The position numbers and the translations under genes are program-made. The notes beneath the pieces are model-generated. The model was given only the letters and a program-made list of their open reading frames with translations, was not told the DNA's origin and did no database searches. A stretch of DNA of 64,000 bases from Agathobaculum butyriciproducens. Its GTDB lineage: Bacteria; Bacillota; Clostridia; Oscillospirales; Butyricicoccaceae. The stretch covers positions 75,068 to 139,067 of the forward strand of contig QEKJ01000003.1 in NCBI GenBank assembly GCA_003096535.1, in the 5' to 3' direction. Shown here piece by piece: positions 1 to 64,000 of the stretch (positions within the stretch are counted from its first letter, which is position 1; each line of letters opens with the position of its first letter).

Positions 1-1
1 G

Positions 2-619
2 CCGATCAAGCAGTGGAGTTGGCCGGAACCGCCGGATGACAATGCGTTCACGAACTATGGCTCGCTGGATGAGTTTGTAGCGAATAATTCGCAGAAGGTG
101 TTCCGCATTGTTGACTGCAATAAAGAAGCACAGGACTGTCCCTGCATAATCTATGGTCGCCTGAGTACGATGATAGAGCTGGCAGATAAAGGCGCTCTGT
201 TGGGCATTCAGGTGCTGCAGGAGAGCGATGATGGAAAGCTGTATGATACGGATACGCTGGAATACTACAAACTCAATGAGATCCGCCTGACAAGCTGCAA
301 AGAAGACATGACACGACATTGTACTGATGAAGCTGCTGAGCGGATAGTCAATTATACATGGAATACGTATGGTTCGTTCAGTAGATTTGCAGAGAAGAAC
401 AAAGACAAGATGTTCCGTGTGCTTGTAAAGCCGGAGTTCTGCGGCGATGTCCCGGAAGACAGCTTTGATGCAAGACGCTGTAAGATGTCTTCTGTTGTAA
501 CGCTGCCGGATGATGATGTCCTTATTGGGTTGCGGATGCTTGATACTGCGCAGGTGGAATACCGGAAACTGAGCGAGGTTCATCTGCAGTGTCGTGCAGA
601 CGATAATCAGCCTGAGTGA
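2..619 (+). CDS. Unknown two-repeat protein, 5' end outside window
   Basis: The frame is open from the first bases of the window, so the true start lies upstream; the related copy at 6831-7238 shows what the missing N-terminus looks like. I do not recognise the family. The visible 205 residues contain two related units of about 80 residues: each begins with a YGS.. F motif (NYGSLDEF / TYGSFSRF), continues F-R-(I/V)-(V/L) and ends EY.KL.E(I/V).L. No membrane segment or signal peptide is seen. A hairpin terminator of the opposite strand follows the stop. The 114 nt at 2-115 are identical to 7041-7154, so this gene has been partly duplicated at the other edge of the accessory region. Function unknown. 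Confidence 0.7.
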   Translation, partial: PIKQWSWPEPPDDNAFTNYGSLDEFVANNSQKVFRIVDCNKEAQDCPCIIYGRLSTMIELADKGALLGIQVLQESDDGKLYDTDTLEYYKLNEIRLTSCKEDMTRHCTDEAAERIVNYTWNTYGSFSRFAEKNKDKMFRVLVKPEFCGDVPEDSFDARRCKMSSVVTLPDDDVLIGLRMLDTAQVEYRKLSEVHLQCRADDNQPE

Positions 620-635
620 TTGGGCAAAAAGAAAA

Positions 636-658
636 CCTCTGCTCATATTGAGCAGAGG
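636..658 (-). terminator. Intrinsic terminator, minus strand
   Basis: A perfect 10-bp stem (CCTCTGCTCA / TGAGCAGAGG) with a 3-nt loop is followed on the minus strand by a T-rich run. It would end a transcript coming from about 830, i.e. the small minus-strand frames at 671-806, and could also slow transcripts of the plus-strand gene ending at 619. Confidence 0.6.
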
Positions 659-670
659 AATAGGAAAGGT

Positions 671-806
671 TTAATGCATTGCGGACTCTATGCGATCCAT
701 ATAAGGGCCTAACAGCATGTTGAATTTCTGGTAATCAGATTCCATAATTCTATTGTTTAAATGATGTTAAGCCGTTATCTTCGGGTTGTACGCTGACTAA
801 AACCAT
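671..806 (-). pseudogene. Very small minus-strand frame(s), possibly one broken small gene
   Basis: An excellent ribosome site (CAGGAGGT) lies 7 nt before an ATG at 806 that opens an 18-codon frame ending in TAG at 750-752. Four bases later, in the +1 frame, an ATG at 745 opens a 24-codon frame (MESDYQKFN..., stop 671-673) that ends 13 nt before the terminator at 636-658. Ribosome site, two frames and terminator make a compact transcription unit. Either these are two tiny peptides or a single ~45-residue protein broken by a frameshift. No family recognised. Confidence 0.35.
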
Positions 807-1096
807 ATTTGATACCTCCTGATTATTATCTCACAATGTAGTAGCTTTTTGTAATTATAGCATTTTAAGAGGAAAATATGGCAATTTGGCGCAACGTTGC
901 TGATGAGAAATTAGCAACCGCAAAAAGTTGCAAACACTTGAAAGCAAACTTTCAAGTAACTTACAAGTAGTTTCAAGTAGAAGCTGCTTTCCGCCAATGA
1001 CTTGCATTGGCTTCGATAAAGAAATGAAGATGAAATGCTGTTACTCGCCCTCAGATGTGATAAGAGGGCGAGTATCAGGACGTATGAAAAAACTAA

Positions 1097-1273
1097 TCAC
1101 CAAAGACCAACATACCTACTTCCTGCGTCAACGCCAAGGGTAATCGGCTGTTTGTATCCTGCACTACCGTGCAGGAGCTTAATGGTAAACGGTGTGCGCT
1201 TTGCTACGCACGCTTTCTTATTGTTCAACAATGTACGAGCCTTGCGTGATGAGCATGGCATCAAGGGCTCGCC
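1097..1273 (-). pseudogene. iscB: IscB N-terminal remnant
   Basis: Reading the minus strand from 1273 gives GEPLMPCSSRKAR, then VAKRTPFTIKLL, then PITLGVDAGSRYVGL and a TGA at 1097-1099. This is the N-terminal PLMP domain and RuvC-I strand (GVDAGS, with the catalytic Asp) of IscB, the IS200/IS605-borne RNA-guided nuclease ancestral to Cas9. A TAG sits just before GEPL, and everything after RuvC-I (bridge helix, HNH, RuvC-II/III) is missing, so the gene is a dead fragment of about 58 codons out of roughly 400-500. Downstream on the minus strand a 9-bp hairpin (1046-1074 area) follows. The HEARO/omega RNA region lies directly upstream, as expected for IscB loci. Confidence 0.75.
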
Positions 1274-1284
1274 CTAAAAACTAG

Positions 1285-1560
1285 CAGCTAAGAAGAAGCC
1301 GCTCTCCTCAAAAGAGGAGTCGAAATCCTTACCCAAGGTTGCAAGCGGTTTATTCAGCCACACCTGTCGGCCTTACCTTAGCTTTACGTGATGTGTTGTC
1401 TTAGAGCGCACAGTTAGGATTAACGCCATGCGGTAACTATCTATTCGCGAGCAACGGGGCACCTCTTACGGTGCATAGGGTAGTCAATGCACTCTTGCGA
1501 GCATGCCTAAAATCTGAGCTCGTTTGCACAAGCCCGTGACTTCAGTCATGGGTCATTGAC
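1285..1560 (-). ncRNA. HEARO / omega RNA and transposon left end of the IscB element
   Basis: IscB guides are encoded immediately 5' of iscB and begin at the transposon left end. Here the minus strand from about 1560 starts with a hairpin (CCCATGACT..AGTCACGGG, 1529-1550) typical of IS200/IS605 ends and continues for ~270 nt of hairpin-rich non-coding sequence up to the iscB fragment, including GAGGAG..CTCCTC-type pairs near 1303-1320. The position, size and end hairpin fit a HEARO RNA. If intact, the guide would correspond to DNA just outside the end, at about 1561-1580. I cannot fold it here, so boundaries are approximate. Confidence 0.55.
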
Positions 1561-1563
1561 TGC

Positions 1564-1764
1564 TTATATGGGCATCGGAACCCGAGCGCATAGAATCATA
1601 GCAATAATACAAATCAGTATAGTCACTATAAGAATAATGCATGCAATCTCAATTTTGTATTCTTCTTTGTGCAGCTTGAATGCTGCAATGAGAACGATTG
1701 CACTTACAAGTGCGATAATAGCTATTCCTTTCCATAACCATGAAAGTTCATGTATTAACTGCAT
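1564..1764 (-). CDS. Small two-helix membrane protein
   Basis: A 66-residue protein starting MQLIHELSW with an AAAGGAAG ribosome site a few bases upstream. Two hydrophobic segments are evident, about residues 13-30 (GIAIIALVSAIVLIAAF) and 42-60 (ACIILIVTILICIIAMIL), separated by a charged loop (KLHKEEYKIE). It lies between the IscB element end and the I-E-like repeats; its reading frame could be extended upstream through the repeats, but that extension is only translated repeat sequence and I do not accept it. Function unknown; holin/toxin-like small membrane proteins are possible. Confidence 0.55.
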   Translation of the reverse strand: MQLIHELSWLWKGIAIIALVSAIVLIAAFKLHKEEYKIEIACIILIVTILICIIAMILCARVPMPI

Positions 1765-1789
1765 TGGGTCACTTCCTTTCTGGAATTTG

Positions 1790-1982
1790 GGATCACCCCC
1801 ACGTGTGTGGGGAAATGTCGAAAAATATTGAAAGTCCCAGGGATCACCCCCACGTGTGTGGGGAAAAGGACGCGCTGGGAATGACTTTTCCAGCGGCCAC
1901 CCCCACGTGTGTGGGGAAAAGCACATGTCACACCGTGTCATGGTTTCTACGTTGGGATCACCCCCACGTGTGTGGGGAAAAG
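1790..1982 (-). CRISPR. Orphan type I-E-like mini CRISPR array (4 repeats)
   Basis: Four 28-nt repeats at 1790-1817, 1841-1868, 1894-1921 and 1955-1982 share the core CACCCCCACGTGTGTGGGG; the first differs at its end (AAATG) and the third at its first bases. The reverse complement ends in GTGATCC like I-E repeats, so the array probably reads on the minus strand with a leader at about 1983-2100. The inner stem CCCCAC/GTGGGG is intact. Spacers are 33 nt (1922-1954), 25 nt (1869-1893) and 23 nt (1818-1840): only the leader-proximal one has the usual I-E length near 32-33. No cas genes are nearby. Confidence 0.8.
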
Positions 1983-2051
1983 ACTTAAAGATATCCGAAA
2001 AGCATTGCATAATCCTCAAATATACAGTTGTCCGCATTCGCCATCTACATT

Positions 2052-2142
2052 TATAAATACCAAAGAAATGATTTTTGTAGCGCAAAAAAAACTAATTTTC
2101 ATAAAAAACTCCACCTAACCGCAAGGGGTATAGATGGAGTAA
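2052..2142 (-). repeat. ~90-bp repeat carrying a terminator (copy 1)
   Basis: This stretch matches 2728-2815 almost throughout, from TATAAATACCAAAG to GATGGAGTAAG. Its 3' part on the minus strand is an intrinsic terminator: a stem ACTCCA/TGGAGT at 2108-2140 with a GC-rich inner part followed by a T run. It lies 40 bp after the stop of the RnlB-like gene, which it probably terminates. Confidence 0.7.
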
Positions 2143-2180
2143 GTTTTGTCAAGAGTAAGAATCAAAAGTTTTACCATTAT

Positions 2181-2528
2181 TTATGCATTTGTGAGTAAAT
2201 ACTTGGTTGCTGATGGCAATGAGCTTTGTTGAATAACTTCTTTATGCGTCTTAAAATATTTTTCGCTTATCTCAAGTATACTTGTAGGAACGTCAGATAT
2301 AATCTTAATAGTTTTTGCTTGCAATCGGTGACTCTCTACTGTTACTTGAATAAATCTATTGAAGTTTATTCCATTAATTACAGCAAGGTCAAATATAACA
2401 TTCCCATTTTCAATAAACGAAACATCTCCATCGCATAGCAAATCGTTTATGGGGTTTTCACATGTGTTAGCAATCACCAAAAAACAATCTTGCAAACTAT
2501 CAACTTTCAAAACGTTATATTTTCTCAT
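2181..2528 (-). CDS. rnlB: RnlB-family antitoxin (orphan)
   Basis: A 115-residue protein with a very strong ribosome site (GGAGGTGAGG) before the ATG at 2528. The stretch VIFDLAVINGINFNRF followed by VTVESHRLQ, TIKII and DVPTSIL matches, in order and spacing, the FDLLCANG..WNRF, TAKII and DVPTHIL blocks I remember from E. coli RnlB, the antitoxin that blocks the RNase LS toxin RnlA. Length also agrees (about 120). In known systems rnlA lies directly upstream, but here only a 39-codon coding scrap (2565-2684) is found, so the antitoxin appears solitary. A terminator follows at 2108-2140. Could act as an anti-toxin against an incoming RnlA, or be a leftover. Confidence 0.7.
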   Translation of the reverse strand: MRKYNVLKVDSLQDCFLVIANTCENPINDLLCDGDVSFIENGNVIFDLAVINGINFNRFIQVTVESHRLQAKTIKIISDVPTSILEISEKYFKTHKEVIQQSSLPSATKYLLTNA

Positions 2529-2564
2529 AACCTCACCTCCTCACAGAACAATAGAATATTATAT

Positions 2565-2684
2565 TCACATTATTTTATTGTTCTTAGCTTCCATCGCCTT
2601 TTTAGCGAGAGCAAGGAAACGCATCTCCTCTATGTAATGCTCATCACCAAAGGCAAGAAGTGGGTTTGCAAGCTCACGATGTTT
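2565..2684 (-). pseudogene. C-terminal coding remnant upstream of rnlB
   Basis: Between an in-frame TAG (2685-2687) and a TGA (2565-2567) the minus strand reads 39 codons with protein-like content, including ELANPLLAFGDEHYIEEM and LALAKKAMEAKNN. No good start or ribosome site is present, and the frame continues sensibly upstream of the TAG (SLERL). It looks like the 3' end of a deleted gene whose stop lies 36 bp before the rnlB start; the position would suit a toxin gene, but the sequence does not resemble the RnlA C-terminus I remember. Family not recognised. Confidence 0.4.
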
Positions 2685-2727
2685 CTAAAGCCGCTCTAAA
2701 GAATTGTCGTTATTCCGTATATGTCTA

Positions 2728-2815
2728 TATAAATACCAAAGAAATGATTTTTGTAGCGCAAAAAACAAATTTTATAAAAAAACTCCATCTAACCGCAAGG
2801 GTACAGATGGAGTAA
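2728..2815 (-). repeat. ~90-bp repeat carrying a terminator (copy 2)
   Basis: Second copy of the element at 2052-2142. The terminator stem ACTCCATCT/AGATGGAGT occupies 2782-2813 and is followed on the minus strand by seven T residues. It begins 24 bp after the stop of the HicB-like gene at 2837. Two unrelated genes therefore share one near-identical terminator block, which suggests the block moved with or recombined between gene ends. Confidence 0.7.
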
Positions 2816-2836
2816 GGATTTTTGATTGTATGGGTG

Positions 2837-3025
2837 TTAATTTGACTGAGGGATATGCAGCATTCTGGCGGTCTCAAGCCATGTTATTTCATTGGATTCC
2901 AGCTCTTTGATGGCCTCAAGGCGAGTATCTCCTTGGGCGACGCAGCCTTTCAAATGCAGGCTCTTGGCGATCCAGACACGATGCCCATTGACGCTCTCAC
3001 GGCTTATGGCGTAGGGATACAACAT
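2837..3025 (-). CDS. Short HicB-family antitoxin-like protein (orphan)
   Basis: I start this gene at the ATG at 3025, which has AAAGGAG nine bases upstream, giving 62 residues. The sequence YPYAISRE...VWIAKSLHLKGCVAQGDT..EAIKELESNE..WLETA is the HicB N-terminal fold (UPF0150): LKGCVAQGDT is its hallmark. Full-length HicB antitoxins usually carry a C-terminal DNA-binding domain and reach 100-140 residues; this one stops after the RNase H-like domain. No hicA-like toxin gene is next to it. Upstream lies the first repeat of the degenerate array (3061); downstream is a terminator (2782-2813). Confidence 0.7.
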   Translation of the reverse strand: MLYPYAISRESVNGHRVWIAKSLHLKGCVAQGDTRLEAIKELESNEITWLETARMLHIPQSN

Positions 3026-3060
3026 GAGGAACAGCTCCTTTTGAGAACAAAAATTGATAG

Positions 3061-3690
3061 AAAATAGAGGTATCTCGTTTTGCATAGGCCTCAAACAACA
3101 AATTCTGACTGCACGGCTTTGAGGTAGGTTTTGAGGTATTTCGTTTTACATAGGTCTCAAACAGCGAATAACGGGCAAACAAGAGAAAAAATGGTTTGGA
3201 GGTATCTCGTTTTTGCATAGGTCTCAAACGACTAAGATAATAATACGCAAAGCGCATTGGGCTTGGAGGTATCTCGTTTTACATAGGTCGCAAACTGGCA
3301 GTTCCAGAATCTGTTGCTAAAGCCGGTTTTAGAGGTGGGCCGTTTTACATAGGCTCAAAGATGAATGAAGAGTGTCTTTTTTTGGGGGGTATCTAATTTG
3401 TCATAGATCTAAAACAGGCAGATTGAGGAGCTGCTGGTTTAGAAATGTCTGATTTGTACAGTTTTCAAATAGGTCTCAAATCATAAAGTTTGACGTACTG
3501 CAAAGGTGCAATTTTACATAGCTCTCAAATTAGCAAGAATATCATCTGAACGAACAGTTAATTTTAGAGGTAGACAGTTTCGTATAGGCTCAAATAAACT
3601 GATCGACTCCATAAAGCCGTAGGGTAGCTTAACCCAATCTCAAAACAGCTTAAACCAAATTCAGCAAAACGAGGTAAATCAGGACTCAAA
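3061..3690 (+). CRISPR. Degenerate type II-like repeat array, block A
   Basis: Repeats of about 36 nt start GTTTTAGAGG or GTTTGGAGG and end CATAGGTCTCAAAC. Positions: 3061-3096, 3128-3162, 3194-3229, 3260-3295, 3326-3360, ~3380-3415, 3437-3481 (with insertion), ~3501-3529, 3561-3595, then short or poor copies ending about 3645 and 3690. The first spacers are 30-31 nt, typical of type II; later ones shrink to ~20. GTTTTAGAG at the 5' end and CAAAC at the 3' end are the hallmark of Cas9-system repeats, but almost every copy differs in the middle. No cas gene or tracr anti-repeat was seen. Confidence 0.6.
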
Positions 3691-3699
3691 CGACCGGTC

Positions 3700-3793
3700 T
3701 ATAAACGGTGTATGCGTAGCCGATGTAGTAGAGATAGTTCGTATAAATCACCTCGGTAGATACCACGCCCCGAAAGGGGCGTGGGTAATTGAC
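3700..3793 (-). mobile_element. Possible IS200/IS605-type end fragment
   Basis: A perfect hairpin ACGCCCCGAAAGGGGCGT (about 3763-3780) is followed by GGGTAATTGAC. The IscB-element end at 1529-1560 has the same arrangement: hairpin, then GGGTCATTGAC. I read this as a second end of the same transposon class. No transposase is nearby and I could not find the partner end. Confidence 0.35.
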
Positions 3794-3818
3794 ATCTATC
3801 CTTCTTTTCTTGTTTGGA

Positions 3819-4097
3819 TTACTTTTTCGTTTGTTGCTCTACGGTCAGAATCTCCTTGAACCAAATACCGTATAGTACGATTGCTATCACCGATCCAATG
3901 ACACATGCAAGCACAATGGGGATTGTTTTCCCTTCGAGGAAGGGTAAATAGCCGGAAAATAGAGCAGGATGAGTTAAAATGTATGTTATGTAGATACCAA
4001 CAGCCGCCGGAAGAGGGCCTGCGAATATATCTCTGGTAAATAAGTATGAAAATAGAGATAGAAGTGCTTCGTTACATGTTGCATGGTTCTCAAGCAA
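3819..4097 (-). CDS. Small membrane protein, second gene of pair
   Basis: About 92 residues if the TTG at 4097 is used, but the frame is open to about 4150 (adding a hydrophobic ALLLVFTVSLLE stretch) and neither position has a convincing ribosome site, so the start is uncertain. Two hydrophobic segments are clear, around GIYITYILTHPALF and IPIVLACVIGSVIAIVLYGIWF, with a basic tail. It follows the 88-residue membrane protein on the same strand with about 20-75 bp between them and is probably co-transcribed. Function unknown. Confidence 0.45.
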   Translation of the reverse strand: MLENHATCNEALLSLFSYLFTRDIFAGPLPAAVGIYITYILTHPALFSGYLPFLEGKTIPIVLACVIGSVIAIVLYGIWFKEILTVEQQTKK

Positions 4098-4171
4098 AGA
4101 AACCGTAAAAACCAGTAGAAGCGCAGGTTTGGAGACGAAAAATCACATGATACTCAATGTCGCACGTTCGC

Positions 4172-4438
4172 TTATTTCATTCTTTGAGCGGCTGCTCGGA
4201 CAAGGATAACAAGCAGTTGAATAAGATTGCATGCTGCGCTGGCGACATACAAAGGAGCAAAGATAAATGCTCCCCAGTGGAAAAGCGTTAATACGGCAGA
4301 AAACAGGAGATTCGAGGGCCAGTATGGCACATGCAGCATCAACAGCCAACATTGCGCCCCAGCCAATGCCGATGAAAACATAACATCTTTGATTTGCAAA
4401 AGAATAGTCTGTTTGTCGATTAAGGTCTTTTGAGACAT
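4172..4438 (-). CDS. Small membrane protein, first gene of pair
   Basis: 88 residues with a good ribosome site (GGAGG, 7 nt before ATG 4438). After a polar N-terminus (MSQKTLIDKQT) two or three hydrophobic stretches follow: SALAGAQCWLLMLHV, LLFSAVLTLFHWGAFIFAPLYVAS and LIQLLVILVRAAA, ending in a basic QRMK. No family recognised. It lies inside the degenerate CRISPR-like array, in a segment bounded by 11-bp direct repeats. Confidence 0.55.
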   Translation of the reverse strand: MSQKTLIDKQTILLQIKDVMFSSALAGAQCWLLMLHVPYWPSNLLFSAVLTLFHWGAFIFAPLYVASAACNLIQLLVILVRAAAQRMK

Positions 4439-4539
4439 AAATAATCCTCCGAATTTGATTTAGAATTGGGAAAATGCAAGATTGTGCGCACAATGAGCAC
4501 AAGTTAATATCTATCCTTCAGCATTTTGAAGGCTTGTGT

Positions 4540-5088
4540 GTTTTAGAAGTAGATAATTTTGTACAGGTCTTAAACAATCACTTCCTGCGACTCGTTTGGT
4601 GACAAGTTTTAGAGGCATATAGTCTTACATAGGTTTCAAAAAGTGGAATAATAATGCAATAGATAGCTTATCGGTGATTTTACATAAGTCTCAAGCAAAT
4701 TCCCTCAGCAATCCTCTTATAGCTAAGGTTTGGAGATATCTGTTTTTACATAGGTTCCAAACTCAAACAGGGTACCCTGTAGGGAAAATAAAGGGGAATT
4801 TTCACAAAAGACTCAATTAGACGATGACGACTGTTCCGCTAGAAAAGAGGTAAGTTCAGTGACGCAAATAAGGTAGCAATGTAATAAGTAGAAAATAGAG
4901 GTATCTCGTTTTACATAGGTCTCAAACTTACTTGAGATATCGCCGGAAATGTCGATTGATTTAGAGTGTTCTGCTTGACATAGGTCTCAAACGCTTGTAT
5001 TTGGCATACTAAAAATAGAGGTATAGGATTTAATGGGCTCAAACGACCGGTCTGAACGGTAATAATAGAGGTAAATAGGCGCTCAAAA
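4540..5088 (+). CRISPR. Degenerate type II-like repeat array, block B
   Basis: Recognisable repeats: 4540-4575, 4606-4641, ~4670-4696 (5' part lost), 4728-4762, ~4790-4818 and ~4840-4880 (very poor), 4892-4927, 4958-4992, 5013-5044, 5064-5088. Several spacers are exactly 30 nt (4576-4605, 4928-4957) or 31 nt (4697-4727). The last copies are short variants missing the middle of the repeat. The segment after 5044 (GACCGGTCT..AACGG) is nearly the same as that after the short repeat ending at 3690, suggesting block duplication. Confidence 0.6.
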
Positions 5089-5114
5089 AGGAACCGTGTA
5101 AGAAGAGAAAGGTC

Positions 5115-5228
5115 TTAATCTCTCCGAGTAGCTTTGTTGTAATCAGCCTGTCCGGCCGCAATAACAGCGGTCACGCAAACAACCGTTGCGAAAAGATACA
5201 GGCCAGCAATAATGCCGACGATAAACAA
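5115..5228 (-). CDS. 37-residue single-helix membrane protein
   Basis: A TTG start at 5228 has GGAGG eight bases upstream. The product FIVGIIAGLYLFATVVCVTA is one long hydrophobic helix followed by a polar tail ending QADYNKATRRD. It is too short for usual gene finding but the ribosome site, length of the helix and basic tail are coherent. It fills a gap in the repeat array between copies at 5064-5088 and ~5268-5291. Function unknown; small toxin or phage-like peptide are options. Confidence 0.5.
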   Translation of the reverse strand: MFIVGIIAGLYLFATVVCVTAVIAAGQADYNKATRRD

Positions 5229-5267
5229 AGAAATCGCCTCCTATATATAAGGGAAAATGGTTGTGAA

Positions 5268-5476
5268 TTTACAAGGTTAAGTAACTCAAACGCGCGTAGC
5301 GGTACGGGATAGCCGCTGAAAGAGGTTTGACATAGGTCTCAAATTAAGCGCGAACCTATGTTGGAATGCCGTCGGTTTTGGAGGTAAGTGATTTTACATA
5401 GGTCTCAAACATAAAGTTACAGTTTTGCGAAAAACCTTGAGCTTTGGAAGTAAGTGATTTTACATAGGTCTCAAAC
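5268..5476 (+). CRISPR. Degenerate type II-like repeat array, block C
   Basis: A poor copy ends at 5291; then 5318-5344 (5' part lost), 5375-5410 and 5441-5476. The last two are full 36-nt copies and match each other except at the start; spacers 5345-5374 and 5411-5440 are exactly 30 nt. The block stops 3 bp before the stop codon of the next minus-strand gene. Confidence 0.65.
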
Positions 5477-5478
5477 AC

Positions 5479-5754
5479 TTAAATTTGAGGACCATACAAC
5501 CCCGTAGGATCGACGTACTTAACATCGTCATATCCCTGCTTTGCTAACTCCATTCCCAGCTTAACAGCCTTAATGAAGTCCTTTTCGTCGAACAGGTCTC
5601 GACCAATTACAGCATCCTCAGGGCATTCATTTAGATTCCATGCCGAAAACACCATATTGTCGTTCTGATCGAAAAGGGAAACGCCAACAGCAAAGTCTAA
5701 GTCGTCTGTTTGGTATTCGGCGTTAAATTGGTAGGTCTTCTTCGTCGGAATCAC
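5479..5754 (-). CDS. Acidic 91-residue protein in a spacer position
   Basis: The frame runs from a GTG at 5754 to TAA at 5479-5481. An AAGGAG lies immediately before the GTG, closer than usual, so the precise start is unsure; no ATG is available. The product is rich in Asp and Glu (TDDLDFAVGVSLFDQNDN, NECPEDAVIGRDLFDEKDF) with no membrane segment. The coding segment fits between two repeats: one ends at 5476 and the next begins at 5767, so the gene takes the place of a spacer. No family recognised. Acidity is compatible with a nucleic-acid mimic, but that is speculation. Confidence 0.55.
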   Translation of the reverse strand: MIPTKKTYQFNAEYQTDDLDFAVGVSLFDQNDNMVFSAWNLNECPEDAVIGRDLFDEKDFIKAVKLGMELAKQGYDDVKYVDPTGLYGPQI

Positions 5755-5766
5755 TCCTTGTGATGG

Positions 5767-6040
5767 AATTGAGAGATAGATAGTTTTACATAGGTCTCAA
5801 ACCGCCATTATCGAGAGGTCTGGCAATCAGTGAGTTTGGAGGTGAGTAATTTTGTATAGAACTCAAACGGGCGGTGCAGGATAGTTTTAGAGGTAGACAG
5901 TTTTGCATAGGCCTCAAACCTGATGGTCTTTATACTCGAACACCGGCAGAGGTTTGGAGGTATTTAATTTTGCATAAATCTCAAACGAGATTGTCTGTTT
6001 TTGCACAGGGCTTAACATAGGTCTCAATAGGTCTCAATCA
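5767..6040 (+). CRISPR. Degenerate type II-like repeat array, block D
   Basis: Repeats at 5767-5802, 5834-5868, 5884-5919 (a clean GTTTTAGAGG..CAAAC copy), 5952-5986 and a final deformed copy to about 6039 in which ATAGGTCTCA occurs twice. Spacers are 31, 15 and 32 nt. The stop codon of the next minus-strand gene (6038-6040) overlaps the last copy. Confidence 0.6.
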
Positions 6041-6340
6041 CATATTTTCGTGGAGACATTCATCGCCGCAATAACAACGCATCGCAAGTGTACCTTTACT
6101 ATGACGGTTGATGATTTCAAATGCCGTATGCGTGGGCATCTCTATAATCCAGAATCCATTGCGGCAATAGCTCTTCGGCGGAAGATAACCGAATTCGAAG
6201 AGATCTTATTTAATAGTCTCAACTTCAGCTTCGGAATCACACATGCTTAAAGGCCAAATGACCAGTGTGTTGCGGTTAGCGAAATTAGACTTTAGATATG
6301 AACGAAGCCTATCGTCAATGGTTACATGTTCTAATTTCAT
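6038..6340 (-). pseudogene. ~100-codon gene with one in-frame TAA
   Basis: From an ATG at 6340 (ribosome site AAGAAGG) the frame reads 44 codons (MKLEHVTIDDRLRSYLK...), meets TAA at 6206-6208, and continues in the same frame for 55 more codons (DLFEFGYLPPKSYCRNGFW..., ending CYCGDECLHENM) to TGA at 6038. Both halves look protein-like, so I read one ~100-residue gene with a nonsense codon; readthrough or two separate peptides are less likely. No family recognised. A promoter with an extended -10 lies at 6382-6409. Confidence 0.5.
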
Positions 6341-6381
6341 AATAGCCTTCTTTCTTTGAACGCAACATTTGCTTTGTAATT

Positions 6382-6409
6382 ATTATACCATATTCCGGTG
6401 AAAAAGCAA
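6382..6409 (-). promoter_or_regulatory. Sigma-A promoter, extended -10
   Basis: On the minus strand TTGCTT (6404-6409) is separated by 16 bp from TATAAT (6382-6387), which is preceded by TGG. It is 42 bp upstream of the interrupted gene at 6340. Confidence 0.6.
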
Positions 6410-6420
6410 ACAATTGTTCG

Positions 6421-6730
6421 ATGCTCGGACTTATGCAGTTTTTGCATTAGCGAAAGGGAAGTGAACTGTGATATACTACAAAATTTGCGTCAGAATCGCT
6501 AGTATGGCAGGGGACAAGTAGTTCGGAAAGAACCCCTTACTCTTGCCCGTATCGTGCCTCATACGCCGTCTACACGTCGCTGCAGCCTATTCCATTTTGC
6601 ACTTAGCAGGGTTGACATTGGTATGGTATAATGCAGGGTTTGGACTCTTTTTAGGGTGATGTTTGATGGTTTTTTAGGGTGACAAATACAAGCAGTAATA
6701 TTGTAACGCTAAAAAGTCATCAAATGACAC
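6421..6730. other. Gene-free stretch with possible structured RNA
   Basis: No reading frame here has a ribosome site. On the plus strand a TGTGATATACT -10-like sequence (6466-6476) precedes a foldable stretch: GGCAGGGG (6507-6514) can pair with CTCTTGCC (6553-6560), enclosing GTTC..GAAC, followed by CGTAT..ATACG. Another -10 (GGTATAAT, about 6632-6639) lies before the terminator at 6733-6776. A small RNA is possible; I found no anti-repeat to the degenerate CRISPR repeats here. Confidence 0.3.
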
Positions 6731-6732
6731 GA

Positions 6733-6776
6733 TAAAAAGTGTCGGTAATGAAATCCTCATTACCGGCACTTTTTTA
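6733..6776. terminator. Bidirectional intrinsic terminator
   Basis: A 17-bp stem (AAAAAGTGTCGGTAATG pairing with CATTACCGGCACTTTTT) with a short loop has A and T runs on both sides, so it can act on either strand. It separates the repeat-array region from the partial gene copy at 6831. Confidence 0.75.
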
Positions 6777-6830
6777 TTTGTCCGGGGCCAAAATAGTCCT
6801 CAAATAAGAAAGGGAAAAGAGGTGAGAAAA

Positions 6831-7238
6831 ATGAGCAAAATGGTCTATCTCCCATATGTTCATTTTGAGCAGGGAAAAGGAGAACCAAAGGGCAACGGCT
6901 GGTACTTTACGCAGTACAATGCAGAAACTGGAGAAGGTAAAGGCTGGCACGGAATAGAGTTTATGCCGGACTGTCTCTTTGAAACGAAATGTGAGGGCGG
7001 CGAACCGGAAACAAAGTTCTTTGATGTGAATACCAATGAACCGATCAAGCAGTGGAGTTGGCCGGAACCGCCGGATGACAATGCGTTCACGAACTATGGC
7101 TCGCTGGATGAGTTTGTAGCGAATAATTCGCAGAAGGTGTTCCGCATTGTTGACCTCCTCAATGAGATCCGCCTGACAAGCTGCAAAGAAGACATGGGAT
7201 ATGCGTTTTACCCCCTATCCACACCAAATTTTAAATAG
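6831..7238 (+). CDS. Rearranged partial copy of the gene at 2-619
   Basis: I choose ATG 6831 because GAGGTG lies just upstream; the frame also extends to a GTG nine bases earlier. Residues 1-70 (MSKMVYLPYVHFEQGKGE...) show the N-terminus missing from the copy at the window start; PIKQWSWPEPPDDNAF to FRIVD is identical to that copy at DNA level (7041-7154 = 2-115). Then 156 nt are missing in frame, LNEIRLTSCKEDM resumes (7158-7196 = 272-310), and the match ends abruptly, with a different tail YAFYPLSTPNFK. The product has half of the first repeat unit and none of the second, so it is probably non-functional or altered. Confidence 0.65.
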   Translation: MSKMVYLPYVHFEQGKGEPKGNGWYFTQYNAETGEGKGWHGIEFMPDCLFETKCEGGEPETKFFDVNTNEPIKQWSWPEPPDDNAFTNYGSLDEFVANNSQKVFRIVDLLNEIRLTSCKEDMGYAFYPLSTPNFK

Positions 7239-7256
7239 ACCATCTCGTCGCAAATC

Positions 7257-7290
7257 TTGACAAAATTCGCAAAAACCGATACACTATAAT
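7257..7290 (+). promoter_or_regulatory. Probable promoter of the RNA methyltransferase gene
   Basis: TTGACA (7257-7262) and TATAAT (7285-7290) are both perfect but 22 bp apart, longer than the optimal 17; a weaker -35 nearer the -10 may be used. A hairpin GGCTCC..GGAGCC followed by five T (7309-7335) lies between it and the ribosome site and could attenuate transcription. Confidence 0.4.
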
Positions 7291-7308
7291 AGTTAAAAAG
7301 GAATTTCG

Positions 7309-7335
7309 GCTCCTGCTCTGACGGCGGGAGCCTTT
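7309..7335 (+). terminator. Leader hairpin with T run (possible attenuator)
   Basis: GGCTCC pairs with GGAGCC, with further G-C pairs inside, and TTTTT follows directly. It sits in the 5' leader of the methyltransferase gene, 16 bp before its ATG, so some transcripts may stop here. Confidence 0.45.
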
Positions 7336-7350
7336 TTGGAGGAAAACCAT

Positions 7351-8535
7351 ATGCAACTCACATTATGCTGCCCGACCCTGTTCGGGCTGGAGGGCATCGT
7401 CGCGGACGAGCTGCGCTTCGGCGGCAGGCTGACCGACGTACACGCGGAAAACGGTCGCGTGCTGTTCACCGGTGACGAGAACACGCTCGCATGGGCGAAC
7501 CTGAACCTGCGGTGCGCCGAGCGCGTGCTCATCCGTATCGGCACATTCAAAGCCAAAACGTTCGATCAGCTGTTCGAGGGCGTAAAAGCACTCCCGTGGG
7601 AGCAGTTCATTCCGGCGGACGGCGCATTTCCGGTCAAGGGTCACAGTCTGGACTCGGCTTTGCACTCGATTCCGGACTGCCAGAAGATCATCAAAAAGGC
7701 AGTCGTATCGCGCCTGGGCGCAAAGTACGGTCAAACCTGGTTTGACGAGATCGGCGGAAAGTATCAGATTCAGTTCGCCATCATGCACGACGTAGCCGAG
7801 CTGTACCTCGATACCTCGGGTGCCGGTCTGCACAAGCGCGGCTACCGCGCCAACAGCAACGCGGCGCCGCTCCGTGAGACGCTGGCGGCGGCTATGGTCA
7901 AGCTGGCGCGCTGGCGCGGACGCGACCCGTTCCTCGACCCGTTCTGCGGCTCGGGCACGATTGCGATTGAGGCGGCCATGATCGCGCAGCGCCGTGCGCC
8001 CGGTCTGCTGCGCCGCTTTGATGCGGAGAAGTGGAGCTGCTTTGACAAGTCGGTCTGGCAGCAGGCGCGCGAGAGTGCGCTCGACCTTGCCCAGCCGGAC
8101 GCTAAATTCGATATCGTCGGCAGCGACATCGATCCGGACTGCGTGCAGCTGTCCATCGAGAACGCGCGCAAGGCCGGTGTAGCCAACACGGTGTTTTTCG
8201 AGCGCGCGGACGCGACCAAGCGCGATTACAGCAATGTGGGCGTACTGTTTGCCAATCCGCCGTACGGTGAGCGTTTGCTGGACTTGCAGCAGGCGGAAAA
8301 GCTGTACGCCGACCTCGGCCGAGCGACAAAAAACAGTCCGATGAAGCAGTATCTGCTTAGTTCGGACCCGCTGTTCGAACGTTGCTACGGCCGCAAGGCG
8401 GATAAGCGCCGCAAGCTGTATAACGGCATGATCAAGTGCGAGCTGCATATGTATTTTAAAGACCCGTCTGCATCGAACAGGGGAGAGAATAAGCACTCCG
8501 ACCGACCGTCTGCTAAACGGCCGGCAAAACGCTGA
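7351..8535 (+). CDS. THUMP-domain SAM-dependent RNA N2-guanosine methyltransferase (RlmL/YpsC family)
   Basis: 394 residues from ATG 7351, which has GGAGG 9 nt upstream. The N-terminal ~150 residues match the ferredoxin-like/THUMP RNA-binding part (LTLCCPTLFGLEGIVADELR). The methyltransferase domain has motif I DPFCGSGTIAIEAAM (about residue 190) and the catalytic NPPYGERL motif IV (about residue 300). This family modifies guanosine in 23S rRNA (RlmL, m2G2445) in the cytoplasm; the length equals the single-enzyme YpsC type, not the RlmKL fusion. The tail (SNRGENKHSDRPSAKRPAKR) is basic and probably disordered. Stand-alone gene followed by groESL. Confidence 0.9.
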   Translation: MQLTLCCPTLFGLEGIVADELRFGGRLTDVHAENGRVLFTGDENTLAWANLNLRCAERVLIRIGTFKAKTFDQLFEGVKALPWEQFIPADGAFPVKGHSLDSALHSIPDCQKIIKKAVVSRLGAKYGQTWFDEIGGKYQIQFAIMHDVAELYLDTSGAGLHKRGYRANSNAAPLRETLAAAMVKLARWRGRDPFLDPFCGSGTIAIEAAMIAQRRAPGLLRRFDAEKWSCFDKSVWQQARESALDLAQPDAKFDIVGSDIDPDCVQLSIENARKAGVANTVFFERADATKRDYSNVGVLFANPPYGERLLDLQQAEKLYADLGRATKNSPMKQYLLSSDPLFERCYGRKADKRRKLYNGMIKCELHMYFKDPSASNRGENKHSDRPSAKRPAKR

Positions 8536-8598
8536 GCGCTATAGGGCACTGTTCATAATTTGTTCAGAAAATTTTTGTGAAAATTCCGGATTACCCCC

Positions 8599-8665
8599 TT
8601 GCATATTGCGGCTCCTTGGTGTAAGATAATACTCGAAGTTAGCACTCGGGTAATTTGAGTGCTAA
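8599..8665 (+). promoter_or_regulatory. groESL promoter and CIRCE operator
   Basis: TTGCAT (8599-8604), a 17-bp spacer and TAAGAT (8622-8627) form the promoter. Directly after it, TTAGCACTC-N9-GAGTGCTAA (8639-8665) is a perfect CIRCE element, the binding site of the heat-shock repressor HrcA. This predicts induction of groESL by heat or protein-folding stress. hrcA itself is not in the window. Confidence 0.95.
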
Positions 8666-8697
8666 CCCCCAACATTGTAAAATCTTATTTTTCATAG

Positions 8698-8994
<297 letters not shown>

Positions 8995-9008
8995 TTTTCA
9001 GGAGGTAA

Positions 9009-10643
<1,635 letters not shown>

Positions 10644-10737
10644 GAAGTACCCCAAAACGCTGAAAACACTGGGGATTTCAAGGGTTAAAAGGAAAATTTG
10701 TGATAATCGTCAGTGGAAAAGCATCAGATATGTACAA

Positions 10738-10773
10738 GGCCGACGCCTGCATTTTGCAGGCGTCGGCCTTTTT
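10738..10773 (+). terminator. Strong intrinsic terminator
   Basis: A perfect 13-bp GC-rich stem (GGCCGACGCCTGC) with a 5-nt loop and five T residues, about 95 bp after groEL. It ends the groESL transcript. Confidence 0.9.
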
Positions 10774-10846
10774 CCGTTGTCGAAAAATTACAGATGCAAA
10801 TGTGCTTGATGGATTCTTCAAGAGGCTTGAGATTTACCCGGAAATG

Positions 10847-10884
10847 AAAACAGAGCGCTTCACAGCAGTGAAACGCTCTGTTTT
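10847..10884. terminator. Bidirectional terminator between groEL and glyA
   Basis: AAAACAGAGCG..TTCAC pairs with GTGAA..CGCTCTGTTTT; A and T runs on both flanks let it serve the converging glyA transcript as well. Confidence 0.8.
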
Positions 10885-10972
10885 GTATGAGTATCATCGG
10901 ATTTGCGTGCGCCGGAGCTTCATGCTGTATTGCTCAGAAATCCGGATGAAGCAGTTCCGCGGCAGCCGGAGA

Positions 10973-12226
10973 TTATTCGTACAGCGGGAACTTCTCGGTG
11001 AGTGCCAGAACGCGTGCGGAAATCTCGTCCTTCTTCTCATCGTAGTGATAGATGCAGTCTGCAATGCAGTCCGCGATGACCTTCATCTCTTCCACGCCCA
11101 TGCCGCGGGTCGTAGCGGCCGGGGTGCCCAGACGAACACCGGAGGTGATGAACGGGCTGCGCTTCTCGCCCGGAACGGTGTTCTTGTTGGCGGTGATGTG
11201 AACCGAATCCAGACGCGCCTCCAGATCCTTGCCGGTGCACTCCTCGTCGGTCAGATCAACGAGCAGCAGGTGATTGTCGGTGCCGCCGGAAACCAGCTTG
11301 ACACCGCGTGCCTGCAGCTGTGCAGCCATAGCCTTGGCATTCTCGACGATCTTGCGTGCGTACTCCTTGAACTCCGGCTGCAGTGCCTCACCGAAGCAAA
11401 CCGCCTTGGACGCGATAACATGCTCGAGCGGACCGCCCTGGGTGCCCGGGAATACAGCGGAGTTAATGCGCTTTGCCAGAACAGCGTTGTTGGTCAGGAT
11501 CAGGCCGCCGCGCGGACCGCGAAGCGTCTTGTGGGTGGTGGTGGTAACAACGTCAGCATACGGCATCGGGTTCTGGTGCTGACCGCCGGCAACCAGACCG
11601 GCAATGTGCGCCATATCGACCATCAGGTAAGCGCCGTAGCCATGTGCGATCTCGGCCATTTTCTCGAAGTCGATGGCACGCGGATATGCGGATGCACCTG
11701 CAACGATCAGCTTCGGGCGATGCTTCTTGACAGCCTTCTCAAGCTCAGCGTAGTCGATGAAGCCATCCTCGTTTACGCCGTAGGAAACAAAGTGGTAGTT
11801 CTTGCCGGACTGGTTGACCGGAGAGCCGTGGCTCAGGTGACCGCCCTGAGACAGATCCATACCCATAACAGTGTCGCCCAGATCGAGCAGAGCGAAGTAA
11901 ACCGCAAGGTTGGCCTGTGCACCGGAGTGCGGCTGAACATTCGCATACTTTGCACCGAACAACTCACATGCGCGCTTGATTGCGATGCGCTCTACCTTGT
12001 CAACAAATTCACAGCCGCCGTAGTAGCGCTTGCCGGGAAGACCCTCAGCGTACTTATTGGTCAGCACGCTGCCCATAGCAGCCATAACGCCGGGAGAAAC
12101 GATATTTTCGCTGGCGATCAGCTCGATATTCTGGCGCTGACGGTGCAGCTCCTCGTTCATCGCACTGCCCAGCTCGGGGTCGATCGACTGGATCATACCG
12201 ATGGAATCCATCATTTCTTTGTACAT
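10973..12226 (-). CDS. glyA: Serine hydroxymethyltransferase
   Basis: 417 residues from ATG 12226 (GGAGGT 7 nt upstream; the frame can be extended 5 codons through the ribosome site, which I reject). It interconverts serine and glycine with tetrahydrofolate, feeding one-carbon metabolism. The substrate region [20 protein letters not shown], the PHSGAQAN block and the PLP-lysine motif [14 protein letters not shown] (about residue 230) are all present. Single gene with its own promoter (12268-12296) and a shared terminator downstream. Confidence 0.98.
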
Positions 12227-12267
12227 TTGAACTACCTCCAAGCTTTAGTAGTATAAAGTTCTCTTTG

Positions 12268-12296
12268 ACTATACCATTGCCCTTCTAAAAAAGCAA
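12268..12296 (-). promoter_or_regulatory. glyA promoter
   Basis: On the minus strand TTGCTT (12291-12296), 17 bp, TATAGT (12268-12273), about 40 bp before the glyA start codon. Confidence 0.65.
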
Positions 12297-12348
12297 GTCG
12301 ATTTTACGAAAAATATAACCAAAAATGAAGGATTGTAAAAAGCCTCCT

Positions 12349-12381
12349 GCAAAAATAAAAAAGGCAGGCTGCCCTGCCTTT
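12349..12381 (-). terminator. Terminator of the HTH-neelaredoxin gene
   Basis: AAAGGCAGG pairs with CCTGCCTTT (12360-12381), followed on the minus strand by TTTTTTATTTTT. It overlaps the region just after the stop codon at 12384. Confidence 0.8.
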
Positions 12382-12383
12382 GC

Positions 12384-12849
12384 TCAGATGTTCTGATAGA
12401 ACAGTCCGTCCCTCGTGCAGTACCACAGCAGCATACCGTGCCGAATATAGGGCAGACGCACGTCTAATCCCCATTCCGGGTACTGCTTTTTGACGATCAT
12501 CGTGTCTCCGGTGAGAAATGCAACGAACGAGATGTAGTGCTCGCGGTGCATTTCATGCGGTGCGGTGATATACCATTCGCCGTCGCTGTGCTCAATTTGC
12601 AGTGCATTTTCCTCGTCCGGTTTGTGCATAACGAGGTTGGTCAATTTTGCACCGCAGCAGGTCACATCTGCGTCATCGGTCGAGAACAGCAGGTTGCCGC
12701 AGGCCGGACAGCGGTAAAACCGCATTTTCTTCATATTGCCGTTAGTCATATCGTTTTCCTCCAGATCGCCTCTCAGCAGGGCTTCGGTGTCCACGCCGAG
12801 GGCCTGTGATAACAATGGGAGAAGCGAGATATCGGGAGCACCGCCGCCC
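12384..12849 (-). pseudogene. 3' half of an HTH / neelaredoxin-like gene split by the mobile element
   Basis: From the element end at 12849 the minus strand reads GGGAPDISLLPLLSQALGVDTEALLRGDLEEN, the end of an XRE-type helix-turn-helix domain, and then MRFYRCPACGNLLFS..CC and HEMHREHYI, the rubredoxin-like Cys site and the His-rich iron site of desulfoferrodoxin/neelaredoxin-like proteins. Many clostridia carry such fused regulators. The matching N-terminal half (MDQVKTGRLIRTMRTKLGLTQ... KAVSKWERG) is at 26476-26613 on the other side of the 13.6-kb element. A truncated protein could start at an internal ATG, e.g. in NMKKMRFY, but no full product is made. Confidence 0.85.
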
Positions 12850-12869
12850 GTTTCCCTTAATTAAAGATA
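12850..12869 (+). repeat. Left terminal inverted repeat
   Basis: Matches the reverse complement of 26471-26490 at 17-18 of 20 positions (GTTTCCC and TTAAAGATA are shared). Likely the recombinase-recognised end next to the crossover point. Confidence 0.8.
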
Positions 12870-12890
12870 TTGTTGGGTAAAAAAGAAAGG

Positions 12891-14513
12891 TCAGTCGATT
12901 TTGCCGATGAAGCGGTAGTAGATTTCTACTTCCTGCTCACGGCTTCCATCCTCGCCCTTGACAGCTTCGTGGACGGTTATTTTTTCAATTAGAGTGTTCA
13001 GAAGTTCGGCGGTCAGCTCCACAGGGTTGACATACTGTTTCATTAGGGCAATCCACTTTTCAGCATCCGCTGCGGTCTGTACGGCGGCTTCCATCATTTC
13101 GTGAAGCTGTCTTATTTTTGTTTCAAGCTCCTTTTGCTCGTTCTGGTACTTCTCGGACAGCATATTGAAGTTATACTCGGTTATGCGTCCGGCAGACCAG
13201 TCCTCATACATTTTAGCAAACAGCCCGTCAACCTCGGCTTTACGCTTCTCTGCCTTTTTCAGCTCCGCAGCCTGCTTTTTCTTCGCAGAGTTCCTTTCCC
13301 TGTCGCTGACATTGAGCAGCCGTTTCAGCAGCTTGTCCTCATCTTTCTGTGCCAGCATAGACCAGTATTGCAGTCTTGCAAGCACATAGGCATACAGTAC
13401 ATCATAGCGGATATAGTGCATGGAACACTGGCGTAATCCCTGTCCGTTCTTGCTGCAATGGTAGTACCCGTATGGGTTTTTGTTCTGCTTGTTTTCCCCA
13501 TAGGCTAAAGACCATCCGCAGTCTGCACATTTTATCAATCCTGCGAAAATCTGTGTCGTACCGTTTCTGCGTTTCCTGCGTCTGCTTGCAATCAGCTCTT
13601 GAACTTTTTGGAACACTTCTTCGGAAATGATGGCTTCGTGGGTATTTTCCACACGATACCATTCTTCCTGCGGCTTCCGCACCTTTTTCTTGTTCTTGAA
13701 TGAAATGTTGCTCTGCTTGTTGTGAACGCTGTGACCGATGTAGGTTTCCTCTTTCAAAATGCTCTTGACCTGTGCAATCGTCCACGCATAGGCTTTTTCT
13801 GCGGGCGCACCGGCGTAGATATTGGCGAAAGTCCCGTATCTTTCATAGTTCAGCCAGCCGGGGGTAGGTACTTTTTCCTCCACCAGAATCCGTGTAATGC
13901 TGGCGGCTCCACGCCCGTGTACAGCAAGGTCAAAAATCTTCTCTACAATCCAGCGTGTTTCCGGGTCGATCAGAAGATGACCTTTTTTGTCCGGGTCTTT
14001 TACATAGCCCAGCGGTGCATAGGCTCCATAGTGTGCGCCATTGGCAAATCTTGTGTGCATGGCAGCCTTGACCTTTTTGCTGGTCTGTCGGGCGTGCATT
14101 TCATTCAGGATGTTTAAGAACGGTGCAAGCTCGCTTTCTCCGTTGATGGTGTCCACATTGTCATTGATGGCAATGTAGCGTACTCCCTTGCTGGGGAAAT
14201 AGATTTCCGTGTACTGACCGGTCAGGATATAGTTTCTTCCCAGACGGGATAAGTCCTTTGTGACAACGCAGTTGATTTTCCCGTCTTCGATGTCATCAAT
14301 CATCCTTTGGAAACTTGGACGCTCGAAATTTGTCCCACTCCATCCGTCGTCAATGTACTCGTCTACAACGGTCAGCCCATGCTCTGCGGCATACTGTCTA
14401 AGCATCATGCGCTGGGTCTGGATACTGCCGCTTTCCCCCTGTAATTCATCGTCACGGCTCAATCTCAAATATAGTGCAGTGTTATAAATCGTTGTATTGT
14501 ATGGTTGTTTCAC
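12891..14513 (-). CDS. Large serine recombinase (TndX/TnpX type)
   Basis: 540 residues from GTG 14513, which has AGGAGG upstream; a longer frame exists but lacks a ribosome site. The N-terminal resolvase domain shows ALYLRLSRDDE with the nucleophile serine of YLRLSRD, TKDLSRLGRNY and GVRYIAINDNVDT. Then comes a recombinase domain (PLGYVKDP..), a zinc ribbon (CADCGW..YYHCS) and a coiled-coil of about residues 395-480 rich in K and E. It excises and integrates the element without DNA repair. It lies at the element's left end, as in Tn4451 and Tn5397. A 11-bp-stem hairpin (14544-14591) lies just upstream and may govern its expression. Confidence 0.95.
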   Translation of the reverse strand: MKQPYNTTIYNTALYLRLSRDDELQGESGSIQTQRMMLRQYAAEHGLTVVDEYIDDGWSGTNFERPSFQRMIDDIEDGKINCVVTKDLSRLGRNYILTGQYTEIYFPSKGVRYIAINDNVDTINGESELAPFLNILNEMHARQTSKKVKAAMHTRFANGAHYGAYAPLGYVKDPDKKGHLLIDPETRWIVEKIFDLAVHGRGAASITRILVEEKVPTPGWLNYERYGTFANIYAGAPAEKAYAWTIAQVKSILKEETYIGHSVHNKQSNISFKNKKKVRKPQEEWYRVENTHEAIISEEVFQKVQELIASRRRKRRNGTTQIFAGLIKCADCGWSLAYGENKQNKNPYGYYHCSKNGQGLRQCSMHYIRYDVLYAYVLARLQYWSMLAQKDEDKLLKRLLNVSDRERNSAKKKQAAELKKAEKRKAEVDGLFAKMYEDWSAGRITEYNFNMLSEKYQNEQKELETKIRQLHEMMEAAVQTAADAEKWIALMKQYVNPVELTAELLNTLIEKITVHEAVKGEDGSREQEVEIYYRFIGKID

Positions 14514-14543
14514 GGTTAAAAATCCTCCTTCTAAAAGAAACAA

Positions 14544-14591
14544 CCCACGCTTATACAATACTCGCTGGTACAAGTATATCATAAGCGTGGG
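14544..14591. promoter_or_regulatory. Inverted repeat upstream of the recombinase
   Basis: CCCACGCTTAT (14544-14554) and ATAAGCGTGGG (14581-14591) are perfect inverted repeats bracketing the likely promoter/leader of the recombinase gene. ATAAGCGTGGG occurs again at 26441-26451 near the right end, so it may be a binding site for an element-encoded protein. Confidence 0.55.
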
Positions 14592-14620
14592 CTGATTGAC
14601 AGTCGTTATTCCGTATTTTT

Positions 14621-14806
14621 TCAGGAAGCGGCGGCAGCGTGCTGGATCACATCTTCCAGCAGGCTGTCAAGCGGCTTCCCATCCTGTGCGAAATGCTCCG
14701 ATACCTTGATACGGACTTTCCCCATGACAAAATACTGGGTGCCGTCTTTTTCGGTAAGCAGGGTGCCGCTGTTTTTGTTATTGCTCTCGTTTTTGCTTTT
14801 TGCCAT
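14621..14806 (-). CDS. tnpW: Transposon-encoded protein TnpW
   Basis: 61 residues with GGAGGT eight bases before ATG 14806. The sequence MAKSKNE..GTLLTEKDGTQYFVMGKVRIKV..HF is that of TnpW, a small conserved protein of Tn4451-like elements that always lies next to the large serine recombinase; its function is not known. Here it is transcribed towards the recombinase gene, 107 bp upstream. Confidence 0.85.
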   Translation of the reverse strand: MAKSKNESNNKNSGTLLTEKDGTQYFVMGKVRIKVSEHFAQDGKPLDSLLEDVIQHAAAAS

Positions 14807-14882
14807 AGGCAGTTACCTCCATAAATGAAATATGCCCGACAAGGGAATGTCAGACAGGTGTACAGCCGCAGACTGTCTCCGT

Positions 14883-15157
14883 GTCAACCAAACCGTGTCA
14901 ACCGGCAGAAAAGACTTTGAAAACAATCCATAGGCGCTCTATTATTACTTTTTACTTTTTCTTTGATTTCTTGGTTGACATGGTTGACAAAGGAGAGAAA
15001 TGCCCCAAATATCAGGCTTTTCCCCGTCAACCGGCTGTCAACCAAAGCGTCAACCAAACTGTCAACCGGTGGCTTTTCAGAATGGAAGTTCCATTTGCCG
15101 GGCTTCTTCTTCCGTGATTTCCTGAAAACCGTCCCCCTCCGGCGGAGCTTGGTTGAC
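14883..15157. repeat. GTCAACC heptamer cluster (iteron-like)
   Basis: GTCAACC occurs at 14883, 14897, 15026, 15037, 15049 and 15061, and its complement GGTTGAC at 14973, 14982 and 15151. The four copies from 15026 to 15061 are 11-12 bp apart, about one helical turn, as in iteron origins. They lie directly downstream of the helicase and primase genes of the element. An origin of plasmid-like replication is a reasonable guess; a protein-binding regulatory site is the alternative. Confidence 0.5.
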
Positions 15158-16473
15158 ACGCTCCCAGCCTTTTTGAGAACCGTATTTCTTATACCGCTTC
15201 GGGCTTTTGTAGGCTACCCAGCCCTGTATGATGCCGCCCGCAATGCCGGTATTCATAATCTCGCAGATTGCCCGTGTCTCCCAGTCTGCCGGGGAATTTA
15301 AGTTCCCCAGCGCTTCCTCATAAAGCTGCTTGGAACATACCCTGTCGCCGGTGTAGTCCTCCAAATAGGCGTAGATCATGCCGGCCTGTGTGTCTTCCTG
15401 CATAAAGTCCTGCTGGTGGCGTTCAGGTATCGGTTCATTTCCATGCTGAATGACAGCTTATACTTCCCACTGCGATAAACCGTCATGGCTTCCGCCCACA
15501 TCTGTTCGATATACGCCCTCGCCGCCGCTTCATCGTCCAGTATGTGAACCTCCGCCCGTTCCGGGTACACCGTCACGGGGAGAAAGCGCCGGTTGCCGGT
15601 GCGGTCACGGGGCAAAAAGTCCTGCCGGTTGGTCGTCCCTCCAAATACACATTGCCGCAGCCGGTCTGCCGGATGTGTCTCATACGGCACTTTGTAGGTT
15701 TCTTTCTGGCGGCTTAAGAATGACTTGATTTCCTCAATACTCTTGGCGTTGGCTGTGGCAATCATCTCCGACATCTCGATAATCCAATGCCCTTGCAGCT
15801 TGCGGTACACATTTTCATCGTCCAGCTTTTTCAAATCGTCTGAAAACCATTCGTCCCTGCCTGCCAGCAGCCGGAAAAAGGTAGATTTCCCGGCTCCCTG
15901 ACCACCAACCAGACAGAGCATGACCTCAAACTTGCTCCCCGGTCTGAATACCCGCCGGATGGCTCCCATCAGGAACAGTTTCAAGGCTTCATAGGTGTAT
16001 TCGTCCGTATCGGCTCCCAGAAAGTGATGCAGGGCGTAACGGATGCGCTCTGTGCCGTCCCATTGCAGGCTGTTCAGGTAATCCCTGACTGGATGGTAGC
16101 GGTTTTCATTGGCAACAATCTTGATGGCGCTCTGCACCTTTTTCTCGCTGGTAAGCCCGTAATTTTCTTCCAGATACAAAAGCAGGTAGTTCATGTCCAT
16201 GTCGGTCAGCGTGGTACTGGTGCGCTCCCAGCCCAGCGGCTTCACAATGTCAATCTGCTCCGTCAAAAGGTTCAGGCGCAGCGCCCCGCGAAACAGAGGG
16301 TCACGCTGGAACACCGTCAGGCAGTTTCGGATGCTGTTCTTCACGCCGCCTTTCTGCGTCCCCTCTAATGTTTCCCGGATTTCTGCCGGTGTCTGCGCCG
16401 GTTCCATTGTGTCCATCGTCCTTTTGACCGCTTCCTGCGTTTCCGGCGGCAAGCTCTGAAATTCGCTGTTCAA
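15077..16473 (-). pseudogene. VirE-family P-loop ATPase/helicase, frameshifted
   Basis: The first part (365 codons from TTG 16473, GGAGG upstream) has the VirE (PF05272) signature: LVGGQGAGKST Walker A near residue 195, DDLKKLDDENVYRKLQG, WIIEMSEM Walker B and TTNRQDFLPRDRTGNRRFLPV. It ends early after RYLNA at about 15430, while the neighbouring frame carries on HQQDFMQEDTQAGMIY.. to the natural end GW..ELPF at 15077. One missing base in the GCCACCAGC stretch explains this. Such proteins with an adjacent CHC2 primase are thought to serve replication of the excised element. Either the gene is broken or the base is a sequence error. Confidence 0.8.
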
Positions 16474-17041
16474 GCCGCAACACCTCCTTTCCCTGTGCGG
16501 CGATCAATGCCGCTTTTTCTTCTATTTCTCCGTATAACAAAATATCCAAAAGGTATTCTGTGTAGCTTATCCTCTGCAACGCTTCCACAAAAAGAGGATG
16601 CCAGATGGCATCCTGCGGCTGTGGGGCGTGTGCTGTTTTCCAATGCTCCAGCAGGCGCAGATAATCGCATAGCACCCGGAAACAATACCGTTCCGTTTCC
16701 TGAAATCTCTGCTCCGCTGATTTTTGTCGGGGCTGTGACCTGTTGTGACGCTTCCTATCTGGCGGCGCATTGCCGGATTTCTCATAGGAAACGCCGAAGT
16801 CCTCCGCAAGCCTGACCGCAGCTTCCCGTTTCCCCAATCCATGCAGCAAAGCGGCAAAGTCGATCACATCCCCGGAAGCCCCGCAGCCGAAGCAGTAAAA
16901 GCGGCTGTCCACTTTCATGCTGGGCGTGCGGTCATTGTGGAATGGACAGCAGACCATGCCGTTTCTCCCCACCCGGATTCCATAGAATGAAGCAGCCTGC
17001 CGAGTGGTAACAGACTGTTTCACCGCTTCAAATACATTCAA
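16301..17041 (-). CDS. CHC2-type primase-like protein
   Basis: 246 residues from a TTG at 17041 with GGAGG 6 nt upstream. Residues 30-65 (MVCCPFHNDRTPSMKV..FYCFGCGASGDVIDF) are the CHC2 zinc-binding domain of DnaG-type primases; the TOPRIM domain is absent. A Gln/Glu-rich second half has a likely coiled coil. Its 3' end overlaps the start of the VirE-like gene by 173 bp in another frame, so the two are translated from one message. Likely makes or helps make primers during replication of the element. Confidence 0.85.
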   Translation of the reverse strand: MNVFEAVKQSVTTRQAASFYGIRVGRNGMVCCPFHNDRTPSMKVDSRFYCFGCGASGDVIDFAALLHGLGKREAAVRLAEDFGVSYEKSGNAPPDRKRHNRSQPRQKSAEQRFQETERYCFRVLCDYLRLLEHWKTAHAPQPQDAIWHPLFVEALQRISYTEYLLDILLYGEIEEKAALIAAQGKEVLRLEQRISELAAGNAGSGQKDDGHNGTGADTGRNPGNIRGDAERRREEQHPKLPDGVPA

Positions 17042-17088
17042 ATGCTCCCTCCATAAAAATACTGGTAGCGGTAAAGCTGCCGATTATA

Positions 17089-18561
17089 TCATAGCTCCAT
17101 CTCATGTTTCTTTCTCTGTACTGCCTGTGGCTGCTCCCTCCGGCGCAGTGCGGTATCTACGGCGTTCTGCACCTGCCGTAGCCGTATGACTTCCTCCCGG
17201 AGTGGCTTGTGCTGCGGAGACAGTTCGGCATACTCTGTTTTTAACTGTGCGTATTCCTGTTTCCATGCTTTCAGGGCAATGGGTTTTCCGTCCAGTTTTT
17301 CTTTCAAAATACGGCGGGCGGCATAAAACAGCCGTAACTCCGCATCGTGGGATGTTTCAAATTTCTCCCTCTGTTTCTTAAACTTGATATTGTTCAATTC
17401 CGTATGAACAGGTTTTAGCCGCTGGTAATTCTCGCCCTCCCGTATCAATTCCTGCAATTCCTTTATCCGGGCAGATTTCTTTTTCATGGAGTCGCTTAAC
17501 GCTTCAAATTCTTCGTTGACAGAGGAAAGACGCTCCTGCAAATCCTCTAATGTGAGCAGCTTGTTTTCCGTCAGATAATTGACGGCTTCGGCAAACTGCT
17601 TTAAGTTTCCGGTTCTGGCTTTATTGCTCCATGCCCCTGCGTTGCGCTGGTTGTAATAAGCGATCAACAGGTCGGCAAGGCTCGGTGTCTGCGGTTTGGA
17701 AAGTTCTTCTTTTACCTCTGCCATCCAGACAAACAGGGCTTTGATCTTCTTCCTCACATCCTGCATGAGCCGGTTGGTGGCTTTAATCCAGCGGTTCAGT
17801 TCCCCTTTCTCGGTGCGGATGCCCTTTGCTTCCATCTGCCGGACATTAGCTCCCTCGTGGACAGTAGGTATCAGGTCAAGCCCCTGCCGCACATAGGAAC
17901 GGTGGTCGATACGCACATCCAGCCCTTTTTCCTCAAATTTTGTATTAACGGCAGCCGCCCACTGCTCCCGCCAGTGTTCCAGCGTTTCCGGCTCATGCCA
18001 GTCTGTTGTATGGACAGCGTTAAACATATAATCGCCGTTTTTATCCCGGATTCGGTTTCCATCTTCATCAAGAAGATATTCCCGACGCTGTTTTTGTCCC
18101 CATGTGCCATCCGGGTTCAAAGGGCGCATGGTTGTCATCACATGAAAATGCGGGTTAGGGATGCCGCCGTCCTCTTTCTCCGGGCTGTGAAAAGCAAGGT
18201 CGGCAATCATGCCTTTTGTCACAAACTGCTCCTGTACGAACTTCCTCGCCAGCTCCATGTTTTCTTCCAGCGTCAATTCATTCTGCATGGCAATATCAAA
18301 GGAATAGGCAAGCTGTGCTTTTGGATGTTTCTCGCAGTTCTCCACAGCATTCCAGAGGGTCGCCCGGTCAAGATATATTTCCGGCGCATGGGGCGGCAGC
18401 ATGATTTCCGAAGCGATCACGCCGCTCTTTTTGGTGTAGTCGCTGACTTCTCCATAGTAGCTGCTGTAAAGACGCTCCCCGGCTCGATAGGCTGCGCTGG
18501 CAATGGCGCTCTGACCGGCGCTGCGCTTGATCTGTGCGATTGAAAAATGATAAAGTGCTAT
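17089..18561 (-). CDS. MobA/MobL-family relaxase, apparent ATA start
   Basis: The family normally starts MAIYHFS; here the matching codons read ALYHFSIAQIKRSAGQSAIASAAYRAGE and are preceded by ATA (18559-18561), just after a TGA, with AGGAG about 25 bp and AAGG 1 bp upstream. The catalytic Tyr (SAAYRAGE, about residue 25) and the metal-binding HFH of GIPNPHFHVM show a MobA/L relaxase that nicks oriT. The C-terminal half is a long coiled coil. The first normal start, GTG 18420, would remove the catalytic Tyr. Either ATA is used poorly or the gene has been silenced by a G-to-A change. 490 residues. Confidence 0.85.
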   Translation of the reverse strand: MALYHFSIAQIKRSAGQSAIASAAYRAGERLYSSYYGEVSDYTKKSGVIASEIMLPPHAPEIYLDRATLWNAVENCEKHPKAQLAYSFDIAMQNELTLEENMELARKFVQEQFVTKGMIADLAFHSPEKEDGGIPNPHFHVMTTMRPLNPDGTWGQKQRREYLLDEDGNRIRDKNGDYMFNAVHTTDWHEPETLEHWREQWAAAVNTKFEEKGLDVRIDHRSYVRQGLDLIPTVHEGANVRQMEAKGIRTEKGELNRWIKATNRLMQDVRKKIKALFVWMAEVKEELSKPQTPSLADLLIAYYNQRNAGAWSNKARTGNLKQFAEAVNYLTENKLLTLEDLQERLSSVNEEFEALSDSMKKKSARIKELQELIREGENYQRLKPVHTELNNIKFKKQREKFETSHDAELRLFYAARRILKEKLDGKPIALKAWKQEYAQLKTEYAELSPQHKPLREEVIRLRQVQNAVDTALRRREQPQAVQRKKHEMEL

Positions 18562-18563
18562 CC

Positions 18564-18881
18564 TTAGTCACCGCCTTTCTCCTGCCCGGAAATACGGGCG
18601 TGGTTCTCTGTGGCAGACCGGATGAAATGCTCCGCCTGCGGCAGATTCAAAATGCTTTCCATGAGGGAATAAAATTCCGCTTCGGATAGCTCCTTTGTCT
18701 GTGGTGCAATGCTCTCAATAGCTGCCCCACGGGTAATCAGCCGGTGCGTCCTCTGTTTCCGGGAACCGCTTTCCAGATACGCCTGCCGGTTTTTCAAACG
18801 CTGCATTTTCCGTTTTTCCTGTTCCAGCAGGACAGTGGTTTTTTCATATTCCTGCTTCAACTGTTCCAAAGATTTTTCCAT
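18564..18881 (-). CDS. DUF3847 mobilization accessory protein
   Basis: 105 residues from ATG 18881. The N-terminus LEQLKQEYEKTTVLLEQEKRKMQRLKNRQAY (in pieces) is a clear coiled coil followed by KQRTHRLITRGAAIESI, the conserved block of DUF3847 proteins that accompany MobA/L relaxases in Firmicutes elements; a MobC-like helper role at oriT is inferred. Its stop lies 2 bp before the relaxase start, so the two are translationally coupled. Confidence 0.75.
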   Translation of the reverse strand: MEKSLEQLKQEYEKTTVLLEQEKRKMQRLKNRQAYLESGSRKQRTHRLITRGAAIESIAPQTKELSEAEFYSLMESILNLPQAEHFIRSATENHARISGQEKGGD

Positions 18882-19124
18882 GTTCTCACATCCTTTGCTG
18901 ATAAGATAAAGAAAGACCATCCGCAGACAGTCCGTGTGTCAGTGCTTCTATAAAACCCGATGAAAAGGGAAAACCGCAGAGCGGATTTCTCTTTGCGGCG
19001 AGTACACAGGGGATAGCCGCTTTAGCGGCGCAAGGGGGTGTAGCCACCTTGTCGGAGCGAAGCGAACGCAGGCCTCGGATTGCTGATTTTATCAGCGGCA
19101 GAGGTAAGCTCCGCAGGACGCACG

Positions 19125-19163
19125 ATACATGGTCTTTAGACTATGTATAGAAGTGCGCCCTTA
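19125..19163. other. oriT: RSF1010-like origin of transfer (oriT)
   Basis: An 11-bp hairpin (ATACATGGTCT / AGACTATGTAT, 19125-19148, one G.T pair) is followed two bases later by AAGTGCGCCCTTA (19151-19163). AAGTGCGCCCT is the nic-region core of the IncQ plasmids RSF1010/R1162, cut by MobA relaxases, and there too an inverted repeat precedes it. Its place upstream of the relaxase operon agrees. Further hairpins occupy 18970-19110. Confidence 0.8.
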
Positions 19164-19167
19164 GTTC

Positions 19168-19371
19168 CTAAGGGATTTTGCCGTTTCCGGCAGTCTTGTC
19201 CTTTTTCTTGGAACGCTTGGAAAGATACTTCGGGCAGTCAACCACAACCGCCCGGAAGCTCTGTTTACATTCGTGCTGGCATTTCCGGCACAGTTCGTTG
19301 TAAGTGATACGGCTGCGGTCATTTAAGAAGAAAGACCATTCCAACCGCCGCTTGTTACTCATTCTTGCCAT
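19168..19371 (-). CDS. Small Cys-rich element protein
   Basis: 67 residues, AAAGGAG before ATG 19371. It contains CRKCQHECKQSF and VDCPKYL, possibly one zinc site, and a very basic tail (KRSKKKDK). Small proteins of this kind lie between oriT and xis in many Tn4451-like elements; function unknown, nucleic-acid binding possible. It reads towards oriT. Confidence 0.65.
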   Translation of the reverse strand: MARMSNKRRLEWSFFLNDRSRITYNELCRKCQHECKQSFRAVVVDCPKYLSKRSKKKDKTAGNGKIP

Positions 19372-19518
19372 AACCGGCTCCTTTCTCCGTTTCTATCTGA
19401 TGTACGCAGATAGGCTGTTTTGATGTAGCGTCTCGGTATCATTTTTAAGTTTTTTTCCCTCTGTATGCCCCTTTGGAAAGTGCGGCAGTATTGCAAGTCA
19501 GGGAATGATACCTCACGC

Positions 19519-19743
19519 TTATTTGTCGCTTCCCGGTACGGTTTCGGAGCCTTTTGCCATCCATTCAAAGAAAGCAATTTTGCTGACCTTGATAAGTCTG
19601 CCCCTGCGGAACGCTGGAAAGCCGGGTGTGTGTACCAGCTCATAGGCGCTCGCTCTTGAAATTCCCATAATCCACTGAATGTCCGCCACATCCAGAACCA
19701 GCGGTAAATCCTCGTAGCTGTTCAATCTCTTTTTATCGTTCAT
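19519..19743 (-). CDS. Excisionase-family HTH protein
   Basis: 74 residues from ATG 19743 (GGGAGG upstream). LVLDVADIQWIMGISRASAYELVHTPGFPAFRRGRLIKVSKIAFFEWM is, in pieces, the MerR-like winged HTH of excisionases: strand, VxDIxxILGIS..AY, FP..R.GR..RV.K..F..W. Such proteins bend DNA at element ends and direct excision. 225 bp separate it from the divergent DUF6076 gene. Confidence 0.85.
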   Translation of the reverse strand: MNDKKRLNSYEDLPLVLDVADIQWIMGISRASAYELVHTPGFPAFRRGRLIKVSKIAFFEWMAKGSETVPGSDK

Positions 19744-19898
19744 TCTGTTCCTCCCATAAATCAAATAGGTTAAAATGCTTCCTGTTGCCGTTCTCCCCAA
19801 AAGCCGTTTTCCTGCCCCATTCCTGCGGTGTTTCCCTGCATTGGTGCGCCGAATGCGTCACTTCTCCTGCCGGTCATATCCCTTTTGGACGGTCATTC

Positions 19899-19987
19899 AC
19901 TTGTCAAGGTACTGTGCGGTACGAAATTACCAACCGCAATCATCATAGCGTACTATCCTTGACAAAACAATGATTCTGCGATACCAT
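19899..19987 (+). promoter_or_regulatory. Promoter of the DUF6076 gene with flanking inverted repeat
   Basis: TTGACA (19959-19964), 17 bp, TACCAT (19982-19987). TTGTCAAGG (about 19900) and CCTTGACAA (19957-19965) form an inverted repeat around the region, a possible operator. Because the -10 overlaps the ATG at 19986, that ATG cannot be the translation start; 20046 is used instead. Confidence 0.5.
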
Positions 19988-20045
19988 GAGTGTAACGGAT
20001 ATAACTGAATTATATAATTACCATAAACAAAGGCAGGGGATAGGG

Positions 20046-21086
20046 ATGGAGAATCAGTTTATACGGCATGAGCCATGTTTTGAGAGGATTTTGTTTGTCC
20101 TGACGCTGGACAGGAAGAAAATGAAAGAGCGGATTTTGATTGGGGAAGAACAGCAGATCCGCTTCCGTCTGAACGGGAGCCAAAACGCAGAGGTGCTTTG
20201 TGATATGACACGCCCACTGGGAACTTTTTTGATAAACTTTGAGCGTGACACGGACAGAGACTGGAACTTATACGGGCTTTCTCCGCTGCGGCAAGCTCTC
20301 CACTCCAACCGATGGAAACAGCCGGAGCTGGAGCAGGCGGCAAGCGAATTTCTTTGGGAGAAATATCTTAGCAACGACCCTCTGAAAATGTATGTGGCGT
20401 TCCGTATCTGGAACAGCTATCTGCTTGCCAGAGAACCCCGTGACCGTAACGCTGCCTGTGACCGCTTCATGGATAAAATGAGCAGACTGACCGGGGTATT
20501 CCAAAACGAAACCATGAGCTTTGACAGGGAGACAGGAAAACCGAAACAATTTCAAGCTGGCAGCCTTTATTTCAAAGGCGCACCGTCAGAAGATACCCGG
20601 CTTGACCTCTGGTTCCCGGACAACCGGCGCACAGAAGAATGTGTGTCTGCCTATGCGTCCCTCTACCCGTTGATTACCTATTATCTGAACAGGCTGAATG
20701 ACTGGGGGCTTTGCTTCCGGCGGTGCAAGGTCTGTGGAAAATATTTTCTGGCAAAGAGCCAGCGGTATGAGCTGTGCAGCGACAAGTGCCGAAAAGCACA
20801 GGCGCTTCAAAACAAGCGGGAATTTGACGAGAGGGCAAGAGAAAATAACTATGACCTGCTTTATAAAAATGAATGCCAGAACTGGCGCAACAAAATAAAC
20901 CGGGTAAAAAATACCGCAGGCTTTCCGGCTGACCGTCTGGAAAAAATACAGGCTTCCTTTTCCGACTTTAAGAAAGAAGCCTTACAGAGAAAAAAGGCTG
21001 TAAAAACAGGAACGGCCAGCCCGAAAGAATTTACGGACTGGCTGTATCAGCAGAGTAATGTAATTGTTGAGCTGACCGAGATATGA
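20046..21086 (+). CDS. DUF6076-type zinc-finger protein
   Basis: 346 residues from ATG 20046 (AGGGG upstream). The C-terminal third has CKVCGKYFLAKSQRYELCS and DKCRKAQ, a Cys4 zinc ribbon of the kind found in CGNR/DUF6076 proteins carried by clostridial mobile elements; a stretch of charged helices follows. It is the only plus-strand gene of the element. Role unknown; a transcription regulator of the element is plausible because of the zinc ribbon and its divergent place opposite xis. Confidence 0.65.
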   Translation: MENQFIRHEPCFERILFVLTLDRKKMKERILIGEEQQIRFRLNGSQNAEVLCDMTRPLGTFLINFERDTDRDWNLYGLSPLRQALHSNRWKQPELEQAASEFLWEKYLSNDPLKMYVAFRIWNSYLLAREPRDRNAACDRFMDKMSRLTGVFQNETMSFDRETGKPKQFQAGSLYFKGAPSEDTRLDLWFPDNRRTEECVSAYASLYPLITYYLNRLNDWGLCFRRCKVCGKYFLAKSQRYELCSDKCRKAQALQNKREFDERARENNYDLLYKNECQNWRNKINRVKNTAGFPADRLEKIQASFSDFKKEALQRKKAVKTGTASPKEFTDWLYQQSNVIVELTEI

Positions 21087-21310
21087 AAAACTTTCTATCG
21101 TCAATTTCGCATTATTGCAATAACAGATTGCTTCTTCCATGAATGGTAATATTATCATCAAACTTTTGGAAGAACTATAAATGTCCGAGGTGCCTTTGAT
21201 TTCGACAAAAAAACAGGCTGAATTGTTACAAAGCTCGGACATTTCAAAAATTTTTTGAGAAATGGCGAAAAAAGCGGGGCAGCACACGCCGCCCCGCCGA
21301 TCCCATACGG

Positions 21311-23689
21311 TTATTCCATCGCCCGCATTTGTTCGATCAGGGATTGCTTTTTCTGTCTGCGGATTGTCCATACAGACAAGATCAGTTCCATTCCGAACAA
21401 TACCAGAATGAACAGTCCCATTTCCAAAACCGGGAATTTGTAAGGCACTACATTTCCGGCAAAAGCTCCTATACTCATTTTTCTGCAAGCAAAGATGGAA
21501 GCCGGAAGCCCAACGATCAGCGTCGCCAATGTTGCAAAGAGCGCATAGCACAGCCCCTCACAGATGTTCATTTCACATAGCTGTTTTTGTGTTAGGCCGA
21601 TAGAACGCAGAATACTGTTTTCCTGCTTTCGGGCTATCTGGTTAGAGAGTGTCGTATTGATAAGGTTGATAACGCCAAAGAGAAATACCAACCATGAAAG
21701 TATCTCCATACTGCCAAACGCAAAAGAATTTGTCATTTCTTCATATTCAATCACTGTATTGATTTCATCTAAGGCAATATTACTATGGCTGGCAACAATA
21801 TTTTTCAATTCAGCTCCCACATAGTCCGTTTTTTTCGGATCGTTTACAATGCTCCATGAATAGTCGAAAGAAGCGATTTCCGGGTGCAGTTCATGGAACA
21901 ATGCTTCTGGTGCGAAAAAGAGTACTCCATCGAGGGCCAGTTTTCCATGCCCGGAAGGCGTCTTGTTGGAATCAAACAATCCTGATACAGTGACGGAAAC
22001 AGGCGGTTGCCCCTCTCCAAAATAAAAGTCAACTGTTGAACCAACACCCATATCCTCATTCTGCTTTAGCACATTATAGTCAATTACAATACTACGGGAA
22101 TCTTTTGGCATCGTTCCTGCTGTCAGAGCCGCTTCAACTGTTGCATAATTCTGGTCGGTCAGCATATCACACATACCACCGCTTTGGTAAATGTCCGTCT
22201 TAAGGGTTGCATAGAGAGATTGTCTGCTTGGAATTATATCTGTAACACCATCAATAGATAAGATTTCCTGTTTTAATTCTTCATTCAACGGATTTCCCGC
22301 TGCCATAACCTTTTCTTCTGTCATTTCAGAATCCAAATAAATTTTATAGTCGCCGTCCGGGAAAAACCGTCTTGCAAGCGCCTCTGGAGAACGCAGCAAA
22401 ACAATGGAGGATACCACAAGCAGAATAATTCCGCCCAAACTCAATGAGGCTACAATAGCAACGGTCTTTTTTCGGTCACGCTTAAAATTCGCAATTCCCA
22501 TTGAAACAGGATTGAGCTTGATATTCTTTTTTCGGCTTCGGATGTCCTTTTGTGCCGGGGTAAAACGGACGGCTTCAATCGGGGAAATCCCTGCCGCAAT
22601 TTTTATCGGCTTACGGATGGAAACAGATACCATGATCCAACTGCTTATGAGTGTCAAAATAATCGTTGCCACATAGGAAACAGCATTAAATCCCTTGGGA
22701 AACAAAAGAAAACCGCCGCATACACCCAGCACTGTACCAATCAAAATCCCGATACTGCCGAGTTTACGCCCCTCCCGCTTTACAATCCGCTTGATTTGCT
22801 TTGGCGTTGCACCAATCGTCCGAAGCTGCCCGTAGCTCTTGATTTTGTCATTGATGGAGATACGGAAGATACTCTGGATCACAATATAGCCGCCGATCAG
22901 AACAATGGTAATCACGCCAGCCATCAGTGCAAAATCAAAGGATTTAGAAGCATAGGCAAAATACTTGCTGTTCATTTTGGGCATAGGAAGCTGATATTCC
23001 TCCGCAATCTCCCTGCAATAAGAGGTCATCAGTTCTTCGCCCAACTGGTCGCTGTTTTTGAAATGGACATAGGCGCGATAGCCAGTCGGGTCAAACCCTT
23101 TCCATCCTGTCAGGGCAGCGTTGGAAAGAATGATAGCGCAGGTATTCGCTTCTTTTTCATTTACGCTGTCCATAATGCCGGTAACGACATAATCACCATG
23201 AAAACTCTCTGTATCTAAGGTCACAGTGTCCCCGATCTTGGCATTGTTTCCATAGGTGGAAAGAAAGTATTCGCTTACAACAACTTCATTTGCTTTTTCA
23301 GGAACCCGGCCCTCTAACAACTCCATCTGCGCCTTGGTAATCTCCATCATTTGCGCGTCGCAATACACATAAGACGCATGATAGCCCTGTTCTGAAAGCT
23401 CCTCACCCAGCATATAGTAGCCGCCTACGCGCTCAAACTCCGGCAGTCCTTTCAGGATTTCAATGTCGTTTTCCTCTACGCCCAGCCAGACCGCCTCATA
23501 AGTATCGACAACCTGATTGCGCTGCATTTGTGTCAGGGAGGTAGACACAATTCCCGTAAAGCAGATCAGAAATGCCGCCAGCGCAACGGCAATCACCACC
23601 ATCAGATTCCGGCGCTTCTCGCTTTGCAAACTTTTCTTTGCCAGCTTCTTTGTAATGGCGCTGGTATCATTCTCAAAAGGCCATGTCAT
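21311..23689 (-). CDS. ABC transporter permease (FtsX/BceB-like)
   Basis: 792 residues, GGAGGT before ATG 23689. One N-terminal helix (NLMVVIAVALAAFLICFTGIV), a ~200-residue outside domain, three helices (about 265-375), a fourth (~430), another outside domain, and three C-terminal helices: the duplicated FtsX arrangement of macrolide- and peptide-type exporters. It follows the ATPase gene by 14 bp. With the TCS upstream it forms a typical Firmicutes detoxification module, probably against a cell-wall-active peptide. Cargo of the element. Confidence 0.9.
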   Translation of the reverse strand: MTWPFENDTSAITKKLAKKSLQSEKRRNLMVVIAVALAAFLICFTGIVSTSLTQMQRNQVVDTYEAVWLGVEENDIEILKGLPEFERVGGYYMLGEELSEQGYHASYVYCDAQMMEITKAQMELLEGRVPEKANEVVVSEYFLSTYGNNAKIGDTVTLDTESFHGDYVVTGIMDSVNEKEANTCAIILSNAALTGWKGFDPTGYRAYVHFKNSDQLGEELMTSYCREIAEEYQLPMPKMNSKYFAYASKSFDFALMAGVITIVLIGGYIVIQSIFRISINDKIKSYGQLRTIGATPKQIKRIVKREGRKLGSIGILIGTVLGVCGGFLLFPKGFNAVSYVATIILTLISSWIMVSVSIRKPIKIAAGISPIEAVRFTPAQKDIRSRKKNIKLNPVSMGIANFKRDRKKTVAIVASLSLGGIILLVVSSIVLLRSPEALARRFFPDGDYKIYLDSEMTEEKVMAAGNPLNEELKQEILSIDGVTDIIPSRQSLYATLKTDIYQSGGMCDMLTDQNYATVEAALTAGTMPKDSRSIVIDYNVLKQNEDMGVGSTVDFYFGEGQPPVSVTVSGLFDSNKTPSGHGKLALDGVLFFAPEALFHELHPEIASFDYSWSIVNDPKKTDYVGAELKNIVASHSNIALDEINTVIEYEEMTNSFAFGSMEILSWLVFLFGVINLINTTLSNQIARKQENSILRSIGLTQKQLCEMNICEGLCYALFATLATLIVGLPASIFACRKMSIGAFAGNVVPYKFPVLEMGLFILVLFGMELILSVWTIRRQKKQSLIEQMRAME

Positions 23690-23703
23690 AGCCTGCCACC
23701 TCC

Positions 23704-24369
23704 TTACTCCACAATCTTGCCGTCCTCAATGCGGACAATCCGATCTGCAAGGCGGGCAATGTCGTCATTGTGCGTAATCATCACAACAGTTTGCCGGAAC
23801 TCTGCACTGGTGCGCTTGATAAGCCCCAGCACCTCGGCGCTGGTCTTGCTGTCAAGGTTGCCGGTCGGCTCGTCGGCCAGCACAATAGCCGGTTTGGTAA
23901 TCAAGGCGCGGGCGATAGCCACACGCTGCTGCTGTCCGCCGGAAAGATTGTTCGGCATATTTTTCAGTTTATCTTCCAGCCCCAGCAGATGAACGATCTC
24001 GTCCAAAAACTTCTGATCCACCGTGTCCCCGTCCAGCTCCACCGGCAGGACGATGTTCTCATACACATTCAGGATGGGAACAAGGTTATAGTTCTGAAAG
24101 ATAAAGCCGATGTTGCGGCGGCGGAAGATAGTAAGCTGTTCATCGTTCATTTTCGACAGTTCTTTGTCCCGGACAATCACATTGCCGGAAGTGGGTGTGT
24201 CCAGCCCTCCCATCATGTGAAGTAAGGTGGATTTGCCGCTGCCAGATGTTCCCACAATAGCCACAAACTCGCCGTCCTCCACGGAGAAGTTCACACCGTC
24301 AAGGGCGTGGGTAATGTTCGGCTTTGTGCCATAATACTTTTTCAGGTCGATAGTCTGTAAAACGCTCAT
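23704..24369 (-). CDS. ABC transporter ATP-binding protein (MacB/BceA-like)
   Basis: 221 residues from ATG 24369 (AAAGGAG). Walker A GTSGSGKST (about residue 40), Q-loop FQNYNLVPILNVYENI, signature LSGGQQQRVAIARAL, Walker B IVLADEPTGNLD and H-loop MITHN are all intact. It drives the FtsX-type permease encoded next. A promoter with an operator box (24412-24444) lies just upstream, so the pair is likely switched on by the response regulator. Confidence 0.95.
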   Translation of the reverse strand: MSVLQTIDLKKYYGTKPNITHALDGVNFSVEDGEFVAIVGTSGSGKSTLLHMMGGLDTPTSGNVIVRDKELSKMNDEQLTIFRRRNIGFIFQNYNLVPILNVYENIVLPVELDGDTVDQKFLDEIVHLLGLEDKLKNMPNNLSGGQQQRVAIARALITKPAIVLADEPTGNLDSKTSAEVLGLIKRTSAEFRQTVVMITHNDDIARLADRIVRIEDGKIVE

Positions 24370-24411
24370 ATTCAAAACTCCTTTCAAGGCTTCCTGCCTG
24401 TTGATAAGGGT

Positions 24412-24444
24412 ATTATAAAACCCAAATGTCCGCGAAATGTTACA
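24412..24444 (-). promoter_or_regulatory. Transporter promoter with response-regulator box
   Basis: On the minus strand -10 TATAAT is at 24412-24417. Nine bases upstream, 24427-24444 reads (plus strand) TGTCCGCGAAATGTTACA, nearly the same as the box at the regulator's own promoter, at the same distance from the -10. It covers the -35 region, as for OmpR-type activators. Confidence 0.75.
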
Positions 24445-24546
24445 GCGGCCAAAAAATTTCATTGAAAATCGGGGTGAAATGTTACAACGCTCGGACATTT
24501 CAAAAAAATTTACGGCGGGCAGCCGGGAATGGCCGTCCGCCGCGTT

Positions 24547-25578
24547 CTATTTTGTAGGCAGCATAATGGAAAATTCCGAACCCTTGCCCGGCTCCGAAAC
24601 CACTTTGATATAGCCGCCCTGTCGCGTTACGATCTCGCGGGCCAGATACAGGCCAATGCCCACGCCCTGCTGTTCGTGTACTTCTTCCTCACGATAGAAG
24701 CGCCGGAAGATGGCAGCCTGATTGCTTTCGGAAATGCCCTTGCCGGTGTCGGTCACTTTGATCTCCACATACATTTCCCACAGCACCACCGACACAGCGA
24801 TTTTCCCTCCCGCCGGGGTGTACTTCACCGCATTGTCCAGCAGGTTAAAGAGGGCTTCGGATGTCCACTTGCTGTCATGGGAAACGGTCAAATCCTCCGG
24901 GCAGTCCACAGACACGGCGATTTCCTTTTTCTCCGCTGCATACACGATCCCACTCATGGCCTGCGCCACGGTATCAAAGAGGCGACCCGGTTTCTTGTCC
25001 AACTGGATCACGCCTGTTTCCAGACGGGAGGTTTTCACAAGGGCCTGAAAGAGAAAGTCCAGCTTATCCGTCTGGCTGCGGATTCCCCGGATAAAGTCGG
25101 TGCGCTCCGCCTCGGTCATAGGCTTTTCCAGCAGGGTGTCCGTCGCCATTTTCAGATTGCTTACCGGCGTTTTCACTTGATGGGAAATATCCGATACAAG
25201 GGTCTGCAACTCCTGCCGTTCCTCGTCCACCCGGCGGCGGTTCTCCTGCATGATCTGGTAAAGCCTTGCCAACCGGTGTCCGATTCTGGCAAGCTGGGTT
25301 TCGCTGTCCTCTGGCCGCTGGGGTGCTTCATTTCCGGCGATCATGTGGTCTAAAGTCTGGCACAGGTTAGCGGTAAACTGCGACAGCCGCTTTCCAAACG
25401 CCTGCGTCAGTACAAAAATCCCCACAAGGGCGCACAGTAGCAGCGCCCCGCCAGTCAGCAGCACCGCCGTCTGTTTTGTCACAAGAAACAGGGCTATGGT
25501 GATCCCGGACATGGAAAGGACAAGTCCTATTGCCACCCGGCTAAACAGCCGCTTTACCGATAGGTTTTGAAACTTCAT
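24547..25578 (-). CDS. Sensor histidine kinase (BceS-like)
   Basis: 343 residues from ATG 25578. Two N-terminal helices (about 14-32 and 37-55) are joined by almost no loop, so there is no outside sensor domain; such kinases sense through their ABC transporter. HAMP-like linker, H-box SDISHQVKTPVSNL (phospho-His), N-box LLDNAVKYTP, G-boxes DTGKGI and GVGIGLYLA are intact. The start codon overlaps the regulator's stop (ATGA). Confidence 0.93.
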   Translation of the reverse strand: MKFQNLSVKRLFSRVAIGLVLSMSGITIALFLVTKQTAVLLTGGALLLCALVGIFVLTQAFGKRLSQFTANLCQTLDHMIAGNEAPQRPEDSETQLARIGHRLARLYQIMQENRRRVDEERQELQTLVSDISHQVKTPVSNLKMATDTLLEKPMTEAERTDFIRGIRSQTDKLDFLFQALVKTSRLETGVIQLDKKPGRLFDTVAQAMSGIVYAAEKKEIAVSVDCPEDLTVSHDSKWTSEALFNLLDNAVKYTPAGGKIAVSVVLWEMYVEIKVTDTGKGISESNQAAIFRRFYREEEVHEQQGVGIGLYLAREIVTRQGGYIKVVSEPGKGSEFSIMLPTK

Positions 25579-26267
25579 TTTGCCTCGCCTCCCGTCCATT
25601 GATAACCCATGCCGTAAACGGTCTTGATGTAGGGCGCGCCGCCGTCGGATTCGATCTTGCTGCGAATTCGGCTAATGGAGGTTGTCAGGGTGTGTTCGTC
25701 TACAAACCTTTCGTCTATATCCCACAGCTTTTCCAAAAGCTGCCCACGGGTCAGCACTTGCCGGGGATTTTTACGGAACAGATTCAGCATTTTATATTCC
25801 ATCAGGGATAGGGTCAGGGGCTTGCCGTTTAAGGAAGCCGTCTGCTCCGAGAAGTCCAGAAACAGCCGCCCGTCGTCGTAAATGTCCTTGGCCGGTTTGT
25901 GATGTTCCAGCATGGCGAACATGGCTTTGATTTTCCGCTGCAAGGCCCCGATCACAAAGGGCTTTGTGATGTAGTCCACCGCGCCCACCTCATAGCCCCG
26001 TATCTGGTCACTCTCCTGATCGTTGGCGGTCAGGAAAATTACGATGGTGTCCGGGTACTGGGGCTTTATCAGCTTGCACAGCTCAAACCCATTCCCGTCC
26101 GGCAGGTTGATGTCCAGCAGCACCAGATCAAATTCCCGCTGGCGGATGGCGTCGGCTGCGGTTCTGGCATTTAGGGCAGAAGTCACGCCGTAGCCGTCTG
26201 CGGTCAGGTTATAGGCCAACATCTTATTCAAAAAACTGTCGTCCTCGACAATTAAAATCTGCTTCAT
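25575..26267 (-). CDS. OmpR-family response regulator
   Basis: 230 residues from ATG 26267. Receiver domain: acidic pair EDD near residue 9, phospho-acceptor in LVLLDINLPDG (about residue 52), switch T and K (FLTAND, YITKPF). DNA-binding winged helix in the last 100 residues, ending RSKIESDG..YIKTVYGMGYQW. First gene of the TCS; likely binds the paired TGTCCG..TGTTACA boxes at its own and the transporter promoter. Confidence 0.95.
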   Translation of the reverse strand: MKQILIVEDDSFLNKMLAYNLTADGYGVTSALNARTAADAIRQREFDLVLLDINLPDGNGFELCKLIKPQYPDTIVIFLTANDQESDQIRGYEVGAVDYITKPFVIGALQRKIKAMFAMLEHHKPAKDIYDDGRLFLDFSEQTASLNGKPLTLSLMEYKMLNLFRKNPRQVLTRGQLLEKLWDIDERFVDEHTLTTSISRIRSKIESDGGAPYIKTVYGMGYQWTGGEAK

Positions 26268-26295
26268 ATCCTCACTTCCTTTTCTTTTTGCAAAT

Positions 26296-26328
26296 AGTAT
26301 AACAGGCAAATGTCCGAGAATTGTTACA
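26296..26328 (-). promoter_or_regulatory. TCS promoter with response-regulator box
   Basis: -10 TATACT at 26296-26301 on the minus strand; box TGTCCGAGAATTGTTACA at 26311-26328 (plus-strand reading), 9 bases upstream. It matches the transporter box at 16 of 18 positions, which predicts autoregulation. Confidence 0.75.
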
Positions 26329-26388
26329 AGGACAAATATATTTATCATTTTACAGCTTTTTTCTGTGTACTGCAATTTTATAAAAGAA

Positions 26389-26416
26389 AGGACAGCAGTA
26401 TCAAATTGCTGTCCTT
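26389..26416. terminator. Hairpin near the right end of the element
   Basis: AAGGACAGCA and TGCTGTCCTT form a 10-bp stem. It may insulate the element's operon from host transcription; no strong T run. Confidence 0.4.
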
Positions 26417-26470
26417 GCGGTTTATTATAGCTGGTAGTGTATAAGCGTGGGTTCATCATATTTGGTGTGG

Positions 26471-26490
26471 TATCTTTAACTATGGGAAAC
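26471..26490 (-). repeat. Right terminal inverted repeat
   Basis: Near inverse of 12850-12869 (shared TATCTTTAA and GGGAAAC). Marks the right boundary of the element inside the host HTH gene. Confidence 0.8.
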
Positions 26491-26613
26491 TCCGCGCTCC
26501 CATTTGGATACCGCCTTGTCGCTGACGCTAAGCTGTTCAGCCAGCGCAAGCTGTGTCAGTCCCAGTTTTGTCCGCATTGTACGGATTAGTCTGCCGGTTT
26601 TTACCTGATCCAT
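26476..26613 (-). pseudogene. 5' half of the HTH / neelaredoxin-like gene
   Basis: From ATG 26613 (GGGAGGTGAT ribosome site) the frame gives an XRE helix-turn-helix: GRLIRTMRTKLGLTQLALAEQLSVSDKAVSKWERG, in pieces, then runs into the element end (VSHS, TAA at 26476-26478). The missing continuation GAPDISLLPLLSQALGVD is at 12384-12849. The left-over peptide of 45 residues is a lone HTH domain that might still bind DNA. Confidence 0.85.
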
Positions 26614-26876
26614 TCGGATCACCTCCCTTGCGTTCTATTATACGGAAAACGGAGGAGAATACAATGAACGCTCCGTAGAGTTGCGGAAAATTGAGAATGG
26701 AGAATTAACGTAAGAGCGAACCTGCGGCATCCTGCTCCCAAACTTATCGGGAACACTTTTTCCGCTCGTTTATAGCGGTTTTCTGCACTTTTTAATTTGT
26801 TTCACTTACTCTTTGGCGCTCTTATCTCCACTGTTTCCGGGTGCTCCAGTGCCGTATGTGGTAATCTATGTGGTCA
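26614..26876. other. Gene-free stretch
   Basis: Nothing coding is supported. A ribosome site GGAGGAG followed by a four-codon frame occurs at 26651-26680; the rest is the upstream region of the interrupted HTH gene. Confidence 0.5.
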
Positions 26877-26935
26877 AAAACGCTTCCCGCCCGGTTTCCG
26901 GTGAACTGTCACCGGTGTCGGGCGGGAAGCGTTTT
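26877..26935. terminator. Long hairpin, likely bidirectional terminator
   Basis: AAACGCTTCCCGCCCGG pairs with TCGGGCGGGAAGCGTTT and TCCGGTGA with TCACCGG inside it; A and T runs on the flanks. It marks the left side of the defence island. Confidence 0.7.
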
Positions 26936-27034
26936 GTGTTTCAGACCGTCTGCATTGTAACTCTGAGCAGGCAGTTGTGCAAGTTGTTTCTACGCAGACA
27001 GCAACTCAAAGGTTGAGCCGCAATAGACAAAGAA
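26899..27034. repeat. ~130-bp repeat, copy 1
   Basis: Similar to 27276-27408: GGTGAACT.TCACC, TTGTAACTCT, GTGTGCAAGT-like and CTCAAAGGTTGAGCCGC.ATAGACA.AGAATA. The last 20 bases recur before the tRNA-Pro terminator (37962-37986). The two copies flank the 73-codon gene. Confidence 0.65.
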
Positions 27035-27039
27035 TAACC

Positions 27040-27261
27040 TCACACATTTGCCTTCTGGAGATAAAACTCACTCTCCGCAACTCGCGTCACAAAATCATAC
27101 TCCGGCCGCGTTGCCTTTGAGGGCGAAATATTGTAACGCTTAAACACCGAACGAAAATATGCGAAGAACGCTCTGTCCTCCTCTGTCATCGGGGCAACCC
27201 AGCCGTTCTCAGCACCATGGGCTTCGATTTCCTCTAACTCTGCCATACGCTCTTTATCCAT
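27040..27261 (-). CDS. Unknown 73-residue acidic protein
   Basis: ATG 27261 has AAAGGAG ten bases upstream. MDKERMAELEEIEAHGAENGW.. then FFAYFRSVFKRYNISPSKATRPEYDFVTRVAESEFYL: helical, no membrane part. It is flanked by two ~130-bp direct repeats, suggesting movement as a unit. Family not recognised. Confidence 0.6.
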   Translation of the reverse strand: MDKERMAELEEIEAHGAENGWVAPMTEEDRAFFAYFRSVFKRYNISPSKATRPEYDFVTRVAESEFYLQKANV

Positions 27262-27275
27262 GTCAGTTGCTCCTT

Positions 27276-27408
27276 TCGGTGAACTTTCACCTGTACAAGC
27301 GGAAATCGTTTTGGACTGCCTAAATTGTAACTCTAATGGTAGGGGTGTGCAAGTGGTTTTCTGGGAGGATAGCAGCTCAAAGGTTGAGCCGCTATAGACA
27401 GAGAATAG
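27276..27408. repeat. ~130-bp repeat, copy 2
   Basis: Second copy of 26899-27034, more diverged. It lies between the 73-codon gene and the fic operator region. Confidence 0.65.
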
Positions 27409-27448
27409 GCAGGTAGATAGGCAGAGGTACTTTTCTTGCTCCCTGGGT

Positions 27449-27527
27449 ATAAATCCCTTAATACAGGCATAATAGTAAGGGATTTATGGCACAGCCTATT
27501 GACTATTCTCTTATTTTTCGATATTAT
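27449..27527 (+). promoter_or_regulatory. fic promoter and operator
   Basis: A perfect 12-bp inverted repeat, ATAAATCCCTTA (27449-27460) and TAAGGGATTTAT (27476-27487), lies just upstream of TTGACT (27499-27504), 17 bp, TATTAT (27522-27527). The half-site AAGGGA recurs near 27530. The Fic protein's own C-terminal winged helix is a candidate for binding it. Confidence 0.65.
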
Positions 27528-27555
27528 TTAAGGGAAAACGAAGAGAGGTGAGGGA

Positions 27556-28602
27556 ATGAGAACCTTCAATTACTCCGCAATCAAGGAGCAGAAGTGGGAC
27601 TCGGATGTTCTTGGCCTGATTGCGGCCATATACAAGGAAGCCGGCAAGCAGGAACTGTATTTGAAGCAGCGCCCGGAGGAACTCGAAAAACTCGTGGAAA
27701 TTGCCAAGATACAGAGCACCGAGGCATCAAATGCCATCGAGGGCATCGTCACCACGAGTACCCGAATCCGGCAACTCGTCGAGGAGAAAACCACGCCGAG
27801 AAACCGTGACGAGCAGGAAATTGCTGGATACCGCGATGTGCTGAGTATCATTCATGAGAGCTTTGACGCGATACCAATTACGCAGAACTATATCCTGCAG
27901 CTTCACAAAATCCTGTACAGCCACATGAATAACCCGCTTGCGGGCCGCACAAAAAGCGTGCAGAATTATATCACTGCCACCTATCCGGACGGTCATGTGG
28001 AAACACTGTTTACGCCGCTTGCCCCTTATGAAACGCCGGAAGCGCTGGACAGAATCTGCGAGGAATACAACCGTGTGATTGGAAATATGGAACTGGAACC
28101 ATTGATTGCAATTTTGGTTTTTGTCCATGACTTTCTGTGCATCCACCCCTTCAATGACGGAAACGGAAGAATGAGCCGCTTGCTCACGACGCTGCTTCTG
28201 TACCGAAACGGCTTTTATGTCGGCAAATATACCTCCCTCGAAGCCAAAATTGCTAAAAACAAGGACCTGTACTACAACGCGCTTGCACAGGCGCAAACCG
28301 GCTGGCACGAAGGCACCGAGGATGTAGTGCCCTTCGTCAAGTACCTGCTCGGGACGATCCTTGCCGCCTACAAAGACTTTGAAGATCGTATGGCACTTGT
28401 GGAAACCAAGCTGCCTGCACTAGAAATGGTGCGCAGAGCAAGCAAGAATAGAATCGGGCGGTTCAATAAGCAGGACATCCGGGAACTCTGCCCAACGCTC
28501 AGCGACAGTTCCATAGAGGGAGCCTTGCGAAAACTGGTCGTAGCCGGTGAACTGAAAAAGGAAGGACGCGGGAAGAATACCTGCTATTTCAGGCTAAATT
28601 AG
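27556..28602 (+). CDS. Fic-domain protein with C-terminal winged helix
   Basis: 348 residues, GAGGTGAGGG before ATG 27556. The catalytic loop HPFNDGNGRMSR (about residue 196) is intact, so it should transfer AMP (or a related group) to a protein hydroxyl. An inhibitory motif SNAIEG (about residue 57; consensus S/T-x3-E-G/N) lies N-terminal, so it is a class II, self-inhibited Fic. The last 70 residues (RFNKQDIRELCPTLSDSSIEGALRKLVVAGEL) are a winged helix. Common in clostridial accessory regions; regulator or toxin-like role possible. Stands alone with its own operator. Confidence 0.93.
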   Translation: MRTFNYSAIKEQKWDSDVLGLIAAIYKEAGKQELYLKQRPEELEKLVEIAKIQSTEASNAIEGIVTTSTRIRQLVEEKTTPRNRDEQEIAGYRDVLSIIHESFDAIPITQNYILQLHKILYSHMNNPLAGRTKSVQNYITATYPDGHVETLFTPLAPYETPEALDRICEEYNRVIGNMELEPLIAILVFVHDFLCIHPFNDGNGRMSRLLTTLLLYRNGFYVGKYTSLEAKIAKNKDLYYNALAQAQTGWHEGTEDVVPFVKYLLGTILAAYKDFEDRMALVETKLPALEMVRRASKNRIGRFNKQDIRELCPTLSDSSIEGALRKLVVAGELKKEGRGKNTCYFRLN

Positions 28603-28831
28603 ATTCCGTTCAATAGGAGCAACTTTTTAGAGGATCGCACCTGTTCATACGAGCAGATGCGATACATTTTACCGGCTTAAAAGACCGTGTACAGTAGAGC
28701 TATAGACAAAGAAGAATCAATTTCCGCAGTAAGCATGAATAACCTGTGTAATGAACTTTGCTGTGCCTTTACCACCAGCTCTGTCTGAAATGCTCATCAG
28801 CCACAATATACGAAGAAAGTGAAAATGATTC
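28603..28831. other. Gene-free stretch
   Basis: No coding frame supported. GAGCTATAGACAAAGAA at 28698-28714 is a partial copy of the short repeat family seen at 27016-27034 and 37962-37986. Confidence 0.4.
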
Positions 28832-28991
28832 TTGACAAGCCGTAAGGCAATTCATATAATTGTATTTGTACACGAGAAAAGTTAAAAGCGCATCGATTCG
28901 GTATATAGATTTTGTTTCACGATTTATATATTCCGGTCATATTGTATTTTCAACGGTTCTCTTGTACATATCAAGAGAGCCGTTTTATTTT
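28832..28991 (+). promoter_or_regulatory. PIWI-RE operon promoter and leader terminator
   Basis: TTGACA (28832-28837), exactly 17 bp, TATAAT (28855-28860): a consensus promoter. About 85 bp into the leader, AACGGTTCTCTTG and CAAGAGAGCCGTT (28952-28984) form a 13-bp stem followed by TTTTATTTT, a full intrinsic terminator placed before the first ribosome site. Most transcripts should stop here unless something prevents it: either attenuation of the operon or a separate ~120-nt RNA. Confidence 0.75.
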
Positions 28992-29014
28992 GCTTCAAGA
29001 CAGGAGGGATTTCC

Positions 29015-30139
29015 ATGGATACGGCATTTATGCGAAAAACATTTGCGCTGATCGCAAAAGGATTGATTGAGAAAGAACAGCTTCTGCAGACGGAACCGAC
29101 AAGGTATCCCTACAGCAAAGCCATGCAGCATGGGATCAACATGTTTTTGGCCGCAAGTCAATGGGCGGGGAGCCAAGCCGCTGTCGAGTATCCCGACGAG
29201 GTCTCTTTCCTTACGCATTTTATCACCAGACCTGTTGAGAAATGGTTCGATACATGGGAATCGGGAGCTGTCGAGCAATTGCATCTTCAGGAAGAGCCGT
29301 TTTATGCCTATGACGCCTTTGCGTATCAAAAAGCCGGTAACGTATATGTTCCCAGCTCGGATTGCTATGAGTTCCTGGAAACGCAGGACAGTGACATCAT
29401 GAATGGAACAGATGAGCGTATTCTCTATGAAAAAATAATTACGTTAAGTCAAGAAGATTACTGCAGGGTCAGAAGATATATCATCGAGCATCCGATTATC
29501 ACACTCGAGGATAGGCGCACCATGTCTCTTGAGCTGGCCGATGATCCGATGGCCAGAGATGCCTTCCAGTTTGCCTACGAGGAAATTACGGAGGAAAGCT
29601 ACCGCTGTCCTCGGTGCGGATGGACGATGATGCAAGGAAAATACGGATACAGCTGTCATTCGACGCATTGCACAGATACCCTCCCCGAACTCACGGATGA
29701 GATGAAGCTGGATATTTCGGCTGGTGATCTCTATCGGTTAAAGAAAGGCATTATGCGGTATTTTGCCGCGCCGGGAAAGCTTGAACTTGAAATTGCGGCG
29801 TTTTGTGAGAAAAAGGAACTTCGATGGGCGTTGTGGCCGCAGATGGACCGCTATGATGTGGAGATCCGGTTCCCTGACGGGGATATTTGGGAAATCGATG
29901 CAAAGGCATATCGAAATCCTATCGCGCTCCGCACGAAGATTCAGAATGACGGTGGATTTCCTTCCGGGGACTATGCGCGCGGCTATTTTGCGATTCCCAA
30001 CGAATATACGGTCAATCAGCGAAACTATACCGCGATCATCAACTGCGTACTGAAGGATCAAAAGAATGTAGAGTGCGTGACTCTGAAGACGCTGAAAACC
30101 GCAATTACGAAGAAGGAGGCAGCATGCAATGATGAATAA
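29015..30139 (+). CDS. PIWI-RE module restriction-endonuclease-like protein
   Basis: 374 residues; AGGAGGG before ATG 29015. First gene of the three-gene PIWI-RE module. A Cys4 zinc ribbon (YRCPRCGWTMM...SCHSTHC) lies near residues 195-215. The C-terminal part has a PD-(D/E)xK-like core: RYDVEIRFPDGDIWEIDAK, with Asp, the EIDAK strand and an upstream helix with Glu (LELEIAAFCEKK). It would cleave DNA as the effector or helper of the pPIWI-RE protein. It overlaps the helicase gene by 11 bp. The N-terminal ~190 residues are unrecognised. Confidence 0.8.
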   Translation: MDTAFMRKTFALIAKGLIEKEQLLQTEPTRYPYSKAMQHGINMFLAASQWAGSQAAVEYPDEVSFLTHFITRPVEKWFDTWESGAVEQLHLQEEPFYAYDAFAYQKAGNVYVPSSDCYEFLETQDSDIMNGTDERILYEKIITLSQEDYCRVRRYIIEHPIITLEDRRTMSLELADDPMARDAFQFAYEEITEESYRCPRCGWTMMQGKYGYSCHSTHCTDTLPELTDEMKLDISAGDLYRLKKGIMRYFAAPGKLELEIAAFCEKKELRWALWPQMDRYDVEIRFPDGDIWEIDAKAYRNPIALRTKIQNDGGFPSGDYARGYFAIPNEYTVNQRNYTAIINCVLKDQKNVECVTLKTLKTAITKKEAACNDE

Positions 30140-33100
30140 GAGCAGGGACGGCTGGTACGCTCCTCTTGCGGCACGATTTCAAGGCATGGAAGAGCCTATG
30201 CCGCTTGCCAGATTTGCGGCGATCGAAGCGATTCTGCATTTGCTTGCCTTGAATGCACCGGCCACCGATCCGGCAAAAGCCTATCTGTTATTTACCCAAT
30301 ATCAGCTTATTGGCACAACGGCGTGTACGGCTATGGAACACACCTTGCAGCAGGCCCGGCACACATTGGGTTACTATCGTTCTCAAAAATACTGGCAGGA
30401 TGATTTGCGGGCATATCAGGATCCGAAATATGATGCAGTTCGCGCTTTTTCGTTTGAGAAATCGGGGGAAAGTCGTTCGTTTTCCAAAGCAGAGGGGGAA
30501 TATCCCTATCCGTATAAGCAGCGCCAAAGGGAGTGGGAACGATTTTGGACGGAAAGACTTGAAGAAGCCAAGCCGACTTCTTATGCCGGAGCCGGAACAT
30601 ATCGCTATCCGTATCTGAATCTGGAAACCGGGGAAACCGAAACTGTTTCAGTCAGATTTGACAGTGACTGTACCGCACCCGTTCCACCGGGAATTCCTGA
30701 AAAGGGACGCAGTGAACCAATTTCCGTCACTCTGGACGAACTGCTGAACACCGCAAAGGAAATGGCCGGGATGCATCCCGGTGACCCGTGCTGCGAGATT
30801 TTATCGACCAATATTCTCAAGCAGATCAATGAGGCTTCCGTCAGTACATGTACGAAGCTCACGATTGTTGAGGTCGTCAATATCGTTGGCATGGTTGGCG
30901 CGGGCAAATCCACGCTGATCAAGGTGTTGGCATTTTGGTGTCATAAAAATGGGTACCGGATGACGATCGTTGTTGACACGGTAGCCGAAGTCATGAACCT
31001 GCAGAAATATTTATCAGCCTTTGGGGTTGAGGCAAGCCCGTTGATTGGCCGCGGTGAAAGGCTAAAATATATCAATCAGGTCGCGCAGCCCTGTGAGACC
31101 TGTTTGCCGGCAGAATTTTCTCAATACTTAACGCCGTTATGTTTGGTTGATGGGATGGATGCGCAGCATAGTGAAGCGGTCGCTTTCGGCAAAGAGCCAT
31201 GCTACGCCCTGAAAAAAGGTAACAAGAATCACCTGTGTCCGTATTTTCATCAGTGCCTGGGCACCAGAATGCTCCGTGAATGCTATACCGCTTCCGTTGT
31301 TATCACAACAGTTGCGGGCTTTGCGGCATCTCGGGTAGGAGCGCAGCGGGAAACCTTTCTGGAGTTGGTAATGCGCGGCTTTGATGTGGTCGTCTTTGAT
31401 GAAAGCGACAGAGTTCAAAAAACGCTTGATCACTTTTTTATGCCGGAAACGAGCTTTAATAGCTATATCCGCGAATGTGCCGAAGATTGCAGCGCCTATA
31501 TGCGGCTGAGCAGCAAACGCAGAGAGGAGAATCTGGCCGAGCAGAGATACGATGAAATGCAGCGCCAGAGCGTGACAGTCCTGAGCTGTCTCGTAAAATC
31601 TCTGCACCATGAATTGGGTACATGGAAGAAAATTGCGCATGGCGATCCTTTCTCGGCACTTACCCTCTTAGAGGATATGTACCGGGATGAGTCGGAATAT
31701 AGAATTCCATATGCCGTCTATCAAGCCATCTATGACCTGATCGATATGCAGGATGAAGACGGCATCCGTCAAGGTACGCTATGGGCCGTTCTTGAGAGCT
31801 CCTGCAAGAGTACCGACGAGACGTTCTTTAACCAAATGTACCGCGTTTGGCTGAATGAGCTGGGCGATGATTTTTCGCGGTCTGAGAAGGATAAAGTGAA
31901 ACAAATCCAAGATGCCCGCATCAAGCTTATTTTGCGGCTCATTTATTTTGATCACTTTATCCGAGACCTCAGCGATGCGTATGAGGCTAGCCATGAAACC
32001 TCTTACGGACAAAATGAGCTGTTCGGATTCCTGCAGACCCGTTTTCGGCAGCAGCAGTATTTCCTACCCTCTGCGCTGTGCGGCAACCTGTTCGGCCTGA
32101 AAAAGACAGACGACGAAGACATTATTCTGTTCCGCCAGTTCGCGTTTGGCCGAAGCCTGATGAAGGATCTTCCGTATCTGCGCACTGACGCACAGGGCGA
32201 TCCTGCGGGTCCTCATGTGATCATGCTGTCCGGTTCCAGCTGGGCGGAGGGCTCCTATGAGTACCACATCAATCGGCCGGTGAACTATATCCTTGAGGCA
32301 GATTGTGAGAAACGCGCATTTTTAGAGAAAACGCGTTTCTTTGAATCCGGTTTTCCGGAGCGTATTTCCGGTGCGTCGGATGATCAGCGCATGGTGCAGC
32401 TGCGGTTTGCGACCGAACGGACTGTCGATCTGATCGTCAGAGAATATGAGAGAAGGACCGGGAAGATCCTGTTGGTCGTCAACAGCTATGTTCAGGCACA
32501 GGAAGTACAGCGAACACTGGAGACGGCCCTGCGGAAGGTCAATTGCCCTGCACAGGTTTGCCGGATGATCTCTGATGCCGTCAGTAGCGAGAATGTTCAG
32601 GGAACGGTGCGCCGGGGGGAGGTCAGCCGGTTTGCCGGGATGAAAGAGGAGATCCTGATTGCGCCCGCTATGGCGATCGAACGCGGACACAACATTGTCG
32701 ATGAGTACGGCCACTCTGCCCTTTGCGCGGTGTTTTTCATGGTGCGGCCGATGGCTGTTCCTGACGATATCCAGCAGAAGGGCAGCAAGCTCAATGGATT
32801 TGTGGAATCCCACTGTCATCGGGGGCCACAGGAATCTCTGTTCGCATACAATGTGCGCATCCGGCAATTTGCGGCACAGCAGTGGGCCAAGATGAGCAAA
32901 AGCAAATCGTTTGGTTTGGCTGAGCTGGATACCGAAGAGCGGAAAGATGTGGTTGCAACACTGTTTGTTTTGATCCTTCAGATTTTTGGCCGGTTGGCGC
33001 GTGTAACGGATGTGACAAAGCCGGAACCGCATGTTTATTTTATTGACGGCGCATTTCGCGGCCGCGAAGAAAAGCAAGGTGACTTTGACTGTCTCTCCGA

Positions 33101-33215
33101 GTTGGGCAGGTACTTAGATGCATTGATGACCTGCAAAGACAGTGCGGAAATTGCCGAAACGCTGTATGCTCCATTTTATAAAGCTTATCGAAAGGACATT
33201 CCGTATGAATCATAA
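30129..33215 (+). CDS. PIWI-RE module helicase (DinG/XPD-like with Fe-S cysteines)
   Basis: 1028 residues; AAGGAGG before ATG 30129. Walker A VGMVGAGKSTLIK lies near residue 260, and the DEAD-box equivalent VVFDESDR near residue 420. Between them CETC... CYALKK..HLCPYFHQC supplies four cysteines, as in the Fe-S domain of XPD/DinG helicases. The helicase C-terminal motor follows (KILLVVNSYVQAQEV, PAMAIERGHNIVDEYG, QIFGRLARVTD with motif VI Arg). The first 250 residues are module-specific. It should unwind target DNA or R-loops for the pPIWI-RE protein. Its 3' end overlaps the next gene by 11 bp. Confidence 0.85.
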   Translation: MMNKSRDGWYAPLAARFQGMEEPMPLARFAAIEAILHLLALNAPATDPAKAYLLFTQYQLIGTTACTAMEHTLQQARHTLGYYRSQKYWQDDLRAYQDPKYDAVRAFSFEKSGESRSFSKAEGEYPYPYKQRQREWERFWTERLEEAKPTSYAGAGTYRYPYLNLETGETETVSVRFDSDCTAPVPPGIPEKGRSEPISVTLDELLNTAKEMAGMHPGDPCCEILSTNILKQINEASVSTCTKLTIVEVVNIVGMVGAGKSTLIKVLAFWCHKNGYRMTIVVDTVAEVMNLQKYLSAFGVEASPLIGRGERLKYINQVAQPCETCLPAEFSQYLTPLCLVDGMDAQHSEAVAFGKEPCYALKKGNKNHLCPYFHQCLGTRMLRECYTASVVITTVAGFAASRVGAQRETFLELVMRGFDVVVFDESDRVQKTLDHFFMPETSFNSYIRECAEDCSAYMRLSSKRREENLAEQRYDEMQRQSVTVLSCLVKSLHHELGTWKKIAHGDPFSALTLLEDMYRDESEYRIPYAVYQAIYDLIDMQDEDGIRQGTLWAVLESSCKSTDETFFNQMYRVWLNELGDDFSRSEKDKVKQIQDARIKLILRLIYFDHFIRDLSDAYEASHETSYGQNELFGFLQTRFRQQQYFLPSALCGNLFGLKKTDDEDIILFRQFAFGRSLMKDLPYLRTDAQGDPAGPHVIMLSGSSWAEGSYEYHINRPVNYILEADCEKRAFLEKTRFFESGFPERISGASDDQRMVQLRFATERTVDLIVREYERRTGKILLVVNSYVQAQEVQRTLETALRKVNCPAQVCRMISDAVSSENVQGTVRRGEVSRFAGMKEEILIAPAMAIERGHNIVDEYGHSALCAVFFMVRPMAVPDDIQQKGSKLNGFVESHCHRGPQESLFAYNVRIRQFAAQQWAKMSKSKSFGLAELDTEERKDVVATLFVLILQIFGRLARVTDVTKPEPHVYFIDGAFRGREEKQGDFDCLSELGRYLDALMTCKDSAEIAETLYAPFYKAYRKDIPYES

Positions 33216-35679
33216 AATCTATCCGCTGGCATATAAACTGTCTCCCAAACAAACCTGCACCCTGTATTATTTGGGTTTTCCCACATCCTGGAAAGCGGTC
33301 CTGCTAAACATCGCACGGAAGACGAACCCGAAGTTTAAGGATGAGTATGGACTTCCAACGAATGCGCTGAAGAAGCTGGTCGACAGTTGGATGGAAGGTA
33401 TCATCGCTTTAGCTCCGCTAAAAAAGGACAGCCATGATGAGCGTTGGCTTACGTCCTGCTATGAATACTCCGAGGAGAATTTGCGGGCATTGTGCGGCAT
33501 TATTATGACCTGGGTAAAAGCCACATATGTCACGTCTTCAAGAGTAAACCCCATAGCAAAAAAACTCGCAAAAGAATTTTGCGATACGATGAATTGGGAA
33601 GAACTTGCGGCGGTTCGCTCCACGGACGAAGTCTGTCTTACGCTTGAGAACGGAACGGTTTGCGAAGCCGCTTATCAGGCGATTCCGCTTCTGGCGATCA
33701 ACCGTTTGTTGGGAAAAGAGATTACCCTGAGCGGGCAAACGCTACACCTGTGCTATGCCGCCAAGAATCAGCTGGTCAGCGATCCGATCACGGATATGAA
33801 AAGTCATCATCAATACTCTTTTGTATTTGATCTATCTGTACAGACAACTCCTCCGGGAAGAAAAGCGCTGCTGCTGTGCCAGATGAGCATTCGCCGCTGG
33901 ATCCCCGATAACCGCAATAAAGAGCGGCCCCCGTTTTTAACGAATGCGGTCAATTCCCATATCAAGATCTCAGAGGGCAAATATTGTCAAGTGCCCATTG
34001 TCTATGGTTACGCTGCCAAGCAGCCCGTATGGAAAGAGCAGGACGAGGAGTGCTACAACATTTGGGGATATGAGCAATTGCCATCGGCGGAAGCTGTTGT
34101 GAAAAATCCCGCGGCATACGCGGGAAAAATTCTCCTTCCCTATAAAAACGGCATGGCCGGCTTTGTGGCTCCCAAAATCGGAACAGGCGTGTCCGTTGTT
34201 GACAAGGCGTCACTGTACCAGTCGGTGTCTGCTCTGCTCGGTGATATGATTTGTGAGCAGCCCGAAGCGGAGCGGGTCATGCTGCGAGGACAGAAACTCA
34301 AAAAATATGACTCTCCGCAGGAATACGGGGATCCTGAAGTTTTCCGGAACTGGGTCAGGCAATGCGCCGCGACAGACCAAATCACATTCGAGCTGTATGG
34401 TCTGTGGAAGGATGCTTTACAGCAAAGACTGCTGAAACAGATCCAGGCCAAAATTGAACGGGATTTTGGCGATGAAAAGGATATATCCAGCCTGAAAGTG
34501 CGGTATGTGTGTAAAGAAACCGGCAGTCTTGCCGACGAAATGCCGGACAATAAAAGGCAAACGCAGATTACGCGATGCGGCGAAATCGTTAAGCAATTAG
34601 GCGATACCAATGGGGTAACGGCTTGTATGTTCGTTTTGCCCGGGCAAGAAAACTATGGCGCTGGCGATCCGAAATCCGTCCTTCGCAATGCGTTTGCCCA
34701 AACGGGACGAGTTGTGCAGTTCGTTACCCCGGAGGAGGATGCCAGCCAGAACAAAATTGAAAATGCTGTGTATGACCTCTATCGGCAGTTGGGTGTTGTA
34801 ACCCTGCTGGATTCTGAACGGGACCAGCCTGATTTGGCGCATACACCCTGTGTGGGGATGCATTTGTGTACGCAAGTTCATGGGATCTCCAATAAAGCGC
34901 GTTTTCTTCCGTTTTACATTACGGTTGATTTGATAGAGGGAAAGACGCAGGTACATTGTGACGCGTTCTCAAAGCGGACGGTCTCTTATCGGGAAGCGTG
35001 CCTTGAGATGGCGCGGCTTTTCTGGAACAGCGATTTGGAACAGCGCTGTGTTGCCGCAAGCCGCACCCCCGCGAAGCAAAAACTCATAGAGCTGAAAAAC
35101 CGGTACGATACACCGGAAAACAGAGTGCTGGTTTTGGTACAATCCGATGGAGATACACGGGTAGTATGGGGCGGTATCTCCGACAAGGAGATCGGCGGAT
35201 ATGACAGGGCAGAGGCGTATTACCCGACTCAGGTAAACGTCGGGACACCGCATAGTCCGTACTTACTCTCCTTGGCTGATTCAGGCGTGCGGATCGTCCG
35301 GATCAGGAGCAATCAGGAAGTTCCGGATTATTTCACGGAGTTGAGCGCGAAAGCTTCTGACGAAAATTTGCAGCGTTCTTCCGCATCGGGTATTTTTAAA
35401 TACGAGGATGTGTATTGGGGCATTCATACGAAGCCGAACGATATGCGCTATACACATAGTCTGAAAGAATCCAAGATCGATTACCCCAAACATTTCTTTG
35501 CCGAAAAGGACATGATTGAATTGTACCCATTGCAGCTTCAACCGGGGGATGATGCAGCAAGCTGGATCTTCTATACCAACGCATTGAGAGATCTTCCGAT
35601 TCAGTACAATCAGTCGACGGTTCTGCCCCTACCACTCCATTTGGCAAAAGGCCTTGAAGAGTATCTTTTCAAGGTATAA
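33205..35679 (+). CDS. pPIWI-RE protein (prokaryotic PIWI with R..E signature)
   Basis: 824 residues from ATG 33205 (AAAGGA eight bases upstream). Context and sequence identify the PIWI-RE family described by Burroughs, Iyer and Aravind: a pPIWI_RE N-terminal region, MID domain and C-terminal RNase H-like PIWI domain. The PIWI part begins about residue 540 (CMFVLPGQENYG), has FYITVDLIEGKTQVHCDAF and LVLVQSDGDTRVVWGG strands, and the conserved R...E pair in VRIRSNQEVPDY (about residues 697-708), and ends LPLPLHLAKGLEEYLFKV. Predicted to bind RNA-DNA hybrids and act against plasmids or phages. Last gene of the operon; a strong terminator follows. Confidence 0.85.
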   Translation: MNHKIYPLAYKLSPKQTCTLYYLGFPTSWKAVLLNIARKTNPKFKDEYGLPTNALKKLVDSWMEGIIALAPLKKDSHDERWLTSCYEYSEENLRALCGIIMTWVKATYVTSSRVNPIAKKLAKEFCDTMNWEELAAVRSTDEVCLTLENGTVCEAAYQAIPLLAINRLLGKEITLSGQTLHLCYAAKNQLVSDPITDMKSHHQYSFVFDLSVQTTPPGRKALLLCQMSIRRWIPDNRNKERPPFLTNAVNSHIKISEGKYCQVPIVYGYAAKQPVWKEQDEECYNIWGYEQLPSAEAVVKNPAAYAGKILLPYKNGMAGFVAPKIGTGVSVVDKASLYQSVSALLGDMICEQPEAERVMLRGQKLKKYDSPQEYGDPEVFRNWVRQCAATDQITFELYGLWKDALQQRLLKQIQAKIERDFGDEKDISSLKVRYVCKETGSLADEMPDNKRQTQITRCGEIVKQLGDTNGVTACMFVLPGQENYGAGDPKSVLRNAFAQTGRVVQFVTPEEDASQNKIENAVYDLYRQLGVVTLLDSERDQPDLAHTPCVGMHLCTQVHGISNKARFLPFYITVDLIEGKTQVHCDAFSKRTVSYREACLEMARLFWNSDLEQRCVAASRTPAKQKLIELKNRYDTPENRVLVLVQSDGDTRVVWGGISDKEIGGYDRAEAYYPTQVNVGTPHSPYLLSLADSGVRIVRIRSNQEVPDYFTELSAKASDENLQRSSASGIFKYEDVYWGIHTKPNDMRYTHSLKESKIDYPKHFFAEKDMIELYPLQLQPGDDAASWIFYTNALRDLPIQYNQSTVLPLPLHLAKGLEEYLFKV

Positions 35680-35690
35680 GTAGATAATAC

Positions 35691-35733
35691 AAAAGTAGGC
35701 ATCACCTCAAAAATAGAGGTGGTGCCTACTTTT
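35691..35733. terminator. Terminator of the PIWI-RE operon
   Basis: AAAAGTAGGCA.CACCTC pairs with GAGGTG.TGCCTACTTTT, 11 bp after the pPIWI-RE stop; works on both strands. 35740-35890 holds nothing I can support. Confidence 0.85.
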
Positions 35734-35891
35734 CATTTCAGTTTTGCAATGAGATTAATTAGGGGGAATGCCTATTTTAATATGATAAATGGCTAAATGT
35801 GTGTAAAATTTTCCGAATTAGTAGTAGTTCAGGTAAGTTGCCAGAGATAAAGAGATACGCCCCAAAACGCTAACTGAGATTTATGCTCGCC

Positions 35892-36266
35892 TTACCCGAA
35901 GAAATACTGCTTCATATCTGAGACACCGCCATCCTTATCGCAGAACCACTCGTAATCAGAGTGGCAATTTTGGCAGTGATCAATTACATCGAATCCGCCG
36001 GGTGAATGTTGGTTGTCAGTAATGCTCATGCCCTCCAAGGGCTTCCCACAGGCGGGGCACGGTCTGATCTTCCTTGCCTGACGAGTGGCACGCTCTCTCT
36101 GCTCTGTTTCAAGTGCATCTAAAAGACCCTGCCAAAGATTTGGATTCAGTTCATGCTCTGCATAGTCTTCAAGGTGCCGCCGAATATCATCGGCAGCCAA
36201 TACGAGAAACTTATCATCCAGAAGCCGAATGTGACGCTTGATATAATTGGCAACTACCACGGGCAT
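35892..36266 (-). CDS. Zinc-ribbon protein of unknown role
   Basis: 124 residues from ATG 36266 (GCAGGA upstream). N-terminal helical part (PVVVANYIKRHIRLLDDKF), then CPACGK and CQNCHSDYEWFC, two zinc-binding pairs. No family recognised. Transcribed divergently from the methyltransferase gene with only 30 bp between starts, converging on the PIWI-RE operon. Confidence 0.6.
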   Translation of the reverse strand: MPVVVANYIKRHIRLLDDKFLVLAADDIRRHLEDYAEHELNPNLWQGLLDALETEQRERATRQARKIRPCPACGKPLEGMSITDNQHSPGGFDVIDHCQNCHSDYEWFCDKDGGVSDMKQYFFG

Positions 36267-36295
36267 GCAAGTATTCCTGCCTACCGCATACCGCA

Positions 36296-37033
36296 TTGCC
36301 GACAACAGGATTAAGCGAAAATCAGAATCGCAGATCGGAGCGGGCAGATCCTGAGGGAACAGCAGAAACTATAAACTTGATTCTTACTGATCCGCCGTAT
36401 AATCTCGGCAACTTTATGAAAAGCAGAGATACCAACCTCAAAAAAATGCGTGACAACTTCTTTGGGGCTGCGGGTTGGGATAACCTTGAATATGATGAGT
36501 GGGCAAATGCTATGGACGCTTTCTTTGCGCAAGCTGCGCGAGTTCTGAAAAAGGGCGGGTCTATGATTGTCTTTATGGCGGCCATCAAAGTCGAAACCAC
36601 CATCAGTCTGGCCGAAAAGCACGGATTTTATTATAAGACCACTGGAATCTGGCATAAACTGAATCCTATGCCCCGGAATATGAATTTGCACTTTGTAAAC
36701 TCTACGGAAACATGGATTTATTTTACATACAAAACACGCACCGGCACCTTTAACAACAATGGTGTGGTGTTGCACGATTTTATTGAAACCGCAGTAACTC
36801 CTGCCAGTGAGCGTAGATATGGTAAGCACCCTACGCAAAAGCCAGAGGTGCTCATGAGTCATTTTGTTGAGGTTTTGTCTAACGCAGACGATTGGGTTCT
36901 CGATCCTTTCATGGGAAGCGGTACATCTGGAGTCGTAGCGAAACGAACCTGTCGCAATTTTATTGGAATTGAACTGGATAAAAATTACTTTGATATGGCA
37001 AAAAAACGCATCGAAGGAGGTCGAACGGAATGA
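36296..37033 (+). CDS. Beta-class DNA adenine-N6/cytosine-N4 methyltransferase
   Basis: 245 residues if the TTG at 36296 is the start; no good ribosome site, and the first 25 residues look atypical, so the 5' end may have been altered. Catalytic motif IV ILTDPPYNLGNFM comes first and SAM-binding motif I DPFMGSGTSGVVAKR last, the beta-class order. DPPY suggests N6-adenine or N4-cytosine methylation. Located between the PIWI-RE operon and a C5 methyltransferase whose ATG overlaps its stop (ATGA). Could mark host DNA for a lost restriction system. Confidence 0.8.
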   Translation: MPTTGLSENQNRRSERADPEGTAETINLILTDPPYNLGNFMKSRDTNLKKMRDNFFGAAGWDNLEYDEWANAMDAFFAQAARVLKKGGSMIVFMAAIKVETTISLAEKHGFYYKTTGIWHKLNPMPRNMNLHFVNSTETWIYFTYKTRTGTFNNNGVVLHDFIETAVTPASERRYGKHPTQKPEVLMSHFVEVLSNADDWVLDPFMGSGTSGVVAKRTCRNFIGIELDKNYFDMAKKRIEGGRTE

Positions 37034-37485
37034 AACCTACAGTCATTGACCTCTTTGCAGGCGTTGGCGGTTTGTCACTTGGTTTTGAACAAGCCGGTTT
37101 TCATGTTGTATTGGCAAATGAGTATGACGATGAAATTGCAACCGCATACCGAAAAAATCACCCTGAAACAAAAATGGTGGTCGGTGATATCACGGCGTTA
37201 GATCTCGAAAACACTTTCGGAGTGTTTTCCGGAAAAATCGATGTAATTATTGGTGGTCCCCCATGCCAAGGGTTCTCTCCAAAAGGGCAGCGTAAAACAA
37301 TTCACGATGAGCGTAACTTCTTATTCAAGTATTATGTTAAAGTCGTAGACCTTGTTCGACCCGGATATTTTGTAATGGAAAATGTCCCGAATTTGCTGAC
37401 GGCTGAGAATGGATATTTCCAGAAGGAAATTATTGACCTTTTTTGCGATTCCCCGTATCCATTCTGGAAGAAAATCCATTTTTGA
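37030..37485 (+). pseudogene. C5-cytosine DNA methyltransferase, truncated
   Basis: Starts normally (ATG 37030 overlapping the previous stop; GGAGG upstream). Motif I DLFAGVGGLSLGFEQAG, motif IV GGPPCQGFS with the catalytic Cys, and motif VI MENVP are intact, but homology ends near EIIDLF (about 37440) and the remaining residues come from the opposite-strand NTPase gene. Motifs VIII-X and the target-recognition domain (about 200 residues) are missing, so it cannot be active. Confidence 0.85.
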
Positions 37486-37767
37486 AAGCCATTCTTTACC
37501 CTGACCAATCTTTTCAGTAACTTTGTCAATACCTTTAATTTTGCAGTATTCAGCCATCCACTCACGTCGAACGGTGACATGGATTTCTTCGGGTAAGGTC
37601 ATACCAAACAACGAAATTCGAAGAACGACTGATGTGTCAGCAAGTGCATCTTTCAACTCATGTTCAATTAGATGTGTCTTTCCACATCCCCATTCACCTG
37701 AAAGCAATAGTGCCCCTACAGGCTCACATTCGTGACAGTAATACACTAATTCTTCTACTGTTTTCAT
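37441..37767 (-). pseudogene. P-loop NTPase (KAP-like), truncated
   Basis: Real start is ATG 37767 (AAGGAGA upstream). MKTVEELVYYCHECEPVGALLLSGEWGCGKTHLIEHEL (read in pieces) has Walker A GEWGCGKTH, as in KAP and related phage-defence NTPases. After AKKV, near 37441, the frame runs into the tail-to-tail methyltransferase fragment, so roughly the first 110 codons remain. A deletion joined two converging genes. Confidence 0.7.
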
Positions 37768-37949
37768 GAGGATAGTTGTCTCCTTCCAATCTGGTGTCAA
37801 TTCATCTTCAAGTGATAAAAGCCGCATGAGAATATTCCCATACGGCTGCCTTGGTAGCACAAAGGCCTACCGTTAGTTAATTATACTGCGATTCGGCAAA
37901 AAATTACAATATTAAGTCTGCGCTTGTCAAAAAGGCATGTTAAGAATGA

Positions 37950-37986
37950 CAAACTCAATGTTTGCGCCGCAATAGACAAAGAATAA
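37950..37986. repeat. Short island-end repeat
   Basis: GCCGCAATAGACAAAGAATAA is found here (37963-37983 area) and at 27014-27034, with diverged copies at 27384-27404 and 28698-28714. Each has CTCAA..TTGAG-like sequence just before it. The outermost copies bracket the Fic/PIWI-RE/methyltransferase island. Confidence 0.6.
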
Positions 37987-37987
37987 G

Positions 37988-38024
37988 AAAAGCCCTCTGA
38001 AATCAACGATTTCAGAGGGCTTTT
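37988..38024. terminator. Strong bidirectional terminator after tRNA-Pro
   Basis: Perfect 16-bp stem AAAAGCCCTCTGAAAT / ATTTCAGAGGGCTTTT with a 5-nt loop. It directly abuts the tRNA 3' end on the minus strand. Confidence 0.9.
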
Positions 38025-38099
38025 GGTCCGAGTGAGGTGACTTGAACACCCAACCTCGACATCCCAAATGTCGCGCCCTACCAGTTGGGCCACACCCGG
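38024..38099 (-). tRNA. tRNA-Pro (anticodon UGG)
   Basis: 76 nt with CCA encoded. Acceptor stem CCGGGTG/CACTCGG, D-stem GCCC/GGGC, anticodon stem CGACA/TGTCG with loop TTTGGGA (anticodon TGG), T-arm GGGTG-TTCAAGT-CACCT. Reads proline CCA (and by wobble CCN). Its 3' side borders the defence island, a common integration site. Confidence 0.95.
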
Positions 38100-38116
38100 A
38101 TATTCACTTTTCTGCC

Positions 38117-38145
38117 ATGATACCACGGCGAACGGTAAAAATAAA
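38117..38145 (-). promoter_or_regulatory. tRNA-Pro promoter
   Basis: TTTATT (38140-38145), 17 bp, TATCAT (38117-38122) on the minus strand, 18 bp before the tRNA 5' end. Confidence 0.5.
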
Positions 38146-38364
38146 GTTTTTTCTGTCTGTGGTCATTCCTGTGGTCAAAGCCGCTTTTGTGCCGCTTTCG
38201 GCAATCGGGGAAAATCCCGCAAACGCAGGCGCTGCAAGGCTTTGCGTCGTTTCGCCCTGACCCGTCCCGGATACCGCCACGGCACTCCCAAAGCAGGCGC
38301 ACTGCAAGCATAAGGCGACACCGCATAATTAAAGCCGCGGCTCCTTTATGCGGCATTGCCATAA
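38146..38364. other. Gene-free stretch
   Basis: GC-rich with several small hairpins; no frame with a ribosome site or recognisable product. Confidence 0.5.
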
Positions 38365-38394
38365 AAATCCCGCGTGAAATTCAACGCGGGATTT
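38365..38394 (-). terminator. Terminator of the pilT-like gene
   Basis: AAATCCCGCGT pairs with ACGCGGGATTT, followed on the minus strand by TTTAT; six bases after the stop at 38401. Confidence 0.85.
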
Positions 38395-38400
38395 GCTGTC

Positions 38401-39456
38401 TTATCGGAAGACAGACTGCGGAAACGCTTCCGGATCGGCTGCCTTTGCGGCGGCATCGTCGAGGCGGACCTCGCCGCTGCGGACGAGTTCACCGAGCGAA
38501 TCGTCCATCAGCATCATGCCCTGATTGCGGCTGGTCTGCATGGTGCTGATCAGCTGATACGACTTGTTCTGACGGATCAGGTTGCGCACGGCAGAAGTGC
38601 CGGTCAGAATCTCAAATGCGGCTATGCGGCCGCCCATGGTGCGCGGTACGAGCGTCTGACAGACAATGCACTCGAGCACCTCGGCAAGCTGAATGCGAAT
38701 CTGCTCTTGCTGCTCCGGCGGGAATACGTCTACGATACGGTCGATCGTACCGGCAACACCCTTGGTGTGCAGTGTGCCGAATACAAGGTGACCGGTCTCG
38801 GCAGCCGTGATAGCGGTCGAAATGGTCTCCAGATCGCGCATCTCACCGACGAGAATAACGTCCGGGTCCTGCCGCAGAGCCGCCCGCAGACCGCTCGCGA
38901 AGCTGTCCGTGTCCGCGCCGATTTCGCGCTGGTTGATCATTGAGCGAATGCGCGGGTGTACATACTCGATCGGGTTTTCGAGCGTGATGATATGGCGTGC
39001 CGCGGTGCGGTTGACGTGGTCGATCAGTGCCGCCAGTGTGGAACTTTTGCCGGAGCCGGTGGGACCGGTCACGATAACCAGTCCGCGCGGCTTTTCGGCC
39101 TGCTGTATAATGATATCCGGCAGGCGAAGCTGCTCCGCAGTCGGGATTTCCATCGGCAGCAGACGCAGCGCCAGCGCCGTGTGGTGTTGCTGGCGAAACA
39201 GATTGCAGCGCATGCGCACGGAATCGGCAAACGTCACTGCAAAGTCGGACTCGCCGATGGTTTTCAGCTCGTGCAGCTGATGCTCATCCGCAAGCTGCTG
39301 CGCCGCATCCTGCACATCCTGCTCGGTCAGAGGTACGTCACCGTGGGTGCGCAGCTCACCGTCGATACGCAGCATCGGCGGGAGACCAACGGTTAAATGC
39401 ACATCGGAGGTGTTTTTCTCCTTGGCGTAAAAAATCAGAGTTTGTAAATCGTACAA
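38401..39456 (-). CDS. pilT: PilT-like twitching/retraction ATPase
   Basis: 351 residues; I take TTG 39456 as start because AAGGAGAG lies 9 nt upstream. Hexameric type IV pilus retraction ATPase: Walker A GPTGSGKSSTLAAL (about residue 130), Asp box ITLENPIEYVH, Walker B DPDVILVGEMRD, His box TGHLVFGTLHT are all present. No other pilus gene is in the window, so its partners are elsewhere; it may serve a competence or gliding pilus. Confidence 0.93.
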   Translation of the reverse strand: MYDLQTLIFYAKEKNTSDVHLTVGLPPMLRIDGELRTHGDVPLTEQDVQDAAQQLADEHQLHELKTIGESDFAVTFADSVRMRCNLFRQQHHTALALRLLPMEIPTAEQLRLPDIIIQQAEKPRGLVIVTGPTGSGKSSTLAALIDHVNRTAARHIITLENPIEYVHPRIRSMINQREIGADTDSFASGLRAALRQDPDVILVGEMRDLETISTAITAAETGHLVFGTLHTKGVAGTIDRIVDVFPPEQQEQIRIQLAEVLECIVCQTLVPRTMGGRIAAFEILTGTSAVRNLIRQNKSYQLISTMQTSRNQGMMLMDDSLGELVRSGEVRLDDAAAKAADPEAFPQSVFR

Positions 39457-39552
39457 GGCGTGTCTCTCTCCTTGGTGTCCCAAAGCAGGGGACAGAGTTT
39501 ATATGGGTATTGTACCGCAAATTGCCTGCCGCTGCAAGTAAGGATAAATGAA

Positions 39553-39578
39553 AACGGCTTCGGAAATCCGAAGCCGTT
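39553..39578. terminator. Hairpin between holin-like and pilT genes
   Basis: AACGGCTTCGG and CCGAAGCCGTT form an 11-bp stem with a 4-nt loop; weak T run. Confidence 0.6.
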
Positions 39579-39651
39579 GCGACCGTCGAAAAACTTTGTT
39601 TTTTCGATAATCTGCGAGAATGCTTATGCGTTCTTCTTGGGTTTGCGCGTG

Positions 39652-39957
39652 TTATTTCGGCGGGTCGTTCCCTTTATTTGAACTGCAGTGCGCTATGACT
39701 TCGTTCAGATAGACCGACATGCCCGCACACAGGACACCCTGCACCACACCTTCAAACAGAGCGGCTGCCCAGTTGCCGTAGCTGGCATAGCGCGATACGA
39801 CCGACAGACAGGCCAGTCCAATCCCGCAGAACGTGAGTGCCAGAGGGATAAATTGATTGGGAAACCGCTGTATTGCCTTGAGTCCGCGTCCGATACAGTA
39901 TAAAACCGCCACCAGAACCGCGAAATCCGCCTTGATATACTGCGTCAGTTCTTCCAT
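39652..39957 (-). CDS. Phage-holin-like membrane protein (Hol44 / holin superfamily V)
   Basis: 101 residues from ATG 39957 (GGGGAGGTGA ribosome site). ELTQYIKADFAVLVAVLYCIGRGLKAIQRFPNQFIPLALTFCGIGLACL.. VVQGVLCAGMSVYLNEV, read in pieces, has three hydrophobic helices and matches the Phage_holin_5_2 pattern (PVLY.IG..LK, IP, QG.LCAG..V). A prophage leftover or a bacterial holin used in lysis or secretion; no other phage genes nearby. Confidence 0.75.
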   Translation of the reverse strand: MEELTQYIKADFAVLVAVLYCIGRGLKAIQRFPNQFIPLALTFCGIGLACLSVVSRYASYGNWAAALFEGVVQGVLCAGMSVYLNEVIAHCSSNKGNDPPK

Positions 39958-40010
39958 GGGTTCACCTCCCCTTAACAGCCTATGCGGAAAGAGAACGATG
40001 TTTGCCAAGG

Positions 40011-40052
40011 CATATCGCAGGGCGGCATGACCTCATGCCGCCCTGCGATATG
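40011..40052. repeat. Perfect 20-bp-arm palindrome
   Basis: Two 20-bp arms (beginning CATATCGCAG) match perfectly around a 2-bp centre (CC). It has no T run, so it is not a standard terminator. It lies between the divergent holin-like gene and the WecG/TagA operon. Confidence 0.85.
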
Positions 40053-40139
40053 CACATACTTACAGGCGGCGGGCCGGGGTCAGCCCACCCTGCATGATAT
40101 GTTTATCGCAATCTACTCCTCACTCTCTGCAAGCTGGAC

Positions 40140-40168
40140 TTGCAGATTTTAGTTTGCTGCTGTATAAT
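40140..40168 (+). promoter_or_regulatory. Promoter of the wecG-thyX operon
   Basis: TTGCAG (40140-40145), 17 bp, TATAAT (40163-40168). Confidence 0.75.
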
Positions 40169-40228
40169 ACAATAGATTAGGAATGTTTACCGCCAAATAA
40201 AAGGCTGGAAAATATGGGAGATACGAAG

Positions 40229-40966
40229 ATGAATACTGCTTCTATTCTGGGCGTGCAATTTCACGCCGTTACCAAGCAGCAGGCTGTTGAGCTTGCAATG
40301 AGCAAGATCCGTTCCCGGCAGAAGGGCTACGTTGTTACCCCGAATCCGGAGATCGTCGATCTCTGCCGCCATGACGAAAAATTCATGGGCGTTGTCAACC
40401 ATGCGACGCTTGTCCTGCCGGACGGCATCGGCATCATCTATGCTGCGAAGATCCTCGGTGAAAAGCTGCACGGTAAGGTAGCCGGCATTGAATTTGCCGA
40501 GAGCCTTGTTGCCGCGATGGCCAAGGAGAACATGCGCCTGTATCTGCTGGGTGCGAAGCCCGGTGTTGCCGAAAAGGCAGGTGCAAACCTGTGTGCGAAG
40601 TATCCGGGACTGGTGCTCGCCGGCACGCATGACGGCTATTTCTCCGACCCGCAGAAGGTTGTTGACAGCATCAACGCCGCAGGCGGTGCGGATGTTGTGT
40701 TCGTTTGTCTGGGTGCGCCCAAGCAGGAGAAATTCATTGCGGACAACATGGACGATATCCACAGCACACTGTTCTGCGGTCTCGGCGGCTCGCTGGATGT
40801 GTTTGCAGGCGTTGCCAAGCGTGCGCCGGATATCTTCATCAAGCTGGGTCTGGAGTGGTTTTATCGTCTGCTCAAGCAGCCCAGCCGTATCGGCCGTATG
40901 ATGAAGCTGCCGAAATTTCTGCTCATCGTTATCAAGGAGCGGCTTTTCGGCAGGAAGGGAAAGTGA
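40229..40966 (+). CDS. WecG/TagA/CpsF-family glycosyltransferase
   Basis: 245 residues; ATG 40229 has GGGAG 8 nt upstream, better than ATG 40214. Family members add N-acetylmannosamine to lipid-linked GlcNAc in teichoic acid or related wall-polymer synthesis. [48 protein letters not shown] and [11 protein letters not shown] are all signature blocks. TagO/WecA and UDP-GlcNAc 2-epimerase genes, which supply its substrates, lie 9-10 kb downstream. Confidence 0.93.
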
Positions 40967-40971
40967 TAAGA

Positions 40972-41742
40972 ATGAAAGTAAAACTGCTTGCTTACACGCC
41001 GGACCCGGAAAAGCTGGTCGCGGCTGCAGCAAAGAACTGCTATTCCTCCACGGACGTGGACAGCGTGCTGGATGGTCTGACCGAGGAAAAGACCGAGAGC
41101 TTTGTCAACATGCTTTCCGAGATCGGCCACGAAAGCCCGATCGAGCATGTGTCGTTCACCTTTGCAATCGAGGGTGTATCGCGTTCTCTGCTGGCGCAGA
41201 TCACGCGCCACCGCATTGCATCGTTCTCGGTACAGAGCCAGCGCTATGTGCGTGAGAAGGGCTTTGAGTATGTTGTTCCGCCAGAGATTGATAAAATTCC
41301 GGCTGCCCGGGCAAAATTTATTCAGGCGATGGAGGACGATCAGCGCACCTACGAGGAACTGACGGCCGTGCTGATGGAAGGCTACCTCAAGGAGCTGCTC
41401 GAGCAGGGCGTTCCGGAGAAGACCGCCCGCAGCAAGGCTGAAAAGCACGCCATTGAGGACGCACGCTACGTTCTGCCGAACGCCTGCGCGACCCGCATCG
41501 TCATGACGGCGAACGCCCGCAGCCTGAAGAACTTTTTCCGCCTGCGCTGCTGCAATCGCGCTCAGTGGGAGATCCGTGCGCTTGCCGAGGAGATGTACAA
41601 GCAGGTATACGCTGTTGCGCCGACGCTGTTTGGTCACTGCGGACCGGCCTGCGTGGACGGTGTCTGCACAGAGGGCAAAATGTCCTGCGGCAAGGCTGCA
41701 GAGGTGCGCGCGCACTATCAGACGCTGCGCGAGGGCAAGTAA
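40972..41742 (+). CDS. thyX: Flavin-dependent thymidylate synthase
   Basis: 256 residues from ATG 40972, 5 bp after the previous stop. Makes dTMP from dUMP using FAD. The ThyX motif [14 protein letters not shown] (consensus RHR-x7-8-SxR) is at about residue 76, and the substrate-binding [20 protein letters not shown] block at about residue 175. The C-terminal cysteines ([19 protein letters not shown]) are an extra seen in clostridial ThyX proteins. Confidence 0.97.
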
Positions 41743-41771
41743 CCCTCAATCAATCTTGCGAAAGGAATTAT

Positions 41772-42677
41772 ATGTTACCGTTTAGAGAAATTACCTTAGA
41801 AGATAAACCGATGGTCGAGCACTGCGGCTCGCATTACAACTATCATCTGTGTGAGCGCTGCTTTGTCGATCTTTTCATGTGGCGCAGCCACTACAATACG
41901 CAGATCTGCTTCAAAGACGGCTTTATGCTGGTGAAAATGTCTCCGCTGGACGGCGGACACGACTGCTATCTTGCGCCTGTCGGTCAGGGCGACCTCGGCG
42001 CGGCGCTGGATGCGCTCGAGCAGGATGCCGCTGAACGCGGTCTTCCGTTCGTCATCGTCTCGGTCGCTGAGCCGATGATCGAGCGTATCGAAGCCGTTCG
42101 TCCGGGCAAGTTCACGTTCTCGCATGACAGCGAGGACGGTGACGATTATATCTACCTCGCGGAAAAGCTGCGCACGCTGTCCGGCAAAAAGCTGCAGAGC
42201 AAGCGCAACCTCGTCAACCGCTTCAAGGCTGCCTACGAGGGCCGCTGGAGCTACGAGGATATGACCAGGGAAAACATCAAGGACGCATTCGCGTTCCACA
42301 TCCACTGGTGCAACCTGAACGGCTGTGCACGCGAGCGCGATTTTGAGGGCGAGACCTGCGCGATCGTGCAGGCGCTCCACAACTTCGACTACCTGAATCT
42401 GCGCGGCGGACTGCTCCGCTTGGACGGCGAGGTTATCGCGTTCACGTTCGGCTGCAAGGCTACGCCGGATATGTTCGTGGTACAGATTGAAAAGGCCGAC
42501 CACACGATTCAGGGCGCGTACCAGATGATCAACCAGCAGTTCGTACAGCGCAACTGCAATGATGTGGAATACGTCAACCGCGAGGAGGATCTGGGACTCG
42601 AGGGCCTGCGCAAGGCGAAGAAGTCCTATTATCCGGTCATGCGCGGCGTGAAATATGTGGCAACACCGAAAGGTTGA
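41772..42677 (+). CDS. DUF2156 phosphatidylglycerol-lysyltransferase-like protein
   Basis: 301 residues from ATG 41772 (AAAGGA). Two GNAT-like lobes: LPFREITLEDKPMVEHC at the start and KLQSKRNLVNRFKAAY, IAFTFGC, EKAD..IQGAYQMINQQF, YVNREEDLGLEGLRKAKKSYYP in the second. Matches DUF2156 (C-terminal part of MprF-like enzymes) without membrane helices; such soluble proteins may transfer an aminoacyl group from tRNA. Substrate unknown. Same operon as the next GNAT gene. Confidence 0.85.
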   Translation: MLPFREITLEDKPMVEHCGSHYNYHLCERCFVDLFMWRSHYNTQICFKDGFMLVKMSPLDGGHDCYLAPVGQGDLGAALDALEQDAAERGLPFVIVSVAEPMIERIEAVRPGKFTFSHDSEDGDDYIYLAEKLRTLSGKKLQSKRNLVNRFKAAYEGRWSYEDMTRENIKDAFAFHIHWCNLNGCARERDFEGETCAIVQALHNFDYLNLRGGLLRLDGEVIAFTFGCKATPDMFVVQIEKADHTIQGAYQMINQQFVQRNCNDVEYVNREEDLGLEGLRKAKKSYYPVMRGVKYVATPKG

Positions 42678-42682
42678 TTGAA

Positions 42683-43483
42683 ATGATGCGATTTGCCGAA
42701 AAAGGAGATTTTCCTGCCGTTCGCGCCCTCTGGGAAACCTGTTTTCCGGATGAGGGCGGCTTCAATGACTACTTCTTCGCGCACTTCTATAAAGAGAAAT
42801 ATACGCTGCTGTATCTCGAGGGTGAAACGCTCGTGGCGATGGTGCAGATGCTCCCGTACCGCATGACGGTGGGTGGTCTCTCCCGCGAGGCGACGTATAT
42901 CTACGGCGCGTGTACCGACCCGGCGCACCGCCGCAAGGGGTATATGGCGCGGCTGCTCGAGCGCTCGTTCGAGCTGGACAGGGAAGCAGGGCGCATTGCG
43001 TCCGTGCTCATTCCGGCAGAAAAGTGGCTGTTTGATTTTTACAAACCGTTCGGCTACGAGCCGTTCTTCCATATTTCCCGCCGGGAGATTACCTGCACGG
43101 CAGGGGAGCGCGAAGCACCTCGGCGGCTGACCTCGGCGGATGTGCCTGCACTGGCGGCGCTGTATGACAAGCTGGTGCCGAAATGCCGCATCGAGCGGGA
43201 CACGGCGTACTGGAATGCACAGCTTGCGCTGTTCGACACGCTCGGCGCGGGCGTATACGGCTGGTTCAAGGACGAAACGCTCACTGGCTATGCGTTCTGC
43301 TGGGAGGACAATGCGCAGGAGCTGCTCGGCGCAGATGACGCGCAGATGCAGGGTCTGATGGACGTGCTGCGGCGCGATATGCTCACCGTGACGGAAATCG
43401 GCAGCGAAATAGCACTCGGCGTATGCAAATGGCATGAGAAAGCGGATGAAACCGCTGGATATATGAATTTAATGCTCAACTGA
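42683..43483 (+). CDS. GNAT acetyltransferase (Eis-like)
   Basis: 266 residues from ATG 42683, 5 bp after the previous gene. N-terminal GNAT fold: MRFAEKGDFPAVRALWETCFPD, acetyl-CoA loop ACTDPAHRRKGYMARLL (Q/RxxGxG/A type) near residue 85, then a second GNAT-like half and sterol-carrier-like end as in Eis proteins. Substrate unknown. Confidence 0.85.
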   Translation: MMRFAEKGDFPAVRALWETCFPDEGGFNDYFFAHFYKEKYTLLYLEGETLVAMVQMLPYRMTVGGLSREATYIYGACTDPAHRRKGYMARLLERSFELDREAGRIASVLIPAEKWLFDFYKPFGYEPFFHISRREITCTAGEREAPRRLTSADVPALAALYDKLVPKCRIERDTAYWNAQLALFDTLGAGVYGWFKDETLTGYAFCWEDNAQELLGADDAQMQGLMDVLRRDMLTVTEIGSEIALGVCKWHEKADETAGYMNLMLN

Positions 43484-43497
43484 AAGGTGTGACAAAC

Positions 43498-44049
43498 ATG
43501 GTATATGTATTACTGGCAGAGGGCTTCGAGGAAGTCGAGGCGTTGACTCCGGTCGATCTTCTGCGCCGTGCAGGCGTGGAGACCAGGCTGGTCGGTGTGA
43601 CCGGTGCAACCGTGTGCGGTGCACGCGGCATCAATGTCGTAACCGACCTGTCCATGGACGAGGTTGACCTTGCAAAGGCCGATATGCTCGTTCTGCCGGG
43701 CGGCATGCCGGGCACGACCAATCTGTACGCGGACAAGCGCGTCACCGATGCGGTTCGCACGATGGCAGATGCAGGCAAGTACGTTGCGGCCATCTGCGCG
43801 GCTCCGTCCATCATTCTGGGCGGCATGGGTCTGCTCGAGGGCAAGAAAGCCACTTGCTATCCGGGCATGGAGGACGGCATGACGGGCGCGACCCCGGTCA
43901 AGGCGAACGCCGTCACCGACGGGAAGATCATCACCGGCTGCGGCGTGGGCGGTGCGCTGGATTTCGCGTGCGAGCTGATTACCGCGCTGTGCGGCAAGGC
44001 CAAGGCGGACGAGATCGCAGAGTCGGTCGTACATCATGTGTACGGATAA
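43498..44049 (+). CDS. DJ-1/PfpI-family protein
   Basis: 183 residues from ATG 43498. MVYVLLAEGFEEVEALTPVDLLRRAG (in pieces) and the nucleophile elbow AAICAAPSIIL with the conserved Cys (about residue 100) identify the DJ-1/YajL branch, implicated in protein or metabolite deglycation and oxidative stress. It overlaps the next gene by 14 bp. Confidence 0.93.
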   Translation: MVYVLLAEGFEEVEALTPVDLLRRAGVETRLVGVTGATVCGARGINVVTDLSMDEVDLAKADMLVLPGGMPGTTNLYADKRVTDAVRTMADAGKYVAAICAAPSIILGGMGLLEGKKATCYPGMEDGMTGATPVKANAVTDGKIITGCGVGGALDFACELITALCGKAKADEIAESVVHHVYG

Positions 44050-44608
44050 GAAAACGCTGCGGGGGCGCTATCTTGCGGAACGGGCAAGTCTGTCCGCTGA
44101 GGAAAAGCAGGCGATTGACCGCGGCATTGCACAGAACATTCTGCAAAGTGAGTTCTATCAGCAGGCAGACTGCATTTTCTGCTATGTTTCGACTGCTGAG
44201 GAGATTGATACCCGTACGGTGCTCGAAAACGCGCTTGCGTCCGGCAGGACGGTCTGCGTGCCGCTGTGCGGCAAGGGCGGCAGCATGACCGCGCGGAAAA
44301 TCACCGCGCTCTCCGAGCTGCAGGCCGGTCACTACGGTATCCTGGAGCCGTCTAACACGGCGCCCGAGATTGCACCGGAGAACATCGACCTGATTCTTGC
44401 GCCTGCGCTCTCGTGCGACAGAAAAGGGTACCGTCTCGGCTACGGCGGCGGCTACTATGATCGGTTCCTCAGCCGAACAAACGCGGTCTGTGCGGCGCTG
44501 TGTGCATCGCAGCGCATGAGCGCAGCCCTGCCACACGAGGCGTTCGACCGCTGCTGTCATTACATTATCACCGAAAGAGAGGTGCTGCGCACCGATGAAT
44601 CAAGATAA
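44036..44608 (+). CDS. 5-formyltetrahydrofolate cyclo-ligase
   Basis: 190 residues. Converts 5-formyl-THF to 5,10-methenyl-THF with ATP; this clears the inhibitor made by GlyA. LRGRYLAERASLS at the start and the ATP/Mg site LGYGGGYYDRFL near residue 140 are diagnostic. ATG 44036 lies inside the DJ-1 gene; translation is probably coupled. Confidence 0.93.
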   Translation: MCTDKKTLRGRYLAERASLSAEEKQAIDRGIAQNILQSEFYQQADCIFCYVSTAEEIDTRTVLENALASGRTVCVPLCGKGGSMTARKITALSELQAGHYGILEPSNTAPEIAPENIDLILAPALSCDRKGYRLGYGGGYYDRFLSRTNAVCAALCASQRMSAALPHEAFDRCCHYIITEREVLRTDESR

Positions 44609-45485
44609 ACGCACACTGTTGCCGGGTCTCAGTCTGTTTGTGTGCTTCTGCCTGCTGACAGGCATGGAAAAGCTGATCACGCACTTTAATCTGCCGCCGT
44701 CGCTGATGGCGCTCGGTGAGATCGTGTGCTTCGGTCTGGCGCTTGCAATGGCGCTGCCCGGTATGGATCGGGAGCGCTTTAAGCAGCGGCTTGCATTCAA
44801 AATGCCGCGTAAGGGCGGCTGGCTGCTCATTTTGTTTATGGGCGCGGCGACCGCATTTGCCGCCCTCAGCCTGAACATGCTGGAATATCGTCTGCTGGCG
44901 CATACCGGTCTCCGGCTGACGATTGCATCCCTGCCGATGCCGCTCGGCGGTATGTCGTTTGCATGGCGGCTGCTGATCGGCGTTGTGATAGCAGCTCTGG
45001 TCGAGGAGATCTATTTACGCGGTGCACTGTTCAGCGTGTACGGTGAAGAAGTCGGTACCTCGGCGTGCCTGCTGTTCGGCGGCATCGTGTTCGCACTGCT
45101 GCACGGCAGTCCGCTTGATCTGGCGGCAGGCTTCTGCGCCGGACTGGCGTTTACCTATCTGACCTATGTGTTTGATACCGTATGGGCGGCGGTACTTTCC
45201 CATGCTGCGGCGGCATTTGTCACCGTGGTGATGCAGTGGATAGCAGATACCTATGCACCGTTCGGCATTTGGAACATTCTGCTGCCGCTGACTGTGCTCT
45301 TTTTCCTGCTGTTTGTGTTCTTAACGCTGGACACACTGGGAAAAATGCTGGCGCGCGGTTCCATTCCGCACTTTGAGGTCAGCGCCGGCTGGTACGACCT
45401 GTGGCTGCTGGTGAAAGAGCCCGGATTTATTGTGTTCGTGCTGGCATTTGCCGGTAAAATCATTCTGAATTACTGGATCGGCTGA
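44595..45485 (+). CDS. CPBP-family intramembrane metalloprotease
   Basis: 296 residues, about eight membrane helices. The CAAX-protease/bacteriocin-processing motifs are in place: EEIYLRGAL (EExxxR, about residue 137), FALLHG (FxxxH) and SHAAAAF. May process peptides or confer bacteriocin self-immunity. Overlaps the previous gene by 14 bp. Confidence 0.9.
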   Translation: MNQDKRTLLPGLSLFVCFCLLTGMEKLITHFNLPPSLMALGEIVCFGLALAMALPGMDRERFKQRLAFKMPRKGGWLLILFMGAATAFAALSLNMLEYRLLAHTGLRLTIASLPMPLGGMSFAWRLLIGVVIAALVEEIYLRGALFSVYGEEVGTSACLLFGGIVFALLHGSPLDLAAGFCAGLAFTYLTYVFDTVWAAVLSHAAAAFVTVVMQWIADTYAPFGIWNILLPLTVLFFLLFVFLTLDTLGKMLARGSIPHFEVSAGWYDLWLLVKEPGFIVFVLAFAGKIILNYWIG

Positions 45486-45509
45486 GGCTGATCCGCAGAG
45501 AGGTGAATT

Positions 45510-46763
45510 ATGGATAATCATTTTAACAACGATGAAACGCGGCGCGTACCGCTGCCGGGTTCGGAATCGCCGGTGCCTGAGCAGTTCACGCCGGAGCATT
45601 TCGATGACGATCGGGAGCCGGAGCAGCCGCAGAAGCAGCCCAGACGCCGCCGCAGCCGCCGCCAGATGAACGCAGGCTGTGCAGGCTCGATGGTGTACAT
45701 GATCGCAGTAGTCGGCGTTTCGCTGGTGCTGTCGATTGCAGCGCTGTTCATGGCAAACGACATTTTTGCCTTTGTCAAAGCGGATGCGGTCAAGGAGATC
45801 ACGGTTTCGGAGAACACCTCGGTATCCTCGCTCGCCAAGGAGCTGGACGACCAGGGCGTTATCAATTATCATTCGGTGTTCAAGCTGTATCTGACGCTCA
45901 AGCACCAGACCGATACCTCGGTTCTGGCAGGCGCCTATCAGCTGAACCCGTCGATGGACTACGGTCAGATCGTAGATGCACTGGCCAACACCGCAAGCAC
46001 GGAGACCGTGCAGATTACCATTCCGGAGGGTTATTCCATCTCGCAGATCCGTCAGGTGCTGCTGGACAACCATATCTGCACCGAGGATGCGCTGGATGAG
46101 GTGCTGAATGACTATTCCTTCAAGCACGATTTCCTTGAGGATGAAAAACCGGCCGCGGAAGGCTGGCTGGAAGGCTATCTGTTCCCGGATACCTATGAGG
46201 TATACAAGGGCAACGCTGCGGTTGTCGATACCATCAACAAGATGCTCAACAACTTCGGCAACAAGTATGACGCGGACATCAAGTCCGGCGCGGAGAATCT
46301 CGGCCGCTCGATGCACGATATTGTCACGATCGCCTCTCTTGTCGAGCGTGAGGCACAGCGTGACGATGAGCGCGCACGCATTGCGGGCGTTATCTACAAC
46401 CGTCTGAACAATTCCTCCGAGTTCCCGTATCTGCAGGTGGATGCATCCGTTCTGTATGGTCTGGGACGCACCGGCGGCAAGCTGAGTGACGAGGATCTCA
46501 AATCGGATTCCGAGTACAACCTTTACAACCACAAGGGTCTGCCGCCCGGACCGATCTGCAACCCGGGTTATGCTTCGCTGTACGCAGCAAGCCATCCGGA
46601 GGACAACAATTACTACTATTACGTTGCTATGCCGGACGGCTCGCACCTGTTTGCAAGCAGCTATGAGGAGCACGAGCGCAACATCGAGGCTTCCAATCAG
46701 GCACAGGCGCAGGCTGCAAGCGCTTCGGCAGACACGACAACAACGGAGGCAACCGGTGAATAA
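45510..46763 (+). CDS. mltG: Endolytic transglycosylase MltG
   Basis: 417 residues. A 50-residue charged cytoplasmic head (RRRRSRRQ) precedes one membrane helix (MVYMIAVVGVSLVLSIAAL), a LysM-like domain and the YceG catalytic domain: LEGYLFPDTYEV, IASLVEREAQ with the catalytic Glu, and YNLYNHKGLPPGPICNPG. It cuts growing glycan strands and sets their length during wall growth. Confidence 0.97.
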   Translation: MDNHFNNDETRRVPLPGSESPVPEQFTPEHFDDDREPEQPQKQPRRRRSRRQMNAGCAGSMVYMIAVVGVSLVLSIAALFMANDIFAFVKADAVKEITVSENTSVSSLAKELDDQGVINYHSVFKLYLTLKHQTDTSVLAGAYQLNPSMDYGQIVDALANTASTETVQITIPEGYSISQIRQVLLDNHICTEDALDEVLNDYSFKHDFLEDEKPAAEGWLEGYLFPDTYEVYKGNAAVVDTINKMLNNFGNKYDADIKSGAENLGRSMHDIVTIASLVEREAQRDDERARIAGVIYNRLNNSSEFPYLQVDASVLYGLGRTGGKLSDEDLKSDSEYNLYNHKGLPPGPICNPGYASLYAASHPEDNNYYYYVAMPDGSHLFASSYEEHERNIEASNQAQAQAASASADTTTTEATGE

Positions 46764-47988
46764 CACACCTGAATTACTGTCGCCCGCAGGCGATCTGGAC
46801 AAAATGCGGTTTGGCATTGCCTACGGCGCGGATGCGGTCTATATGGCCGGAACGCGCTTCGGCATGCGTGCCGCTGCAACCAACTTTGACGATAACGCGC
46901 TGCGCGAGGGCATTGCCTACGCGCATGCGCACGGCGTCAAGTGCTACATTACAGTCAATATTATGCCGTCCAACCGCGACCTTCCGGCGCTTCCGGCCTA
47001 TCTGGAGCTGCTGCAGGACGCAGGCGCGGACGCACTCATCATCGCGGATGTAGGCGTGCTGCGCATGGCGCGCAGATACGCGCCCAAGGTTCCGGTGCAC
47101 ATCTCGACTCAGACCAGCATCCTTAACCACGAGGCGGCAAACTACTGGGCGGATGAAGGCGCCGAGCGTATCGTGCTCGCGCGTGAGCTTTCCCTTGAGG
47201 AGATCGCCGAAATCCGTGCCAAAACCCCGAAGGAACTCGAGATTGAGGCCTTCGTTCATGGTGCCATGTGCATTTCGTACTCCGGCCGCTGCCTGATCTC
47301 GCAGTACATGACCGGCCGCGACGCCAACCATGGTGCATGTGCACAGCCGTGCCGCTGGAATTATTCTCTGATGGAGGAGAAGCGTCCGGGGCAGTTCTTC
47401 CCGGTCGAGGAGGACGGACGCGGCACCTACCTGTATAACTCCAAGGATATGTGCATGATCGAGCACGTTCCGGAGCTGATCGAGGCCGGTATTACCTCGT
47501 TCAAGATTGAGGGCCGCAACAAAACTGCGTACTATGCAGCCTGTGTCACCGGTGCATACCGTGCCGCGATCGATGCGTACAGAAAAGACCCGAACGGCTT
47601 CGTTCTGCCGCAGTTCTGCCGCGATGAGGTCAATAAGGTCAGCCACCGCGAGTATTACACCGGCTTCTACTTCGGCAATCAGGAAAACGGGCAGCATTAC
47701 GGCGACAGCCAGTATATCCGCGAGTACGAGGTTGTCGGCATGCCGGTCGAGTGTGACGACAGCGGCAAAGCCGTGTTCGCACTCAAGAACCGCTTTTTCG
47801 ATGGGGAAGAGCTGGAGCTGATCCAGCCGGGTCAGGTGCCGTATGTGTTCCGCGCAGAGAACGTCACTGATGACGAGGGCACGAAGCGCGAGCTGTTCAA
47901 CGTGCCGCAGATGCGCGTACACTTTGCGTTCCCGTTCAAGGTCAGCGAGTGGGCCATTTTGCGGAAGGTCAAGGAACGGCCGGAATAG
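46756..47988 (+). CDS. Peptidase U32 family protein (tRNA/rRNA hydroxylation type)
   Basis: 410 residues from GTG 46756 (GGAGG six bases upstream), overlapping mltG by 8 bp. ELLSPAGDLDKMRFGIAYGADAVYMAG opens the family; the hallmark EAFVHGAMCISYSGRCLISQYMTGRDANHGACAQPCRW (in pieces) carries the cysteines that hold an Fe-S cluster. Homologues (TrhP/YegQ, RlhA) hydroxylate tRNA wobble U or 23S rRNA using prephenate; proteolysis is doubtful. Confidence 0.93.
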   Translation: MNNTPELLSPAGDLDKMRFGIAYGADAVYMAGTRFGMRAAATNFDDNALREGIAYAHAHGVKCYITVNIMPSNRDLPALPAYLELLQDAGADALIIADVGVLRMARRYAPKVPVHISTQTSILNHEAANYWADEGAERIVLARELSLEEIAEIRAKTPKELEIEAFVHGAMCISYSGRCLISQYMTGRDANHGACAQPCRWNYSLMEEKRPGQFFPVEEDGRGTYLYNSKDMCMIEHVPELIEAGITSFKIEGRNKTAYYAACVTGAYRAAIDAYRKDPNGFVLPQFCRDEVNKVSHREYYTGFYFGNQENGQHYGDSQYIREYEVVGMPVECDDSGKAVFALKNRFFDGEELELIQPGQVPYVFRAENVTDDEGTKRELFNVPQMRVHFAFPFKVSEWAILRKVKERPE

Positions 47989-48190
47989 TTTTAATAGAGT
48001 GAGGAGTGGAGATTGGAGAGTGAAGAGATTCTCTGAGGCTTCACTTGCCGTAGGGGCGGACCAGCGTGTCCGCCCTTTCTTTTTGTGAGTGCGAGGAGAA
48101 AACAGGTACACGCAAACAACAAACGCTCTCCACTCTCCACTCTCTTAAAAGCTCTCCACTCTTCACTCCTCACTCTTCACTCTTTTTGAA
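47989..48190. repeat. Purine-rich GTGGAGAGTGGAGA repeat tract with terminator
   Basis: GTGAGGAGTGGAGATTGGAGAGTGAAGAG (in pieces) at 48000-48028 has inverse counterparts at 48124-48180 (CTCTCCACTCTCCACTCTC, CACTCTTCACTCCTCACTC). Between them GGGCGGAC/GTCCGCCC plus TTTCTTTTT (48054-48085) is an intrinsic terminator of the mltG-U32 operon. Related tracts occur at 52341-52435. Probably a MITE-like or snap-back repeat family. Confidence 0.7.
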
Positions 48191-48193
48191 CGG

Positions 48194-48222
48194 TTGCAAC
48201 CTCCCTCAAAGTGTGGTATCAT
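48194..48222 (+). promoter_or_regulatory. trpS promoter
   Basis: TTGCAA (48194-48199), 17 bp, TATCAT (48217-48222). Confidence 0.6.
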
Positions 48223-48290
48223 TACAATTAAGTATGGAAACCTTTCGGGGTGAATTGAACCGAAAAATTCTAAGCAAGGGAAGTATATAC

Positions 48291-49301
48291 ATGAGCGATA
48301 ACCAGAAAAAAACGATTTTCTCCGGCGTGCAGCCGTCCGGCAAGCTGACGCTGGGTAACTATTTGGGTGCTATCCGCAATTTCCCGATCCTGCAGGAGCA
48401 GTACAACTGCATTTACTGCGTGGTCGATCAGCACGCCATCACGGTCCGGCAGGAGCCTGCGGCGCTCCGCCGTGCAACGCTTGAGCTGATCGCGCAGTAC
48501 ATTGCCTGCGGTCTGGACCCGGAAAAGAGCATTCTGTTCATCCAGAGCCATGTGCCCGCGCATGCGGAGCTGGCGTGGGTGCTCAACTGCTTCACCATGT
48601 TCGGCGAGGCTTCCCGCATGACCCAGTTCAAGGACAAATCCGCCAAGCACGCGGACAACATCAATGTCGGTCTGTTCACCTATCCGGTTCTGATGGCGGC
48701 TGACATTCTGTTGTACCAGACCGACCTCGTTCCGGTTGGCGTGGATCAGAGCCAGCACATCGAGATCTGCCGCGATATTGCAAACCGCTTCAACAATCTG
48801 CATCCGAATACCTTTACCATTCCGGAGGGCTACTACCCGAAGGTTGGCGAGGGTGCCAAGATTACCAGCCTGGTTGACCCGAACAGCAAAATGAGCAAGT
48901 CCGACCCGAACCCGAACGGCTATATCCTGCTGATGGACAAGCCGGAGGACATTATGCGTAAGTTCAAGCGTGCGGTTACCGACTCGGATTCCCGCATCAT
49001 CTTTGACCCGCAGAACAAGCCGGGTGTTTCCAACCTGCTGCAGATTTACGCTCTGGCGACCGGCAAGACCATCGAACAGGCGGCAGCCGAGTTTGACGGC
49101 AAGGGCTACGGTGAGTTCAAGCCCGCAGTCGGCGAGGCCGTTGTCGAGCTGCTGCGTCCGATTCGTGAAAAGACCACCGATCTGCTGAACAACAAGGATT
49201 ATCTGGAGCAGGTCTACAAGGAGGGCGCACAGAAGGCCTCCTATCTGGCGCGCAAAACGCTGGATAAGGTTTATCGAAAGGTAGGCTTTGTCGCACGCTG
49301 A
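48291..49301 (+). CDS. trpS: Tryptophanyl-tRNA synthetase
   Basis: 336 residues from ATG 48291 (AAGGGAAG). Class I synthetase: HIGH-like PSGKLTLGNYLGA (about residue 16), Trp pocket MAADILLYQTDLVPVGVDQSQHIE, and KMSKS (KMSKSDPN, about residue 200). Charges tRNA-Trp. The short leader (about 60 nt after the promoter) shows no T-box. Confidence 0.98.
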   Translation: MSDNQKKTIFSGVQPSGKLTLGNYLGAIRNFPILQEQYNCIYCVVDQHAITVRQEPAALRRATLELIAQYIACGLDPEKSILFIQSHVPAHAELAWVLNCFTMFGEASRMTQFKDKSAKHADNINVGLFTYPVLMAADILLYQTDLVPVGVDQSQHIEICRDIANRFNNLHPNTFTIPEGYYPKVGEGAKITSLVDPNSKMSKSDPNPNGYILLMDKPEDIMRKFKRAVTDSDSRIIFDPQNKPGVSNLLQIYALATGKTIEQAAAEFDGKGYGEFKPAVGEAVVELLRPIREKTTDLLNNKDYLEQVYKEGAQKASYLARKTLDKVYRKVGFVAR

Positions 49302-49319
49302 GCCAAAAGGGAGTAAACC

Positions 49320-50408
49320 ATGTCTGAATATATTGTTATCGGCACGATCATTGCAGCGTTTGCCGTAGCTGCCGTGCTGAGCTATTTTTTCACACCGCCG
49401 GTCAAGAACTTTGCACACAAGGTCGGCGCGATCGACGTGCCGAAGGATGCACGCCGCATGCACAAAAAGCCGATCCCGCGGTTGGGCGGTCTGGCCATTT
49501 ACGGCGGCTTCTTGTGTTCGATTCTGATTTTCGGGCAGCTCGATGAGACCATGCTGTGCGTCCTGCTCGGAGCGGCCATCATTGTCGCACTCGGCATTTT
49601 CGATGATGTGCTGGCGCTCGGCGCCAAGCTCAAATTCGTGGTGCAGATTGTGGCGGCAGCCATTCCGGTCTGCATCGGCGATCTGCAGATCGGTCTGTTC
49701 ACCAATCTGAATCCGCTGTCGGATACGCCGTTTGTCCATCTCGGCATTCTGGCAGTGCCGGCCACGATTATCTGGATTGTCGGCATCACGAATGCGGTAA
49801 ACCTGATTGACGGTCTGGACGGACTTGCGGTCGGTGTTTCGTCTATCGCGGCGATTACCATGCTTGCCGTTGCACTGCTGACCGGCAACATGCCGATTGC
49901 CATCACGATGGCGGCGCTCGCTGGTGCGTGCATCGGCTTTATGCCGTACAACCTCAATCCGGCTAAGATCTTCATGGGCGACACCGGCTCGACCTTCCTC
50001 GGCTACATGCTGGCGACCGTGTCCATCATGGGTCTGTTCAAATTCTACGCAGTCATCTCGTTTGCGGTGCCGTTTCTGATTCTCGGCCTGCCGATTTTTG
50101 ATACAGCCAACGCCATCATCCGTCGTGTGGCGGCAGGCAGAAGTCCGATGAGTCCGGACCGCGGCCATGTGCATCACAAGCTGATCGACATGGGCTTCAA
50201 CCAGAAGCAGGCGGTTGCTATCCTGTACGCTATCAGCGCAACACTCGGCCTGACCGCCGTGGTGCTCACCTCGTCCGGCGAGGTTAAGGCGATTGTACTG
50301 CTGCTGGCAGTGCTGGCTGCAATTCTGGTAGGTGCATGCATTATTTACGGTGCGGAACACTGGAGCAAACACGCTCCCGAAAACAAGGAGGATAAAGACG
50401 ATGAATAA
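49320..50408 (+). CDS. Undecaprenyl-phosphate GlcNAc-1-phosphate transferase (TagO/WecA)
   Basis: 362 residues, about eleven membrane helices. Conserved cytoplasmic motifs: DARRMHKKPIPRLGG, DDVLALGAKLKF, NAVNLIDGLDGLAVG, FMGDTGS and PDRGHVHHKL. It starts wall-polymer synthesis by loading GlcNAc-1-P on undecaprenyl phosphate. Followed by the epimerase gene (8-bp overlap), and functionally linked to the WecG/TagA enzyme at 40229. Confidence 0.95.
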   Translation: MSEYIVIGTIIAAFAVAAVLSYFFTPPVKNFAHKVGAIDVPKDARRMHKKPIPRLGGLAIYGGFLCSILIFGQLDETMLCVLLGAAIIVALGIFDDVLALGAKLKFVVQIVAAAIPVCIGDLQIGLFTNLNPLSDTPFVHLGILAVPATIIWIVGITNAVNLIDGLDGLAVGVSSIAAITMLAVALLTGNMPIAITMAALAGACIGFMPYNLNPAKIFMGDTGSTFLGYMLATVSIMGLFKFYAVISFAVPFLILGLPIFDTANAIIRRVAAGRSPMSPDRGHVHHKLIDMGFNQKQAVAILYAISATLGLTAVVLTSSGEVKAIVLLLAVLAAILVGACIIYGAEHWSKHAPENKEDKDDE

Positions 50409-51549
50409 AATCAAGGTAATGACGGTTTTCGGCACCCGCCCGGAGGCCATTAAGATGGCGCCGCTGGTGCACGCGCTCGAGCAGAATGAAAACACCGAAT
50501 CCATTGTGTGTGTTACCGCGCAGCACCGTGAGATGCTCGATCAGGTGCTTGATATTTTCGATATTAAGCCGGATTATGACCTGAACATCATGCAGCCGCG
50601 TCAGACGCTGGCGACCATCACCGAGAAGAGCCTGCACGGTCTGGATGAGGTGCTCGAAAAGGCACAGCCGGACATCGTGCTCGTCCACGGTGATACCTCG
50701 ACCACCTTTGCCGGTGCGCTCGCGGCGTTCTATCACAAGGTACCGGTCGGTCATGTAGAGGCCGGTCTGCGTACCTACGATAAGTACAGCCCGTTCCCGG
50801 AGGAGATGAACCGCAAGCTGACCGGTCAGATTGCAACGCTGCACTTTGCGCCGACTCCGCGCAACCGCGATAATCTTGCGAAGGAAGGTATCACAGACGG
50901 CGTGTTTGTCATGGGCAACACGGTTGTTGACGCAATCCACATGACCGTAAAGCCGGATTTTGAGTTCCGCGATGAGCAGCTCAAAACGCTGGACTTTGAG
51001 AACAACCGCGTTGTCCTCGTTACCGCGCACCGCCGCGAGAACTACGGCGAGCCGATGGAGAACATCTGCCGCGCCATTGCCGAGCTGAGCGAAGCATATC
51101 CGGATGTACACTTCGTTTATCCGGTGCACCTCAGCCCGTATGTCCGCGAGACTGCGGAGAAATTCCTCGGCGGCAATAACCGCATTCACCTCATCCATCC
51201 GCTGGCCGTGGACGAGATGCACAACCTGATGGCACGCTGCTATCTCATCATGACCGACTCCGGCGGACTGCAGGAGGAGGCGCCCAGCCTCGGCAAGCCG
51301 GTTCTGGTGCTGCGCCGCGAGACCGAACGTCCGGAGGCCATCGAGGCCGGTACGGTCAAGCTGGCAGGCGTGGAGCAGGCCAATATCGTTAAGCTCGCGC
51401 GTGAGCTGTTTGACGATGAGGACGCTTACGCAAAAATGGCGCACGCTGTCAATCCGTACGGCGACGGAAAGACCTCGCAGCGTATCGTGCAGGCGATCGA
51501 GCAGTATTTTGGTCTGCGCGAGGACGGTCCGGCTCCGTTTAACCCGTGA
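50401..51549 (+). CDS. UDP-N-acetylglucosamine 2-epimerase
   Basis: 382 residues from ATG 50401, inside the end of the TagO gene. VMTVFGTRPEAIKMAPL, VHGDTSTTFAGALAAFYHKVPVGHVEAGLRT, HRRENYGEP and TDSGGLQEEAPSLGKPVLVLR (in pieces) are the family's active-site blocks. Converts UDP-GlcNAc to UDP-ManNAc, the donor of WecG/TagA, so the three genes complete the first two steps of a teichoic-acid-like polymer. Confidence 0.96.
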   Translation: MNKIKVMTVFGTRPEAIKMAPLVHALEQNENTESIVCVTAQHREMLDQVLDIFDIKPDYDLNIMQPRQTLATITEKSLHGLDEVLEKAQPDIVLVHGDTSTTFAGALAAFYHKVPVGHVEAGLRTYDKYSPFPEEMNRKLTGQIATLHFAPTPRNRDNLAKEGITDGVFVMGNTVVDAIHMTVKPDFEFRDEQLKTLDFENNRVVLVTAHRRENYGEPMENICRAIAELSEAYPDVHFVYPVHLSPYVRETAEKFLGGNNRIHLIHPLAVDEMHNLMARCYLIMTDSGGLQEEAPSLGKPVLVLRRETERPEAIEAGTVKLAGVEQANIVKLARELFDDEDAYAKMAHAVNPYGDGKTSQRIVQAIEQYFGLREDGPAPFNP

Positions 51550-52340
51550 AACCCGTAAAAAAAGAGAAGCATACGCCGAAACACTATCTGCCGGACACTA
51601 CGCCGAAGATTGCGGCTGCGGGCGCTACCGTGCTCGTGCTGTTGGTGGTGCTCAGCTTTGTGCTGTCCTCCGGCTGGATGCACGGCAGCAGCACCGGCAT
51701 TATCCTGCCCGGCAGTGAGGGCGATTCGCCAACGGTTGGCACAGGCAGTGCGCTGCTCACTGGGCAGAGCGTGGATGATATTACCATTGATGTCAATAAC
51801 GCCAAGACCGTTATTGCAACGCTCGCACGTCCGGCGGCATACAGCAGCAGGATCGAGAACACGATCTACTATGATGGCGGCTCGGCGGCTCTGTACTGCC
51901 ATCGCTATGTGCGGGATAATGTGATGCGCACGGATACACTCGGCAGTGACAATCAGGTGCAGTCTACGCTGATTCGCGTTCCGGACAGCAAGGTGTACGC
52001 GTGGAATGCAGGGGACAGCACTGCTTATCAGGGCAAAGCCGGCGATTTTACCGATGACGCAGCGGCTATGCTGCCGACATACGAGGATGTTCTGGCTGAC
52101 GAAGTACAGCTGACTGCTGCCGGCAGGCAGGATATTAACGGTGAACCGTGTATTGCCGTTACGTTTGAGCAGGACGGCTACCGCTGCGTATATGCCGTTT
52201 CAACGGTCAGCGGTCTGCTGGCGCAGGCGTCGTTCTATGACGGCGATACGCTGACGCGCAAAGTCACCGTCAGCGAGCTCAGCACGGAAACGCCGGACAG
52301 TGAATTGTTTACGCTGCCGGACGGCGAAAGCGTTATATAG
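51546..52340 (+). CDS. Membrane-anchored unknown protein
   Basis: 264 residues from GTG 51546, overlapping the epimerase stop by 4 bp. A basic start (KPVKKEKHTPKH), one helix (AAGATVLVLLVVLSFVLSSGW) and a soluble outside domain with alternating strands (SSRIENTIYYDGGSAALYCHRYV..., VTFEQDGYRCVYAVSTVSGLLAQASFYDGD). The outside part resembles the MucB/LolA-type fold in strand pattern, but I cannot assign a family. Probably part of the wall operon. Confidence 0.7.
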   Translation: MKPVKKEKHTPKHYLPDTTPKIAAAGATVLVLLVVLSFVLSSGWMHGSSTGIILPGSEGDSPTVGTGSALLTGQSVDDITIDVNNAKTVIATLARPAAYSSRIENTIYYDGGSAALYCHRYVRDNVMRTDTLGSDNQVQSTLIRVPDSKVYAWNAGDSTAYQGKAGDFTDDAAAMLPTYEDVLADEVQLTAAGRQDINGEPCIAVTFEQDGYRCVYAVSTVSGLLAQASFYDGDTLTRKVTVSELSTETPDSELFTLPDGESVI

Positions 52341-52435
52341 AAAAAGTGGAGAGTGGAGATTGCAGAGTGGAGAGACAGCGAAACCGTTTCGCTATCTTCA
52401 CTCTTAACTCTCCACTCTTCACTCTGATAGAAGGA
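52341..52435. repeat. GTGGAGAGTGGAGA snap-back repeat
   Basis: AGTGGAGAGTGGAGATTGCAG at 52346-52366 (read in pieces) and inverse CTCTCCACTCTTCACTCT at about 52408-52426, around an inner AGCGAAACC/GTTTCGCT hairpin. Same family as 47989-48190. Confidence 0.65.
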
Positions 52436-52447
52436 GATTACACATAA

Positions 52448-53704
52448 ATGTCTGAATATATTAAGATTTCACCGGAGATTCGTGCGCTCGGCCGTGAGGC
52501 TGAACGCGAGATCCGTCCGTATTTCGAGCGTCTCGAGGAGATCTGTGACCGCAACACCGAGAAGGTGCTGGCGGCATTTGCGAAGAACCGCGTATCCGAC
52601 AATCTGTTTGCCGGTACGACCGGCTACGGCTACGATGACTACGGCCGTGACACGCTCGACAAGATCTACGCCGATATTTTCGGCACCGAGGCCGCACTCG
52701 TGCGTATCGGCTTTGTAAACGGCACACACGCGCTGTCCTGCGCGATGTTTTCCGCCGTCAAGACCGGCGATACCGTGCTGTCCGTCACCGGACCGGCGTA
52801 TGACACGCTGCAGAACACCATCACCGGCGATTACTGCGGCAGTATGAAGAGCTACGGCATCGGCTACAGGCAGGTTGACCTCAAGGACGGCGAGCCTGAC
52901 CTGCCCGCCATCAAGGCAGCGGCGGCAGATGAGAATATCAAGCTGGTATTCATTCAGCGCAGCCGCGGCTACGGCGTCCGCAAGACGCTTTCTGTCGAGG
53001 AAATCGGCGAAATCTGCAAGACCGTGCGCGAGGTCAACACGACTGCGGCCATCATGGTCGATAACTGCTACGGCGAATTCACTGAGGAGATCGAGCCGAC
53101 GCAGGTCGGTGCGGACATCATCGCAGGCTCGCTCATCAAGAATCCGGGCGGCGGTCTGGCCCCGACCGGCGGCTATATTGCAGGCCGTGCCGATCTGGTC
53201 GAGAACGCCTCCTACAAGCTGACCGCACCCGGCATCGGCGGCGAATGCGGCTGTACGATGGGGCAGAACCGCCTGCTGTATCAGGGCCTGTTCCTGGCGC
53301 CGCATGTCACCATGCAGGCCATCAAGACCGCGATGTTCTGCGCAAAGGTCATGGAAAAGCTCGGTTACGAGGTAAGCCCGAAGGCAGAGGAGCCGCGTTA
53401 CGACATCATCCAGACCATCGCGTTCGGTGCGCCTGACCCGCTGCGCCGCTTCTGTGAGGGCATTCAGGCCGGTGCACCTGTCGATTCCTATGTAACGCCG
53501 GAGCCGTGGGCAATGCCGGGTTACGACGATCAGGTTATCATGGCTGCAGGCGCGTTCGTGCAGGGCGCGTCCATTGAGCTTTCCGCCGATGCACCGATGC
53601 GTGAGCCGTATGTCTGCTATATGCAGGGCGGCCTGACATATGAATCCGGCAAGCTGGGCATTTTGCTTGCTGCAGATAAAATTACCAAGGCAAAGGCACA
53701 GTAA
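52448..53704 (+). CDS. Methionine gamma-lyase family protein (PLP enzyme, YnbB type)
   Basis: 418 residues from ATG 52448. PLP fold I: NGTHALSCAMFSAVKTGD, the cofactor-binding Asp in IMVDNCYGEF, and the Schiff-base Lys in GSLIKNPGGGLAPTGGYIAG (about residue 235). Family PF06838, often labelled aluminium-resistance protein; a C-S lyase is likely but the substrate is unproven. Single gene. Confidence 0.9.
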   Translation: MSEYIKISPEIRALGREAEREIRPYFERLEEICDRNTEKVLAAFAKNRVSDNLFAGTTGYGYDDYGRDTLDKIYADIFGTEAALVRIGFVNGTHALSCAMFSAVKTGDTVLSVTGPAYDTLQNTITGDYCGSMKSYGIGYRQVDLKDGEPDLPAIKAAAADENIKLVFIQRSRGYGVRKTLSVEEIGEICKTVREVNTTAAIMVDNCYGEFTEEIEPTQVGADIIAGSLIKNPGGGLAPTGGYIAGRADLVENASYKLTAPGIGGECGCTMGQNRLLYQGLFLAPHVTMQAIKTAMFCAKVMEKLGYEVSPKAEEPRYDIIQTIAFGAPDPLRRFCEGIQAGAPVDSYVTPEPWAMPGYDDQVIMAAGAFVQGASIELSADAPMREPYVCYMQGGLTYESGKLGILLAADKITKAKAQ

Positions 53705-53773
53705 TGGTGAATGAAAAATAGAGGATGATGGTATCCTGCATTTTTCAATTCTTCATTTTTCGTGCGAAATCGG

Positions 53774-53803
53774 TTGACAAAGTGCGGATATGAGCGTTAT
53801 AAT
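53774..53803 (+). promoter_or_regulatory. Promoter of the thrS leader
   Basis: TTGACA (53774-53779), 18 bp, TATAAT (53798-53803): consensus promoter about 10 bp before the T-box leader. Confidence 0.85.
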
Positions 53804-53825
53804 AAATCTGTATTTATTAAGTTAT

Positions 53826-54068
53826 AGGCAATGACGGAAATCCTGTTTTCCGAAAAGCATTTGGCAGAGAGCGTGCGTCACGGCTGCAAGCACACGCAAT
53901 GCGGAGAAAACAGTACCGATTCCCGAGCCGCACAGCGGAAAACCGCAGTATGCTGTGCCGTGTCGTTCGCGTTAAGAACTCCGAGCGGCAGTCCCTCAAG
54001 GGCTGCAAGCAGGGTGGAACCGTGGGCAAGCGCTCACCCCTGAGAGATACAGGGGTGAGCGCTTTTTT
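53826..54068 (+). promoter_or_regulatory. T-box riboswitch controlling thrS
   Basis: A ~240-nt leader with a Stem I region rich in pairings (53840-53920), the T-box sequence AGGGTGGAACCGTGGGC (54011-54027) and a terminator AGCGCTCACCCCT/AGGGGTGAGCGCT followed by six T (54029-54067). Uncharged tRNA-Thr should bind and prevent termination. ACC in CAGTACCGATTC (about 53913-53924) is a candidate Thr specifier; I cannot confirm it without folding. Confidence 0.93.
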
Positions 54069-54231
54069 GTTACTCTGCAGTAATGGAAAATTGAAAATAG
54101 AGAGTTGAGAATTGTGGTTACGCGCAAAGCACGTTATAAAATTCCGTCCCGTGGACGGATACCTTCATTTTCCATTCTCCACTATCAATTACTCCACTCG
54201 TTATGATTTTACAAGAAAGGTCTGAATAAAA

Positions 54232-55986
54232 GTGTCCGAAGAAAACAAGTACACGTTTGAGAACAAGGAATACCGCGACACCTACCGTCACACGGTATCG
54301 CACATTCTCGCGCAGGCGGTCAAGCGCCTGTATCCGGAGGTCAAGCTGGCCATCGGCCCGTCCATCGACAACGGCTTCTACTACGATTTTGATGCGCCGT
54401 TCTCCTTCACGCAGGAGCACCTCGATGCTCTCGAGGCAGAGATGCGCAAGATCTGCAAGGAGAAGGAGAAGCTCGAGCGCTTCGAGCTGCCGCGCGCAGA
54501 GGCCATCAAGTTCATGGAAGAGCGTGAGGAGCCGTACAAGGTAGAGCTGATTAACGATCTGCCAGAAGATGCTACCATTTCCTTCTACAAGCAGGGCGAG
54601 TTCACTGACCTGTGCGCAGGCCCGCATCTGGACTCCACCGGCCGCGTAAAGGGCAACGGCATCAAGCTGATGAACGTCACCGGCGCTTACTGGCGCGGCG
54701 ATTCCTCCAAGAAGATGCTGCAGCGTATTTACGGCACCGCATTCCCGAAGAAGGACGAACTCGACCAGTACCTCAACATGCTGGAAGAGGCGAAGAAGCG
54801 CGATCACCGCAAGCTGGGCAAGGAGCTCGGCCTGTTCATGCTGACCGAGGAAGGCCCGGGCTTCCCGTTCTTCCTGCCGAACGGCATGATCCTCAAGAAC
54901 ACCCTGATCGACTACTGGCGCGAGGTGCACAAGCGCTACGGCTACGTTGAGGTCTCCACCCCGATGATCCTCAACCGCAAGCTGTGGGAGCGCTCCGGTC
55001 ACTGGGATCACTACAAGCAGAACATGTACACCACCGTCATCGATGACGAGGATTACGCCATCAAGCCGATGAACTGCCCGGGCGGTATGCTGGTCTACAA
55101 GGCTCAGCCGCACTCCTACAAGGAGCTGCCGCTGCGTGTCGGCGAGCTGGGTCTGGTACACCGTCATGAGCTGTCCGGCGCACTGCACGGTCTGTTCCGC
55201 GTGCGCTGCTTCACGCAGGATGATGCCCACATCTTCATGACCTGGGATCAGATGAAGGACGAGATCAAGAACGTCGTTCGTCTGTTCGATGAGGTTTACT
55301 CCACCTTTGGCCTGACCTATCAGATCGAGCTGTCCACCATGCCGGAGGATCACATGGGCGAACTGAAGGACTGGCAGTTTGCGGAAAAGACCCTCGCAGA
55401 GGCCATCACCGAGATCGGCAAGGACTACGTTGTCAACGAGGGCGACGGCGCGTTCTACGGTCCGAAGCTGGACTTCCATCTGGCAGACTCCATCGGCCGT
55501 ACCTGGCAGTGCGGCACCATCCAGCTGGATATGCAGCTGCCGGAGCGTTTTGAGCTTGAGTACACCGGCGCAGACGGCGAGAAGCACCGTCCGGTTATGA
55601 TCCACCGCGTTGTCCTCGGCTCCATTGAGCGCTTCATCGGCGTTATCACCGAGCATTTTGCAGGCGCATTCCCGACTTGGCTGGCACCGGAGCAGGTTCG
55701 CATCATGCCGATGACCGACCGCAACATCCCGTGCGCCAAGGAAGTCATGCAGCAGCTCACCGACAACGGCTTCCGCGTCACCATGGACGACCGCAACGAG
55801 AAGATTGGCTATAAGATCCGCGAAGCACAGGTTCACAAGGTTCCGTATATGATCGTCATTGGCGACAAGGACGAGGAAAAGGGTGTTATCTCGGTTCGTA
55901 CCCGCAAGACCGGCGAGACCACTGCTATGGAGACCGGCGAGTTTATCGAGAAGCTCGCGTATGAGGTTGAGAATAAGCTGAAGTAA
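54232..55986 (+). CDS. thrS: Threonyl-tRNA synthetase lacking the TGS domain
   Basis: 584 residues from GTG 54232 (AGAAAGG upstream). The protein begins directly with the editing domain (YRHTVSHILAQAVKRLYP, HxxxH zinc-like editing site, and GPHLDSTGRVK region), then the class II core (RSGHWDHYKQNMY, MNCPGGMLVYK, RVRCFTQDDAHIF, PVMIHRVVLGSIERFIG) and anticodon domain. Typical bacterial ThrRS of ~640 residues has an extra N-terminal TGS domain, absent here; the T-box terminator upstream leaves no room for it. Confidence 0.97.
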   Translation: MSEENKYTFENKEYRDTYRHTVSHILAQAVKRLYPEVKLAIGPSIDNGFYYDFDAPFSFTQEHLDALEAEMRKICKEKEKLERFELPRAEAIKFMEEREEPYKVELINDLPEDATISFYKQGEFTDLCAGPHLDSTGRVKGNGIKLMNVTGAYWRGDSSKKMLQRIYGTAFPKKDELDQYLNMLEEAKKRDHRKLGKELGLFMLTEEGPGFPFFLPNGMILKNTLIDYWREVHKRYGYVEVSTPMILNRKLWERSGHWDHYKQNMYTTVIDDEDYAIKPMNCPGGMLVYKAQPHSYKELPLRVGELGLVHRHELSGALHGLFRVRCFTQDDAHIFMTWDQMKDEIKNVVRLFDEVYSTFGLTYQIELSTMPEDHMGELKDWQFAEKTLAEAITEIGKDYVVNEGDGAFYGPKLDFHLADSIGRTWQCGTIQLDMQLPERFELEYTGADGEKHRPVMIHRVVLGSIERFIGVITEHFAGAFPTWLAPEQVRIMPMTDRNIPCAKEVMQQLTDNGFRVTMDDRNEKIGYKIREAQVHKVPYMIVIGDKDEEKGVISVRTRKTGETTAMETGEFIEKLAYEVENKLK

Positions 55987-55994
55987 GCAGCAAA

Positions 55995-56026
55995 ACGGAG
56001 AGCGGAAGCGATATTCCGTTCTCCGT
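55995..56026 (+). terminator. Hairpin after thrS
   Basis: ACGGAGAGCGGAA pairs with TTCCGTTCTCCGT; no clear T run, so termination is only probable. Confidence 0.5.
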
Positions 56027-56080
56027 CACAATAGAATAAAGGTTCATAGAGTTTTGTCATGTATGCAGGGAGGGTGCGGC

Positions 56081-57847
56081 ATGAAAAAATTTGTTTCCGC
56101 GTGTCTGATGGCAGGTCTGCTGACTTGTGCCGCCGGTGCGGCACAGGTCGGTACGATCAACAACAACTATCCCGGCGATACCGAAGCGCAGGCGCAGATG
56201 CTTTATGATCTCGGACTGTTCAAAGGCACCGACAAGGGCTTTGCGCTGGAGAAATCCATGACCCGCGCAGAGGCCTCGGTGATGCTGACCCGTCTGCTTG
56301 GCGCAGAAAAGACCGCGCTGGAAGGAAACTGGAAGCATCCGTTTACCGATGTGCCGCAGTGGGCGGACAAATACGTCGGCTGGCTGTATCAGAATGGTTT
56401 GACCAAGGGCGTTTCCGCGACACTGTACGGCTCGCAGCGCAATGTCACCTGCGGCCAGTATTGCATTTTTCTGACCCGGGCGCATTTGGATGCGGACAGC
56501 TATCAGGGTATGGCTTTTGTCGATAACGATGAGGTACGGCAGACGGACGAGGAGGGCTTTATCCGCGGAGATGCGGTTTCGCTCTCGGCGCGGCTGCTCA
56601 GTACGAACTACGCGAAAAATGGCGATGAAAGCGACCGCAGTGTGGCGGAAAAGCTGATCGACGACGGCGTTTTCACGGCGGAACAGTTCAAAAATGCGGC
56701 ATGGGACGTTCTGCCGCGTGATTACGGCAATGATTACCAGTACGATGGCAAATGGAACCTGATTGCTTCGCCGTTCGTCTGCCAGATCGCAGATGTGACA
56801 GTGGCGCAGTGTCCGATTGACGGAGTGCAGCCTGTCAGCGGTACAGACCGTTATGCGCAGAGCGATATGGAGCAGTCGGATTTTATCCTGTACCGCATGG
56901 ACAGCAAGACGATGAAACTGACGCAAGTGCTCTCGCTGCCGCAGGAAAGCTCTGTGGAATATCTCGGCCGTGCCGGAGAAACCGATTATCTGCTGGTGTA
57001 CGACCGGAAAACGGAAACGTATTCGCTGTGCTCAGTGCACGGCGATACGGTCAAAACCGAACTGACCCTGACCGAAGCACAGCAGCAGGCAGCACATACC
57101 GTTTATCAGAGCGTACGCGGCTGCATCATCTGCCCGGACGAGACGACCGGTTATAAGCTCACGGAAACAGGCGTGGAGCCGTTGGGCGTGGCAGCGGGTA
57201 TCTGCCGGCTGACGGATAACGGCATGACTGTTACGCAGAACTGTACGGCGGACGAAACCGTGCTGACGGCGTATAACTGGGACGGTCAAAAGACAGACAG
57301 CTATACCATCTCGAATGCGTATCAATCGGATGATGCCGAGGTGCGCAAGCATTGTGCGCCGCGGATAATTGGCAGCGACGGTGCACTGTTCTGGGGCACA
57401 GCTGGGCTGTACCGCGAAGAGAACGGCCGTCTGGTGCAGGTGACAGATTCTCCGGTCATCAGCGTAAAGCAGGATGCGGATGGGGCCTACTATGCTGTTT
57501 CCTGCGATAAGTCTGAGCGGACGGAATACTATTCGGATGGTATCGGATACATGGCGGGTGATATGCTCGTGCGTATCGCGCCGGACGGAACGCAGACCAC
57601 GCTTACAACACTCGATGACATTCTGATCGACGAGGTAAAGACGGTCAAAAGCGGTGCTGTTCGCTTCGCAATCGCTATTCCGACAGAGGGCCATAGAAGC
57701 GGACACTATACCTGCCTGTTGAAAGACGGAAGGATTACCGTCCGGTCTGCAACCGATGATGTATTCTACATCTGGGGTAACGATGCGCTGGAAAACGAAC
57801 AGGAAAAAATAGATAAGATTATTGCGAACCAGAAAGGTGAAGAATAA
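56081..57847 (+). CDS. Secreted S-layer-homology (SLH) domain protein
   Basis: 588 residues from ATG 56081 (GGGAGGG). Signal peptide [19 protein letters not shown]. One clear SLH repeat ([36 protein letters not shown], in pieces) and a second ([23 protein letters not shown]...[15 protein letters not shown]) anchor it to pyruvylated wall polymer. The rest (about 240-588) is beta-rich with repeated strand-turn patterns (a propeller is possible) and has no known enzyme motif. Stop and the proS start overlap by one base. Confidence 0.88.
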
Positions 57848-59286
57848 TGGCAGAAAAGAAAAAGCTGGTCAGCGAGATCACGTCTATGGACGTGGACTTC
57901 GCGCAGTGGTACACAGATATTGTTAAAAAGGCTGAAATGGCCGATTATTCGTCCGTAAAGGGCTGTATCATCATGCGTCCATACGCACAGGCGCTATGGG
58001 AGAACATCCAGCACACGCTGGACGGCATGTTCAAGGAGACCGGTCACGAGAATGTAGCAATGCCGATCTTCATTCCGGAAAGCCTGCTGCAGAAGGAAGC
58101 CGACCACGTTGAGGGCTTCGCGCCGGAGTGTGCATGGGTAACGCACGGCGGCAACGACAAGCTGGAGGAGCGTCTGTGCGTTCGTCCGACTTCGGAGACG
58201 CTGTTCTGCGAGCATTACGCAAAGATCGTTCGCTCCTGGCGCGATCTGCCGAAGCTGTACAACCAGTGGTGCTCGGTTGTCCGTTGGGAAAAGACCACCC
58301 GTCCGTTCCTGCGCAGCCGTGAGTTCTGGTGGCAGGAGGGCCACACCGTTCATGCTACCGCCGAGGAGGCTATGGAAGAGACTCTGCGCATGCTGAACAT
58401 CTACGCGAAGTTCTTCGAGGAATGGCTGGCCATTCCGGTCGTTAAGGGCGAAAAGACCGAGAAGGAGCGCTTTGCCGGTGCAGAGAACACCTACACCATC
58501 GAGGCCATGATGCACGACTGTAAGGCTCTGCAGTCCGGTACCTCGCACTACTTCGGTGACGGCTTTGCACGCGCATTCGGCATGCAGTACACCGATAAGA
58601 ACAACACCCTGCAGTATATGTATCAGACCTCCTGGGGCGTTTCCACCCGTATCATCGGCGCAATTATCATGACGCACGGTGATAACGAGGGCCTGGTTCT
58701 GCCGCCGCGCATCGCTCCGACCCAGCTGGTTGTTATTCCGGTTGCGGCTCACAAGGAAGGCGTTAAGGAGAAGGCAACCGAGCTGTACGAGCAGGTCAAG
58801 GCAGCGGGCATCCGTGCCAAGATCGACCTGAGCGACAATACCCCGGGCTGGAAGTTTGCCGAGTACGAGATGAAGGGCATTCCGCTTCGTCTGGAGGTTG
58901 GTCCGCGCGATATCGCTGAGGGTCAGTGCGTACTGGTTCGCCGCGACACCCGCGAAAAGACCGTTGTTAAGTTCGAGGATCTCGAAAAGACCATTCCGGC
59001 ACTGCTGGAGGATATCCAGAAGTCGCTGTATGAGAAGGCGCTCGCAAACCGCGAGGCGCATACCTATACCGCAAAGTCTCTTGACGAGATGAAGTCTATC
59101 CTTGCTGAGCACACCGGCTTTATCAAGTCCATGTGGTGCGGCGACCTCGCCTGCGAGGAGAAGGTCAAGGAAGAGACCGGTATGCCGAGCCGCTGCATGC
59201 CGTTTGAGCAGGAGCACATCGCAGATACCTGTCCGGTCTGCGGCAAGCCTGCAAACAAGATGGTTGTCTGGGGCATCGCGTACTAA
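57847..59286 (+). CDS. proS: Prolyl-tRNA synthetase, archaeal/eukaryotic type
   Basis: 479 residues. Class II core: [66 protein letters not shown] (in pieces). No editing insertion between motifs 2 and 3, and the C-terminal zinc-like domain ends in WGIAY with conserved Tyr: the ProS type 3 form, present in some Firmicutes beside or instead of the bacterial one. Charges tRNA-Pro. Confidence 0.96.
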
Positions 59287-59318
59287 GCGAAGTCTCAGAA
59301 CCAAAAAACTGTACAAGC

Positions 59319-59352
59319 AAAAAGTCCCTCATCAGTCGATGGGGGACTTTTT
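59319..59352 (+). terminator. Terminator of proS
   Basis: AAAAAGTCCCTCATC pairs with GATGGGGGACTTTTT; both strands possible. Confidence 0.85.
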
Positions 59353-59403
59353 GCGCCAATAGAGAAACTTTTTCAGCAGATCGAACGGTTTGTGCGGCAG
59401 TGA

Positions 59404-59574
59404 TCAGATACCGGTTGCAAAGCTGCCGATCAGGAAGCCGCCGTCTGTATTCTTAACGAGAATGAAGAATGAAGCAGTGGCATCCTTCAGGTCATAGGTC
59501 GAATTTGCCGACGGCTTCATTTTAAACGGACAGTCGAAAACCATCGGCTTGCCGTCATACAGAACGGCGAATTT
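59404..59574 (-). CDS. Possible small unknown protein
   Basis: The minus-strand frame ending at 59404 has credible content (KFAVLYDGKPMVFDCPFKMKP, DATASFFILVKNTDGGFLIGSFATGI), which looks like one small beta domain. Its start is unclear: the frame enters a 14-bp palindrome (59576-59609) and overlaps the end of the Cys-rich gene. I give the part after the palindrome only. No family recognised. Confidence 0.35.
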   Translation of the reverse strand, partial: KFAVLYDGKPMVFDCPFKMKPSANSTYDLKDATASFFILVKNTDGGFLIGSFATGI

Positions 59575-59575
59575 A

Positions 59576-59609
59576 CAGCCGGCTGGGAGCAAATACTCCC
59601 AGCCGGCTG
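59576..59609. terminator. 14-bp perfect hairpin after the Cys-rich gene
   Basis: CAGCCGGCTGGGAG and CTCCCAGCCGGCTG with a 6-nt loop, 20 bp after the stop at 59630; GC-rich, weak T run. Confidence 0.6.
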
Positions 59610-59629
59610 CGTGTAAACGGGTAGATAGA

Positions 59630-60556
59630 TTATCTGCAGGAATTATTGCCGTTGCAGGAATTGTTATTGCTGCAGCCACAGCCGCTGCGATTGTCATTTA
59701 CGCCGGCACTGCCGGTGAACAGACAGCCTGCCTTGTCGCTCTGCGGCGGGAAAAAGGCGTCGATGGGGAAGTCAAAGCTCGAGAAGATCTCGCACGGGTC
59801 CTGCTCACCGCCGACACCGCTGTTCGAGCAGTCGCGCCGCGGCAGACATACGTCGTAAGCGGGCATGAGCAGCTGAATGTCGCGCTCGAGCCGGATGATC
59901 GAGAACTGACCGAGGGTTACGAACAGCTGATAGCCATCGTTGCTGAGCACGAGATCGTCACCGCCGAAGCACGAGCAGATTGAACGGGGTACTTCATGCA
60001 GCGCGCAGCAGCAGCAGTTGCAGCTGGTTTCCGGCGCAACCACACGCGCGTCCAGCATGATCGGATCAACGACCTCTACGACCGCAGTCGGCTTGTTGCT
60101 GTCAGGCCGCAGCTGCACATCGCGGCCGTCCTCGATATACTGCGAGGAAAAGATGCGCGCGCCGCCTTCGCCGCCGAACAGTACAACACGTTTGTCAAAT
60201 ACCGCCAGTCCGTCCACGATACGCGGACGACCGATTACGCAGCTGATTTCACATTCAATGCGATAGAAAAAGCGGATATCAACGCTGTAGAAACCTCGAT
60301 TAAACTGAATCCGCTCAACATCAATAGAAACACAGAGCAGTTCCGCTTCACGCGGCTTCACAGATGCAATGCCACCGGCATTGATCAGCTCCTGCGCATC
60401 GCGGGTGAGATACACGCGAATGTCACGCAGGCACTCCTTGCTGCGGCAGGAGTCGTAAACCTTTTTGGTGTGGACGCAGACCGCTTCGCGGAAGCCGCCT
60501 GCACTGTTGCCGTTATTGCCGCCGATCGGACCCGGGCAGCAAACTTTTTCAGCCAT
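59630..60556 (-). CDS. Conserved Cys-rich clostridial protein (possible spore/coat-type)
   Basis: 308 residues from ATG 60556 (GGAGGT). Begins MAEKVCCPGPIGGNNG and continues EAVCVHTKKVYDSCRSKECLRDIRVYLT; this CPGP...KVYDSC.DK/E.C pattern recurs in uncharacterised Clostridia proteins. A second Cys cluster (ETSCNCCCCALHEVP) lies near residue 190 and a Cys/Asn-rich tail (GCGCSNNNSCNGNNSCR) at the end. No signal peptide. Function unknown; heavy cysteine content would suit a cross-linked coat protein, which is inference. Confidence 0.75.
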   Translation of the reverse strand: MAEKVCCPGPIGGNNGNSAGGFREAVCVHTKKVYDSCRSKECLRDIRVYLTRDAQELINAGGIASVKPREAELLCVSIDVERIQFNRGFYSVDIRFFYRIECEISCVIGRPRIVDGLAVFDKRVVLFGGEGGARIFSSQYIEDGRDVQLRPDSNKPTAVVEVVDPIMLDARVVAPETSCNCCCCALHEVPRSICSCFGGDDLVLSNDGYQLFVTLGQFSIIRLERDIQLLMPAYDVCLPRRDCSNSGVGGEQDPCEIFSSFDFPIDAFFPPQSDKAGCLFTGSAGVNDNRSGCGCSNNNSCNGNNSCR

Positions 60557-60633
60557 GTATATTACCTCCAAACAAAAATTGAAGCAACTTCAGTATCAAT
60601 CTATTCGGAGATTTTCCGGGGTGTTACATTAAG

Positions 60634-60666
60634 AAGTCCCTCTGTACCTTCAATACAGGGGGACTT
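60634..60666. terminator. Terminator-like hairpin
   Basis: AAGTCCCTCTGTA pairs with TACAGGGGGACTT; between the oxidoreductase gene and the Cys-rich gene. Confidence 0.6.
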
Positions 60667-60690
60667 CCGTCAAAGAGGGATGGGACTGCT

Positions 60691-61824
60691 TTATACGTCC
60701 ATCCAGACGCCTCCGGCCGTATGGCTGCGCACACAGGCCTCGACAAAGCGAACGCCGAGCACGCCGTCCTCCACAGTCGGAAAGGTGTCGGTCGTGTTCT
60801 CACGACCTGCCTTGCGATCGGAGAGCACATTACAGAACGAACGGTAAATATTCGAGAACGCCTCGATAAAGCCTTCATTATGGCCTGCACCGACGCGGGA
60901 AAGCCGCGTGCTGGCATCGAGCAGATAGTCTGCACCGGCGGACAGCCGCTGACTCGGCTGGCTGCGCGGCGTGTAGATCAGGTGATCGCAGTCGGTCGCA
61001 GTCCATTCGAGCGAGCCTTCGGTGCCGATGACGTAGATACCGCTGTCACACTCGTGTCCAATCGCAATCTGGGATGCCCAGAGCGTACCGGTTACGCCGC
61101 CCCCGAAATCCATCAGCACGTTTACATTGGTATCGAGCGGCAGATCACGCGGATAGGTATCCATCATCGCCAGCACGCGCTTGACGTGCAGACCGGTAAA
61201 CTGCGTTACCATCTGCTCTGCATGTGTGCCGAGATCGTTTGCACACAGCGAGGAACCGACCTTTTTCGGCTGAAAACGCCATGCCGAGGTGTCCACCTTG
61301 CCGTCAACCGCACCGGAAATGACCCAGTCCTCCGGATGCTGCACGCGGACGTGCAGAATATCGCCGATTACACCTGCGCGAATCATCTCACGCGCCTGAC
61401 GGATGAGCGCATAGCCGGTGTACGAATACGTTATGCCGAACAGCAGACCGCGCTCCTCTGCAATGCGGGCAAGTTCCTCGGCTTCCTCAGTGCGGAGCGC
61501 AAGCGGCTTGTCGCATATAACGTGGATGTCATGCTCAAGAAAGCACTTTGCAATCTCGTAATGCGTATCGTTTGCCGTCATGATGGAGACAAAATCAATA
61601 CCGTCCTCGCGCGTGGACTCCTTGTCTGCCATTTCGCGGAAATCCGCATACACGCGGCTGGTGTCAGGCAGGTGATACGCCTCAGCGGTCGCGCGGTTCT
61701 TATCCATGCTGCGGGAGAAGCAGCCGCAGACCAGCTCGGCGGAATCGTCCAGCATAGCGCCCCAGCGGTGGAATTTGCCGATGTATGAACCAAGCCCGCC
61801 GCCGATCATACCAAATTTCAGCAT
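60691..61824 (-). CDS. Gfo/Idh/MocA-family oxidoreductase
   Basis: 377 residues; AAGGAG before ATG 61824. NAD(P)-binding GMIGGGLGSYIGKFH at the start and the EKP-like catalytic motif ICDKPLA (about residue 105), with GTEGSLEW further on. Sugar or cyclitol dehydrogenase. Second gene after an inositol-dehydrogenase-like gene and probably in the same AraC-regulated operon. Confidence 0.9.
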   Translation of the reverse strand: MLKFGMIGGGLGSYIGKFHRWGAMLDDSAELVCGCFSRSMDKNRATAEAYHLPDTSRVYADFREMADKESTREDGIDFVSIMTANDTHYEIAKCFLEHDIHVICDKPLALRTEEAEELARIAEERGLLFGITYSYTGYALIRQAREMIRAGVIGDILHVRVQHPEDWVISGAVDGKVDTSAWRFQPKKVGSSLCANDLGTHAEQMVTQFTGLHVKRVLAMMDTYPRDLPLDTNVNVLMDFGGGVTGTLWASQIAIGHECDSGIYVIGTEGSLEWTATDCDHLIYTPRSQPSQRLSAGADYLLDASTRLSRVGAGHNEGFIEAFSNIYRSFCNVLSDRKAGRENTTDTFPTVEDGVLGVRFVEACVRSHTAGGVWMDV

Positions 61825-61844
61825 AAATAATTACTCCTTACATT

Positions 61845-62846
61845 TTACATATCAAAGTTTACGGCCTCTACCTTTCCCGAGGTCTGTGATGCGATCATTG
61901 CATCCGCGATGCAGCAGGCTGCAAAGCCGTCCTTGCTGCCCGGACCTGCGGTCGGCTCAATGCCGCGCAGATGGTTGATCCAGTGCTGCAGCTCGTTATC
62001 ATAAGCCTCCGGGAAACGTTCTGCCCAGTTGTCTATAATCTCATTGCCGACCTTGAGACGCGAACGGACGATTGGTTCTGCGGGCAGCGGCAGACGGATT
62101 GTGCCCTTTTCACATACAATTTCCATGCCGATCTCGTAGCCGTAATAGCTGTTGACCGAGCATTCCACGTCAATCAGGATGTTGCTCTCGGTCCACATGA
62201 GCGCCAGCTGTGGGTCATTCAGACCGTCAGCAGCGAACGCGGTGTTGCGTGCCGCCAGCATTTGACCGCGGACAAGCTCCTCGCCGAACAGCCAACGAAA
62301 CTGGTCGATCTCGTGGATGAGCACATTAGTTACCTGCATGGCGTTGGTAAATCCGGCTGCGATGCGCGGCGTGCGGCTGATGCAGTGCGCCATCAGCGGC
62401 TTGCCCAGCTCACCGGAATCCAGAATGGCCTTGATCTTACGGTAATCCGGGTCATAGCGGCGCATAAAGCCGACCTGCACCAGATTCCTGCCGGCAGCCT
62501 GCTCAATGCGGACAATCTCGGCGCAGTCCGCCTTGGTGGTTGCCAACGGCTTTTCGCAGAATACCGGCTTGCCGGCTGCGATGGCCTTGTTAGTCATCTC
62601 GGCATGAACGCCGTCCCACGCAGTGATGACGATAGCGTCAACCTTGTCGGATGCGATGAGCGCGTCCACGCTCTCCATACTCTCCGCACCGTATGCAGCA
62701 GCGAGCGCATCCGTCTTTTCCTTATTGATATCGTACAGCGCGGTGACAGCAACGCCGTCGATCCGCTTGGTCAGTCGCTTGAGGTGCTCCTGACCGATAA
62801 AGCCGCCCGCACCGATGATACCTGCCGAAATCGTTTTCTTCTCCAT
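61845..62846 (-). CDS. Inositol 2-dehydrogenase-like oxidoreductase
   Basis: 333 residues from ATG 62846 (AAGGAGG). AGIIGAGGFIGQEHLKRL binds NAD; FCEKPLATT has the catalytic Lys (EKP, about residue 97); QVGFMRRYDPDY and HEIDQFRWLFGE are the active-site Tyr/Asp/His blocks shared with IolG. Oxidises myo-inositol or a close sugar. 20 bp separate it from the next dehydrogenase gene; an AraC regulator gene lies upstream on the same strand. Confidence 0.88.
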   Translation of the reverse strand: MEKKTISAGIIGAGGFIGQEHLKRLTKRIDGVAVTALYDINKEKTDALAAAYGAESMESVDALIASDKVDAIVITAWDGVHAEMTNKAIAAGKPVFCEKPLATTKADCAEIVRIEQAAGRNLVQVGFMRRYDPDYRKIKAILDSGELGKPLMAHCISRTPRIAAGFTNAMQVTNVLIHEIDQFRWLFGEELVRGQMLAARNTAFAADGLNDPQLALMWTESNILIDVECSVNSYYGYEIGMEIVCEKGTIRLPLPAEPIVRSRLKVGNEIIDNWAERFPEAYDNELQHWINHLRGIEPTAGPGSKDGFAACCIADAMIASQTSGKVEAVNFDM

Positions 62847-62955
62847 GATCCGTGCCTCCTTTTTGTTCTTCGTGGCGCTCTTTATGCCTCTATTATAGAA
62901 CAAAATTACACAGAGTCACGTCAGGAAATTAACCTATTCTGTGCAGAAATTAACA

Positions 62956-63795
62956 TCAGAAGTTCATGGAGCGGAATTTACTCGGCGTCATTTTCTCGCG
63001 GCTGCGGAATACGCGGGAAAAGTGGCTTGCGCTGTTGAAGCCGCTCTGCTCGGCGATCTGCTCGATGGAGAGCGCCGAACCGGTCAGCAGCACCTTTGCG
63101 TGACGCAGACGCTGCTCCTGCAGATAATCATGCGGACGGAAGCCGATGTACCTGGCAAAACAGCGAATGAGATGCGTGACACTTACATGGCACAAATCGG
63201 CAAGTGTTTCGAGCGTGACCTCTTCCCGGAAGTGCTCAGCGATATACTCGACCGCCGGACGAATCACCTCGGGAATATCCGGCTTGGCGTCCGGCACGGC
63301 AAGACAGCACAGCACGGATTGGATGCAGACCGAAATGCGGTGCTCATTGCACATCTGCTTGTCTCCGTAGTAGAAAATCTGCTCAAAATATTGGAGAATC
63401 TCATGATTTCCGTCAAAGCAGATGCCGGTGCCGCCAGTCAGCAGCCGGACATAAGCCGCGCTTTCGCCGCCGGAAAAGTGAAACCAGAGGAACTCGGTCG
63501 GCTCGGTGACGTAATACCGGTGGGGAAGGCGGCAGTCCATGAGTACAAGCTGTCCGGCGGTAGCGTTCGCGCTCTGTTCTCCGCAGAAGGTGTGCAGTGA
63601 ACCGCTGCGTACATACGCACACAGGTACATATCCAGAAAATCCCGCTCGACCTCATAGCCGGGTACGCACTGGTAGCGTCCGTACTGGATGAGATAATAC
63701 AGGTGCTCCTGCGCAAACGGAGATGGAATGGTAAAGTCCACATGCGACGAGAGCAGCAGGCCTTTGTCGGGTGGTTTCACAGGCATCACCTTCAT
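62956..63795 (-). CDS. AraC-family transcription regulator
   Basis: 279 residues from ATG 63795; an upstream TTG at 63807 overlaps a TATACT -10 and is unlikely. N-terminal cupin (LVLMDCRLPHRYYV, FLWFHFSGG) for ligand binding; C-terminal double HTH (LETLADLCHVSVTHLIRCFARYIGFRPHDYLQEQRLRHAKVLL, IEQIAEQSGFNSASHFSRVFRSREKMTPSKFR, in pieces). It probably senses a sugar or cyclitol and controls the two dehydrogenase genes. Confidence 0.93.
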   Translation of the reverse strand: MKVMPVKPPDKGLLLSSHVDFTIPSPFAQEHLYYLIQYGRYQCVPGYEVERDFLDMYLCAYVRSGSLHTFCGEQSANATAGQLVLMDCRLPHRYYVTEPTEFLWFHFSGGESAAYVRLLTGGTGICFDGNHEILQYFEQIFYYGDKQMCNEHRISVCIQSVLCCLAVPDAKPDIPEVIRPAVEYIAEHFREEVTLETLADLCHVSVTHLIRCFARYIGFRPHDYLQEQRLRHAKVLLTGSALSIEQIAEQSGFNSASHFSRVFRSREKMTPSKFRSMNF

Positions 63796-63891
63796 GAGAG
63801 TATACAAAAATTATAATGCAGATTTACACAAAGAACAAGAGCGTATCCGGCAGATTGTCTGAAATGCACATGGAAAACGCAAACAGGGGAA

Positions 63892-64000
63892 TTAACCCAT
63901 CAAGTCCTCATCGGTGACGAAAAACTCGTTGTCGAGTTCCGCGCATCGGCGGTCAAGCTCCGAGGTCGTGCCGAGCGTGCGGCGCACGGCGTCGTACTCG
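63892..64000 (-). CDS. 3' end of an unknown gene
   Basis: 35 codons at the window edge, ending FFVTDEDLMG and TAA (63892-63894). Arg/Glu/Leu-rich helical content (TTSELDRRCAELDNE). Too little to assign. Confidence 0.5.
   Translation of the reverse strand, partial: EYDAVRRTLGTTSELDRRCAELDNEFFVTDEDLMG

Follow-up and report, generated by a model that had tools for sequence, protein, structure and literature searches.

A probable type II-A-like CRISPR relic invaded by small genes in Agathobaculum butyriciproducens

Our analysis of a 64,000-nt stretch of the Agathobaculum butyriciproducens genome (the window) revealed a decayed array of 36-nt repeats interrupted by small genes. Coordinates below follow window numbering unless a contig is given, and the contig carrying the array is referred to as C3. 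A repeat profile, started from 13 hand-picked copies and iterated over positions 1-9000 with nhmmer (cut-off E <= 1e-3), recovered 22 copies between 3061 and 5986, all of them plus-strand matches, but 0 copies in any of 20 dinucleotide-shuffled versions of this 9-kb segment. This confirms the array, which an initial annotation of this DNA had put at about 25 copies over 3 kb. Outside the array, the best profile match within positions 1-9000 was found at 6835-6853 on the minus strand (E 0.06), and neither the rest of the window (9001-64000) nor 18 further genome stretches gave a match at E <= 1. The locus comprises the following features.

3061..3594, block A: nine repeat copies, at 3061, 3127, 3193, 3260, 3326, 3380, 3436, 3495 and 3561 (nhmmer E 1.6e-10 to 1.6e-4)
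3619..3752, strongly degenerated remnants of repeats following block A, seen by eye (the profile shows 3681-3691 only, E 2.7)
3819..4097, minus strand, small ORF of 92 aa, membrane-like by eye, TTG start inside a repeat-like stretch
4172..4438, minus strand, small ORF of 88 aa preceded by GGAGG, membrane-like by eye
4540..4762, block B: four copies, at 4540, 4606, 4661 and 4727 (nhmmer E 2.8e-8 to 2.8e-4)
4892..4992, repeat pair at 4892 and 4957 (nhmmer E 5.5e-11 and 7.9e-5; only 18 nt of the second copy fit the profile)
5014..5087, shortened repeat remnants around GACCGGTCTGAACGGT, seen by eye (the profile shows 5066-5077 only, E 28)
5115..5231, minus strand, small hydrophobic open frame of 38 codons with a possible TTG start preceded by AGGAGG
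5292..5321, putative spacer, its bounds assuming that a repeat remnant ends at 5291 and that the following repeat lacks 13 nt
5309..5476, block C: three copies, at 5309 (one half lost), 5375 and 5441 (nhmmer E 4.1e-5, 5.4e-11 and 3.8e-10)
5479..5754, minus strand, small phage-like ORF of 91 aa (PHROG 19569, E 1.3e-4)
5767..5986, block D: four copies, at 5767, 5833, 5884 and 5951 (nhmmer E 2e-10 to 2.3e-7)
6015..6037, tail-only repeat remnants (nhmmer E 0.0055 and 0.2)
6038..6202, minus strand, open frame at the array edge, a stretch read without a start codon at its beginning

Successive repeat ends, set by hand, lay 64-67 nt apart in 13 of 21 cases, mostly with a 66-nt period. Seventeen gaps between repeats were shorter than 60 nt; 12 of these measured 29-31 nt, in agreement with the type II-like spacing of 30-31 nt proposed initially, and five measured 14-20 nt. 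The first four spacers of block A are 30 nt long. The array thus has the II-A geometry of about 36-nt direct repeats and about 30-nt spacers. The mean pairwise identity of 0.66 over 21 copies falls short of the near-identity of repeats in an active II-A array, and identity this low fits a decayed array only. The four longer gaps measured 945, 129, 316 and 290 nt, and three of them indeed contained small minus-strand ORFs, as had been described. Between the genes at 3819 and 4172, a repeat-30 nt-repeat unit was seen by eye; a repeat search recovered part of it (4076-4098, 78%), and the profile gave nothing there at E <= 100.

The small genes have no family in common. The ORF at 3819-4097, which may be truncated at its 5' end because its TTG start falls in a repeat-like stretch, matched no Pfam family and no plasmid (PHROG E 0.1, NCBIfam E 0.064), and the ORF at 4172-4438 belonged to no family in four libraries and had no relative on viral contigs. 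PHROG matches of the frame at 5115-5231 were weak (E 0.036 and 0.36). The ORF at 5479-5754 shares 54% identity over 48 aa with an 80-aa frame of a 52.8-kb viral contig and had no match among phage records; as noted before, it lies between repeats, two bases from the one ending at 5476 and 12 bases from the one starting at 5767. The frame at 6038-6202, with the ORF 6206-6340 just upstream in a different frame, had been said to meet a repeat with its stop; it does abut the remnants at 6015-6037, yet these are weak. Such proximity, initially considered difficult to explain, is unremarkable, since repeats fill over half of the DNA. The small genes have the look of insertions that came later, and one of them resembles a phage gene.

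We compared the array with 20 II-A loci fetched from related genomes, 16 of which contain an array whose repeats recur roughly every 66 nt (64-68 among the spacings listed) and lie on the cas9 strand (16/16). Against 15 II-A repeats, the window repeat aligned at a mean of 22.3 (plus) and 20.2 (minus) of 36 positions, compared with 13.8 (sd 1.5) for shuffles. Like the related arrays (repeats such as GTTTGAGAGTAGTGTAATTTCATAAGGTAGTAAAAC), it combines a 36-nt repeat with spacers of about 30 nt and GTTT/AAAC ends, and on the minus strand it shares GTTTGAGA and TGTAA with them, while positions 9-12 read CCTA where the relatives have GTAG. In contrast to these arrays, we found neither cas genes nor a matching tracrRNA for it, its copies are 9-27% off their own consensus, and genes lie among the repeats. 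CRISPR arrays that are orphaned or degenerate and lack cas genes are a known kind, and the window array resembles them in its decayed repeats and in that we found no adaptation genes; it differs in that decay spares one part of the repeat and in having several gene insertions. An intact array with the window repeat, which the initial annotation had proposed to seek in related genomes, was not found: at up to 3 mismatches, the repeat did not turn up in 86 other genomes of the family and 393 others of the order (overlapping samples), and exact 19-mer matches in other collections were single sites, not arrays.

The decay is uneven. In 14 gap-free copies picked by hand (8 of the 22 were omitted for gaps or lost halves), mismatches to the consensus amounted to 25/266 (9%) in a 19-nt part of the repeat, whereas they reached 65/238 (27%) in the other 17 nt (Fisher 1.9e-7; matched by none of 20,000 permutations), and an analysis of 21 copies agreed. 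The better-kept 19 nt form the 3' end of the repeat on the plus strand, i.e., its 5' end on the minus strand. The initial impression that the repeats differ in the middle thus captured only part of the pattern: variation does peak at a few middle positions, some of them off consensus in at least half of the copies, but one end varies too and the last 19 nt of the plus strand are kept. Several copies have lost half of their repeat, and neighbouring repeats were not clearly more alike than random pairs (P 0.24, 0.09 and 0.45).

Read on the minus strand, each repeat begins with GTTTGAGACCTATGTAAAA, a putative crRNA handle for tracrRNA pairing. The first 19 nt of this strand agree better with the relatives (12.9 vs 10.8 of 19), whose II-A repeats also keep their first 19 nt better (0.96 vs 0.83). 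Over the whole repeat, the plus strand is slightly closer to the relatives (22.1 vs 20.1 of 36, ungapped), and predicted duplexes with 16 II-A tracrRNAs were weak for both strands (mean -13.6 plus and -10.7 minus; shuffled -11.9, sd 1.6). Homology thus gives no firm strand call, the two strands being nearly tied, and on the sequence features listed we favour the minus strand as the transcribed one. If so, the kept part would be the crRNA handle, and the array may have continued to serve once it no longer grew; if the plus strand was the one read, the well-kept 19 nt do not correspond to the handle, and a frozen-but-used phase loses its support. Should the handle reading hold, it would provide a measurable footprint separating frozen but used arrays from dead ones in any genome.

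No Cas1 was detected in the genome, which is 99.7% complete (the search control was positive in 9/14), and none of its three Cas9 loci lies on C3. C3 carried no tracrRNA core (a sequence resembling AAGTTNAAATAAG) with an anti-repeat fitting the window repeat, and the window contained only one chance-level core match. Candidate tracrRNAs inside the array, at 3650-3795 and 5015-5115, were discarded (fold z -2.2 and -0.6). Contig C10 harbors a broken II-A cas9 with a different tracrRNA: its predicted duplexes with two relatives' repeats reached -30.0 and -34.1 kcal/mol, compared with -12.1 (minus) and -13.0 (plus) for the window repeat, so that the array is a doubtful partner of the C10 Cas9. Nor does the Cas9 on contig C5 pair with the array, which was rejected as its guide store (-7.5 kcal/mol vs -8.2, sd 2.6, for shuffles). 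Contigs outside the scan may hold a cognate one.

We interpret the locus as what remains of a type II-A-like CRISPR array, one kept in use for a time and then invaded by genes, and we put the probability of this reading at roughly 65%. The array would once have stored about 20 guides of 30 nt, or more; as far as testable, no adaptation genes, effector or fitting tracrRNA appear to be left to it, and for this reason it is most likely inert today. The handle and a 6-nt block, TACCTC, would have remained under constraint as the remaining positions changed, which is expected when crRNAs continue in use for a time beyond the end of array growth. A few small genes, at least one of them phage-like, would then have entered the repeat region in the absence of any selection on that DNA. 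The transcribed strand, the phase of continued use, the sequence of losses and the way the genes came in are inferred, whereas the copies, their period, the likeness to II-A repeats, the lack of Cas1, the uneven decay and the lack of a cognate tracrRNA on C3 are observed. A dead type II-like array with insertions, one of the two options offered initially, indeed fits best, given the II-A geometry, the similarity of the repeats to those of related II-A arrays, the lack of Cas1 and the failure to find a cognate effector or tracrRNA; what it missed is the patterned, uneven decay.

The strongest competitor, which we regard as clearly less probable, is plain decay since the loss of cas genes, with the uneven pattern reflecting a repeat middle that was already mixed while the array was active, or a chance history. 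The middle variants TATCTCG, AAGTGA and GACAG do recur in several copies, as in a mixed array, and comparison with relatives leaves the transcribed strand ambiguous. However, copying during array growth should cluster the variants, and they are not clustered by neighbourhood (P 0.24 and 0.45); moreover, 12 of the 17 short gaps still measure 29-31 nt despite middle positions mismatched in at least half of the copies.

Another alternative, which we consider improbable, is that the array still works as a frozen guide set through an unfound tracrRNA and effector, perhaps regulating SLH surface-protein genes of the host. Next to a repeat remnant ending at 5291 (recognised by eye and by repeat search, 71%), positions 5292-5316 of the putative spacer match an SLH-domain surface-protein gene of the host at 24 of 25 positions (C14:66143-66167; BLAST of its own genome, E 0.0023), 14 nt being unbroken beside the remnant, and the genome contains 99 SLH domain matches. 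The 19 constrained nucleotides would suit such a role as well; against it, neither the C10 nor the C5 tracrRNA pairs with the window repeat, C3 lacks a tracrRNA core with a fitting anti-repeat, and several copies have lost half of their repeat. A second self-target, 17 nt at 5044-5060 with matches on C1 and C23 (SLH-type genes by eye), was rejected (E 2.3 and 8). The comparison with phages and plasmids suggested initially yielded no spacer match at E <= 1 among 50,697 phage records and 72,556 plasmid records, and hence no sign of a mobile-element origin; this gives immune use no support, which we count against the preferred explanation of a relic array. The single match obtained, 25 nt shared with four phage records (E 0.07), falls inside the ORF at 5479-5754 and not in a spacer, and a DNA search of phages and plasmids with the whole region returned nothing useful. 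The other option raised initially, a gene-cassette array using CRISPR-like repeats as recombination sites, is very improbable: one gene nearly fills the repeat-to-repeat gap 5477-5766 and the named ORFs all lie on one strand, but most gaps are spacer-sized DNA rather than genes, the genes share no family, reading and scanning ORFs in their surroundings revealed no recognisable recombinase, and neither the repeat nor reordered relatives turned up in the other genomes searched.

The Cas9 locus on C5 is more striking than the broken cas9 on C10 and most worth an experiment. It encodes a solitary 1016-aa II-C Cas9 (P0001) in which the RuvC catalytic residues are all replaced: Y stands for the D present in 6/6 relatives covering that part, S for the E present in 7/7, and DSAGQA for the HHxxDA present in 7/7. 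The HNH residues D, H and N are present (VDHIIPYSDCYDHSYNNLV) and are kept in the paralogue too. By these residues the protein would be RuvC-inactive and HNH-intact, probably a nickase or binder. A tracrRNA-like gene and a single crRNA-like unit belong to the locus and have identical promoter hexamers (both predicted as TTGCAA-N17/18-TATACT), and the Cas9 gene adjoins a surface-protein gene. Scanned over 322,620 bases of the genome, the C5 guide gave no target exceeding those of shuffled guides, and no relatives of this Cas9 were found on viral contigs. Tentatively, and with less confidence than even odds would imply, the two loci may be read jointly: the genome would have given up adaptation but retained DNA binding by guides, the C5 Cas9 with its tracrRNA and one short-guide crRNA acting as a domesticated regulator or site-specific nicker, much as TldR proteins do outside the Cas9 family, and the window array would once have been in a comparable frozen state, no longer adapting, until its own effector was lost.

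The Cas9 of Francisella novicida retains both nuclease sites, unlike the C5 Cas9, whose RuvC residues are gone. The two resemble each other in having a crRNA-like RNA and a tracrRNA; in F. novicida, as described in a 2020 review, the scaRNA and tracrRNA direct Cas9 to bind and not to cut, with partial complementarity avoiding cutting (PMC6990116). The same review proposes that further regulatory systems could be reached by screening for CRISPR-Cas systems whose nucleases are inactive (PMC6990116). A limited literature check yielded no description of a natural RuvC-inactive Cas9, and a natural Cas9 without RuvC residues would be the Cas9 counterpart of non-cutting RNA-guided regulators. TldR proteins derive from nuclease-dead TnpB-like proteins and, unlike the C5 protein, are not Cas9. 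They are RNA-guided transcription factors whose regulation was shown by experiment (PMC13418256). Like them, the C5 Cas9 is a predicted RNA-guided protein that has lost a nuclease site and is encoded beside a surface-protein gene.

Scoring the window against the repeat consensus revealed a 66-nt period, and a profile that was seeded with 13 hand-picked copies and then iterated recovered 22 repeat copies, all on one strand, between positions 3061 and 5986 (E value of ≤1e-3), compared with none in 20 dinucleotide shuffles. The repeat array reported in the initial annotation was therefore borne out. The profile had no match at an E value of ≤1 in positions 9001 to 64000 of the window, and 18 further genomic stretches were likewise free of matches at that threshold. 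For 13 of the 21 successive pairs, the repeat ends were separated by 64 to 67 nt (hand-set bounds). The spacing of 30 to 31 nt described for many pairs likewise held, at 29 to 31 nt in 12 of the 17 gaps shorter than 60 nt, and the remaining five measured 14 to 20 nt (hand-set bounds). Three of the four longer gaps (945, 129, 316, and 290 nt) were occupied by the ORFs 3819, 4172, 5115, and 5479, confirming the small minus-strand genes noticed within the array. By eye, a repeat-30 nt-repeat unit was also seen between the 3819 and 4172 ORFs, where the profile gave no match. Collectively, the array is real: II-A-like, interrupted by genes, without a found effector, and unevenly decayed, which makes it modestly unusual but no new kind. 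It is best explained as the relic of a II-A-like array that was used for a time after its growth had stopped and into which genes were later inserted; we assign this explanation a probability of about 0.65, held at that value because the strand is unsettled.

Cas1 was not found in the genome by Pfam search, the control for which gave a signal in 9 of 14 genomes. A Cas9 model matched three loci of the genome (C5:36559-39552, C5:61933-63303, and C10:20297-22108) and none on C3, the contig carrying the array.

Cas9-related genes in the genome
C5:36517-39600 (L013:8518-11604), P0001, a solitary II-C Cas9 of 1028 aa as printed and 1016 aa from the ATG
C5:61885-63354 (L014:13886-15355), a P0001 paralogue with the HNH and C-terminal half only, 500 open codons, 66% identical
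C10:20297-22108 (L080), the front part of a broken II-A cas9 for a large protein, split over frames, including a SpCas9-like frame of 339 aa (PDB E value of 2.5e-35)

The end of the C10 fragment is adjoined by an integrase-like ORF (named by eye), and no array was found near it. The locus retains a II-A tracrRNA with an anti-repeat, CAAGTTCAAATAAG, and hairpins, an element seen by eye in 15 of 16 relatives. Its predicted duplexes with the repeats of two relatives reached −30.0 and −34.1 kcal/mol, and the relatives' own repeat/tracrRNA pairs ranged from −30 to −47 kcal/mol. With the window repeat, this tracrRNA reached only −12.1 (minus) and −13.0 (plus) kcal/mol, which makes it a doubtful partner, and the C5 tracrRNA did not pair (−7.5 kcal/mol). 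Sixteen II-A tracrRNAs averaged −13.6 (plus) and −10.7 (minus) against the window repeat, compared with −11.9 (sd 1.6) for shuffles. A search of the window and of all of C3 yielded no tracrRNA core accompanied by a fitting anti-repeat.

The window represents C3:75068-139067 of a 2.8-Mb genome in 57 contigs. A consensus search in relatives, proposed in the initial annotation, recovered the repeat in 0 of 86 other family genomes and 0 of 393 other order genomes (≤3 mismatches; overlapping samples), and the 19-nt repeat tail occurred outside the array at four single sites only. Relatives of the C10 cas9 frame were present in 21 other genomes of 394. An array with a period of about 66 nt was visible at 16 of 20 fetched loci, one of them known as a 20-nt core only; for two of the four loci without an array, the fetched sequence spanned no more than 6 kb. 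At all 16, the repeats (GTTTGAGA...TGT) have the same orientation as cas9. The mean aligned score of the window repeat against this family was 22.3/36 on the plus and 20.2/36 on the minus strand, compared with 13.8 (sd 1.5) for shuffles. Taken with the shared geometry, this makes a II-A-like assignment well supported, though the scores leave the strand ambiguous. The resemblance extends to both strands because the repeat ends are near-palindromic. Agreement over the first 19 nt favored the minus strand (12.9 versus 10.8 for plus), on which GTTTGAGA and TGTAA are retained, with CCTA at positions 9 to 12 versus GTAG in relatives. Transcription from the minus strand would thus be our preference, not a result.

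The repeats decayed unevenly. In 14 gap-free copies (the other 8 of the 22 had gaps or lacked one half and were omitted), 25 of 266 letters were mismatched in the final 19 nt of the repeat, as read on the plus strand, versus 65 of 238 in the other 17 nt (Fisher test, 1.9e-7; 0 of 20,000 within-copy permutations as extreme). Across 21 copies, the 19-nt part was 88% kept, the middle five positions 50%, and the other end 71% (column heterogeneity, P of 1e-13). Outside the 19-nt part, TACCTC was stable, and positions 20, 21, 23, 24, 31, 35, and 36 (minus numbering) were variable. Read on the minus strand, the well-kept 19 nt form the start of the repeat, which is likewise better kept in relatives (0.96 versus 0.83); mature II-A crRNAs retain about 19 nt of repeat. 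In our reading, the guides were still used once the array had stopped growing. This depends on the minus strand, since only there do the kept 19 nt constitute the handle, the crRNA part that pairs with tracrRNA. The main rival is that the living array already had a mixed repeat. Adjacent repeats showed no clear excess of similarity over pairs drawn at random.

The suggested spacer search yielded no match at an E value of ≤1 in phage and plasmid records. Within the genome itself, only positions 5292 to 5316 stood out: 24 of these 25 nt were identical to a stretch of an SLH-domain surface-protein gene, 14 of them in an unbroken run beside a repeat remnant (E value of 0.0023). SLH domains are very common, and their 99 matches in this genome represent a large surface-protein set. 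Among the small array ORFs, only ORF 5479-5754 had traceable kin, namely, PHROG 19569 (E value of 1.3e-4) and a viral-contig frame (54% over 48 aa) in a phage-like neighborhood, as judged by eye; ORFs 3819, 4172, and 5115 had weak matches at most in Pfam, PHROGs, NCBIfam, or PADLOC. Of the two options put forward initially, the dead array that took up insertions fits best, and the recombining cassette array is dispensable: later insertion into useless DNA explains the small ORFs, and no new mechanism is needed.

The part ranked first for testing is P0001, the RuvC-inactive Cas9. No array was found beside it, and it lies between an SLH-protein gene and genes that, by eye, resemble sugar-transferase genes; another SLH-protein gene is the one matched by the putative array spacer. 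Its closest PDB matches were Cas9 chains of 1082 to 1095 aa (E value of 1.9e-92), presumably GeoCas9. Aligned with seven II-C relatives from the order, P0001 shows D to Y, E to S, and HHxxDA to DSAGQA in RuvC, with D, H, and N of the HNH site all retained. The paralogue lies 22 kb away; no start codon was apparent close to the beginning of its open frame, so it is perhaps a truncated gene. It also lacks the third RuvC motif, and its residues differ from those of P0001 (EPAANA), so the loss may represent one event or two. Between P0001 and the paralogue, over 490 codons, dN was 0.26 and dS 3.3, which is saturated (NG86 only); from these values the protein has been under long purifying selection, probably, though not certainly, after RuvC loss. 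Searches of the family and order samples and of plasmids, phages, and viral contigs gave no relative with more than about 42% identity.

A tracrRNA-like gene (fold z of −3.1) is located upstream of P0001, with a terminator-like site, a TTGCAA-N17-TATACT site, and the same layout as in the relatives L065 and L066. Downstream and convergent, one repeat-like unit carries TTGCAA-N18-TATACT; the search revealed no terminator-like site beyond this crRNA-like unit. These patterns, picked after being seen, each had a single occurrence in 20 kb, where 0.00 and 0.01 would be expected by chance; promoter scans alone gave about as many sites as shuffles (1 versus 0.8 and 0.5). The predicted repeat/anti-repeat duplex reached −34.7 kcal/mol, compared with a shuffled mean of −13.3 (sd 3.0). 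With some 20 nt between the −10 box and the repeat, the guide would be short, and it had no target beyond shuffled guides in 322,620 bases of the genome. That the genome lost CRISPR adaptation but kept guided DNA binding through the C5 Cas9, which would act as a regulator or nicker, and that the array passed through a similar frozen stage, we consider rather unlikely, given the unsettled strand and a RuvC loss that the two C5 copies may not have in common.

Several other elements were observed near the array. Four copies sharing CACCCCCACGTGTGTGGGGAAA, which we take to be like type I-E repeats, lie 51 to 61 nt apart at positions 1787 to 1989, and two copies of another such repeat, differing from CACCCCCACGTGTGTGGGGAAA, lie at C5:63475-63590. 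An 86-nt direct repeat (2021-2106 and 2697-2782, 74% alike) is located outside the array, and an RnlB antitoxin family gene (2181-2528, minus strand; Pfam E value of 4.9e-19) is close to it. The array region is bracketed by a 114-nt identical direct repeat (2-115 and 7041-7154), whose copies lie inside two ORFs that look related, alongside a further identical 39 nt (272-310 and 7158-7196).
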